Shown in pieces: positions 1 to 64,000 of a stretch of 64,000 bases of DNA. A program made the translations under genes and the position numbers. A model generated the notes under the pieces. That model saw nothing but the letters and a program-made list of their open reading frames with translations. It was not told where the DNA came from and did not search any database. The stretch's first letter is position 1; the number at the start of each line of letters is the position of its first letter. Source of the DNA: Hypomesus transpacificus. Its lineage: Eukaryota > Chordata > Actinopteri > Osmeriformes > Osmeridae. Location: the NCBI RefSeq assembly GCF_021917145.1, contig NW_025813779.1, forward strand, positions 1-64,000, in the 5' to 3' direction.

Positions 1-1899
1 TTCTTAAATGGAATCCACTCTAATTACAAGAAAATGTCTCTCATTTCATCTCTCTCCCTCTTATGTTTGCATCCATCAGGAATTAATGACAATGACTTTT
101 TATCCTTGAAATGTATTTTCTATCTAACTGCTAATTGTGTGTGAACGAGCATCCCCTTTAACTAGAGGTTTAATCAATATGACCACGATACAAACTAGTG
201 GCACACACACACACAATATGACACTTACCGTTGATAAAACACCCGACATTTTGCACATAACATGCAATTGTCAACACAGCTTTCATGCAATATACACACA
301 TATATACACACACATACACAATATACACACATATATACACACATACACAATATACACACATATACACACATATATACACACACATACACAATCTGTCACA
401 AGTACCTATAACTTAAACAACAATGCACTAGATCACCAGACCGTTTATTGAAGCCTGCACTGCCAAGCCACAATGCACTAAATCAAATTGAAAAAGAATT
501 CACTGCCGAGCAATTTAGACTCCATGCTGACACACGATGGTGTCGCTCCAACGGAATACTGCTGCCATATATAAGCCCACGTTTCCAAACAACTAACTAC
601 TGTTATGTTGAATGTACTGTACATTTCAAACACACTTAGGCCAACAAACACATGCATGCGACTCTAGACACACGCTCTCACGTGCACCCGCATACACACA
701 GCATGCACACATATACGTTTAACTAACATTGAACACACACACAGACACACTTATATACACACACAATCTTTGCTACCAAAGTGCTCTCTCTCTCAAATGA
801 ACTACCAATACGGAGGACCTGTCACCAGGGACCAGAGATGGAAAGAGGCGTTGCAGATCTCCTGACCCTGATTTTAAGGGAATAACCGAGAATCTGGAAG
901 TGGGCTTATTGCTTAATGGACAATACCTTTCAGAGCCAGAGAGAAAAGATGGACTTGTAATCGACAGAATAAAGAACATAAACGTGGTTAAGCATCACAC
1001 TGCTTTGAAGGTACAGTTGCTCATGAAAGGCGTGGAATAATGGAAGAGAATCTGAGAGAATAATGATAGTGTTGTGATGGAAAAAGAGACTCAACAGTTA
1101 TCCAATCTATTTCTATGGAGACCATTTTGAAACTGTCTTATAGCGACATCCTGTGGCCGGAATACTGAACTACATATGCTTGGAATATTGTAAATTAAGC
1201 TGTTACTTAACCTAGCTTTGTATTGCTTTTAGTCTTTTCTACCATTACGATTAGACGCAGTTAGCTGATATATCCGATATTATTATACTATAGTATTCTT
1301 CTCATTGTTATTACAATTATGATAAATGTATTAATAAAAACTTTAATAATAAATTTACGGAAAAGGGAGGTTTATGCGTTTGAGGTTGAAATTATTTTGT
1401 AATTTTATTTTACCAGAGAGAATTATTAAAGTATATATCTATATAACATAACCGTGTATGTGTGCTGTCCTTGTTGTCCGTGTTTTCTTGTTTGTTTATT
1501 TATTTTTGCCTGAGAATGAACTTCGGTACAGTACAGGTACATGACTGTACCTGAAAGACTGCTTCATCCTCCCGTCATCCCTTCCATCATTCTAGCTCAA
1601 ACTCGGTTTATGACAATTAGCGTGGCTAACATATTTTCTTGTTACCGTACTGTTTTGCTGGGGGAATATATTTAGCACTAACAAGTTCAATTGAGTCGTA
1701 ACAAACTTTTTAGCTATATGTGACAAAATTAATTTTACTTTGCGTTTCTGTCGGTTGCTAGCTGCTGTGCTAGCTAACTTGCCTACCAGGACATGTAAAC
1801 ATTCGAACACGCTGTTGACATCGACAAGGACGGCCCAAAATTAGCGTTTGAATAATTCGAAAATGACACGTTGGAAACTGACAATGTATTTATAGGATA
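1..1899. other. upstream non-coding region of nup210l
   Basis: No coding exon can be supported here. The first 1.0 kb is AT-rich with scattered CA and TACA microsatellites (about 190-400 and 655-770). The part from about 1200 is AT-rich single-copy-looking DNA leading to the nup210l start codon. Short open frames occur but have no splice context or recognisable protein. The nup210l promoter presumably lies in the last few hundred bases; I could not place a transcription start. Confidence 0.6.
281..392. repeat. TA/CA microsatellite (ATATACACAC type)
   Basis: A run of alternating purine-pyrimidine units, ATATACACACAT and variants, is repeated about nine times. Confidence 0.85.
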
Positions 1900-4682
1900 A
1901 TGGCAAGACTAGTTTTTAAATCAAGAGTAATATGTCAACTTTTGATTTGTACTGTTATTGCCTTGAGTCAGTGCACGAAGTTGAACGTTCCGAAATTACT
2001 GTTGCCCCGTTCTACTGAGGTCCATGTCGATTTTACTCTGACAGTAGAAAGAGGTTGTTATACATGGTGAGTGAAGGATCTCTTCCCAAAAGATCTCATT
2101 TAACGATTAACGACGCTACAATAATCTTCATTAAACCGAGGGACAAGTTATGTCATGAGTAGATATGCGTTCGTTTGAATGCGTCTAAACAACTACAGAA
2201 TTTCAAATGTGTTTTATATGCATCGTTTTCAGGCTGTCTTCAAACCCCGATGCGGTCAGTGTCCAGCCAGTCTCTGCCACCAAGCCTCCCTCCCTCCTTC
2301 CGTCTTCTGCCTGTAGCCAGCAGGCAATAGTGTCCAGCCTGTCACACACTCCACTGGAGACCAGCCGAGGAGCCAGCCTCATACAGGGCCAAGACACTGG
2401 TGAGACAGAAGCAAGGGAGGAGAACAGAGATAGAGAGGAAGGGGGATAAGTGAGAGAGAGGCCTAAGAAACACAGACAGACAGGATAAGAAGGCTGTTGG
2501 GTCTTTGTGAATCTAACCTCCCCCCCCACTTCCTCCCAGTCACAGGCCACACACTGCGTTGTGACGTCCACATCGATCACATTCACCAGATTCGCGTTGT
2601 CACGACGACACGCCAGCTGTTCACGGACGACCCCCCCCCTCCAGTTGTCCGTTGTGGCGCTGGACTCAGGAGGTGCCTGCCCTTGATAAGTTCTCAGCTG
2701 CAGTACATCTCTTAATAAGACTTCTATTCTGACAATCCAGTATTTCTCAACTGGGGGTACACTAAACCCTAGGGGGAAGCTTAGCTACCACAGGGGGTAC
2801 GTGAGAGAACGTGGAAAATGGATAAAACTCAGAGCAAGTCATGAAAATGTGGGTGTAAATACATATTTATACAATATAAAAACGGTATAGGGGGTACTTA
2901 GATTCAGAAATCATGGGATAGGAAGATTAATCGATGACAGGTGTGATATAACTCGGTTCTTAAATCCTCTGACAGACATCTGTCAGTCACCTCCTCTCTC
3001 TCACACTCTGTCTCTCTCTTTGACACTCTTTCTCTCTCATTCTTCCTCTCTTGTGTTAGGGAACACCTTCAGTAGTCTGGCAGGGCTGCAGTTTCAGTGG
3101 GTGTCAGTAAAGGATGCCGACACAGCAGACATAACGAGGTGAGGCAGACGAGGAGCGAGGGATGCAGGATGAAACAGAGAGATGTGAACGTCATGGCCGT
3201 CAGAACCTCCAAGGTGTCGGTGCGTGAGGGGGTGCTGTTTACCCCTGCAGGTTTGTACGTTTCTCCGAGGCGGGATACTCTCCTCCTCGTCACATCCTGT
3301 CCCTGGAGGAAGCTGGCCGGAGGGGGGACCTGGTTCTGCTGGAGGGGGTCAGGAGTGGGGTGGCTCAGGTCCGAGTCTCGCTCGCCGATCCTGAGTACAA
3401 GGTGAGGAAGTGCAGCGATACGGGTGTGAATGTCCACACACTCTCCATCCTGTGAATGTCCACACGCTCTCCATCCTGTGAATGTCCACACGCACTCCAT
3501 CCTGTGAATGTCCACACGCTCTCCATCCTGTGAATGTCCACATGCACTCCATCCTGTGAATGTCCACACGCTCTCCATCCTGTGAATGTCCACACGCTCT
3601 CCATCCTGTGAATGTCCACATGCACTCCATCCTGTGAATGTCCACACGCTCTCCATCCTGTGAATGTCCACACACACTCCATCCTGTGAATGTCCACATG
3701 CACTCCATCCTGTGAATGTCCACACGCTCTCCATCCTGTGAATGTCCACATGCACTCCATCCTGTGTGCAGACTGATCTTCCACTGACCCGAAAGTGGAC
3801 GTTGTTCTGACTGAAGCTAAACTGTCAACCTACAGTATAAACACCTGCGTTTCACTGTGTTTGTCTGCACCTCTGTCTAGAGGGTGGAGCCAGTGATGGT
3901 GATCCTATCAGTGACTGACAGGCTTTACCTAAGCCCCGCCCACGACACGTACCTGCTGCTTGGCTCCTCCCTCTCCTACCGTGTCTGGAAGACGGTGTAC
4001 GACGCTCGCACAGGTGAGCCAGAACAGATGGAACTCTGGGAGTTGTTACCTGTAGAGCAGGACTGTGTTAACAGGTCATCCTCTCTCTCTCTGTCTCTCT
4101 CTCTTACTCTCTCTCTCTCTCCCCCTCTCTGTCTCTGTCTCTCTCTCTGTCTCTCTGTGTCTCTCAGATGTGGTCCTGGGTGTCGGGGGGTACGAGTTGG
4201 TCGTTGTAAGAGACCCTGATGAAGGGGAGGATGATGTGGTCACCATCAACCAGGAAACAGCCACCGTCACTGCAGTTCAGCTTGGCCATGCCACGCTGTC
4301 CCTGAAACACCCCAGTATCCTAACCAACACTCAAGCCACTCCCATTCAAAAGCCTGTTTTCTCTAACCTCTAACCCAAACACTTTAAACTCCCTAGAAAA
4401 AGAGCTTGAACCAAGAAAATGTCGCCACAGGTTTCAAATGTTTCTTGTTGTACTATTCCTTGGGGACTTTCTGTCCACACAAGGATGACTATAAACAAGT
4501 CCACACACACACGACATGGGGAGTGTTGTCAGTGTGTGTTTCCTCAGTGCCGTGTCCAGGTGTCCCTGGGCGCCCTAACTCCCTGCCTCAGGGCGGCGTG
4601 TTTGTGGTGGAGCCGAGCTATCTGAGTGAGTGCTTGTGTTTCTGGGAGAGCCACAGACGCAGCACAGCTGACAGGGTTTCAT

Positions 4683-4747
<65 letters not shown>

Positions 4748-4987
4748 CCCTCTCTGTGGAGGAGGAGGACAGGTGGATTCTGGAGAGCGGACGTCAGTAT
4801 CGGCTGTCTGTGTGTGTTCACGACCAACAAGGGCATATAGCACACCTGTCACAGGTAACATCGCTATGGTGACAGGCCAAATTGTGGCGCCTCAGACTGT
4901 ATGATGATAGTCTGTTCCTCTGACAACTGTGCCAAAGTTGATCTTCCTCTCACACTGTCTCTCTGTCTCTGTCTCTGTCTCTCTCTG

Positions 4988-5042
<55 letters not shown>

Positions 5043-6065
5043 CTCTCTGTCTCAGAATGTGGTGATGACCGTGGAGATCTGTGATTGGCTCTTCCATGTG
5101 GTGGAGTCTTCCTTTAACCACTCCTACCATGTGGTGGAGACACTGGTGACAGGACACTGCACCATACGAGCCTCCCTGTTCACAATCCACACCGAGGTAC
5201 ACACACACACACACATGCACACACACACATGCACACACACACACACACACATGCACAAACACACATGCACACACACACATAATTATACTGGAAACATTTG
5301 GTACCCTCCTCTCTCTCTGCAGGACGGGCAGGCGGTGCAATTCATCCCACCAATCAGAGCCCATCAGGAAGTGGAGGTCTTTGAGCCCCTGACCTTGCGC
5401 CCCCCCGTCCTGGTGTTTCCCTGGCAACCAGAGGGACAGCTCTATCAGCACCTTGTTCAGGTGTGTGTGAAGTTGAGAGGGGTCCAAATGTCAGCTGGGT
5501 GAAAAATGTCATTTCTGTGTTTATATAATGTACTGCGTGTGTGTGTGTGTGTGTGTGCAGGTGAAGGGAGGCAGTGGCACTCTGAGCTGGTCGGTGAGTG
5601 ACAACCACGTTGCCGTGGTGACAGTAAAAGGGAAAGTGTTAGCTGGAAAGAGGCGGGGCCGAACCACAGTCCAGGCAGCAGACGCACGCAACCCTCTACA
5701 CACAGCCACGGGCCTGGTGAGTGTCTTAACACACAAACACACACACACACACACTGCCAGAGTTCCAGCTGCTTCCATGTCCCCCTCCCCCCCCTCCCTC
5801 CACCCCCCCCCCCCCCCCCAGGTGTATGTGTTGAGGCCAGCCCGTGTGGAGCTCTTACCCCAGAGAGGTGACTGTAGGGTGGGGGAAACCATCACTCTTC
5901 CCCTGGCTGTCTGGGGTGAGAACCAGCCCCTTGCCCTTCAGAGCTCCCCCCCCCAGCCCCAGGACCAGCCCTCCTCTCCAGGCCCTCTCCTGCCCATGAC
6001 TGACTGCTCTCTGATGAGACTCCACCTGACCACTCAACCCCAGGGCGTGTTTAGACTGCTACCAG
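1900..6065 (+). CDS. nup210l: nup210l coding exons 1-13
   Basis: Exons read from frame and splice consensus: 1900-2066 (start ATG, signal peptide), 2233-2399, 2540-2672 (holds the poly-C frame break near 2631-2639), 3060-3138, 3251-3401, 3881-4013, 4168-4314, 4548-4625, 4748-4854, 5056-5196, 5323-5460, 5561-5716, 5822-6065. Each is bounded by AG and GT, and phases join (2,1,1,2,0,1,1,1,0,0,0,0,1) once the exon 3 base is discounted. The block encodes the N-terminal luminal Ig-like domains, including N-glycosylation sequons such as NHS in exon 10. The acceptor of exon 13 sits directly behind a run of about 18 C. Confidence 0.85.
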
Positions 6066-6084
6066 GTACGCCCCCCCTCTCTCT

Positions 6085-6129
<45 letters not shown>

Positions 6130-9100
6130 CTCACCCCTGGAGATTAAGGCTGCTTGGAGGTTCCTGACTAGGGTGAAGGTTGTGGTGGAGCATGTCCCCA
6201 TGTCAGCAGTTCTGTACTCAGTGTTGAAGTGTTGTATGCCTATTAGGCATGGCGGGGCCAGAGGCCTAGTGTGGCTCTATGAAGCTTCACAGCTGGGTGC
6301 TTTCCCTCTATGAAGCTTCACAGCTGGGTGCTTTTCCTCTATGAAGCTTCACAGCTGGGTGCTTTCCTCTATGAAGCTTCACAGCTGGGTGCTTTCCTCT
6401 ATGAAGCTTCACAGCTGGGTGCTTTTCCTCTATGAAGCTTCACAGCTGGGTGCTTTTCCTCTATGAAGCTTCACAGCTGGGGTGCTTTTCCTCTATGAAG
6501 CTTCACAGCTGGGTGCTTTTCCTCCACTGAAGGAAGGAATCAATTAACTCATTTCACCCACAGTCCATTAGGAGATGATTGAATCAATGGGGTCAGCACC
6601 TCCCTGCCCCTCACACACACACACACGCACACACATACACAGTCATGAGTGTTATACACTAACACTAAAGCAATTTGCAAGTTCCATTAGGAAGACTGGA
6701 TTAACTGATCAATATCGCACTTTTCATGTGATTAGTGTGTGTGCGGGTGTTCGTGTGTGTCAGTGCGTGTGTGTGTTTGCGTGTGTGTATGTGCGTGTGT
6801 GTATGTGCGTGTGTGTATGTGCGTGTGTGTGTATGTGCGTGTGTGTATGTGCGTGTGCGTGTGTGTCAGTTCGTGTGTGTGTTTGCGTGTGTGTAGGTGC
6901 GTGTGTGTATGTGCGTGTGTGTATGTGCGTGTGTAGGTGCGTGTGTGTATGTGCGTGTGTGTATGTGCGTGTGTGTATGTGCGTGTGTATGTGCATGTGT
7001 GTATGTGCGTGTGTGTATGTGCGTGTGTGTATGTGCGTGTGTGTATGTGCGTGTGTGTATGTGCGTGTGTGTGTTTGCGTGTGTGTATGTGCGTGTGTGT
7101 ATGTGCGTGTGTGTATGTGCGTGTGTGTCAGTGCGTGTGTGTGTTTGCGTGTGTGTAGGTGCGTGTGTGTATGTGCGTGTGTGTATGTGCGTGTGTGTAT
7201 GTGCGTGTGTGTATGTGCGTGTGTGTATGTGCGTGTGTGTATGTGCGTGTGTGTATGTGCGTGTGTGTATGTGCGTGTGTGTATGTGCGTGTGTGTATGT
7301 GCATGTGTGTATTCTAACAGTCCCCCTGTAGCTGCATAGCATTGCTACCATTAACACACCCTCTTCATATTCACTGGCTGATGGACTGATGTGTGTGTGT
7401 GGTGTGTGTGTGTGTAGTCTCTCTAGGTCCTGGCCCCAGCTCCTGTGCAGGGCTGCAGATGGAGGCAGTGAGTCTGGGACACGCCCTCCTCACCGTCACC
7501 ATAGAAACAGAACACTACAACATCAGCTCCACGACAATCCTGGCCGCCCACAGCCCTCTGCGGGTACGTAGGGAGACAAGTGTGTGTGTGTGTGCAAGAG
7601 AGAGTGTGTAAGGTTGTTAATTGACCTATTTGTCACACTGCTGGGTAGTGTGACAGGCTGGAGACAGTGAGGTAGTAATGAATCCACAGGACAGAGTAGT
7701 GTTCACTAACATGGGGAGACAGTGAGGTAGTAATGAATCCACAGCACAGAGTAGTGTTCACTAACATGGGGAGACAGTGAGGTAGTAATGAATCCACAGG
7801 ACAGAGTAGTGTTCACTAACATGGGGAGACAGTGAGGTAGTAATGAATCCACAGCACAGAGTAGTGTTCACTAACATGGGGAGACAGTGAGGTAGTAATG
7901 AATCCACAGCACAGAGTAGTGTTCACTGACATGGGGAGACAGTGAGGTAGTAATGAATCCACAGCACAGAGTAGTGTTCACTAACATGGGGAGACAGTGA
8001 GGTAGTAATGAATCCACAGGACAGAGTAGTGTTCACTAACATGGGGAGACAGTGAGGTAGTAATGAATCCACAGCACAGAGTAGTGTTCACTGACATGGG
8101 GAGACAGTGAGGTAGTAGTGAATCCACAGGACAGAGTAGTGTTCACTGACATGGGACTGGCTCTCCAGATCGTCTCCTCACTAGGACTGCTCCTCCTCTG
8201 CCTCTCTCCCCCACCCCTCCCTGTCTTTCTACTCCCTTCAATTTTTCTCTGTCCATCTCTCTCTCTCTCCATCTCTCTCTTCTCCATCTCTCTCTCTCTT
8301 CATCTGTCTCTCTCTCTCTGTCTCTTTGTCTCTCTCTCCATCTCTCTCTCTCCATCTCTCTCTCTCCATCTCTCTCTCTCTCCATCTCTCTCTCTCTTTC
8401 TCCATCTCTCTCTCTCTCCATCTCTCTCTTCATCTGTCTCTCTCTCTCCATCTCTTTGTCTCTCTCTCCATCTCTCTCTCTCCATCTCTCTCTCTCTCCA
8501 TCTCTCTCTCTCCATCTCTCTCTCCATCTCTCTCTCCATCTTTCTCTCTCCATCTCTCTCTCCATCTCTCTCTCTTCATCTCTCTCTCTCCATCTCTCTC
8601 TCTTCATCTCTGTCTCTCTCTCTCCAGGCCCTGGTGTCAGAGGTGGTCCTGTCCCTGGGTGCATCCCTGATCATAACCTTCGAGGGGGGGCCCCAGCCCT
8701 GGCCCCTGGCCCCTGGGAATTTCCATAGCAACACCTGGATGGAGGGAGAGAGGGGCGAGCTGGAGGTGGAGGCTTTCAGCCAATCAGAGCCCAAGAAAAC
8801 CCAGCAGCACACCTACCGGGTCACCTGTCGTGCTCTCGGAGAACAGGTGTGTGTATGGTTGTGTATGTGTCGGTGTGTGTGAGTGTGTGTGTCTGTGGTT
8901 GTGTATTCGTGGGTGTGTGTGCGAGTGTGTGTGTGTTGATCTCAGTTAAATACCAGTGAAAGCACAATTTGCTGTGAAAACATATTGAATGTTTTAGTCA
9001 GTAATGGAGCTGCACTCTTCAAGTCTTTGTGAAGGCCTTGGGGGGAGCACTTTATTGTTCTGTCCTTTGAAGCCTCAGTTACTAGATCAATATATGATCC

Positions 9101-12100
9101 TGTTTTCTTTTCTGTGTGTGTGTCTGAGCGTGCTTGTGTGTGTGTGAGAGTGATTGTGTGAGGGTGTTTGTGTGTGTGTGTAGTGGTTTGTGTTCAGCAG
9201 TGGGAACACAGCAGGTGTTCTGGAGCAGGATCCGGTGGTGGAGCAGAGCAGGGTGAAGGTGCACTGTAGCGCCCCCGCCTCTCTCTCTCTGTCCCTCCTC
9301 CCTCCCTCCATCTCTCCTCCCTCCCAGGACCACCCCTGCCCTCAGCCACAGTACCCTGGCAGCCTAGTGAGTCTCTCTCTCTTTTCCACCGTCTCATTCT
9401 CAGTATCCCTCTGCGTCTCTCTTTGCATCTCTCTCTCTCTCTGTCATTATCCTACTTTTGTCTGAAGCTGTCTCACTCCTGCACTCTATACCTGCTTCTC
9501 TCTCCCTCTCTTTCTCTTCTTGTCAGACACACATGTACCTGCTTGGCACTCTGATTGATAGCAGTTGTCCTCTAAAAGGGATGTTTCTATAGCAACCCCT
9601 TAAGTGTGGTCGTGTTAGAGGGGGTTTTCCCGAGAGAGAAAGAAGAGAACTGCTGCATATAGGAAACACACACACACCTTCTCCCGCTCACACACACATA
9701 GTCACACACACACACGCACACACATAGTCACACACACACACACACAAGCACACAATAGTCACACACACACACACACAAGCACACACACATAGTCACACAC
9801 ACACACACACAAGCACACACATAGTCACACACACACACACACAAGCACACACACATAGTCACACACACACGCACACACATAGTCACACACACACACACAC
9901 ATGCACAGACGTGTTGATTACAATTAGAACCTGCTTTCCACACACTTTCTTTGAAAATGTATTAACTTCAGGACGTTCCAGGAGATTCCAGCAAGGGATC
10001 TAGATCCAAATTGAACACCACAAAATACAATATTATACAATAAAACAGAATGCATAGAAAATAGTAGAATAGTGTCAATAGGATTTCACCAAGCACACAG
10101 AACACACCCTTGTTTGGTTAACTTGGTGTCCCTAACAGATATCTCACCAACTAGCTTCCTTTATTGAGACTCTGTCCTGCAGCATGAGGTGTATATCTCT
10201 CTCTCCTTCCCCCTCCTCTCTCCTCTCTCCTTCCCCCTCCTCTCTCCTCCCCCCTCCTCTCTCCTTCCCCCTCCTCTCTCCTCCCCCCTCCTCTCTCCTT
10301 CCCCCTCCTCTCTCCTTTCCCCTCCTCTCTTCTCTCTCCTTCCCCCTCTTCTCTCCTCTCTCCTTCCCCCTCTTCTCTCCTCTCTCCTTTCCCCTCCTCT
10401 CTTCTCTCTCCTTCCCCCTCTTCTCTCCTCTCTCCTTCCCCCTCCTCTCTCCTCTCTCTTTCCCCCTCTTCTCTCCTCTCTCCTTTCCCCTCCTCTCTCC
10501 TCTCACCTCCCTCCTCCCTTTCTCCTCCTTCTCTCCTCTCTCCTTCCCCCTCCACTCTCCTCTCTCCTTTCCCCTCCTCTCTCCTCCCTCCTCATTCTCT
10601 CCTCTCTCCCTCCTCTCTCTCTCCTCTCTCTTTCCCCAGCTCTCTATCTCCAGCAGCAGGAAGGCAGAGCTGCAGTTAGTGGTGTTTGACCAGCAGGGGG
10701 TGCAGTTTGACAACTTCAGCTCCTGCTCACTGGAGTGGATCTCCTCCAACCCCTCCCTGATGTCCCTGTCCTCACACACAACCAGCGGTCAGCCTACACT
10801 CTGTGTGTGTGTGTGCACTATCCACGTTTCATTACTCTTCAAAATGTACAGTCGGTCATGAGTGAAAGGGGTGGGGTGTTTCAGTAGTGAAAGGTGTTTC
10901 TGTAGTGAAAGGTGTGGGGTGTTTCAGTCGTGAAAGGGGTGGGGTGTTTCAGTAGTGAAAGGTGTTTCAGTAGTGAAAGGTGTGGGGTGTTTCAGTCGTG
11001 AAAGGTGTGGGGTGTTTCAGTAGTGAAAGGTTTGGGGTGATTCAGTAGTGAAAGGTGTGGGGTGTTTCAGTAGTGAAAGGTTTGGGGTGATTCAGTAGTG
11101 AAAGGTTTGGGGTGATTCAGTAGTGAAAGGTTTGGGGTGATTCAGTAGTGAAAGGTTTGGGGTGATTCAGTAGTGAAAGGTTTGGGGTGATTCAGTAGTG
11201 AAAGGTTTGGGGTGATTCAGTAGTGAAAGGTTTGGGGTGATTCAGTAGTGAAAGGTTTGGGGTGATTCAGTAGTGAAAGGTTTGGGGTGATTCAGTAGTG
11301 AAAGGTTTGGGGTGATTCAGTAGTGAAAGGTTTGGGGTGATTCAGTAGTGAAAGGTTTGGGGTGATTCAGTAGTGAAAGGTTTGGGGTGATTCAGTAGTG
11401 AAAGGTTTGGGGTGATTCAGTAGTGAAAGGTTTGGGGTGTTTTGTGCATCAGGTCTCCAGGGGCTCATCCCTCATGGACACACGGGGACAGCGACCGTAG
11501 CAGTGTCCCTCACACCTGCTCAGGTACGCACGTGTTCGTCATGTCTGTCACGCTGTCTGTCTGTGTGTGTGTGCATGGTGTGTATGTGTGTGTGTGTGTG
11601 TGTGTGCATGGTGTGTATGGTGTGTGTGTGTGTACTGACCCTGTGTCCTGCAGGAGATGTGGCCTTCTCCTCTGGTGTGTTCGGTGCGTCTCAGACTGGT
11701 GGAGGACCTGAGGTGGAGCAGAAGAGCTGTGACCTTGTACAACCATCCTGATGTCACCGTGAGAACCACACACAGGCACATCTCATCCGGTTATGGGAAA
11801 CACATGTATGGATGTACTCTCTCTGTCTCTCTCCCTCTCTCTGTTTACCTCCTCCACACTCTCTGTGTCTCTCTCCAGGAGAATCTGACAGTGGTTCAGG
11901 GTTCAGGATACTTCCTGGTTCGACTGCAGGACAGAAAGCTGGCAAACATCACCTACCTGGAGCACAGCAACATCATACAGGTGGCAAACACACACACCCT
12001 GACCCAAACACACACACACTCCTGACTCACTGACGTGTGTGTGTTGTTCCTCAGGTCTCTCCTCTTCAACCTGGCCTCTCCTCCCTCCTGGCCTACGACC

Positions 12101-15100
12101 TCTGTGTGACCTCACCTGACCCCGCCCTGACCTCCCTCACAGTCTCTGACATCACAGACTTCCAGATCCACTTTGTTGACATTGTGAGTGTGCCCTCCTT
12201 AAAACAGCACCCATATGCAGCTGCCTCAAAATGTCTTAACCATGTGTGTGCCTCTGTCTGTCTGTACGTGTGTGTGTGTGTCAGGTGGAGATAGGGCACA
12301 GTGCCCTGGTACGAGTGCGTGTTCTAGACTCTAACCAACAGCCCTTCCTGTATCGCTACCTTCCCATGATGCACCTCAGACTAACTCCTTCCTCCCCTAT
12401 CGTCACAGTGGAGTAAGTGTCTCTGAGTGTGTGTTCCTGAATGTGTGTGTGTTCGTGCATGTGTGTGTGTTCCTGCATGTGTGTGTGTTCCTGCATGTGT
12501 GTGTGTTCATAACATTACATTTAGGGACAGTTCCAGTCATATTTGATGTTAATATGTTAATATGCTGCACAATGTGTGTGTGTAGACCTGCAGGTGCGCT
12601 GGACAGTGTGTCTGTGGGGTTCCGTGTCCTGGGCGTGGCAGTGGGCGTGGCCAGCCTGCACCTGTCTGCAGTAGACAGCGGTGGGCGTGTCCGTACGTCG
12701 TCACACAGACAGCTGCAGGTGTACCCCCCCTTCACCCTGCAGCCCCGCAGCCTGGCCCTGGGGACGGGCAGCGTGCGGCAGGTACACACACACACACACA
12801 CACACACACAGATACACACACACAGGTACACACACACACACACACACACAGATACACACACACATACACTCACACACACAGATATATCTGGTATAAACCT
12901 GGTTATCAAAGGGTTGCATGTAAGGACACACACACACCTGCCGTCCTCCATCCCTGTGTTACCAGGTGAAGTGGGAGGGGGGCCCTCATCCCCAGTCCAG
13001 TGTGGGGTTTTCTGTGAGTGACAGCCGCATCGCCATGGTGACAGATACGGGATTGGTGCGTGGACTGGCAGTGGGTGTGGTCAAGCTCAGAGGGGCGTTA
13101 CAGACTGTCACTCAAGACACAGGAGCATTGCTGACCTTCGCACAGGTACACACACCAAGTTTAGAAAAAAACGTTTGGTAAACTTGGTTTGGAAAGGTTG
13201 AAAAAAACACATTTACAAAACGTTTCTATCACGCACAACAAATGTAAGCTAGTATTATGAAGCTACGATGGAGCAAGGCAGAAGGCAACAAGAACAATAG
13301 AAGTGATTTATAAGTGATGTGAGGTCCAACAGGTAGTAGTAATGGCTACTTTTTACTTAAGTACATGTCAGAGCCCACAATTCTTTACTTAAACTTGAGT
13401 GAAAAAGCGTAGTCAGTACTTCAACTTTTACCAGAGTCTTTTAAACATGAGTATCTATACTTCTACTAGAGCAGAGGTCGCCAACCTGTCGATCGCGATC
13501 GACGTGTCGATCTCGGAGACTTTCCCTGTCGATCTCCAAAATAATTTCAGAAATACTGATCTCCGACTAATTCATGAACGCGGAGGATTCTTAAACTGAA
13601 CGCGCGTTCTCTTGTACCTGGATTTGCATATTGGCCTGTGCGTGTTGCAAAGCAATTCACCGACAGAATAAATGGGCGTTTTTTCCCGAAGACGACCTGA
13701 AGTGTGAAGGATGTGTGTACTGTACCATATCTGGGGGTTGATGTGTGGACTGTACCATATCTGGGGGTTGATGTATTGACTGTACCATCTCTGGTCAGGA
13801 TGAGGTGGAGGTGGAGGTGTTTAACCTCACAGGGGTCAGGATCCAGGCGCCTCTCGTCAGACTGTCTGTAGGAACGGAGGTAGGAGACACACACACAGAC
13901 ACACAGACACACACACAGACACAAACAGACAGAAATTCTCCACTATCGCCTCTGTTGTTGACTATTTATTTTGGAAGTATGACACATTTCATGTGTGTGT
14001 GTGTGTGTGTGTGTACAGATCCCAGTGTATGTGATGGGCAGTGACAGCAGTCAGACCCCGTTGGCTCTGGGAAGTGGACTGCTGTTCCACTGGAGCCTGG
14101 GGAAACTGGGAGTACTGGAGATACAAGCTAGACACACACAGGTGAGACACACACAGGTGAGACACACACAGGTGAGACACACACAGATGAGACAGACACA
14201 GGTGAGACACACACAGGTGAGACAGACAGGAGAGACAGACACAGGTGAGACACACACAGGTGAGACAGACACAGAAGAGACAGACACAGGAGAGACAGAC
14301 ACAGGAGAGACACACACAGGTGAGACAGACACAGAAGAGACAGACACAGGAGAGACAGACACAGGAGAGACACACACAGGTGAGACACACACAGGTGAGA
14401 CAGACAGGAGAGACAGACACAGGAGAGACACACACAGGTGAGACACACACAGGTGAGACAGACACAGAAGAGACAGACACAGGAGAGACACACACAGGTG
14501 AGACAGACACAGGAGAGACAGACACAGGAGAGACAGACACAGGAGAGACACACACAGGTGAGACAGACACAGAAGAGACACACACAGGTGAGACAGACAG
14601 GAGAGACACACACAGATGAGACAGACACAGGTGAGACAGACACAGGTGAGACACACACAGGTGAGACAGACAGGAGAGACACACACAGGTGAGACAGACA
14701 GGAGAGACAAACACAGGAGAGACACACACAGGTGAGATAGACACAGAAGAGACAGACACAGGAGAGACAGACACAGGAGAGACACACACAGGTGAGACAG
14801 AAACAGGTGAGACAGAAACAGGTGAGACACACACACTCAGAGACCCAGCTTAGCTGCTTCACTCCACAATGTCTCTCTTGTTTGTTAGGGTTGTGGAAGT
14901 GTGTTTGAGATGTGTGTGTGTGTGTGTTGCAGGCAGGTGTGACGGTGTCCGCTGCTCATGGTTTCTCTGTGTTGGTGAGGGCGTGTGCAGCAGGCAGAAC
15001 CAACCTGAGAGTGACAGTTCAACTGGCCAATCACACCACAGACAGCCCCCAGCAGCTGACAGATGAGATACATATACTGGTAGAAACAACACTGAGCCTT

Positions 15101-18100
15101 ACTGACTTAAGATACATCACATGACCTATGTGGTGACTCTCTCTCTGTCCCTGTGTCTCTCTCTCTCTCTTTCTGGACATCACATGACCTCTGTGATGAC
15201 TCTCTTTCTCTGTCTGTCCCTGTGTCTCTCTCTCTCTCTGTCTGGACATCACATGACCTATGTGGTGACTCTCTCTGTCCCTGTGTCTCTCTCTCTCTCT
15301 CTGTCTCTCTGTTTGTCCCTGTGTCAGGTGTTCCAGGAGATGCAGCTAGCAGTTGGCACCTCCAGATCAATCCTCATGTCCCCTAACTCTCACTACGCTT
15401 TACAAAGCAACAAGTCAGTGTTTGACGTGTCATCTACTCTTTGAGGGTCATATGTATGGTATGTTTGTGTTGGGATGCTCATATTTTGTTTGTGTGCTCC
15501 AGAGACACCATCTGCCCTGTACGCTACGCCCTGTGTCAGTGTGTGAAAGGGGAGGGGCTTGTTACCGTGGACGACCAAGGTGTTCTCAGGGCGGGGCCGG
15601 ACACAGGAGCGGCCCTGTTGGAGGTTGTTGCTATGGAGACGTGTGGCCTCAACCAGACCATGTTCATCAGTGTCCGGGTTAGTGTGGGGTGTGAGAGTGC
15701 GTGTGTGTGTGTGTGTGCATGCATGTGTGTGTCTGTGTGGTCTCTATATATGCATTCCTGTATGTGTGTGTGTAGTCACGTTTGTGTGTGTTGCCTGTTG
15801 GTGATGAGGCGTGTGTGTTTGTGTGTGTTGCAGGTGTCTCCAGTGTGGTTCATACGTCTCTTAACAGAATCCTCCCTGTATGGTGTGGGCGGGGCCAGTG
15901 GTGTGGGTGGGGCCAGCGGTGTGGGCGGGGCCAGCGTTGTGGGCGGGGCCAGCTTTCCTGCCTTCCCCCTGGGGTGGAGCTTCACTGTCAGGGCCCAGTG
16001 CTACGACCACCTGGGACAGCTGTTCCACGCACACAACACACACACACACCTCCTCACCAGCAGGTAACACACACACACACCTCCTCACCAGCAGGTAACA
16101 CACTCACAGACACACCTCCTCACCAGCAGGTAACACACTCACAGACACACCTACAGCATGTTGGTAGTGTAAGCTGTATTCTCAGGTGTCCTGTTCCTCC
16201 TCAGGGACGACCTGCTCCAGGTGACTCCAGGCTGTGACAGTCACTCGTTTGTGGTTCAGACGGTGTCGGAGGGTGTGACAGTGTTGGGGGTGAGGGGGGA
16301 CTCCACCAACCCCTCCCTCAGTGACTACACCCCCCTGCCCGTGCTCCTGACCATTTCTGCCCCCCCGCACACCCTCACACCTGGAGACACACTCTGCTTC
16401 AACACCGCCCTCACAGGAAAGCACGGTAGCACACACACACATGTACATACACAGGTACACACACATGTACACACACACGCACAGCACTAAGCACTCTGTT
16501 CCCCTCCCTCTCTACCTCCCTCCCCCCCTCCCTCTCTACCTCCCTCCCCCCCTCTCTCTCTACCTCCCTCCCTCCCTCTCGTCCAGGCCAGCCTGGTCAG
16601 TGGTACGTGTCGTCTGATCAGGTGCTGCAGATAGACCCAGGAACAGGGGCTGCGCTGGCAAAGCATTCTGGAACAGTGGTTGTGTTCTACAAAGTGGAGG
16701 GAGGACAGAAGGCCTTAAGAGAGGTAGGGAGGGAGGGAGGGAGGGAGGGAGGTAGGGAGGGAGGGAGGGAGGGAGGGAGGGATACTGTGTCCAGGTCATG
16801 ATGGTGTTTGGTGTTTGACCAGGTGACAGTGGAGTCCCCTGCCGTCCCCTCCCTCTCTCCTCCTGAGGATCGCTTCCTGACCAACTGGCCAGAGGCTCCA
16901 GAGTACAGGGTCTCCGTGGACCTGCACACCAGCCCAGCCAACACTGGTCAGACACACCCCCAACACAGCAGCTTATCTACAGCTGTTGATGATGACCTAC
17001 GTTTTACAGGGAATATGTCCACTTTTACTCCCTCCCTCTCCCTCTCGCTCTCTCTCTCTCTCTCTCTCCCTCCCTCTCTCTCCCTCTCTCTCCCTCTCGC
17101 TCTCCCTCTCTCTCCCTCTCTCCCTCTTGCTCTCCCTCTCTCTCCCTCTCTCCCTCCCTCTCTCTCCCTCTCTCTCCCTCTGTCTCCCTCTCCCTCCCTC
17201 TCTCTCTCTCCCTCCCTCTCCCTCTCTCTCTCCCTCTCTCCCTCCCTCTCTCTCTCTCCCTCTCTCTCCCTCTCTCTCTCTCCCTCTTGCTCTCTCTCTC
17301 TGTCTCTCTCTCGCTCTCTCTCTCAGCCCAGTGCACTCTGTCCCAGAGAGAGGCCATTGAGAAGAGCCTTCATCCAGAGGAGGAGTTACAGTGTGTTCTG
17401 CACTTCATCGCCCCCTACCTCCTGCTCAGCTCATTACAGGCTGTATTCAACACCTTGCCACGCTACGACCACGACACTGGTGAAGATACAACTCTACTGA
17501 CGCTTCCCCCCCCTCCCCCCCTGTATGAACAAGTCACTGATGAATGAAGATGCACTCTCTCCCCTTCCCCTCCCTCTTCTCCCCCCCTCTCTCTCCCTCT
17601 CTCCCCTCCTTCCCTCCTGTCCAGGTGCCTACAGCTGCAGTGTCTCTGTGTCCCCCCAGACCCCCCCTGTCCTCCTCCTCCTCTCCTCCCTCTCCTTCTC
17701 CATCTCTCTCTCCTCCTCCCTGCGGAGCCAGCCTCCTCTCCCTCTCTCCAGACGCCCGGTGCAGCTGCCCTACCTGCCGGCGTTCCACTGCCCCGTCACG
17801 ACCCTCTCCCTGTCCAGCCTGCAGCCTGTACAGCTGGCTGTCCTGGGCTCCAAGGACATGCTGTCTGCTCTCAGGGTGGGCACACACACACACACCCTCG
17901 CACACACACCCTCGCACACACTCACTCACTCACACACCCCTGTATCCTCATACCCTGCCCTAGGCTTTGGGACAATAGAAGCTTGATCTTATTTATAACT
18001 AAAAGACAAAAGCTAAACAGTAATGAAAATGTGTTTCTGTGTGTGTGTTCAGTTTCATAGTGAAAGTCCCTTCTTACTGCTGTCTGAGCCTAGCCAATCA

Positions 18101-18619
18101 GAACATGACTCCGTCCTCCTTGTGCTGTCCATCGATCCCTCCACTTCCTGGATGGAGGGGCAGGGTCTGCCCCGCCCCGTCAACGTCACCGTCTACAACC
18201 GTCTGACTCCACAGACACACGTCGTCACGGTGACCTTTGTGACGGACAACCGTGTGGAGAAAGGTGAGCAGGGCCCAGAGCAGTGATGGAACACAGGTGA
18301 GCCCAGCAGCAGACATCTGATGTCTGTGTGTGTGTGTGTCACCAGGAGGAACTGATTTGATCCGTCTGGAGTCAGGTCCCCTTCTCCAGCTCGTGGATTT
18401 CCAGCTTATCTTGACGTTTGCCGTGTTTGCAGTTCTTGTCACCACTGCTGCCTTGTTCATAGGTACAGATTCACCCCCCAGTACCAGGACCTCTCATCAC
18501 ATGACTAGTCAACTAGAACTCTTATGTAGGGTATTAAGTTACAATCTGTGTGATCTTTCTAATCAGGGACAGATGGCTGCCCAAGTCCTGAGGCCTGCTC
18601 AACTGAGGTGTGATTAAAC

Positions 18620-18650
<31 letters not shown>

Positions 18651-19034
18651 GTGTCTGTACTCTGTGTTAGTGTACAACACCATCCTGTCACGCCTACAGA
18701 CGGGCCCTGTGGTCTACATGCCCAGCAGCCCTCCGGCCACCTCAGGTACGTCTTAGCCAACACCTCGTCTCCTCCTCACTGATAGCTGAGTGGTTAGGGA
18801 ATCAGGCTAGTAATCAGAAGGTTGCTGGTTCAATTTCGGACCATGCCAAATGACTGTGTCCTTGGGCAAGGCACTTCACCCTACTTGCCTCGGGGGGAAA
18901 TGTCCCTGTTCACTGTAAGTGGCTCTGGATAAGAGCATCTGCTAAATGACCACCTGTGATGTGTCAGTAGTGGCTCCCTGCAGGCAGACGGTGTGCTTCT
19001 CTCCCTGGATCAGGATGTCATCAGCAGGCGCTGA
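1900..19034 (+). CDS. nup210l: nuclear pore membrane glycoprotein 210-like (gp210/POM210 family), multi-exon
   Basis: This is a gp210-family nucleoporin, a single-pass glycoprotein of the nuclear pore membrane whose bulk lies in the perinuclear lumen as a string of Ig-like (BIG2-type) domains. The 38 resolved exons encode about 1859 residues, against about 1887 for human NUP210. It begins with a hydrophobic signal peptide (residues 1-25, [17 protein letters not shown]...). Family landmarks include [62 protein letters not shown] and [10 protein letters not shown]. One transmembrane segment lies near the C terminus (exon 37, [19 protein letters not shown]), followed by a short cytoplasmic tail. 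All exon phases agree except exon 3, which carries one extra base in a poly-C run. I prefer nup210l over nup210 because rps27 and rab13 follow in the human NUP210L order; sequence alone would not separate the paralogues. The last exon is uncertain, so the right edge is approximate. Confidence 0.9.
3425..3770. repeat. 26-bp minisatellite in nup210l intron 5
   Basis: About 13 copies of a 26-bp unit beginning TGTGAATGTCCACACGCTC, with G/A and T/C variants. Because 26 is not a multiple of three, all frames open up and produce artefactual histidine/tryptophan-rich minus-strand frames that are not genes. Confidence 0.95.
4684..4744. repeat. (GT)n at the 3' end of nup210l intron 8
   Basis: About 30 uninterrupted GT dinucleotides run directly into the acceptor of exon 9 (GTGCAG at 4742-4747). 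Confidence 0.95.
4963..5053. repeat. (CT)n polypyrimidine tract before nup210l exon 10
   Basis: An almost pure CT tract with rare G ends at the exon 10 acceptor (CTCAG, 5051-5055). Confidence 0.95.
5197..5282. repeat. (CA)n just inside the nup210l exon 10 donor
   Basis: CA repeat with ATGCAC interruptions begins at the donor itself (GAG|GTACACACAC). Confidence 0.9.
6282..6523. repeat. 30-bp minisatellite in nup210l intron 13
   Basis: About eight copies of a 29-31 bp unit containing TATGAAGCTTCACAGCTGGG, differing mainly in T and C run length after GGGTGC. Confidence 0.95.
6735..7312. repeat. 12-bp GTGCGTGTGTAT array in nup210l intron 13
   Basis: Nearly 600 bp of strictly alternating purine-pyrimidine sequence, mostly 12-bp units GTGCGTGTGTAT with occasional CA, TTGC or AGGT variants. 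Since the unit is a multiple of three and lacks stops, it yields long artefactual Cys/Val open frames on + and His/Thr frames on -; these are not genes. Confidence 0.95.
7418..13145 (+). CDS. nup210l: nup210l coding exons 14-24
   Basis: Exons: 7418-7563, 8628-8846, 9184-9366, 10640-10787, 11453-11523, 11654-11758, 11879-11980, 12055-12183, 12285-12412, 12586-12781, 12966-13145. All phases are consistent. The block encodes the central luminal region, with family motifs such as DNFSS (exon 17), [10 protein letters not shown] (exon 19), [12 protein letters not shown] (exon 20) and [14 protein letters not shown] (exon 23). Exon 14 could instead start 8 bases later at a second AG; I chose the upstream one because it gives the better family match. 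The exon 17 donor (G|GTCAGC) is weaker than the others. Confidence 0.85.
7655..8150. repeat. 55-bp minisatellite in nup210l intron 14
   Basis: Nine copies of a 55-bp unit starting GGGGAGACAGTGAGGTAGTA, with only a few alternating point variants (CAGGACAG/CAGCACAG, CTAACAT/CTGACAT). The pattern of variants suggests recent turnover. Confidence 0.95.
8230..8625. repeat. CT-rich tract (CTCTCTCTCCAT units) before nup210l exon 15
   Basis: About 400 bases of pyrimidine with regularly spaced CCATCT interruptions run into the exon 15 acceptor at 8626-8627. Open frames rich in Ser/Leu (+) or Arg/Glu (-) are by-products. Confidence 0.95.
9670..9905. repeat. CA repeat with periodic TAGT in nup210l intron 16
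   Basis: CACACACATAGTCACACACA-type units of variable length. Confidence 0.9.
10195..10636. repeat. CT-rich minisatellite (CCTCTCTCCTTCCCC units) before nup210l exon 17
   Basis: About 440 bases of nearly pure pyrimidine in 15-30 bp units, ending at the exon 17 acceptor (CCCCAG, 10634-10639). Minus-strand Glu/Arg/Gly open frames here are artefacts. Confidence 0.95.
10855..11441. repeat. 25-bp minisatellite in nup210l intron 17
   Basis: A 25-bp unit, TTCAGTAGTGAAAGGTTTGG plus GGTGA, is repeated more than 20 times. The left third holds variants (GTGTGGGGTGT, AGTCGTG); the right two thirds are almost identical copies. The array stops about ten bases before the exon 18 acceptor. Confidence 0.95.
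12782..12880. repeat. (CA)n directly after the nup210l exon 23 donor
   Basis: CA repeats interrupted by GATA and GGTA begin at the donor (CGGCAG|GTACACACAC). Confidence 0.9.
13345..13474 (+). repeat. dispersed teleost repeat, copy 1
   Basis: This stretch in nup210l intron 24 has the reverse complement of a close relative at about 54064-54187 (rusc1 intron). Shared blocks include GTCAGAGCC, CTTGAGTGAAAAAG, TTCAACTTTTACCAGAGTC and AGTATCT. It resembles a short element found widely in fish genomes; I cannot assign a family. Confidence 0.75.
13475..13570 (+). mobile_element. possible hAT-like element remnant
   Basis: GCAGAGGTCGCCAACCTGTC followed by GATCGCGATCGAC resembles the terminal repeat of non-autonomous hAT elements (CAG-GGTCGCCAACC). 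No matching right end or target duplication was found, so this is at most a fragment. Confidence 0.35.
13799..19034 (+). CDS. nup210l: nup210l coding exons 25-38 and uncertain terminal exon
   Basis: Exons: 13799-13879, 14019-14141, 14933-15079, 15328-15413, 15503-15677, 15834-16063, 16205-16425, 16587-16723, 16823-16946, 17327-17479, 17625-17875, 18053-18263, 18346-18462 (transmembrane), 18671-18745. Phases all join. Exon 30 contains four in-frame GVGGAS repeats. After exon 38 the frame needs a phase-1 acceptor. Three candidates lie just beyond a SINE, beginning at 18968, 18984 and 18988, with stops at about 19075, 19128 and 19034; I cannot choose between them. An AATAAA at 19213 fits any of these as the mRNA end. 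Confidence 0.82.
14127..14830. repeat. minisatellite of splice-donor units after nup210l exon 26
   Basis: 15-bp and shorter units, GACACACACAGGTGA and GACAGACACAGGAGA, begin inside the last codons of exon 26 and continue for 690 bp. The authentic junction ACACACAG|GTGAGA at 14141/14142 is itself the repeat unit, so about 20 identical donor-like sites follow it. Confidence 0.95.
15886..15954 (+). repeat. nup210l: coding 18-bp repeat in nup210l exon 30 (GVGGAS x4)
   Basis: Four tandem 18-bp copies (GGTGTGGGCGGGGCCAGC and variants) keep the frame and encode [24 protein letters not shown]. Human gp210 has no Gly-rich run at the aligned position as far as I recall. Confidence 0.9.
16028..16160. 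repeat. triplicated exon 30 end plus donor
   Basis: The segment CACACCTCCTCACCAGCAG|GTAACACAC occurs three times at about 35-bp spacing (junctions near 16063, 16095 and 16130), so the exon 30 donor has two downstream duplicates. Confidence 0.9.
16724..16782. repeat. (GGGA)n after the nup210l exon 32 donor
   Basis: GGGAGGGAGGGA tetranucleotide run starts in the donor (GAG|GTAGGGAGGG). G runs just inside 5' splice sites can act as intronic splicing enhancers. Confidence 0.9.
17030..17325. repeat. CT/CCCTCT tract before nup210l exon 34
   Basis: About 300 bases of pyrimidine with sparse G end at the exon 34 acceptor (TCTCAG, 17321-17326). Confidence 0.95.
18777..18952 (+). mobile_element. tRNA-derived SINE in the last nup210l intron
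   Basis: RNA polymerase III internal promoter boxes are visible: A box TAGCTGAGTGG at about 18783 and B box GGTTCAATTTC near 18828. Then comes a core (TGTCCTTGGGCAAGGCACTT, 18858 on) and the tail GGATAAGAGCATCTGCTAAA that many fish SINEs share. It ends within 20-40 bases of the candidate acceptors of the final nup210l exon. Confidence 0.85.
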
Positions 19035-19212
19035 CAGGGCCGTGCGCAGACGCCACTGGCTCTGGAGCAGCAGATGAGCTGTCAGGAACAGGCCGTCAGG
19101 AACCACACACAGCCTTCTACCTGGATTAAACATGTCTACTTCAGCACTCCCAACACTGTCTAGATTCACTCTGAGGCCTTAGGCATGTCAGCACAGAGAC
19201 ACCTCAAAGCCA

Positions 19213-19218
19213 AATAAA
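19213..19218 (+). terminator. nup210l: polyadenylation signal AATAAA, probable nup210l end
   Basis: CCAAATAAATG lies about 85-180 bases past the candidate nup210l stop codons. The convergent rps27 3' end lies about 200 bases further on. Confidence 0.55.
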
Positions 19219-19436
19219 TGTCTAGGCCTTTATGTGATTAAGTCTCCAAAAGAGAATCACTCCCCCCCCCCCCGGTGATGGACCTGTTTCCATGCCGACC
19301 ATCTGCCAGACCACCAACACCGACCTGCTACTGATCAGTGATCAGATATACTGGGCCTCAAGTCCTTATCAGACGCTCAGGATAAACAAAATCACACACA
19401 GACACAGAATTCTTTAACGAAAAGAAACTAAACTTT

Positions 19437-19442
19437 TTTTAA
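19437..19442 (-). terminator. rps27: polyadenylation signal ATTAAA, probable rps27 end
   Basis: Read on the minus strand, ATTAAA lies about 210 bases beyond the rps27 stop codon. No AATAAA was seen in that interval. Confidence 0.45.
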
Positions 19443-19652
19443 TAAGAGAGAAGGACAGGTGGAGGAGAGCTGCAGTGTCGTCTCACATGGCTAGGGATAT
19501 TTGTGTTCACACACACTCCCTTTCCCTTCTTCCTTCAGTTTCCAGAACATCATTTCAGCCCATTTTCCTCTTAATCGTCACTTGGCAGAGTCACTTGAAA
19601 CCAATCGTCCAATCCTGTCTCTCCTCCCCCCGGTGGGGTTCATCAGTCTGGA

Positions 19653-21552
19653 TTAGTGTTGTTTTCTCCTGAATGAACACCCTGTTGGGATAAGAGGAGG
19701 AGGTGGGTCTGTAGCATAGGATCAGCTCCAACTCAAGTATTCAATTTATGTGCGACCAGATCAAACAGTGTACAGAGTGTTGTATGAGGAGAAAGACTGG
19801 ATTAGATCAGGGCCAGACTTCTTGTGGCTTATTGAATGAGAAACAGGCCAAGTCAGGGTTAACAAGGTTTTAAATCTACTAAGAGAACTACAGGTATACA
19901 AGACTAGTACATCATTGCCACTACAGCAATTTGTCATCACCAATCTGCCTATGCCAAAAGTAGGCCTCAAAGGACCCAAGTCTGTTGTTGCCTGTAGCAA
20001 CCCCGGTGAGGAGCCGCGTTACCATGACACCACTGGGAATGCTGGGTAAAACATGAACCATAAGAAGCTCAGTAGCAGAGGGGAACCTGGGGGTCCTTAA
20101 GGAGCCCCAGTAGCAGAGGGGAACCTGGGGGTCCTTAAGGAGCCCCAGTAGCAGAGGGGAACCTGGGGGTCCAGCCTGCAACCAGTTACAGATCACAAGG
20201 ATCTGCTCATTGCTGTTCTTGTAGTTTGTCTTGTCAAAAAGAACCACTGAACCATCCCTTTCTAAGACAACTAGAAGGTTACTGTATGCCTTAGTTGACA
20301 CCTTATTCATTAAGAGAGAAATGAACAGGCAACACATAAAGGCAAGAACTTGTCAAGTTCAGATAGGGAACTGTTGAAAACGTACACGGTGTGGTGTGTG
20401 TGATGGTGTGTATGTGATGGTGTGTGTGTGTGTGATGGTGTGTGTGTGATATGGTGTGTGTGTGATGGTGTGTGTGTGTGATGGGGTGTGTGTGTAAGGG
20501 TGAGGAGCGTGAAGGAGGCCGGTACCTTCTGTGAGTCGTGCCTTCCCTCCGGTAGGCTGGCAGAGCACCGTGGAGCAGCCCACACACAGCACCACTGTCT
20601 GGGCATGGCTGAACACCGTGGTGATCTTATAGCATCCTGTACAAACACACAATAAAGTTAGGACGCGCACACTTACAGGAGGCATTGAGCTACAATAATT
20701 AAGTAATATGAGTAGAATCATTCTATTCAGATGTTGAAATCCCCACTCAATGTGTTCTACTCACAATTTAAAAGAATTCATGTGATTTCAAAGTTAGTGT
20801 TCTTACAGTTGGCCTTGTCAAAAGGAATCACTATTAACACCTTTCAAAAGCCAACTAGAAGGTTACTGTATGCCTTAGTTGACACCTCATTCATTAAGAG
20901 ATAAATGAACGGGCAACACATAAAGGCAAAATCTAAACTACATACAGCCCTACACACGTCCTTGTTTAGACATAATAGGGACGTTGGTCTGGTAGATAGG
21001 GGATCAATATTGGAGCCCTAACTGATTTAGCAGGCAAGACCATGTAAAAGTTCCCACAGTCCAGAGAAACTTACCGGGACATTTTACATCCATAAAATAT
21101 GAGTTGGGACACTGTACAAGGCGCTTCTTCTTGTGACTTCTCTTCTCCTCTTCGGTGGAAGGGTGCAACAAATCCTTAGCAAGCTGCAAAAGACAGTTGA
21201 TTCTGTGTAGTAAGGCACGTAATATAATTGATAACATTTCCCACATTCGATTGAAATGTATCATTCTAAAGGGTAGACAATCGAGGTGTTATATATTCTT
21301 TCGGGAGTTTTCCCCCCTCGCTTTTCCACAGCCACGCTTTGTTTTGCATGTGGAGTAGGCCGCCATTATATGCTCACCACGCGCTTTGCACATTTTAAGA
21401 TGTATGTCCAGATTTAGCAAACCAATCAAGACAAAAGTGGGTCCCGCTTTAGACAATACATTATCCCATCGAAATACAAGTTCGTATTCCCCTCAAAGCG
21501 TTTCCCATGCTAACGTATTATTTCTATATGACGTGTGCGTACTTACAGGCAT
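19653..21552 (-). CDS. rps27: 40S ribosomal protein S27 (eS27)
   Basis: This small-subunit ribosomal protein is encoded in four exons on the minus strand: 21547-21552 (M-P only), 21075-21183, 20526-20636 and 19653-19681. They total 255 nt, exactly 84 residues plus stop, the usual length of eS27. The C4 zinc finger is complete: CPGC (Cys37, Cys40) and CVGC (Cys56, Cys59). The protein ends FRRKQH as in other vertebrates. Position 27 is Cys (VQCPNS), where I recall Ser in human. All junctions follow GT-AG with consistent phases. It is head-to-head with rab13 and convergent with nup210l, the human arrangement. Introns 2 and 3 each contain a snoRNA-like sequence. Confidence 0.97.
20071..20176. repeat. 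38-bp tandem repeat in rps27 intron 3
   Basis: Nearly three copies of a 38-bp unit starting AGTAGCAGAGGGGAACCTGG. Confidence 0.95.
20211..20346 (-). ncRNA. candidate H/ACA box snoRNA A, rps27 intron 3
   Basis: Read in the host sense, this ~136-nt stretch folds as two hairpins. Hairpin 1 has an outer stem TGCCTT/AAGGCA, an inner GTTG/CAAC and an apical TTCATT/AATGAA. A hinge with box H ACAGTA (ANANNA; 20280-20285) follows. Hairpin 2 has TTCT/AGAA, AGTT/AACT and GTCTT/AAGAC. It ends with ACA (20214-20216) three bases from the proposed 3' end. Host-sense placement inside a ribosomal protein gene intron is typical for this class. I cannot name the family or target uridine. See copy B. Confidence 0.72.
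20392..20497. repeat. GT-rich microsatellite (GTGTGATG units) in rps27 intron 3
   Basis: Irregular GTGTGTGATGGTGTGTG repeat on the plus strand; on the gene's own strand this is CA-rich and lies just downstream of the exon 3 donor. Confidence 0.9.
20795..20931 (-). ncRNA. candidate H/ACA box snoRNA B, rps27 intron 2
   Basis: A paralogue of snoRNA A with the same order of elements: TGCCTT/AAGGCA, GTTG/CAAC, TTCATT/AATGAA, box H ACAGTA (20864-20869), hairpin 2, and ACA at 20798-20800. The spacing from box H to ACA is 63 nt in both copies. In hairpin 2 the stem reads AGTTGGC/GCCAACT where copy A has AGTTGTC paired with GACAAACT. The U-A to G-C change is compensatory. Hairpin 1 is nearly identical between copies while the hairpin 2 loop has diverged, so the two could guide different sites from the 3' pocket. 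Confidence 0.7.
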
Positions 21553-21576
21553 CTTAGCAACTTTGTAGCCGTAGCC

Positions 21577-21582
21577 GAAAAG
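21577..21582 (-). promoter_or_regulatory. rps27: candidate 5' TOP / transcription start of rps27
   Basis: Thirty bases before the ATG the minus strand reads CTTTTCGG. A C followed by pyrimidines is the terminal oligopyrimidine start expected of ribosomal protein mRNAs and links translation to mTOR signalling. The start site is inferred. Confidence 0.55.
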
Positions 21583-22475
21583 AGTGATAAACCGGAAATA
21601 CTTTTCTGATGAATGGGGCTAACATGCAGGGGCCGGAAGTAGATGTCGAAGTAACACGCTGAATAGTGAAGCAGTAGTTAATAAAGACACAGAATGTAAA
21701 TGAAGATTCATATATGACCAGACCAGAACATTTTATATTCTTAAAAATGTTTTGCCAGTTTAATTTATTGTCTAATGAATAAAATATTGGGGAAGGCCTG
21801 TTTGTAATTTGAAGTTATTGAGTGAAGTTAGCTGAAGACTCCAGACCAGAGTTGTGCTAAACAAATTGTATACAGCTAGGCTAACTCGATCCATGTTTGC
21901 CTTCAAAAAAACTTTTTCATATCTCCTTTTTGCGGTGGAGTTTTTTTAAATTATAGTTGAGCGCCATCTGCTGTTCAAAAGGGGCATTAGCTGACAGAAA
22001 TCACTGGTCTGATGGGCACGCTCTCTCCCGGATGAACACTCCCTCACTCCCTCTCTACGTATGCCATTCTCCTACGGGAACTTGGTCGAGAGAAAGTTTA
22101 GGGCGAAAAAAATGTAATCCTGTCTAGTGTGGACAGTGAAATGGATTTATGACCATCAGAAAACAACTCGGACATTTGGTTAAAACTAAGGATTCACTAG
22201 GGCTACGTCATTTGGTTGTTGTGGAGTTGAAAAGTTTAATTAAACTTTTAAAAAAAAGAAGCATTTGGGGGATCGGAATTTACCGGTGACAGTTTCAAGG
22301 GAGAAAAACGAAAACAAGAGGTTCTAATGCAAAACCGTGACAAATCAGAGTTGGATCTGACCTGACTGTGGAATTTACCGCTTTAAATGAGACCAGCATA
22401 ATTCATAAAGCAATTTTTCATTAGAATTTCTATTTTTACACTGTTTTACACGGTTTTCACATTGAGTAATACGTT
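21583..22475. promoter_or_regulatory. shared head-to-head promoter region of rps27 and rab13
   Basis: About 890 bases separate the inferred rps27 start and the rab13 ATG. ETS-type GGAA sites lie close to rps27 (ACCGGAAATA near 21591 and GCCGGAAGTA near 21631), as is common in ribosomal protein promoters. The right half presumably contains the rab13 5' UTR; its start was not located. No other gene is visible. Confidence 0.5.
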
Positions 22476-25798
<3,323 letters not shown>

Positions 25799-25831
25799 CA
25801 CGACTCGCCGGCGCTGCAGCTCCGGCACAGT

Positions 25832-25926
25832 GGGGCCCTGGGACCTGCAAGCCTCCAGCACCGTGGGGCCCTGGGACCTGCAAGCTTCCAGCACCGTGGG
25901 GCCCTGGGACCTGCAAGCCTCCAGCA
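25832..25926. repeat. 33-bp repeat in the rab13 3' UTR
   Basis: Three copies of CAGCACCGTGGGGCCCTGGG plus ACCTGCAAGCCTC (first copy CACAGTG). GGGGCCC is self-complementary and could form hairpins in the RNA. Confidence 0.95.
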
Positions 25927-27884
25927 TGCATAGGAACAGTATTATTGGAAACAAAACGAGGTGCAGTCTGTAGAGTTATCTGTGTCCTGTGGCAGTTTTG
26001 AATACAATCAAACAAAAATACAAAAAAAAAGAAAGCAGGGTTTTTAAATGGTGTCATATCCACCTCCTTAGATGCCACTACTTCAGTGATAGATTTATGT
26101 TTTCCCCCTCAGTGCAATGTAGTTCCATAAAGACAAGAAAATGTCACCAAGAGATATTTAACGAGAGCAGTTTCATCACCAACCTTACTTCCATTAAATT
26201 GTTGTTTTATCAGATCTCTCTCAATGGTATTGTTACCATGGGGATGGATAGGGAACCAGGGTACAATAACACTATATCTGAATCACACAGAAATCGAAAT
26301 GTTTCACAGGTTTGCACTAACCATTCCATGACAGCAACCTAGCATTCTGTGTTCTTTTGGAATTGAACTGCCACATACCACCCCTTCCCAGGTACGGTCA
26401 AAAGTTGTGGAACGTGTACCCCATGAGGTCAGGAAGAGGGTCAGGGGCGAAGTTGCAAACTTTACACTCCTCTTTATTTCTTTAGATATCATCTAAATTA
26501 AACAGAAATAGAGATTTAAGGGTTACAATATATGTTATTATTATAATGCCAGTGTTTGGTTCTCAAAGTGTTAGTTTTTCCACGTTTATCAGAGGTTTCA
26601 GTACCTAAGAAAAAGGGTTTGGTAATGATCTCCTGTTCATAATATTACCTGTAGCTATGTGAAGAAGACACAGGGATTCATCCAGGATTCAGGCTAGCAG
26701 ATTTCAAACAGTGCAGAATCTATAGGCTCAGCTAAGCTTCCACTGATGGTTCACAGACTTGACTATTAACAAGAATGCCTGTTGACTATTTCCCAGTAGG
26801 CTAGCACAGTTAGACAGACATCATTAGGGGAAGGAGATTTAGTGGATACGTGTGCTGTGTGGGTAAACTGCCACACTCTGGACAGATGGAGTAAGAATGT
26901 GCGAGTGAGGGAGAGAGATAAGTGCAATATGAGAAGAGGAGCAGAGAGAGAGAATGATGGATGAAGTGAGGGAATGAACGAGAGAACCTGTTAAGATTTT
27001 AATAAATGTTGATCGTACTGAAGTGAAGGACACACCTCCAGTCCCCCTACCCCCCCTTTCGAGGACACCATGGTCCCTTTCCGATAGATCTTCATATCAA
27101 TCCTCCTCCACATGAGGTTATTGCTGATCTGTAGTTGTAAAGGCCAAAACACAGCAGCCCCACCCAGCCCAGACATACTGATACTGACCTGATGTGCTGT
27201 TAACCCTGAGGAATTAAGCTGACTCATGGTTTGAGGAAGTGAATTGCCTAGAGCAGTTTCAGTTGAAGAACTTGGATCAGTTGAGTAAATTACACCTCAG
27301 TACAAAAACTAGAGGAAATTCATTTTATAAAACTGTTTTGAGTCAACTCAATTAATCAGGTTTTACAGTATTGTCACAGAGGCTGTCAGATATAGATTAG
27401 ACGATAGAATTGTAGGATCCTGTCTTTACTTAGATTAAAAGATGTCCTTTTTGGGTTGTGGTGTGATTTGCTGAGAAAATTAAACCCCAATGATTTTCAC
27501 CCACCCAACCTCACCAGATGAATTATTCAAAGGCAACAATCAGGTGCTTCTCATGTCCAGACGTTACACACTCACTAATGCACTTGAGATTTGGTTGCTG
27601 CCCAATAATACACTGTGGTTTCCTTTGCCTGTTTTTAAACAGGAAGTTTTCTGACAGGAAGTATTAAAAGTCTCGATCCATCCGTCTTTTTCAGAACACC
27701 TGTACGGTAAACTGGACGGGGATAATTTTGGGGGGGATTATTGAAATGTAACTGACCTGTAAGTTTGTAACTGACCTGTAATTTCTCGTGTTTTATTCTG
27801 CTTTTACACTTTCTGTCAAGCATTCCTCGTCTGATCAATTAGGCCTATAAGCACAATGTATGTTTACATACCTGCTGCTTATTG

Positions 27885-27890
27885 AATAAA
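27885..27890 (+). terminator. rab13: polyadenylation signal AATAAA of rab13
   Basis: Single strong AATAAA about 2.1 kb past the stop codon. Confidence 0.55.
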
Positions 27891-29339
27891 AAACTTTCAA
27901 AATACGTACGTTTTATTATCTGTTTGATTTGGTGACACTTAAATGGTGTTTCTTTCTATTGTACAACAGAAAGATTTGATAATTGCCTTCCAGCCTGAAG
28001 TCATGTTCCTTTCCTGCATTCACAATGAGGCTGTTAGACGGAGAACTGACTGAATTCCCTGACACAGTTCAGAAAACTACAAACGTAGAAAACTACAACT
28101 TCTCGACACGGAAGCAGCATTGACTGCTCAGTGTAACTCTATCTGATTGGACAGCTGCGATGGGTCGTGAGGCAGTCGCTATGCAACAAGCCCTCCTGTT
28201 CAGCATCAGCACCTGACCGCGCGCTCTGCCGCATCTTCCCAGCGTATCGTGCGTGCCTTGTCATCACATTGATACAGTGTCGGTTTACAAACACGAAGCA
28301 TTCCATTATTGTAAAGTCTTATGAACTAGAATAACTGGATCGGAGGACGAGATTTTAATGGATGGAAAGAATGATCGCCAGTGGTTGGGACTCTGGGAGT
28401 GTTGTTTGATAAGCAGTTCGATACGGGCTCACAGTATGTAATGTGTATGAGTGGCGTGACGTAGGGTTTGGATGCAGTGAGGTACATGTCCGGGATACAT
28501 CCTCACGGGCAGAAGGGGAGGCCCGCGTGACTGCAGGGAAGAGAGAAGTGGGGGAATGCGAGCGCACCGCAAAACTCCCCCGGTGAAGATGGAGGAATGA
28601 GGAGGAAGGAGCCTTTTTAAAGCCATATTTAAATATTGACATCAACTGCAAAATTATGTCACGTCATTAGAGGATTATTTCTTTTCGTATCTACTTTCAA
28701 AGCGTCCGCCGACACCCTCTCCGTTCTTGAATGGACCGAACCTTCTGCAATCTCAGGATATCTCTACTGGTCGCAACTTTGTAAGGGCAAATCATTATAT
28801 TATCAACAGACATAGCTTCCATGTATGTCTCCTGCTCCGTCTGGACATTAAGCACGTGAACCCTGCTGTTTTATCGTCTCCGTGAAAGGCGCGATCGACG
28901 GAGCATTTCACCGTTGCCTGTAGGGTTTGCGGCCTGCTCGCGACTCCGGTTACCGCAATGCCACGGGAAAAAGGAATGAGCGGGGGGAGCCAGGAGATGG
29001 AGCGAGAGGAGAGGAAAGGAATGTTATATCGTAAAAGCATCCGGTTTTCAGAAAACTAGGTAGAGGAGTTTGATCAGCTCACTGTTTGCCCTCGAAGCCA
29101 CAACATCCTGTGGACTGTCAGAAATGGCTTGTATGTGTCTAATATCACTCAAGAGGTCATCGGTACGGTTGTCTGTGATTGTGTGAGAGTTTTTCTGCTG
29201 ACAAATTCCTAGCAAAACCGGTCCTGTCTGGCCTGGTGTGAACATACAGCATAACACGTCTTCAGCTACCCGGCAACTGACTTCACATTTCAAGAGGACA
29301 CCTGACTAACACCCCTGGAGACGTCCTTAGGCCGCTACC
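27891..29339 (+). promoter_or_regulatory. upstream region and 5' UTR of entrep3/fam189b
   Basis: No other gene is visible. From about 28140 the sequence becomes CpG-richer (GACCGCGCGCTCTGCC near 28217; GCGAGCGCACCGC near 28557), consistent with a promoter. The final 300 bases before the ATG look like 5' UTR. Start site not determined. Confidence 0.45.
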
Positions 29340-34723
<5,384 letters not shown>

Positions 34724-36435
34724 AGAGGAGGAGGAGGAGAGAAGGAGAGGGAAGGAAGAGAGGAGAAGACTAATGTTGGAACCACCCGCTGTGATTTGGG
34801 CAGAGGGCTTCCTTCTCACTGAGTGGAGGGTTTGAGAAGGATGAGCCAGGAAATGAAAGGGTTCAAAATGTGAACAATGCATCAAATGAACAAGGCACAT
34901 ATCGTTCAAGTATTTCCTTCTTGATTTTCCTTCCTGACTTTGCCCCCTCCTAGGAGGCACCTCTGAATGTCCCTGTCCTTAAACAGTGGTGCTGTTTCCT
35001 TCACACCAACCTTCAACCGGGACAGTAGAGGTTAGAAGTGAAGCGGGAAGGGTAAATTGGATCCCTGATTAACTTCCATCTGGTGCACCTGTCTTCTCCT
35101 CTGGGCCCACTGGAAGCTGCAGTCCTTCCAGAGAGGGTCCCTGGGACAGAGAGGGTCCCTGGGACAGGAGGAGCCTGCTTCACCGGCTCTGCACCCACAC
35201 CAAACTGCATACTCTCAGCTGCATATCACACCCCATACATCGTGCGGTTCACCCTGTTTTCTATATCCACATTTGCCAGTTAGAAGAGCACAGTCACCCT
35301 GTCTTCCATACCTGCAAAGGTTCACATGCTCTCCTCTCCTGTTGTGATTGTTTTGTTAACCTAGCTCATTTTCTTTTAGCACTGACATGGAAAAATCCCA
35401 TTTTTGATTTCTTTCGCTTCATCTCCTACCTCCACGCAACCTTCAAGAGGAGTTTTCTCCTCCAACTGTCACCCCACCCTACACGTCTAACATCACACAC
35501 TCAAACTTGAGCCCTGGATGTGTATATTCTCTCTTTGGGGTGATTTTTGACCACGGTGGTTTTGATTTGAATATCTGCATGTTTCCCTACGATCTCCCTG
35601 AAAGCTCCAGATGTAACAGGAGACTCGTTAAGATACACCTCTTTTTAAAACAATCTGGCAAACTGGTCGACTGCGTAGGTTGATACTTTTCTGAATGGCT
35701 CTCTGCATGTTTGGAAATGCCTGTTACTTTTGGCTTCCTCCCTTGTAGATGTCCCTTTAAAATGTGCCCATGTACTGCTGTTGATGAGCTAGTGTTGAGG
35801 AGTTGAACCCACTGTCTTGGATAATCAGCTTTGAAAAATGATCTACCCCTGTCACAGTAACAGTGACATGGTTGTTACCACTATTCTTGCCGACATGACA
35901 AACTGAATATTCTCTTTCACATAGTTGGCCAAACAGTTGTGTATATCTAAGACTATGGTTAAACCACTCCTGTTGTGTATTAAAAAACAATTCACCTCGG
36001 TATAATTCTGAAAGCACTGAAGAGGTTTTCGCAATAAATGTACAGATGTGCTTGTGTAGATGATATAAGAGACTGTGTAGTAAACAGAATCTGCGAGGTC
36101 TGCTCCATCAAAACATTTCGGTCGAGTGACAGTCGTCATTATGAGTTTGTTTCTGAAAAACGAATAATATCTGGCCACTGGATTGGTCTGCCCTGCCACC
36201 TGACCTAAACCAAGTGATGCTCACTGAATCAAGATATCAGCCCGGTGTCTGGGAAGTTTTGAATATACACTCATAAACTGGATGTAGGTAACTGACGGAA
36301 ACATTAACACTCACTCACTTGCACACAGACACACTGAGCTGTGTTTAAAGTGATAGTTTCTACCTCCAGTCTTGCACATGGAAACATTATTTGAGGAAAT
36401 GTATGGCTTGACCTGATCCTTAAGACCTAAATAAA
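34724..36435 (+). other. entrep3: entrep3 3' UTR
   Basis: 1.7 kb without a recognisable coding exon, ending in AATAAA at 36430-36435. Minus-strand open frames near 35757-36199 have no splice or homology support. Confidence 0.65.
36430..36435 (+). terminator. entrep3: polyadenylation signal AATAAA of entrep3
   Basis: CTAAATAAAGTTAA context; the next gene's promoter starts within 500 bases. Confidence 0.65.
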
Positions 36436-37105
36436 GTTAATATATTCAATATGACATTCATTTTAAATGCGGTTCTGATGATAGAACGTTTTAATGCGAT
36501 GTTGTTCAGCATATAAAATAAATTATACACAACTACATTTCAGTTTCCGTAATGTGTTCAGTGAACAAAACGAATTCAAACTTAGACTGAGCGTGGGAAT
36601 GTTTCTAATAATCTGTGTTTCTTGCATTATACACAAGGCCATTTTCTTGGCTTGTGCACGGTTTTATAATTTACAACTAATAAACGTATCCTTAGTTTTA
36701 TGGTTAAAATGTTTAATCGACACGACCAAAGTGACATTGAGCATATAGCAGGTCTATTATGGAACTTTACCTTTAGCCTCCTACAAGCTATCATCAGACA
36801 CAACACCAGCCCACGCTTTTAGTTTCCATGAGTCCTATTGGTTAGATGTCTCAAAAGCCCATCCTGGTTCGATGGCACTAGCGAATGAAAATGCTCGATG
36901 TCATATGAAGCCTTGTTTGTCCACGCCCATGTTGCGACGCGCGAAGGATGTTGGGAGAGTTAGTCCACTGTCTAAGCGATAAAATAGATTGGAACGGCAG
37001 AGAAAACTACAACGCACAGATCTCCTTCCCTAAACTAAAAGCACCTACAAAAGCAACTTAGACAGACTTGCATCCAGTGTCACTGCAAACGAAGACGGGC
37101 ACACT
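36436..37105 (+). promoter_or_regulatory. fdps: fdps promoter and 5' UTR
   Basis: An inverted CCAAT box (CTATTGGTT, core 36837-36841), the NF-Y site that accompanies sterol-responsive elements in FDPS promoters of other vertebrates, lies about 270 bases before the ATG. A CRE-like GATGTCAT is near 36897 and a GC-rich stretch near 36930. I did not find a convincing SREBP site by eye. The left part (36436-36800) is AT-rich and featureless. Confidence 0.45.
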
Positions 37106-38484
37106 ATGGTAAGGAGTTAATGTTGTCTTATTTTAAACGTAACCAATGCATGACAATGCTAGAGCTAGGTCTTACTAGTAGCTAGCCAGCCGAGTACGAA
37201 GATATTTCAGCCTGGTCAGACCAACGCTGCCAGCCAGCTAGAGTTAGCTAGCTAGGATTCTGCGTCTCTTGCCAAGGTAACCTACTAATTATAGTAACGC
37301 TAACTTCCCTCTTTTAAAGGCACAGTTTACTCCAAAATCAAAAACAGTACGTATTGCTCCTACATGTAATGCTCTATTTATCCAACTAGATTTGTTTTGG
37401 CGTGCATTGCCAAGTTTTGAAGATAGCGACGTAGAAATGTCAACCTTCTCTCCTCTCGTCATCGAAATTGCTATAGCCAGCTAACCGTACTGTAATACTG
37501 TTCTCTTCTCCCCTGTCTGTTGTGCAGAGTGACAGTCGTTGCAACGGGACACACTCCTTGGTGTCAGAGCAGTCAGACTCCGAGCTGTTTGAAGCCCAGT
37601 TCAAGGAGCTGGTGACTGAACTGACAGAGAACGACTTAAAAGACGACGTCCTTGCGGATGCTCTCAACAGACTAAGAGAGGTAACTCCATTCCATCCATT
37701 AGTGTCTGTCAGGAGAGCGGGAATGGGCAAAACTGAAATGCTGTGTTGTAAACTGTGTCTTTTGTGCCTTATTTGAGCACAGACACTTTGTATGTGTCCC
37801 TTAAACCAGAGGTCTTCCACCCTGGTCCTCAGGGACCCCCTGTCCTGCATGTTTTAGATGTCCATGCTCCAACACCTGATTCAAATGAATGGTCATTAAC
37901 AGGCTTCTGCTGAGCTAGATAACGACACATTCATTTGAATCAGGTGTGTTGGAGCAGGGAAACATCTAAAACATGCAGGACAGGGGGTCCCTGAGGACCC
38001 GGGTAGAAGACCTCTGCCTTAAACTCTCTGTCTCTCTTTCTCTGTGTTTCTCCCGCTCTATCTCCCAGGTGTTGATATACAATGCACCTGGAGGCAAGAG
38101 AAACCGAGGTCTTTCTGTGATTGGTTCCCTGCGAGAGCTAGTCCCTCCCAGTGAACTCACTCATGACACAGTGCAAAGGGCCCTCCTGATTGGGTGGTGC
38201 ATTGAGCTGGTAAGAGCATGGACCAATGATTATTGAGCATGGAAATTACATGTTTTCCTCAGTTTTCACACCAACGGCAAGTCACTAAACAGAATCAAAG
38301 TTACAAAGTACAAAATACACTTGGTCAGGTGTTGCTGTCTGTCCTAGCTATAGTCAGTTATACCTGTCTATGTTTCTGTCTGTGTAGCTTCAAGCTTTCT
38401 TCCTGGTAGCTGATGACATCATGGATGCCTCTGTGACTCGTAGAGGACAGCCCTGCTGGTACAAGAGGGTGAGTGCCTGTCTGT

Positions 38485-38570
<86 letters not shown>

Positions 38571-38873
38571 GCCTGTCTGCCTGCCTGCCTGCCTGCCTGT
38601 CTGTCTGTCTGTCTGTCTGTCTGTCCCCTTGATCATGATGAACAACATCAGGAGTTGAGGCCCTGTGGTTTTCCCAGGATGGAGTTGGTCTAGACGCCAT
38701 CAACGACTCTTACCTCCTGGAGGGGGCGATTTACAGGCTGCTGCGTAGACACTGCAGAGGCCAGCCCTACTACCTCCACCTGCTGGAGCTGTTCATGGAG
38801 GTAGCACATGCACGCTGGTTACACAGGCTCTCCGATCTGGGTGCCATTGTCCCCAAATTCACACACACAACCC

Positions 38874-38931
<58 letters not shown>

Positions 38932-40341
38932 CACAGACAAGCTCATAATGATGTGTGTGTCTCTGTGTATCAGACATCCTTTCAGACAGAGCTGGGTCAA
39001 GCTCTGGACCTCATGACGGCTCCTCCCGGCCAGATCGACCTCAACAGATTCACGATGGAAAGGTGAGGCAGGGAGCCTGGGCTGAACCACGAGGGGACTG
39101 GACATAGAACAGGATTGAGGTCTTTAGAACTGAAATGTACTGATGTGTCGCTAACATGTTGGAATTTATTTGGGGCTAAAACCCACATTGTCTTTTCTCT
39201 CTCCATTTCTCTCTCTCAGATACAAAGCAATCGTCAAGTACAAGACTGCCTTTTACTCCTTCTATCTCCCTGTGGCGGCTGCTATGTACATGGTGAGTGT
39301 CTGACATTAATGGACCTGTAACTACAATAGTATAGGTAACAGTATAGATGTACCAGCTCACAATCTGAATCAGCTTTATTCGCTAAGTTTGCACAAACAA
39401 GAAATGTACTATGGTAGGAAGGCGTATTCAGTAAACATATCAGAGTTTTAAATATAAAATATAAATTGTAGAGCTTGGTGTTTTAACTGTGTCTTGTGCT
39501 GTGGGTCTGCAGGCAGGGATTCAGAGCGAAGAGGAACACAACAACGCCAAGCACATTTTACTGGAGATGGGAGAGTTCTTCCAGATACAGGTGAAACACC
39601 ACCGCTAGCATGACCCGCTTCCTTGAACTCCTGCAGTAAAAGGCCAGCCAAGGTTTAGCGGTGTTCTGTCTACTACAAGCATTTGTGTTTTTGACGATGC
39701 TTTGCCGTTGCCAGGACGACTACCTGGATTGCTACGGCGACCCTGCGGTGACAGGGAAGATTGGTACAGACATTCAGGACAACAAGTGCAGCTGGCTGGT
39801 TGTCACGGCGCTGGGGGTCATGACCTCAGAGCAGAGGGCAGAGCTGGAGGTGAGTGAGGCGACATCACACACCTCCTCTCGTAGCATTAGGCTCCTAATG
39901 CTACGCTAATGACACAGCATCACATCCTGTCCATTCCAACATGCCCTGTGTGATAGGCCATGTGAATAGGCTTATAGGCATGTATTATTAATGTATCAGT
40001 GAGCATGCGAATTAATGACTCGTCTCTCCTCTGTGGGACATGGGGTTCCTTGCTCGACATTGATGCAGCCTTAAACTTCATTCATGAAAACACTCAAGTT
40101 TTCAGGATGAGGACTGAACATTTTAATACTGTCCCCTCAGTCGTGTTACGGTCGCCATGACGACGCCAGCGTGGAGAAGGTCCAGGCGTTGTACGACACC
40201 CTTCAGATGCCGGCTCTCTACCGCCAGCACGAAGATGACAGTTACCAGCGATTACAGAAGCTGATCGCGCTTCATGCCCAGAAGCTGCCCCATGCTGTCT
40301 TCATCAACTTCGCCAAGAAAATCTACAAAAGGAACAAGTGA
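37106..40341 (+). CDS. fdps: farnesyl diphosphate synthase
   Basis: Condenses dimethylallyl then geranyl diphosphate with isopentenyl diphosphate to make farnesyl diphosphate for sterols, dolichol and protein prenylation. Ten exons: 37106-37108 (ATG alone), 37528-37680, 38069-38209, 38388-38468, 38678-38800, 38974-39062, 39220-39292, 39513-39590, 39715-39849, 40141-40341; 358 aa, phases consistent. First Asp-rich motif DDIMD (108-112) is preceded by FF at 103-104, the chain-length signature of farnesyl synthases. The second is DDYLD (248-252) followed by [15 protein letters not shown]. It ends AKKIYKRNK. The N terminus is the short cytosolic/peroxisomal form; a mitochondrial leader from an upstream start was not seen. 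The single-codon first exon is inferred from ATG|GTAAGG and could be wrong if translation starts elsewhere. Confidence 0.95.
37807..38016. mobile_element. 210-bp hAT-type MITE with 8-bp target duplication, fdps intron 2
   Basis: Terminal inverted repeats of about 55 bp begin CAGAGGTCTTCCACCCTGGT on one side and CAGAGGTCTTCTACCCGGGT on the other strand, with only a few mismatches. The flanks are CCTTAAAC at 37799-37806 and CCTTAAAC at 38017-38024. An exact 8-bp duplication and CA..TG ends are diagnostic of hAT transposition. No coding capacity. Confidence 0.92.
38475..38625. repeat. (CTGC)n(CTGT)n(CTGC)n(CTGT)n tetranucleotide repeat, fdps intron 4
   Basis: Blocks of CTGC and CTGT alternate twice in a mirrored arrangement directly after the exon 4 donor. 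Confidence 0.95.
38868..38932. repeat. poly-C and (CA)n in fdps intron 5
   Basis: About 20 C followed by about 20 CA dinucleotides. Confidence 0.9.
39366..39420. repeat. dispersed fish repeat fragment, fdps intron 7
   Basis: AATCAGCTTTATTCGCTAAG followed by TTTGCACAAACAAGAAATGT matches in form a very common teleost repeat (TTTATTGGCCAAGTTTG...ACAAGGAAT). Family not determined. Confidence 0.5.
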
Positions 40342-41158
40342 AGTTTCCTGTTAGCGCTACAGCCTATCAGGACTGGACAGGGAGTCTGACATTGATCTGG
40401 GCCCATTTAGGTCCCTATTACCTCTCCTTGACTCCACAGATATTTGATTTAAGAGAGACTTATGTGCCGTAGAGCTAGGTAGCATCCTAATCGTAGGTGT
40501 TGAGGGCGATTGGAAGGAGGTAGAGATGGAAATGGAACTAGTCCTTAAAACGCTTAAGAAGCCTCAGCTCTGCTTCAGAAAGGAGCTTTGAAGCCTCAGC
40601 TGCTTCAGAGAGGAGCTGTCCACTCTGGAATCCTATGGATTGTACACGTTCCGCCAGATCAGAGGAATAGCCTAATCCTTTTTTGGTTGATGGATGCGAT
40701 GATGCCTTGTATTCGTTGCTGTTCCTGTTCACTAGCATGTTGCCGTGCCGACACTGCATGTTGCCGTGCCGACACTGCATGTTGCCGTACCGACACTGCT
40801 GTAAAGATCTGACACGGGAGCCACAGGGTCAGTGTCTGGATTCTGTGCTGTGGGACAAAACCGTGTTCTGTTTCAATTATGTACCCATGTCTGCCATGTT
40901 GTTGATATTATTAGAAAACATATTTTTCTGTCGTTTTAAGTCTTTCACCAACTCTAGCCCGAGGTGTTCTAAGAATTGCAATAATAATTTTAAAAGGACG
41001 CCTGTAATCCACATACAGTGTTTTGGGGTTATTTTAAAATTAAAGGACTTTTTCCTGTCTCATCCGTACGCACACACACTTTTTAAGCTTCTCTATGTTA
41101 AGTCTAATTTAAATATGCATATATACCTGTTGAGACTGCATGTCATTGCTTTAATAAA
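40342..41158 (+). other. fdps: fdps 3' UTR
   Basis: No further coding exon; contains a short repeat CATGTTGCCGTGCCGACACTG, copied three times near 40736-40800, and ends at AATAAA 41153-41158. Confidence 0.7.
41153..41158 (+). terminator. fdps: polyadenylation signal AATAAA of fdps
   Basis: TTTAATAAAGAAAC context about 810 bases past the stop codon. Confidence 0.7.
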
Positions 41159-42978
41159 GAAACTATCCCAAAATCTGTGAGTTTGGATGCAAAATGTTTT
41201 TGCAATTTGTGAACAATTCAAGAATAAATTATACTGCAATGGAGGGGGACCAAAATCTATGGGAAATGGTGGTATATTTTAAAATGTTCCTTTTCAGGCA
41301 ATCTTTTCTTCGAATGAGGAAAAGGGGAGCGGGCTGGGAACATGGGGAGGATGTACTGGTGAGGTAGGACAGAGGTGTGGTTACTGGTCTGTCGAAGGGG
41401 CGGGGGCGATGACGAGGAAGAGGAGGTGGTCGCGAGAGGAGATGCTCTCGCTATATCTTGGAATCATTTCTCGGTTGGAGGGGTCGCGGCGCTCGCATCC
41501 GAGACGGATTCTTACATCTCCATCTTTTAAACTACACTGACGGTGAGTACGTTCTTTTTACTTTGGTCTTTTTTTCTTTAATAGCCTACATTACCTTGTA
41601 CATTTAATTCGACTACATTTCACAAGATCCACTGACCCTGAGATCATCATCATTAGGATGTCTTTGATTTGGCTGTTGCCCAAGGAACAATTATTCATTA
41701 CATTCAAGAATTTATTAGATTTTATATTTTTATAGGCCTTATTTCAATAGGCCACACTGGATAAAAGCGGGGGTGGTGGATATGTTTGGGCGCTGCGGCT
41801 TGGGGTATAGGCTACTACCTATATCCAGCCCCCCCTCCCCGCTCCCTGTCTCCATCAGCTCTATTGGATCGATAAATCCGGTGGTAAATACTGAAGATAC
41901 GCCTGATAGGAAAGTGTTTCTTTTTTGCGGTATATTGGCTGTACAGTTATTGCTTTTTTCAAGATTTCTCGTGCATAACTACAGACTTGATTTAGGCCCG
42001 AAATAAGCGCTTTTTGGTCGTGATTTACAGTATATTTACGGCCGTTTGATGTGAAGGGCACCGAGGAATATGAGCAGTATAGCCTACGGTGGATGTGCCT
42101 TAAAAAGACAGACTCGCTGTTAGTCACTGCGCTGCCGCTTGGTTATTTTCTGCTCTAGTTGTTCTAGAATATACTCGTATGTTTATGCGTCCTAGAATGT
42201 CTAAACACTATATTGAATGTCATCTTAAAGTTTCCCGTTATCAATGTATTTATCTACGACAGTATACCAAAGCAGTGAGAATGTGTGTCCGTATTTGTGT
42301 GTATAACAGAAAGAAAAACACTATAGAGAGAGAGAGAGATGTGAAAATGATAGTGGGGGAGACGGAATCATGAATATACATAGAGAAAGACACTTCACAT
42401 TAAATCTCTTCTGAAGGCTGTGCCTTCATGGCTCAATTGAGCGGAATCTCAAGGCTAAGATGCTGAGGGATGTTGGTAATTGTTAATTAGTTGAAACTAT
42501 TTTTTTTGTGGAGATCTCAGCTGACATTTGGCAGAGGGAGGGTGTGTGTGTATGTGTGTTTATGTTGGCTCGTGCGTTTAGGGAGTTTGGAAAGGAGAGA
42601 GGGAGAGGAGGAAGAAAAAAAAGAAAACAAAGATTTAGATCCAGCCGCTCCCAGCACTTAAATTACGTCGCTCTAAGAAAGCCCAGTTTGATGAAGGGTC
42701 CAAGGGATGGGTTCAACTTCAAAGATTTAATAATATTTAAAATTTGAGCAGAACAAGAACGAGGTGTCTTGTGCCGATTAAGGAACATGGTGAAGTAGCG
42801 TCCAGTCTCCGCTGACTCCTGTTTCTCGTTTGATGTTTCAGGACCGTTGGACTCGTGCCAGGATGTGACTGCCATGGCCTGTCTCGGTTTGGATCCTTCC
42901 AGTCTTTAGATAGAAAACCCAGTCCAGGTTTCTATAGCAACAGAAATAACTGACGGTTGCAAAAGTAAAGTTTCCGCA
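41159..42978 (+). promoter_or_regulatory. rusc1: rusc1 promoter, 5' UTR exon and leader intron
   Basis: A GC-rich stretch at 41320-41540 ends in a good donor (ACTGACG|GTGAGTAC, junction after 41542). The next acceptor is GATGTTTCAG|GACC with exon start 42842. The leader from 42842 to 42978 contains two short upstream open frames: ATG TGA at about 42862 and a 12-codon frame from about 42873. Nothing else is recognisable in the intron between. Confidence 0.5.
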
Positions 42979-45900
42979 ATGCACTCCTCCCGCGCCGCGC
43001 AGCCAATGAGGCCTCGACGATTCGACACAAGCAGAAGAACCAACACCAGCGTGGAACCGAAGCCCCATGGCCCGGGTTTCCGGAGGGAAGATAAAAACAT
43101 GAACACCCTCTCCACTTCCTCGCCACGTCGACCTACCAAGGTGCCCCCAGAGTCTTCCAGGGTGAAGGTGGGGGCCCAGGCACGTGTGCCTGCGGTTCAG
43201 TCTAGACTGGGCCTACTGAAGCACACCTCGGGCCCTGCCACCAAGCCCAAACCCAAGAGCGTCCGTGCGGCAGCGGTGTCTAACGTAGCTCCTCCCCCTC
43301 CTCCTCCTCTTCCTGTCCTGGATCCTAACTGTAACGAGCCCAGCCTGCCTTGTCTGTGCTGTGATGGCCGCTCCCCACAGGACAACAACAGCATGTTCAA
43401 CCACAACCACAACAACAACAACACAATCTCTATCAGACATCAACTCAAGCTCCAGCCTCCTCCTCCACCCCCACCCCTGAGGCAGGAGGGTTCAGGGGTC
43501 AAGGCCCAAGCCCAGCCCCAGGCCAGCCCCGCCCAGCCCCAGCCACCAGATGCCTCCTCCCCCCCTGCTGCTCTGGAACTGGAGGTACAGAAAGTAAAGG
43601 AGAGCTCGAACGTGGACAACAAGACTGAGGAAGAGGAGGAGGAGGAGGAAGGCAGCGTGGACGTTGATATCGAGGTTGATGTGGACGAAGACGACGATGA
43701 AGAGGAGGGAGTTGATGATGACGATGAAGATGATGATGACACGCTTGTCCCCTCGTGCTGTGACTGTCCTCCCTCCCTGTTGGACTTCTCTCTCTCCTCC
43801 TCCACCTCTTCCTCCTCCACCTCCATCAGCTCCTGCTCCGATCTGGAGCTGGACTGCTCAGATCTCTCCATGTCTCTCTCCTGTTCCCAGACGCACTCTG
43901 ATCTCTCTATCGCCCTCTCACCCCAGGATCATGCGTTGGCTCGGGATCCTGAATGCTACCCTTCTTCTAGTTCGCCCTCCACCCTGCCTCTTCAGGTCTC
44001 AGACCCCACCTCTCTCTGCTCTGCGTCGCGTTCCCCCCCTCCCCTCTGCTCCCCCGACGAGGGGTACCCCTCCGCCCCTGCCTCCCCTTCGTCCGACTAC
44101 CTGGGAATCAAAGGCCAGGCAGGGCATCTGGGTTCAGGGGTCACTAAACTGGGCTTAATGGACTTCCTGGAATCGATGGGAGAGTTCGGAAAGATGGAAC
44201 GCTTCAGTCAGGTGATCCAGGTGGCCCGCTGGGACCTGGATGGGGATCCCTCGGGAGACCTGCTGAGGGATCGACTGGATCACCTGGATCGTCTAGAGAA
44301 GGTCAACAGACAGGTTAAGCTGGCCCACATTACCAGGCTCCACGAGAAGGGTCTGGATCTGGCCGACCTGGAGGAGCCGGATTTCTCCGATGTTTTAGAC
44401 GAGATGGGGAACGTTGACATTCCCTGGAAGCTGTACAAAAGACGATCGTTGGGAGATTCCCAGGAGTTCTCCGATGCTGGGGTGGACCTCACAGCCCCTT
44501 CAGACACTGAAGAGACCCTGGCTTCAGACACTGAGGAGACCCTGGCTTCAGACTCTCAGACTCCGTCTCCCGCGGAGCCTCCCCCTAGACCTCCCAAACC
44601 ACCGGCCCGCCACGCCAGCGTGAGCTCCGGCCTCCACACCTACATTAACATCAGCCGAGAGCCCTCCTCCATCTGCTCCTCACCCAGCCCCATCCTCTCC
44701 ACCTTCTCCCCGACCTCCCCCTCCCCCTCTTTCTCCACCTTCAGGTGTGAGAAGCCCCTGCCCCCGTCTCCCCCATCCATTCCTCCTCTCCCGGTCTCTC
44801 AGCCCATCCCTTACTTCTCCCTCTATGCTGGCCCTCCTCCTCCCTCCATTCCCTCCCTCGTCCCCCCCATCCCCCCCCCTAGGAGGCGACACCTCGCCCG
44901 CAAGGAGGCGCAGAGGCTGGCTGCTCTCCAAGCAGAACAGGAAAAGACCCCCTTCTGCCTGCCCCCTCCAACCTCACGTCCCCCTCCTCTCCCCCCTCAC
45001 CCAGTCATCTCCATCTCCACCTCCTCCCCCCCTGCCGTCCCTCCCCCACCAGCCCTGCCTCCTCCTCCCTCCTTCCATGCCTTAGATGTAGAGATCAGGA
45101 AGCTTCTGATGCTGGCTGGACTGACCCAAGCAGAGCTTCAGAAGCTGAGTCCAGAGCTGGGGGTCTGTGTTGGGGGACTGGAGGAGCAGGAAGAGGGCCT
45201 TAAGCTTCACCTGAGCAGACCTGGAGAGCCACAGGAACGAGGGACCCCTAGAAGGGAGGACAGAAAGGGGGAGGAGGAATATGATATAGGTGGGATGACT
45301 TTGGATGAATGGAGAGATGGAGGAAAGTTAGATGTGGAAAGTCATAGAGGGATGTACGCCCTCGGAGAAGCAGAAGAAGAAGAAGCCAAGAAGGAGGAGA
45401 GCAGGAGTCCACTTCGGACCACCTCCTTTACCGAGATGGCGAAGAGAAGGAACAGAAGAAGTGGGTTCGGGGCCCCTGAACCGTCCTATTGCACTGGCCT
45501 CAGTAATGCTGCTGATAAGAAAGCTACAAACATGACCTTTGGGACTTTCAGTTACTCCCCTGTGTTCTCGGATCCCCCTCCCCCTCCTCCTCCACGACCT
45601 TTACCCCCAGTCCCCCCCACCCTGCCTCCTATCAAAGTCTGCACCCTCACTGCCAACTCCTTCAGACCTGACCGATTTGATTGGCTGATGGCGTTTTCAC
45701 CCGACGGGGAAACGCCACCACTCCCCCCGAGAAAACATGAGCTGGTGAGTCCACCGACGAAGACAACCTCCCCGAAGACCACAACATCCCCGAAGACCAC
45801 AACCTCCCCGAAGACCACAACCTCTCCGAAGACCACAACCTCCCCGAAGACCACATCCTCATCAGGGTCTACCTCAGGTAGGGGGTCAGGGTCAGGGTCA

Positions 45901-46359
45901 AATGTGACAACCTTCAAGGAGCTGCGTAACCGTAGCAAGACCAGCTTCCCCCCCACTCAGATCATAACCGACCCAGACCCCGACCCCAACATCATCACCC
46001 CTGACCCTGACATACTCTACAACCTCAAATGGAGGAGGGAGAAGACGGACGGGGACGATGTCCAATGGGAGTACACCTCCCAGGCTCAGGCCGTCTTCAT
46101 GAACCCGCCCCCTCTCACCTCATTGGCTGCCCTCAGAGAAATGTTCCAAAAAGAGGATGATGACATTGGACAACCCGAAGTGCGTCCATCACAGAAGATT
46201 GGGTGCTCAGCCAGCGAGGGGGACCTGTGGATGAGGGGGCTAGAGAGAGAAGGGGATGGACAGATGAGGGAGGAGGAGGAAAGAGAAGGAGATGAAGAGA
46301 TGGAGGTGAGAGGAAGAGCGGATGGAGGAAGAACACTGGAGTCCAGAACCACAGGTGAG

Positions 46360-46391
<32 letters not shown>

Positions 46392-46529
46392 ATGATGATG
46401 GTGGTGATGATGATGATGATGATGATGGTGATGATGGTGGTGATGATGATGATGATGGTGGTGATGATGATGATGATGGTGGTGATGATGATGGTGATGA
46501 TGATGGTGGTGATTGTGGTGATGATGATG

Positions 46530-46586
<57 letters not shown>

Positions 46587-49500
46587 GTGGTGGTGATGAT
46601 GGTGTTCAGTAGTACGCCTCTAATAGTGAAGGTAGTGCCATAAGATTACGATGATGACGATTTTGAGCAAATAACAGGATTTGAGCAGGTGGAAATTTTG
46701 AAACGTTACATTTCCTAATGTCACTCCATAGAAAGCTGTCTGTGAAGCAAATTAGTTCTCTTTTTGAGAGATAATGGGCACCTACTGACAGGAAATGGTG
46801 CACGACCACTTTCTGTCAAAAAATACATATAGAAAGAAAGCAACAGATGGAGATAGACGAAGACATTGAGAGATGGGGTTCACTTTTGAACTCATTCTTT
46901 TTCAGTGCAGGCCAAAAAAAGTTACGTATGAAAAAATTGAGATGGGAAGATAGATGATGATTATAGAGAGAGAGAGAGAGAGAGGAGGTGATGTGAGGAG
47001 AATAGATACGGGAATCGCTACCAGCTGTTTCCTGTGGACATGGTGATCTGGGTGTGATGTCATCGCTGCCTTATTCAATTATTCATCCACTGTGCAGACC
47101 AGGGTGGGGGGTAAGGGAGCGTTCATTTAGCTCTCCTGCTCCATCTCTCCATCCCTGCGTGCCCTCCAGTTCTCTCCATCTTCCCGTCCGCACGCCTCTC
47201 TCTCTCACACCTACCTGTGGGTTTCATTTCCGTCCTCTCCTCTCTCATGTCTTTTGGTCTTACTTTGACGATCTGACCCCGTTCTGCCCCCCCCCCCCTG
47301 TCAGTGTATCTTCTCATTTTGGTGAGTCATTTATGCTGCTTTCCTCCATCTCCTCCTTCCTCTCTTCTGCCCTTGACCTAACCCTTGAATGTTTCTCCTC
47401 TCCTCTCCATCTCTGGTCTCTCTGCTGGGCGTGTCTTCCAGAGGCACATCAAACTCATATCATATTTCCGTAACTCGTTTTCAACCTGTGTACAGAAGCC
47501 TTGTGGTTTGTGTGTGACTTTGACACAACAGTAAGGTACACCTAGTAGTCTTCTAACAAATCTGTGTCAATAAGTCTAGGGCTAATGCAATGAACATATC
47601 TTGATGTGGTTGAACCTAGTTTTCCTATGGTCTTTGAGACACGTTCAAAGAGGTTAAGTGTGTATATTCAAGTGTGTGTGCAACACTCCAAGCTGTTGAT
47701 GTTCTCCCAGGAGAGTGTTTGTTCCATGAGAAACTAAAGCATGCGCTCTTATTACCGGGCAACCTTCACCACTTCACCACCGTCTCTGTCAGGAAGCCGA
47801 AGGTAGTGTACACCTTTAAGAAAAAAAGGGGGCGGGACTCCCTATGTGACCAATGACAGAGAGTTAGTGCCAGAAAAACAGGAAGTGCTATAGTTGGGCT
47901 GTGTTTGAAAGACAATAAGCTCCACACAAGACAAGACGAGACAAGGTATGGTGATAATTTAACTTGAAGCTTTAAACCAGTCACGTTACACCAAAAGTGT
48001 GGTGTTAACAGTAACAAATGTGGAGTGAAGTGAAGAGCAGAACAGTGCGACTGCAGTAACAGAACTCTGAAGACTGACTCAGCATAACACTGTACTGAAG
48101 CCCTGGAGAGGGAGAGGAAGGAGGGGGGGAGGGATGGGGGAGAGAGAGAGGGAACGAGAGAGAGGTGATTCAGAGGTGATACCTGCTGCATTGTATCACC
48201 GGAGAAACCCTGCTCATGACAGGAGCTGGTTTAACAAGGTGTAGAAGGGAGGAGGCTGGAGGTGTTTTAGAGACTGAAACTACAAGCTGCCAGGGACACC
48301 AGGGAATCACAGAATGTATATCATGTTGTTGCTATAGGAAGTGTACTTCAGTTATCTAGACCTCTTAAACTCAGAACTTTGACTACGGCTCATAACTCGC
48401 CTCCATTGACTGTTATGCACTGTGGGTATCTGTGTGTGTGTGTTGGACCAGACATTCAGACCTGTGGTCGTGTTGATATTGCATTACTGCATGTTTTCTC
48501 AAGAGTTCTGCCGGTTTACATTCATGAATCTGCATTCTTCTATCGTCGGACACTAACATTTTCTCATCTTTCTCTCTCCTTCCCATTTATTTGCTACGTT
48601 GGTTTTATTTTTTACTCCTTTCATTCTTTCTCACCGTTCTGTTGACTTAAACGTTTGGCTTTGCTTCCCCTCCGCCTCCCCCCTCCCTGCTTCCCCTGCC
48701 CCCCTGCCCCCCTCACCCCCCTCGCCTGCCCCTCCTCCCCCCTCCCTGCCGCCCCTGCCCTGCCTCCACGGCTTCTGGGCGAGCAGTGTCCTCGCCCCCT
48801 CTGTCCCTCGCCCGCGCCCACCCCCAGCCCTACCCCTACTTCCTGCACTCCGCCTTCCCCCGCTACCGGCCAGGCTTCTGCAACATCCCACCCAGACCAG
48901 AGGCCACGCCCCTTCCCCCTGCGGAGGCCGAACCCCGAGCTAGGCCCCCCAGCCCGTCCCCCTCCCCTCCCCACGGCGTCCCAGACTCAGGGGATCACCA
49001 TGGGAGCAGGTCTGGAGGCAGGGCTGGAGGCAGGTCTGGAGGCAGATCTGGGTACAGCCCTGACTCTGACTCCAAGAGCGATGAAGGCTTAGACTCACTC
49101 AGTTACGGAGGCGACTTCCAGAGAAACATAGACTCGGTGTATCGCTACGTAAACGACTCTCAAACAAAAGCAGACAGGGACCATGGCTTTGGCTGTGACT
49201 CCGTCAGTAACTTTGGCTGTGACTCCGTCAGTAACTTTGACTCGCTGTACGTGGCTGACTCTGACAGACCCCCTCCCGCCCACACGGACGTGCAAACACC
49301 TGGCGGCTGCACCACCCCGTATAAAAACATGGAAGCCATGTTGACGTATGCACACACACGCACTGTGGGTGTTGAACACACAGACTCACCCTCAAACACA
49401 CTCGCTCACTCTGCTTACGGGGACAGTTCGCACTCACAGCTCACACACAGCTCCTCTCAGCTGGACAGGACCCGCAGCATGACCAGGGCTTGTAAAGACC

Positions 49501-49829
49501 TCCCACCCCTGCCCACATGCTACCTCTACCATCCCAGGAACTGCCCCCTGCACCGGGGCGCCCCTCCCCGCCTCTCCCCCATCGGCGCTCTGTCCCCCCC
49601 TCTGCGCTCCGGTGCTCCCCCTCCTGGTCTGGAGGGCTCCCGTCTAGGCTCTCCCCTCTTCCCCCGCTCACACACCCTCCCTGCCCTGGCTGCCCCCCTC
49701 TACTACCCCTACCTGTACCCGCCCATCCCCCCCAGGAAGCCCCCTGCCCCCCCGACACTCAACCAGGCTCCACCGCTGCCCTGTGCGCTGAGTAAGAACT
49801 CTCTCTTGTCTCTCTCTCTCTCTCTCTCT

Positions 49830-49892
<63 letters not shown>

Positions 49893-50551
49893 CACCCCCT
49901 CGGTCGGTCACTCTGTCTGTCTAACATCCTGCTCGCTTGCCTGTCTGTCTGTCTGTCTGTCTGCCTGTCTGTCTGGGCTGAATAGGGGCCTTTCCATGTC
50001 GTCTCTCCTGTTTGTGCAGATCTGAAGGAGCTGGATAGGTGTGAGTCAGGTGGCAGAAGCTCCCTGGACCCTGCTGCACTCAGCACGGTTCCCTCAGATC
50101 TGCACAGGACAGGAGAAGCTTGGGACTCTCTTAGGCTGATCGTGTTTCTCAGTCTGTCTGCCTCTGTGGCCTGTCTGTCTGTCTGTCTGCCTCTGTGGCC
50201 TGTCTGTCTGTCTGTCTGTCTGTCTGTAGACATCCATGTTGTCTGTCTAGTTGTGTTGATATTGCATGTGTGTTTAAATGAACATGGTTTCCATACATAA
50301 CCTAGATAAGTTCATGGCTTCTTCACTGATAGTGTGTGTGCTACTGGCCACGGTCCAGGCTTGAAACTAACCCAGTCTTGAGTGTATAAATGTTACAGCT
50401 ACATTTATATACCTGATCTGTGTTGTAGGATGAAGGCCAAACTAAGATTTAAATGTGCTTATCGTACTGAAACCTGTCTTGCATGTGTTTTGGTTTCTGT
50501 TTGAGGTTTGTGTTCATACTGTAGGATCTCTCCCCCCCCCCCAGGACCTCA

Positions 50552-50627
<76 letters not shown>

Positions 50628-53600
50628 CCCCCTATGACCCTCCCAGTGTGTGTGTGTGTGTGTGTGAGAGAGGTCAAGGTTAATGCATGTGGCCAACGTT
50701 CCTCTTATGGATGTGTGCTTCCATTCCCCCCCTCCTCCCCAACGACAGTGTTGCTATGGTCCAGGAGACACGACTGGCTGGACTGTGGCTCTGCTGCTGC
50801 TGTGTGTGCTGCCTTGACTACCCCCTTGGCTACCTGTTCCCACTAATGAGACTAATAACGCTTATTCACGTTCTGGTATTCCTTAGAGCTGAATGTCATC
50901 TTTTCTGTATGGGATCATCAGGTTGTGTTTTTGTCTGTGTCGGTCTCAGCGGTCCGCAGCGTGTCGTTCGCCGGTTCGGAACCAAAAGGCTTGACTTCCT
51001 GGATGGGAGAAAATGTGCGGGGTCCTGTGAGAGGTCTCGGGCTGTCCTCTCTGTGCCCGCAGGAAAAGAGAGGTGACCTTCTTCTCACACCTGACACAGT
51101 TTACGCTGCCTGCTGTCATACTGCATGTCTTTCCCCCTCCTGGGATGCGTAGCGTGCTGATTGGTTGATCCTCCTCGCAGCTCTGGTCAGTTCAGTCAGC
51201 GTGGCGGTGGAGGCTGTGTTGGCCCAGTTCAGCTCCTCCAGGACCCTGGTACAGAAGGTCAGTCTTGCATCCACCCACGCAGAATACACCGCCTCCAATA
51301 TTCCTGTCATCAATGAATTGTTGAAATATACCTCTCCTCTCTCCCCTCTGTCTATCTGTCTCTTCTCCCATGTCCATAGCCTGTTTATGAGGTACTACTA
51401 GAATGTCCATAGTCCCTTCTTGTCATTAGTCCTAACCCTCCCTGTGCACTAACTCCAGACTGCTTCCCTTCCACCCCATCATCTCTCTCTCTCCCTCTGT
51501 GTCCTCCTCCTCTCCTCTCCTCCCTCCTCCTCCTCTCCTCCACTCTCTCCCTCTGTGTCCTCCTCCTCTCCTCTCCTCCACTCTCTCCTCCTTCCTCCTC
51601 CTCTCCTCCACTGTCTCCTCCTCTCCTCTCCTCCACTCTCTCCTCCCTCCTCCTCCTCTCCTCCTCCTCTCCTCTCCTCCACTCTCTCCTCCCTCCTCCT
51701 CCTCTCCTCCACTCTCTCCTCCCTCCTCCTCCTCTCCTCCACTCTCTCCTCCCTCCTCTCCTCTCCTCCACTCTCTCCTCCCTCCTCCTCCTCTCCTCTC
51801 CTCCTCCCTCCTCCTCCTCTCCTCCACTCTCTCCTCCCTCCTCCTCCTCTCTTCCACCCTCTCCTCCCTCCTCCTCCTCTACTCCACTCTCTCCTCCCTC
51901 CTCCTCCTCCTCCTCTCCTCCACTCTCTCCGTGCTCATCCATCTTTCTGGCTCTATGCCCTCCTTCTTCACCCCTCCCTTCTTCCTTTCCTGCTCTCCAC
52001 CTGTTCCCTCCCTCCCTCCCTCCCTCCCTCCCTCCCTCCCTCCCTCCCTCCCTCCCTCCCTCCCTCCCTCCCTCCCTCCCTCCCTCCCTCCCTCCCTCCC
52101 TCTCCCCCTCTCCTCCCCCTGTGCAGGCGCTGTCAGGAGACAGTAGTGTGAATCCGTCTGTGGGTCGCCTGGCGCTGCAGTGTCTCTGCCCCGCCCTGCG
52201 CAGCCTGCTGTCCGATGGCCTCAAGCCCCACCAGAATGACCTTATTGCAGGCAGGAGGCCAAATTCAGCCTGGGGACTGGTCCAGGCCTCCACCAAGTCA
52301 GGTAGGAAACACTGAGGCTCAGTACTGAGGAGAATGGCCCTCCAGTACAGACAAGACAGACCCTCTCTATTACTCCATAAACAACATATCAAAGGCTTCT
52401 TTCACTGTGCCAGACGTGTGGTTATTGATTCTTCTCATTATAATCTCCTCTGTGTCAGTCTGGCCTTTGTTCTCCATTTCTCTCCTCTTTCTCTTTCTTC
52501 AGTCTCCCGTTGTACTCGTTATCCTGTTGAGTCACTCTCCTCCTCTTCCTCCTCCTCTTCCTCCTCCCCCTCCTCTTCCTCCTCCCCCTCCTCCACCCCT
52601 CCTCTCCTCCCCCCCCCCCCCCCCCTCCCTCCAGGCCCCGGTACAGCAGCCTTGCACAGCATTCAGACTCGTGTTGGAGAGCTAACACAGCTGAGGCAAA
52701 GCAAACACAGGTTCAACGCCTTCCTGCTCGGCCTGCTCAAGTAAGACACATCTCTGGACGCTCCTCCCCTTTCCTGTTCCTCTCCTCCTCACTCCTCCAC
52801 TCCTACACTCCTCCACTCTTCCTCTCCTACTCTCTCCTCCTCTCCTCTCCTCCCCTGTCCCTACCTCTCTCTTCCTCTCCTCTCCTCCCCTCCTATCCTC
52901 CTCCTGTCCTCCCCTCTTCCACACCTCTCTCCTCCTTTCCTTCCCTCCTTCTCTCCTCCCCTCCTCCCCTCCTCTCCTCCTCCCCTCCTCCTCTCCTCCC
53001 CTCCTCCCCTCCTCCTCCCCTCCTCTCCTCCCCTCCTCCTCCCCTCCTCCCCTCCTCTCCTCCCCTCCTCTTCTCCTCCCCTCCTTCTCCCCTCCTCTCC
53101 TTTTTCTTCCCTCCTTCTCCCCTCCCCTCCTCCTCCTCTCCTCCTCTCCTCCTCTCCTCCTCTCCTCCCCTCCTCTTCTCCTCCCCTCCTCCTCTCCTTC
53201 CCTCCTTCTCTCTTCCCCTCCTCCTCTCCTCCTCTCCTCCCCTCCTCTCCTCCCCTCCTCCTCCTCTCCTCCTCTCCTCCCCTCCTCCTCCTCTCCTCCC
53301 CTCCTCCTCTCCTCCCCTCCTCCTCTCTTCCCCTCCTCCCCTCCTCCTCTCCTCCTCTCCTCCCCTCCTCCTCTCCTCCTCTCCTCCCCTCCTCCTCCTC
53401 TCCCTCCTCTCCTCCTCTCCTCCCCTCCTCCTCCCCTCCCCCTCTCCTCCTCTCCTCCTCTCCTCCCCTCCTCCTCCCCTCCCCCTCCCCTCCCCCTCCC
53501 CTCCTCCTCTCCTCCCCTCCTCCTCCTCTCCTCCTCTCCTCCCCTCCTCATCCCCTCCCCCTCTCCTCCTCTCCTCCCCTCCTCCTCCCCTCCCCCTCCC

Positions 53601-56600
53601 CTCCTCTCCTCCTCTCCTCCTCTCCTCCCCTCCTCCTCTCCTCCCCTCCCCCTCCTGGGGCCTATGATGGATCCTTGAGTCATCGAGCTGCATGTTGGCA
53701 CTTCATACACAGCAGATGGAGAAAAGGCTAAATGGAAGTGTAGATGTTTTTTACAATTAGTGTTATGACAGCGGATGATGTTAATGTTATGACAGCGGAT
53801 GATGTTAGTGTTATGACAGCAGATGATGTTAGTGTTATGACAGCGGATGATGTCAACTCATATAAACACAGTCAATCTCACAGATAATTTAACACCATTA
53901 GGGTTTAAATAGGGGCATTTCATGAGAGGGGACCATTATAAACCACTCCTTATACATAACACACCTGGTGTTAAATTAACACTTTGAAATGTGCTGTGTA
54001 GTATGTGTGTAAACAGAGATGGTACAGTCCACACATCCACCCCCAGAGATGGTACAGTCCACACATCCTTCACTCAAGTAGAATTTACAGATACTCTTGT
54101 TTAAAAGACTCTGGTAAAAGTTGAAGTGCTGACTACACTTTTTCACTCAAGTTAAAGTAAAGTGTTGGCTCTGACATTTACTTAGTCAACTTTATTTGTA
54201 TAACACATTTCAACAAGGCTATTCAAAATGTTTCACATAAAACCATTAAAAGCAACAAAACATAATGCAAAAGAAAACAAGATTTGAAACAATTCAGAAC
54301 ATTCAATAAAACATTTAAAACAGTCAAAAANNNNNNNNNNNNNNNNNNNNNNNNNNNNNNNNNNNNNNNNNNNNNNNNNNNNNNNNNNNNNNNNNNNNNN
54401 NNNNNNNNNNNNNNNNNNNNNNNNNNNNNNNNNNNNNNNNNNNNNNNNNNNNNNNNNNNNNNNNNNNNNNNNNNNNNNNNNNNNNNNNNNNNNNNNNNNN
54501 NNNNNNNNNNNNNNNNNNNNNNNNNNNNNNNNNNNNNNNNNNNNNNNNNNNNNNNNNNNNNNNNNNNNNNNNNNNNNNNNNNNNNNNNNNNNNNNNNNNN
54601 NNNNNNNNNNNNNNNNNNNNNNNNNNNNNNNNNNNNNNNNNNNNNNNNNNNNNNNNNNNNNNNNNNNNNNNNNNNNNNNNNNNNNNNNNNNNNNNNNNNN
54701 NNNNNNNNNNNNNNNNNNNNNNNNNNNNNNNNNNNNNNNNNNNNNNNNNNNNNNNNNNNNNNNNNNNNNNNNNNNNNNNNNNNNNNNNNNNNNNNNNNNN
54801 NNNNNNNNNNNNNNNNNNNNNNNNNNNNNNCACTATCATTACACTGTTGCAGAGATGCCAAAAAATCTACCAGAAAAGTACAACAACAAACTTTACTTTC
54901 CATCTCTGTGTGTAACACATACATGCATATTGTCATATTCAAACTTATTTATTTTTTATTTTTTCTCACAGCAACAAGCTGCTGGATTTCTGGCTCTCTC
55001 ATCTGCAGTCCTGCAGTGGTAAGTTCACGGCCTCAGCCTCCTTCAGCAGGGCAGTCAGTCTGTCAGTCCTTCAGCAAGGCTGTCAGTCTGTCAGTCCTTC
55101 AGCAGGGCAGTCAGCGTGTCAGTCCTTCAGCAGGGCAGTCAGTCTGTCAGTCCTTCAGCAGGGCAGTCAGTGTGTCAGTCCTTCAGCAGGGCAGTCAGTC
55201 TGTCAGTCCTTCAGCAGGGCAGTCAGTCCTTCAGCAGGGCAGTCAGCGTGTCAGTCCTTCAGCAGGGCAGTCAGTCTGTCAGTCCTTCAGCAGGGCAGTC
55301 AGCGTGTCAGTCCTTCAGCAGGGCAGTCAGCGTGTCAGTCCTTCAGCAGGGCAGTCAGTCTGTCAGTCCTTCAGCAGGGCAGTCAGTCCTTCAGCAGGGC
55401 AGTCAGTCCTTCAGCAGGGCAGTCAGCCTCTCAGTCCTTCAGCAGGGCAGTCAGCCTCTCAGTCTCTGTCGTGAAGACTCACTCTCTACCTCTTTCTTCC
55501 CAGACGTGCTGGAGACATTTTATCGTCCCACTTCCTTCATGCGCCTGTCCTCCACTTCCTGCCAGCCTCTGTTTGAAGAGCTCCTCCTTCTCCTGCAGCC
55601 ACTCGGCCTGCTGACCTTTAACCTTGACCTGCTCTTCCAGCACCACCATCTCGAGCCAGCCAATCAAAGCCCAGACATCCCTAGCCCACCCAATCAGGAT
55701 GCAGGGTTCAGGCTCTCACCACGAGGGGCGGCTGCTAATTGGTCGGGTAGAAGCTACTTTGAGAGCCTGTCAGAGCTTGATTCTGGGAGCGTGGAACTTG
55801 AGGAGACCAATGTCAGAGCAAGTTCCTGTTCAATGGCTGATTCGCTGGCTGGAGGGTTGGGGGAGTTGGCCAATGGCGGTGTGGCGTCTGTGAAGGTCCC
55901 TGTCTGTGTGGGGAAGACAAGCCCTCAGCTGCTGTGGGTGCAGGAGAAGGAGATAAGGAACATAGCGCCTCCTAGTGACGGGGAGGCCAGCTTATCCCAG
56001 CAGGCCGGACAGGTAATTGCATCTGTGCTGGTTTGAATGCCCCGCGGTGTGTGATGGACCGTCTGTGTGGACTGACTTCATGATTGTTCTCCGTTGTCTG
56101 CCAAGGTCATCCAGCAGGGATGGGGTGCTGTGATGCGCTGGGGGGGCCGGCTGGGCCAGAACTTGACGGAGCTGAGCCCAGGGGTGACATGCAGACCTCC
56201 AGACCTCCAGGGCCAGGCTCAGCACACTGACCCCAGTGGGAGTGAGCGTCCTCGGGCAGACGGTGCTGCAGCTGTACCCTGGAGCTTTGGGAGACTGTTT
56301 GGTGCCTCTAAAGACTCTATGACACCCACCCCACCGAGCAGGTCAGTTTGTGTTGTGTGTGTTGACTTGTGTGTGTTTGTGTTGTGTATGTGTTGACTTG
56401 TGTGTGTTTGTGTTGTGTGTGTGTTGACTTGTGTGTGTTTGTGTTGTGTGTGTGTTGACCTGTGTGTAATAGACGTGTCCGTGTGTGTGTTCACGTGGCG
56501 TGAATGCTTCCAGGACACGTTCCCTGCCCCTCGACACACAACACACTTCATTCTCCTTTATAGTTGGTCTTTTTCTTCTCCTTTCTTCTCCTCATCATGT

Positions 56601-56636
56601 ATCTCTCCCTCCCTCCCTCCCTCCCTCCCTCCCTCC

Positions 56637-56716
<80 letters not shown>

Positions 56717-57215
56717 GTCTCTGTCTCTCTCTGTCTCCTCCCTTCCACCTCTTCACTCTCGTCCGTCTCTCCAGACGTCCTTCTCAGTGGCTGGCTCCTG
56801 GTGTCACTGTTCTGACCCGCATGGTCAGCAGCAGTTCCACCCCCACATTCAAGAGGGCGCTGGAGCCTGAGGCCAAGTGCCAGATAGAGATGGAGAGACA
56901 GAGGGAGGGGGACACTGAGGAAGACACGGACAAGCCACGCCCCCTCAGGTAGGCCACTCTGGAGGAGGGACCAACAGGCTGTTCTTTTAGATATTAACGA
57001 GGCTTTGTGGAAGTATGCTAATTACAGCCCGCATGTGTGCCCCCTGCAGGTCGGTCAGGACGCTGTGCGATCACTCTGGCACAGGGGCGGAGCTTAGCTT
57101 CCAGAAGGGGGAGGAGCTAGTCATCTTGGGTGGCGTCGACCACGACTGGATTCGCTGCCGTCAAGGAGAAAAGGAAGGCCTCGTGCCCATTGGCTACACC
57201 TCCTTAATCATGTGA
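42979..57215 (+). CDS. rusc1: RUSC1 (RUN and SH3 domain-containing protein 1 / NESCA)
   Basis: Adaptor protein of neuronal and vesicle signalling. Twelve coding exons: 42979-46354, 48787-49791, 50020-50038 (micro-exon), 50960-51072, 51181-51257, 52127-52301, 52635-52740, 54972-55018, 55504-56012, 56106-56341, 56775-56948, 57050-57215; 6003 nt, about 2000 aa, in frame throughout. The RUN domain spans exons 5-9 (LVSSVSVAVEAV, LCPALRSLLSDGLKP, NAFLLGLL, LLTFNLDLLFQHHH). The SH3 domain is the last exon (LCDHSGTGAELSF...WIRCRQGEKEGLVPIGYTSL). The N-terminal 1460 residues are largely disordered: poly-Pro, an acidic run at residues 216-255, a folded-looking block at 390-494 and TTSPK repeats near 926. 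FKELRNRSK and DWLMAFSPD match human RUSC1. The protein is more than twice the human length. The second exon acceptor and the micro-exon are the least certain junctions. Confidence 0.9.
43624..43743 (+). repeat. rusc1: acidic coding low-complexity tract in rusc1
   Basis: GAG/GAC/GAT-rich codons encode about 40 residues that are almost all Glu, Asp or Val, with little codon uniformity. This suggests selection for acidity rather than a simple slipped repeat. Confidence 0.85.
45755..45855 (+). repeat. rusc1: coding 15-bp repeat (TTSPK) in rusc1 exon 1
   Basis: Six copies of ACCACAACCTCCCCGAAG-like units encode TTSPK, each a potential proline-directed Ser phosphorylation site. Confidence 0.9.
46361..46610. 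repeat. (GAT)n/(GGT)n trinucleotide repeat after the rusc1 exon 1 donor
   Basis: 250 bases of GAT with GGT interruptions start at the donor itself (CACAG|GTGAGTGATGATG). Confidence 0.95.
46611..48786 (+). other. rusc1 intron 1, no gene seen
   Basis: The repeat-poor remainder of the 2.4-kb first intron holds no exon or RNA gene I can support. The last 150 bases before the exon 2 acceptor are pyrimidine-rich. Confidence 0.6.
49803..49895. repeat. (CT)n after rusc1 exon 2
   Basis: CT repeats with TTGT and GTCT interruptions begin 12 bases past the donor. This is one of few cases where CT lies at the 5' end of an intron. Confidence 0.9.
50555..50620. repeat. (GT)n in rusc1 intron 3
   Basis: About 32 GT dinucleotides, then GAGAGAG and a second short GT run at 50647-50665. 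Confidence 0.95.
51490..52120. repeat. polypyrimidine minisatellite before rusc1 exon 6
   Basis: TCCTCCTCCTCTCCTCCACTC-type units of 15-40 bp followed by (CCCT)n run 630 bases up to the acceptor GTGCAG at 52121-52126. Confidence 0.95.
52500..52632. repeat. CTTCCTC/poly-C tract before rusc1 exon 7
   Basis: Pyrimidine run with about 16 consecutive C ends at the acceptor CTCCAG (52629-52634). Confidence 0.9.
52765..53660. repeat. 900-bp polypyrimidine minisatellite, rusc1 intron 7
   Basis: CTCCTCTCCTCCCCTCCTCC units, almost without purines, start about 25 bases after the exon 7 donor. Very long homopurine-homopyrimidine DNA of this kind can form triplex structures. Minus-strand Glu/Arg/Gly frames are artefacts. 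Confidence 0.95.
53759..53854. repeat. 24-bp tandem repeat, rusc1 intron 7
   Basis: Four copies of AGTGTTATGACAGCGGATGA plus TGTT. Confidence 0.95.
54064..54187 (-). repeat. dispersed teleost repeat, copy 2
   Basis: Reverse-complement relative of the element at 13345-13474; both contain CTTTTACCAGAGTC and CTTGAGTGAAAAAG on the element's own strand. Confidence 0.75.
54188..54330. repeat. dispersed fish repeat adjoining the assembly gap
   Basis: CAACTTTATTTGTATAACAC followed by an AAAACA-rich stretch has the look of a very common teleost repeat (ACTTTATTTGTATAGCAC). It is cut by the run of N. Confidence 0.5.
54331..54830. other. assembly gap, 500 N
   Basis: Exactly 500 N, the usual placeholder for a gap of unknown size, inside rusc1 intron 7. 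No rusc1 coding sequence seems lost, because exons 7 and 8 join in frame across it. Confidence 0.99.
55045..55465. repeat. 27/18-bp minisatellite, rusc1 intron 8
   Basis: CAGTCAGTCTGTCAGTCCTT plus CAGCAGGG units (27 bp) mixed with an 18-bp deletion form. It is open in all frames and yields a spurious Ser/Gln/Val frame joined to exon 9. Confidence 0.95.
56343..56470. repeat. GT-rich tandem repeat after rusc1 exon 10
   Basis: Units of GTTGACTTGTGTGTGTTTGT plus GTTGTGTGT, about four copies. Confidence 0.9.
56604..56740. repeat. (CCCT)n(CT)n before rusc1 exon 11
   Basis: Pyrimidine tract ending about 35 bases before the acceptor CTCCAG (56769-56774). Confidence 0.95.
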
Positions 57216-59762
57216 CTTCAGTTGCCGGATTGCTGCTGATATAAGAATTTAAGAACAAAAAAACAAAAAAAAGATTAATAATGAGAGGTTGTGTTCAGGT
57301 ACTAATACTCTAGAGAATAGATAGTTCACACTTAAATCAAGATGGTCTGAAATGTAGGTACATAGCGTACAACACCATCTGCTGTATTCAGTTCACCGTG
57401 TGAGGAAACAGCAGCGTTAACCCACACATGAACAGGTGTGGGTCCCCTTCGTTCGGTGGAATTTATTTGTATGGAATTTCACAGGGAACAAGACAAGTAC
57501 AACAGATGGTGTGCAATAACAACTCCGCTCAAATCGACAACACTTCTCATCTTTGATTTCGTGGTGATTTATCTCTTGTTCCTTGTTTCTCCATCCTCTC
57601 TCCTCGTGACCAAAGATCTGGCAGCATCTGGATGAGTCTGAGCCAGATGAGATCTGTGCTTAATTCAGCTCCTCCCCGCGCTCTCAGATCAGTGGTCACT
57701 CTGAGGCGTGGCGGCCTGCTGGTCAGGTGTTTCCCTGCTGCGTCGTCGTAGAGACGCGGCTCAGACCAGCCGGACGTCCAGTGGAGGAAGGGGTGTTCGA
57801 GTATTGGCCCGTAGTTCCTGTTGCGTAGAGATGTAACTTAGTGACCCGTAGCTGTGTTCTGTGACCTCTCTGATAACCCTGACCCCCCCCCCCCCGTGGC
57901 CTGGTTTGTGTGTTGACATGTTTCTGCAACTATTAAGCGTTAAATGATAACTATTTGACTGTATAAATATACATACAAAATATATATAGGTATATGAATA
58001 TAGACTGGTTTTACCAAGATAGATAGAAAGATGGATGAACACGAGAAAAACAGATGAGAGATAATTCAAAGATAAAACTTTCAAGGTTGATCAAGAGTTT
58101 AACTCGTTAGTGATTGGCTCTTTGATTTTGCTGCTCTCACCAATCACAATTCTAGATTTTAGTAGCCCCTCCCCCACACAGACTGTGGATGTGCTGTGTC
58201 ACGTGATCTGGTGTCTGAAGGTTTCTTCCTGTGTGTTGTATTTCCTCCCACCCTCATAGCATCATATCCACGTCATCAGTAGATATAATCTCATATGTTT
58301 AGTCCCTGAATGCGTAGGACTGTGAATGCTTTGAATGAATGCAAAAGAATATCTATTGAATATCTAAAGAATATCTAACGAATCTGCCCTACTGTCAAGA
58401 CAGCACAGTAGACTCTAACTAGCGTAGCAGTACTGTAGCTGAGATACGCACCTCCTCTTCAGTCTCACATCCAGATACTTCACAGGCTACCAGTTGAACC
58501 ATCCACCTCGCAGACACTCAGCATTCAACCAATCAGAGCTTACGAGCGTATGTTCCTTCCTTGTTTCTGATTGGACCACAGCTGTAAAAATCCACACCTG
58601 TGAATGGCTGCCTTGTCCCTGAGTCTGTGTGACTGAACGATCACATGCTACCCTACTTGTCATGTTAAACATGTGAGATGATCATCGTTCATATTATTAG
58701 TAGTGGTAGTGCAAGATGTTCAAGTGGTAGTGTATTGATAACAATGTTATATCACTAACAATATGCTGTATGGTATTTTAGGATTTGGTTGGTAGTTATT
58801 CTGTAGAATTAGCGTTATGACTATGCATATCATGTACTTCTCAAGCTCTCTGGTGGAAAGATTCTGCGGTGATCATAGTTTATTTGCTTTTAAAGCTACC
58901 CTCCATACTAGAATGCAGTACTCCAGACATTCAAGTGTCTTTTGTAAAGTCTTATATTACTACACCTACCTTGAATGACCTAACCCTTAACTTGAATTCA
59001 GGAAACACAACTGTTGAAATGTCTTTTTGATTGGCTGGGAAAGGCACAGTAAAGGTCTTCGTGCCAACAAGCCATGTAGCCTGAGCATCATGTTACTATG
59101 ACGATGCTCAAGGGTAAAATGACCCTGGCAGCCATATTTCCAAAAGTACTGTAAGGTGTCTAGTTAGAGATACACACCCACCATCTGTGGCTGCCATTCA
59201 ATGTCCAAGCCCCTAGACCATATAAATGTATTTGCAGATAAATAATAAACAATAACTATAAGGTAGTATTGTGTTTGTCGAGATTACCCATTTATCTTGA
59301 CGGTTTAGGATTTTGTTCTGGTTGATTCAGGTTTATTTTTATGTTTGATGTTTAATGATCGTCTTAATGCTTTTGTATCAGATGTTAATTTATTGGATGT
59401 TATTTTTGGAGATGTGCTGAGATTTCTGGAAGGTAAACAGCCGTCTCATGTGAACACTCCTAACTGTCTCTCTATCTATCTGGGGTTCTGCGTGTGTTCG
59501 TGTGTGTGCGCGCGCCTCCACATGTTCATGTGAGTCCATGCATCTGTACTCTCGCACGTGCCCGTGTGCACATGTGAGTGTGCACGTGTGAGCGTGCACG
59601 TGTGAGTGTGCACATGTGTGTAGCAGTGTGTTTCTGTATTCTGGTGTGATGTAGGCTACCATGCCCTCTATCTTACTGTTGCATTTATAGTAGCTCCTGC
59701 CCCTCTAGTGTCAGTCAAAGTCAAACCCCTGCATGTGCTTGTTTGTAAATATATCCAATAAA
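57216..59762 (+). other. rusc1: rusc1 3' UTR
   Basis: 2.5 kb with no recognisable exon on either strand. An AATAAATAATAAAC cluster near 59239 and AATAAA at 59757-59762 are candidate ends; the second is followed by a GT-rich stretch (TGTGTTGGTGTGTG), the expected downstream element. Confidence 0.6.
59757..59762 (+). terminator. rusc1: polyadenylation signal AATAAA of rusc1
   Basis: AATAAA with a GT-rich downstream element about 35 bases later. The convergent gene's signal is only about 320 bases further. Confidence 0.6.
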
Positions 59763-60082
59763 TAATCAATATACACCAGTCCTTCCTCATGTGTTGGTGT
59801 GTGTTGAAGGGTCATGGGGTCATGGGGTGAGGGTCAGATAGACTTGGATAGAAAGTCTTTGGTACTACTGTTCCTACGGATGATCTCCTGCAAAGGTGAT
59901 GAGGGAGGCAGTACTCTCCTCTCACCACTAGAGGGCACTGTTTGTCCGGTCATGAGGGCTATCCTGAAGGAGCTCCAGTAGAGGGCCTAGTAGACTGAGG
60001 AACATCTGTTAGCTTGAACAGTCTCACTCCGCAAACAGTTACACGAACACATCAGACACGGTTGCGTTGACGAAAATTGCAT

Positions 60083-60088
60083 TTTATT
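60083..60088 (-). terminator. polyadenylation signal AATAAA of the minus-strand gene
   Basis: On the minus strand CAATAAAATG occurs after a 2.6-kb stretch without coding potential, placing the end of the convergent transcript here. Confidence 0.55.
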
Positions 60089-61974
60089 GTCATCAATATA
60101 AAGGCAAAGGTTTGAAATGACATTCTTTGACAATGAGCTATGCTTTTCTTCTTTTCGATACAGTTTTCAGAATCTATCGCGAAATGGTACATGTCATGCA
60201 AACTAAATATATAGGTTTTGTATCTTATATTTGCTATCAAGTTAACCACTGGCAATGATGTAGTGCTTTCAGTTTAATATGAAAGGAACGACACATGTAA
60301 ACAGTCAAATAAATGGCACTTTCTTGGTTTGGTGATGCAGGCAGGCCACCTCAAACCACAGAGAGCTACCGTATATAAACGCAACACAAGCAATCTGTTC
60401 TTTTCGCTGATTGTCCGGCCCAGCTACAAAACACAACCTTCCACTTAGGGAAAAAAGCGAACATGTCAAATAGAAAACAAAACATTAAAAAAGTCAAACT
60501 GTATACAATCATAGTCCATTAAAAGAGAAATATTTGATCCAATTTCACATTGGTCAGTTTTGTTTAAATACGTTTTAGTAAAATGAAGGCCTTTGATTAA
60601 CTTTTCCTCTTCTGTATAATACTAATAATTACATTACTGATATCTGAGAAAGTGCATAAATCTATGAGCTTAATTGTTCTGTTCACCCTATGTATATGCA
60701 TGTATACTGCATATAAATACAGTATATATGTTTGTGTATGTATGTATGTACATTCACATGGAGCTCAATGCCATTATATTTCTACTGTTACCCCATGTAT
60801 AAGAATAATCGTACTACTAAATCTTTACAGGTAAATGAGCTTAAATGACCATATTCACCAGTTCACAACTTTATCAAATCAAAATGGGAGATATTGCTTT
60901 TAAAGACTGCATTCATTGAGGTACCTACAGTTTACTACATGGCACGTCACCCGTGCAGTGTGAGCAGTAGTCTCTCTCTCTGAATGTTCCCGCTCTCTCA
61001 GGAGAGGGAAACAATATCAAAGGCCGTCTGAAGTTGTACATCGCTGGAGAGCTCACACCCTCCCCAGACACAACACAGGAAAATACTCACACAAATACAT
61101 ATATATATATATGCCGTTATTTGAGAGCGCTAAATTTGCCCTTTGAAAATAATCTCATTCAAAAACCCTCATTAAAAAGTCTATTGCAGTGAAGCCACGA
61201 TCATGGCCGACACTAGACATTGCCCTTCTCCTCCAACTATATGGCACAGCTTCCTCTCCCTGTCTTCATTTCATGTACAACATCATGGATCGAAGGTCTA
61301 ATTCAAGTCAGAGGTGCCTTTCCTGTTTGCCTGTTATCTCAGTCAAAGTAGACCAGGGGAAGTGGACAAGGAGAGGGAGCTAGTTCTTAATTTTCAGACA
61401 CAGCCCTCATCTCGCAGAGCAGGGAAAACTGGAACACTGCCAGTTTGCTTAAGGTGCCAAAGTAAGAGACATCAAACTGCCTGTGTGTGTGTGTGTCTGT
61501 GTTTGTGTGTGTGTGTGTCTACCCAACTATTTTTAGTGTCCACTTGGCATGCAGTCTTTAGTGTGCTGTTGCTCTCTCCAGCACTAGTGCAAATTCAGTT
61601 TAAGCTGGTCTCTCTCTCTCTCTCCCTCCATCTCTTTCCTCTTGTCTCTCCAGAGGGCTGTTGTGTGTGCACGTGTGTGTGCATGTGTCTGGCCTCCACC
61701 AACACTAGGATTCTGCCTCCAACCACCCAGTGTCCGTTTCCATGGTTTCATCCTTGATCTGATCTCTATGAAACAGAGAGGCGGACACACTGAGAAAGGC
61801 TCTCGCTCTCTCTCTCTTTCTCTCTGTCTCTCTCTCCCTTTCTCTCTTCTTTCTCCTTGTAGCTGTCAGTTGTCTAGATCCTTTTCTCCTCTGCCAAAAA
61901 CAGTGCCAGTCACTCAGGGGGCATTACTGTCGTATTACTTCCTGTCAGTTAGTCCTGTTGCCACGAGGGGGACC

Positions 61975-62187
61975 TTCCTGTTCCAGGAGAGAGGGGGCGA
62001 GAGAGGGGGAGGAGAGGGGGAGAGGGGGGGGCGAGAGAGGGGGAGAGGGGGGGCGAGAGAGGGGGAGGAGAGGGGGGGGCAAGAGAGTCAGAGACACCAC
62101 CCCTCCAGCCCCCTACTTCCCCAGATTCTCTCCTTTTCTCCCTCACACCCCAATCTCCATCTGCTCTGCTTACGCCTCCCTCTCCCT

Positions 62188-62261
<74 letters not shown>

Positions 62262-62655
62262 CCTCCCTCTCCCTCTCCCTCTCCTCTCCCTCTCCCTCCT
62301 CCTCCCTCTCCCTCTCCCTCTCCTCTCCCTCTCCCTCTCCCTCTCCCTCCCCCCTCCCCCTCCCCCTCTCTTTCTCCCTCCCCCTCTCTCTCCCCTCTCC
62401 CTCTCCCTCTCTCTCCCTTCCCCTCTCTCTCCCTCCCCTTCTCTCTCTCCGTCCCTCCCTCCCCCCCTCTCTCTCCTCTCCCCCTCTCTCTCCCTCTCTC
62501 TCCCCTCTCTCTCCCTTCCCCTCTCTCTCCCTCCCCTTCTCTCCCTCCCTCCCCCCTCTCTCTCCCTCCCCCCTCTCCCTCCCTCCACCTCTCCCCTCTC
62601 TCTCCCTCCCCCTCTCCCTCCCTCCACCTCTCCCTCTCTCTCCCTCCCCCCCTCC
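61975..62655. repeat. GA-rich then CT-rich low-complexity block
   Basis: GGGGGAGAGAGG-type units (61990-62080) are followed by about 480 bases of CTCTCC/CCCTCT sequence that ends beside the minus-strand stop codon. Both long open frames here (Ser/Leu/Pro on +, Arg/Glu/Gly on -) are repeat artefacts. Confidence 0.95.
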
Positions 62656-62663
62656 CTCTCTTC

Positions 62664-63978
62664 TCATGCTCGCTTTAGTTTCAGGAGCAGTGTGTTCAGA
62701 CGTTCCCTCTGCTGTTCCCTCCTGTGCACCTCCTCCTCCCCCGCTCCTCCTGCATCCTCCTCTTCTGTGATCAGGCTTCCGTTCTGCTGGGACAGACAGG
62801 CAGACAGCTTGTTGTCATGTGCACAGGTGTTGTTCACAAGGCTTGATGTGTCACCAGGCGTTGTACTCACATGGGGCCTGGCACAGAGAGAGGGAGGGGG
62901 TCTTAAAGCGGGGGGCGTTGGTGGACACAACCTCCTTTACCTCCATTGGCTGACCTGTTGGGTTAAAGGTCAGGTGGTTTCTGTTTAGTGAAGGAGGGAA
63001 AGTGACACAGGATGGAAGGACACTGCAGCCACTGTGAGTGTCGACCTGTCTACTGTCTGCTGTCTGTCTGCTGTCTGCTGTGTGCTGTCTGCTGTGCTCA
63101 ACTCAATGTTACATGGAAATTCAGCTTTATGGTTAACAGGAAAAGCTGACATCAGGATATGACAGAAATGGGAAAACATTTATTTCTGCGGTCAGAAATC
63201 TGCTATGTTTGCCAATTTGAATATGATTATGGGTAACGATGCAGTGCAAATGGTGCACACACACACACACACACACACGCTGTGACTACCTCGTCAGTTA
63301 CACAGAAGCCAAAATAAGCACCAAACTCACAAAAGAAAACTTGAATTTTAAAAGAAACATAGCGACACACACAAACACCTACAGAAACAAAAACAAACAC
63401 ACACACTTGCTTCATGGACCTGACTTGATGCTGCTGTCGTCTCTGGACCCTCCGGCGCAGTCAAGATCTCCTTCCCTCTCTCCTTCCCTCTCTCCTTCCC
63501 TCTCTCCTTCCCTCTCTCCTTCCCTCTCTCCTTCTCTCCCTCTGTCTCTCCTCAGCCGCAGTTGTCTCTCTCGTATCTGCTCCCTGTTCCTCAGCAGGAA
63601 CACACGGTGTTTCAACACAAAACACCTACCAGTGAGAGAGAGAGAGGGAGAGAGAGAGAGGGGAAGAGAGGGGAAGAGAAGTAGGGAGAGAGAGAGAGGG
63701 AGAGAGAAAGAGAGAGAGAGAGAGAGGGGGAGAGAGATAGGGAGAGGGAAAAATGAGAGACAGTTAACCACCGTTTCCAGCAGACAGAGGGAGATAGAAT
63801 TACTACTACTATTAATAATAGATGATAATGGTACATTGGCATTGACTATATAGGACATGTATTCAGTAGGTGTGACAGTGTTTGTGATGTGTCTGTGTTG
63901 TCTGTGTCACCTCTCACTGCTGGTCACGGGCTCCAGATCCAGATGAGGGAAGATGGTGGTGATGTCAGCGGAGCTCCC
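62664..63978 (-). CDS. 3' end of a minus-strand gene, ash1l by synteny only
   Basis: Four candidate exons on the minus strand, from upstream to downstream: 63911-63978 (ITTIFPHLDLEPV), 63420-63625 (FVLKHRVFLLRNREQIRERQ, then EREG repeats), 62871-62954 (VVSTNAPRFKTPSLSLCQ) and 62664-62783 (EEEVHRREQQRERLNTLLLK, stop). The first three join in phase; the third to fourth do not (see findings). I do not recognise the protein. In mammals the gene convergent with RUSC1 at this position is ASH1L, a histone H3K36 methyltransferase, and these exons could be its C-terminal end, but no SET, PHD or BAH domain is in the window. The gene continues beyond the right edge. Confidence 0.5.
63465..63540 (-). repeat. 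12-bp repeat inside a candidate coding exon (EREG units)
   Basis: CTCTCCTTCCCT repeated about six times on + encodes EREGEREG on -, in frame with the flanking exon sequence on both sides. Confidence 0.8.
63632..63752. repeat. GA-rich tract (CT on the minus strand) before a minus-strand exon
   Basis: GAGAGAGAGGGAGAG units on + correspond to a polypyrimidine tract immediately upstream of the minus-strand acceptor at 63626-63627. Confidence 0.9.
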
Positions 63979-64000
63979 CTGTTGGGAGGGAGGAGGACAA

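What the first reader, a model, noticed from the sequence alone, without database searches (positions are those of the whole stretch)
20211..20931. Twin H/ACA snoRNAs in consecutive introns of rps27
Two ~136-nt segments, one in each of rps27 introns 2 and 3 and both on the host strand, share a two-hairpin layout with box H ACAGTA and a terminal ACA at the same 63-nt spacing. The surrounding intron sequence is not similar, so the shared part has discrete ends matching a snoRNA. Hairpin 2 carries a compensatory pair change (GTC/GAC against GGC/GCC) and a diverged loop. I know of no named snoRNA for rps27 and cannot tell whether this family is described. One copy probably duplicated from the other and may have acquired a new 3' guide.
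Basis: partly seen in the sequence, partly recalled or inferred. Interest (0 to 1): 0.75.

Follow-up and report, generated by a model that had tools for sequence, protein, structure and literature searches.

The report
Two SNORA13 snoRNA copies in rps27
Two neighbouring introns of a ribosomal protein gene each carry a copy of SNORA13, a known small RNA that directs a chemical change near where the ribosome holds its tRNA, so this looks like an ordinary duplicated gene pair whose one fresh point is where it sits.

Summary
Introns 2 and 3 of a four-exon rps27 gene (minus strand) each hold one H/ACA snoRNA of about 135 nt. The copies match at 118/138 positions (E 2e-36), share box H ACAGUA, ACA and a 63-nt spacing, and have unrelated flanks. 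The family is not unnamed: both exceed the Rfam gathering score of RF00396, SNORA13/ACA13 (72.9 and 64.9 bits against 53). A new 3' guide is not supported: hairpin 2 shows no open pocket in either copy. Human SNORA13 lies in the lncRNA EPB41L4A-AS1. In the papers searched I found no text placing it in rps27. Verdict: a known snoRNA, duplicated within its host gene. There are no expression data and no other species were examined.

The parts
20795..20929 (-). SNORA13 copy B, in rps27 intron 2
   Evidence: Rfam RF00396 72.9 bits at 20795-20928, gathering 53; fold z -5.18
20211..20345 (-). SNORA13 copy A, in rps27 intron 3
   Evidence: Rfam RF00396 64.9 bits at 20217-20344 (the ACA that Rfam aligned lies 5' of the one that aligns with copy B); fold z -1.96
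20864..20869 (-). box H ACAGUA of copy B
   Evidence: nt 61-66 of the copy
20280..20285 (-). box H ACAGUA of copy A
   Evidence: nt 61-66 of the copy
20798..20800 (-). ACA box of copy B
   Evidence: nt 130-132 of the copy
20214..20216 (-). ACA box of copy A
   Evidence: nt 130-132 of the copy
20915..20920 (-). 5' half of the guide pocket, hairpin 1, copy B (UGUGUU)
20879..20883 (-). 3' half of the guide pocket, hairpin 1, copy B (GUCAA)
   Evidence: pairs 5 nt, 14 nt before box H
20331..20336 (-). 5' half of the guide pocket, hairpin 1, copy A (UGUGUU)
20295..20299 (-). 3' half of the guide pocket, hairpin 1, copy A (GUCAA)
19653..21552 (-). rps27 host gene, coding span, four coding exons
   Evidence: Pfam PF01667 E 1.4e-30

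Best explanation
Both segments are SNORA13 (ACA13) genes that arose by duplication within rps27. Each is cut from its spliced intron and assembled into an H/ACA snoRNP. The 5' hairpin pocket pairs with 18S rRNA helix 31 and places the uridine equivalent to human U1248 for pseudouridylation, the first step toward m1acp3-pseudouridine next to the P site. The 3' hairpin serves structure and protein binding, not guiding. Shown: family score, boxes, pocket, host introns. Inferred: transcription, processing, and the modification itself in this animal.
For: Rfam gathering-level hits for both copies, the only two in the 64-kb window. Pocket of 6+5 nt with an adjoining upper stem of 4 (A) or 3 (B) bp and 14 nt to box H; shuffles with a pocket of 11 or more pairs and upper stem of 3 or more: 36 of 3000 (A), 45 of 3000 (B); with a box 13-16 nt downstream as well: 2 of 3000 and 8 of 3000. 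Published: human SNORA13, called a homologue of yeast snR35, guides 18S position 1248 (PMC12975130, passages); the chicken ACA13 counterpart is listed for 18S-1206, 5' hairpin, 5+6 nt (PMC2653536, passages). Compensatory pair in hairpin 1. RF00396 search of the genome: the same two places only (44 of 43,860 first-look candidates scored).
Against: No RNA data. Copy A folds only modestly better than its shuffles, and neither pair retention (408 of 2000 random as good) nor folding energy (106 of 500 as good) of A exceeds random mutation of B.
Confidence: 0.92

Rival explanations
1. Copy B is the working SNORA13 and copy A is a copy on the way to becoming a pseudogene.
For: Copy A scores lower in Rfam (64.9 against 72.9), folds worse (z -1.96 against -5.18), most differences lie in hairpin 2 and the tail, where several break copy B's pairs, and A keeps B's structure no better than random mutants.
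Against: Guide pocket, box H, ACA and 63-nt spacing are unchanged in A; A still exceeds the gathering score; hairpin 1 carries a compensatory pair. Both copies match the Rfam consensus less well in the 3' hairpin than in the 5' one, so divergence there may be usual for the family.
Confidence: 0.15
2. One copy has gained a second, different function through its diverged 3' hairpin (a new guide or protein contact).
For: The upper part of hairpin 2 differs between the copies.
Against: No open pocket at the required distance from ACA in either copy; positions there are mostly paired. No screen of rRNA or snRNA targets was run, so this is not excluded.
Confidence: 0.05
3. The copies are mobile snoRNA retroposons scattered over the genome rather than a duplicate within one gene.
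For: Discrete ends, unrelated flanks.
Against: Two places in the genome search (limited candidate scoring), both in one gene on the same strand.
Confidence: 0.04

Closest known systems
SNORA13 / ACA13 (Rfam RF00396)
   Same: Length, two-hairpin H/ACA layout, 5' hairpin sequence, guide pocket fitting the published target site
   Different: Two copies, in rps27 introns; the human gene is in the first intron of EPB41L4A-AS1 (PMC12975130), the chicken counterpart in EST BU236609 (PMC2653536)
yeast snR35
   Same: Named as the homologue of SNORA13 (PMC12975130)
   Different: Sequence and gene arrangement not compared here
Intragenic (cis-) snoRNA duplications in vertebrates
   Same: Paralogues in adjacent introns of one host gene; proposed as perhaps the major route of snoRNA expansion in chicken (PMC2653536 passages)
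   Different: SNORA13 in rps27 is not named in the passages seen

Membership tests
SNORA13 (RF00396) | Covariance-model score above the curated gathering cut-off | tested here: met
   72.9 and 64.9 bits against 53
SNORA13 (RF00396) | 5' pocket complementary to 18S rRNA around the position equivalent to human U1248 | tested here: met
Box H/ACA snoRNA | Two hairpins, box H (ANANNA) in the hinge, ACA three nt from the 3' end | tested here: met
   Folds and box positions; the true 3' end was not measured, so the three-nt distance is assumed
Box H/ACA snoRNA | Stable RNA bound by dyskerin, NHP2, NOP10, GAR1 | not testable with these tools
   No expression or binding data
Box H/ACA snoRNA | Intronic, host-strand location (usual in vertebrates) | tested here: met
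   rps27 introns 2 and 3, minus strand

The most novel reading that the evidence does not exclude
rps27 is an older or alternative host of SNORA13, and two working copies in one ribosomal-protein gene couple the dose of the m1acp3-pseudouridine guide (and of any RPL23-related role, as reported for human SNORA13) directly to ribosomal protein output, unlike the lncRNA-hosted human gene.
Probability: 0.2. Interest if true: 0.4.

Novelty: new member of a known kind. Interest (0 to 1): 0.2.

Why it matters
SNORA13 guides the first step of a hypermodified base next to the P site that is said to be often lost in human cancers, and it has a reported non-canonical role through RPL23 (both as told in passages of PMC12975130; RPL23 also in PMC12205218). 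A ribosomal-protein host with two copies would be a natural comparison with the lncRNA-hosted human gene, where host and snoRNA effects must be told apart. Otherwise it is a modest annotation result.

Tried and rejected
New 3' guide: unsupported, hairpin 2 is mostly paired at the pocket position in both copies; no target screen was run. I took these for chance matches of 16 fixed bases, going by the record titles, and read none of the sequences. The own-genome DNA searches with copy B and with copy A, and the own 18S search, did not complete, so a third copy missed and the animal's own 18S remain unchecked. An 18S pattern in viral contigs found 0.

Papers: SNORA13 alone 41 papers, 30 listed; SNORA13 with rps27 2 (passages of both seen: one speaks of RPS27A, the other lists both genes apart in an expression table); ACA13 with zebrafish 1 (listing only); teleost, snoRNA, rps27, intron 1 (listing only); three of four terms on snoRNA, EPB41L4A-AS1, host gene and chicken 218, 15 listed; two of four terms on snR35, SNORA13, 18S and U1248 47, 15 listed; SNORA13 with zebrafish 4 (passages of three seen; PMC8458545 not opened); a broader set 26, 10 listed (passages of one, PMC3412847). 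Passages were also seen in PMC10234308 and PMC13201660 (it calls SNORA13's step a 2'-O-methylation, which disagrees with PMC12975130's pseudouridylation). No passage seen places SNORA13 in rps27. Cheng 2024 and Babaian 2020 were not seen (Babaian not held). Two exon stretches of the plus-strand neighbour gave no Pfam match.

Full report
The finding concerns two similar segments in consecutive introns of a gene on the minus strand. I rebuilt the gene from the sequence: coding exons at 21547-21552, 21075-21183, 20526-20636 and 19653-19681. The joined product matches ribosomal protein S27e in Pfam, E 1.4e-30. Copy B (20795-20929) is in intron 2 and copy A (20211-20345) in intron 3, both on the host strand.

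The likeness is real and bounded. Aligning intron 3 with intron 2 (each within a few bases of its ends) gives one strong match, 118 of 138 identities with 2 gaps, E 2e-36; nothing else is better than E 0.4. Copy B folds far better than its shuffles (z -5.18, 0 of 200 as good); copy A modestly (z -1.96, 7 of 200).

The identity comes from Rfam: both segments exceed the gathering score of RF00396, SNORA13, and these are the only two gathering-level hits in the window. A low-threshold scan of 19600-21650 gave four further matches, all below their gathering scores and with E of 0.3 or worse, against 3.1e-12 and 1.9e-10 for the two copies. A search of the 437-Mb genome with RF00396 found these two places and no other, though only 44 of 43,860 first-look candidates were scored.

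The mechanism follows from the pocket. Dinucleotide shuffles give a pocket of 11 or more pairs with an upper stem of 3 or more in 36 of 3000 (A) and 45 of 3000 (B), and with a box 13-16 nt downstream in 2 and 8 of 3000. One search also found an equally long pairing in B (6+5) and a 6+4 one in A whose 3' half starts at nt 75, but these have no upper stem and that half lies beyond box H. Published work agrees: human SNORA13 guides 18S position 1248, first step of m1acp3-pseudouridine (PMC12975130, passages); the chicken ACA13 counterpart is listed for 18S-1206 through the 5' hairpin with 5+6 nt (PMC2653536, passages).

Structure under selection is only partly shown. In hairpin 1 the three differences are one loop change and one double change, U-A against C-G; three random substitutions gave a double-sided compensatory change in 1.4% of trials. 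Over the whole molecule 39 of B's 46 pairs are kept in A against a random mean of 36.9 (408 of 2000 as good), and 106 of 500 equally mutated versions of B fold as well as A does. So the case rests on family score, boxes and pocket more than on covariation.

The suggested new 3' guide finds no support. In both copies the bases where a 3' pocket would lie are mostly paired, broken by single unpaired bases; the Rfam consensus structure has a 10-pair lower stem with one unpaired base there. I did not screen rRNA and snRNA for targets, so a guide that opens this stem is not excluded.

What may be unreported is the host. Human SNORA13 is in the first intron of EPB41L4A-AS1 (PMC12975130); the chicken counterpart is in an EST-defined gene (PMC2653536). 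Eight paper searches and the passages seen did not place SNORA13 in rps27. But supplementary tables and Ensembl or Rfam species lists were not available here and several listings were capped, so this is weak evidence of absence. Duplication within a host gene is proposed as perhaps the major route of snoRNA expansion in chicken (PMC2653536). I therefore file the pair as new members of a known family with low interest.

Noticed in passing
window 19847-19920, minus strand: Sub-threshold SNORD36 match (25.7 bits, gathering 30; E 0.31 in the 2-kb scan, 0.032 in the 211-base scan) in rps27 intron 3, with a C-box-like AUGAUGU and a D box CUGA. Possibly a diverged C/D snoRNA in the same gene, possibly chance.
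   Followed up: partly
window 20070-20172: Perfect tandem repeat of a 38-nt unit, 2.7 copies, in rps27 intron 3 just downstream (host sense) of copy A.
   Followed up: no
window 20388-20495: Degenerate TG-rich tandem repeat (plus-strand sense), 16-nt unit, 6.8 copies, just upstream (host sense) of copy A.
   Followed up: no
window 17300-18745, plus strand: Apparent exons of a convergent neighbour gene; by eye and from recall it may be a nup210-like gene, the neighbour of RPS27 in mammals, but two exon stretches gave no Pfam match.
   Followed up: partly
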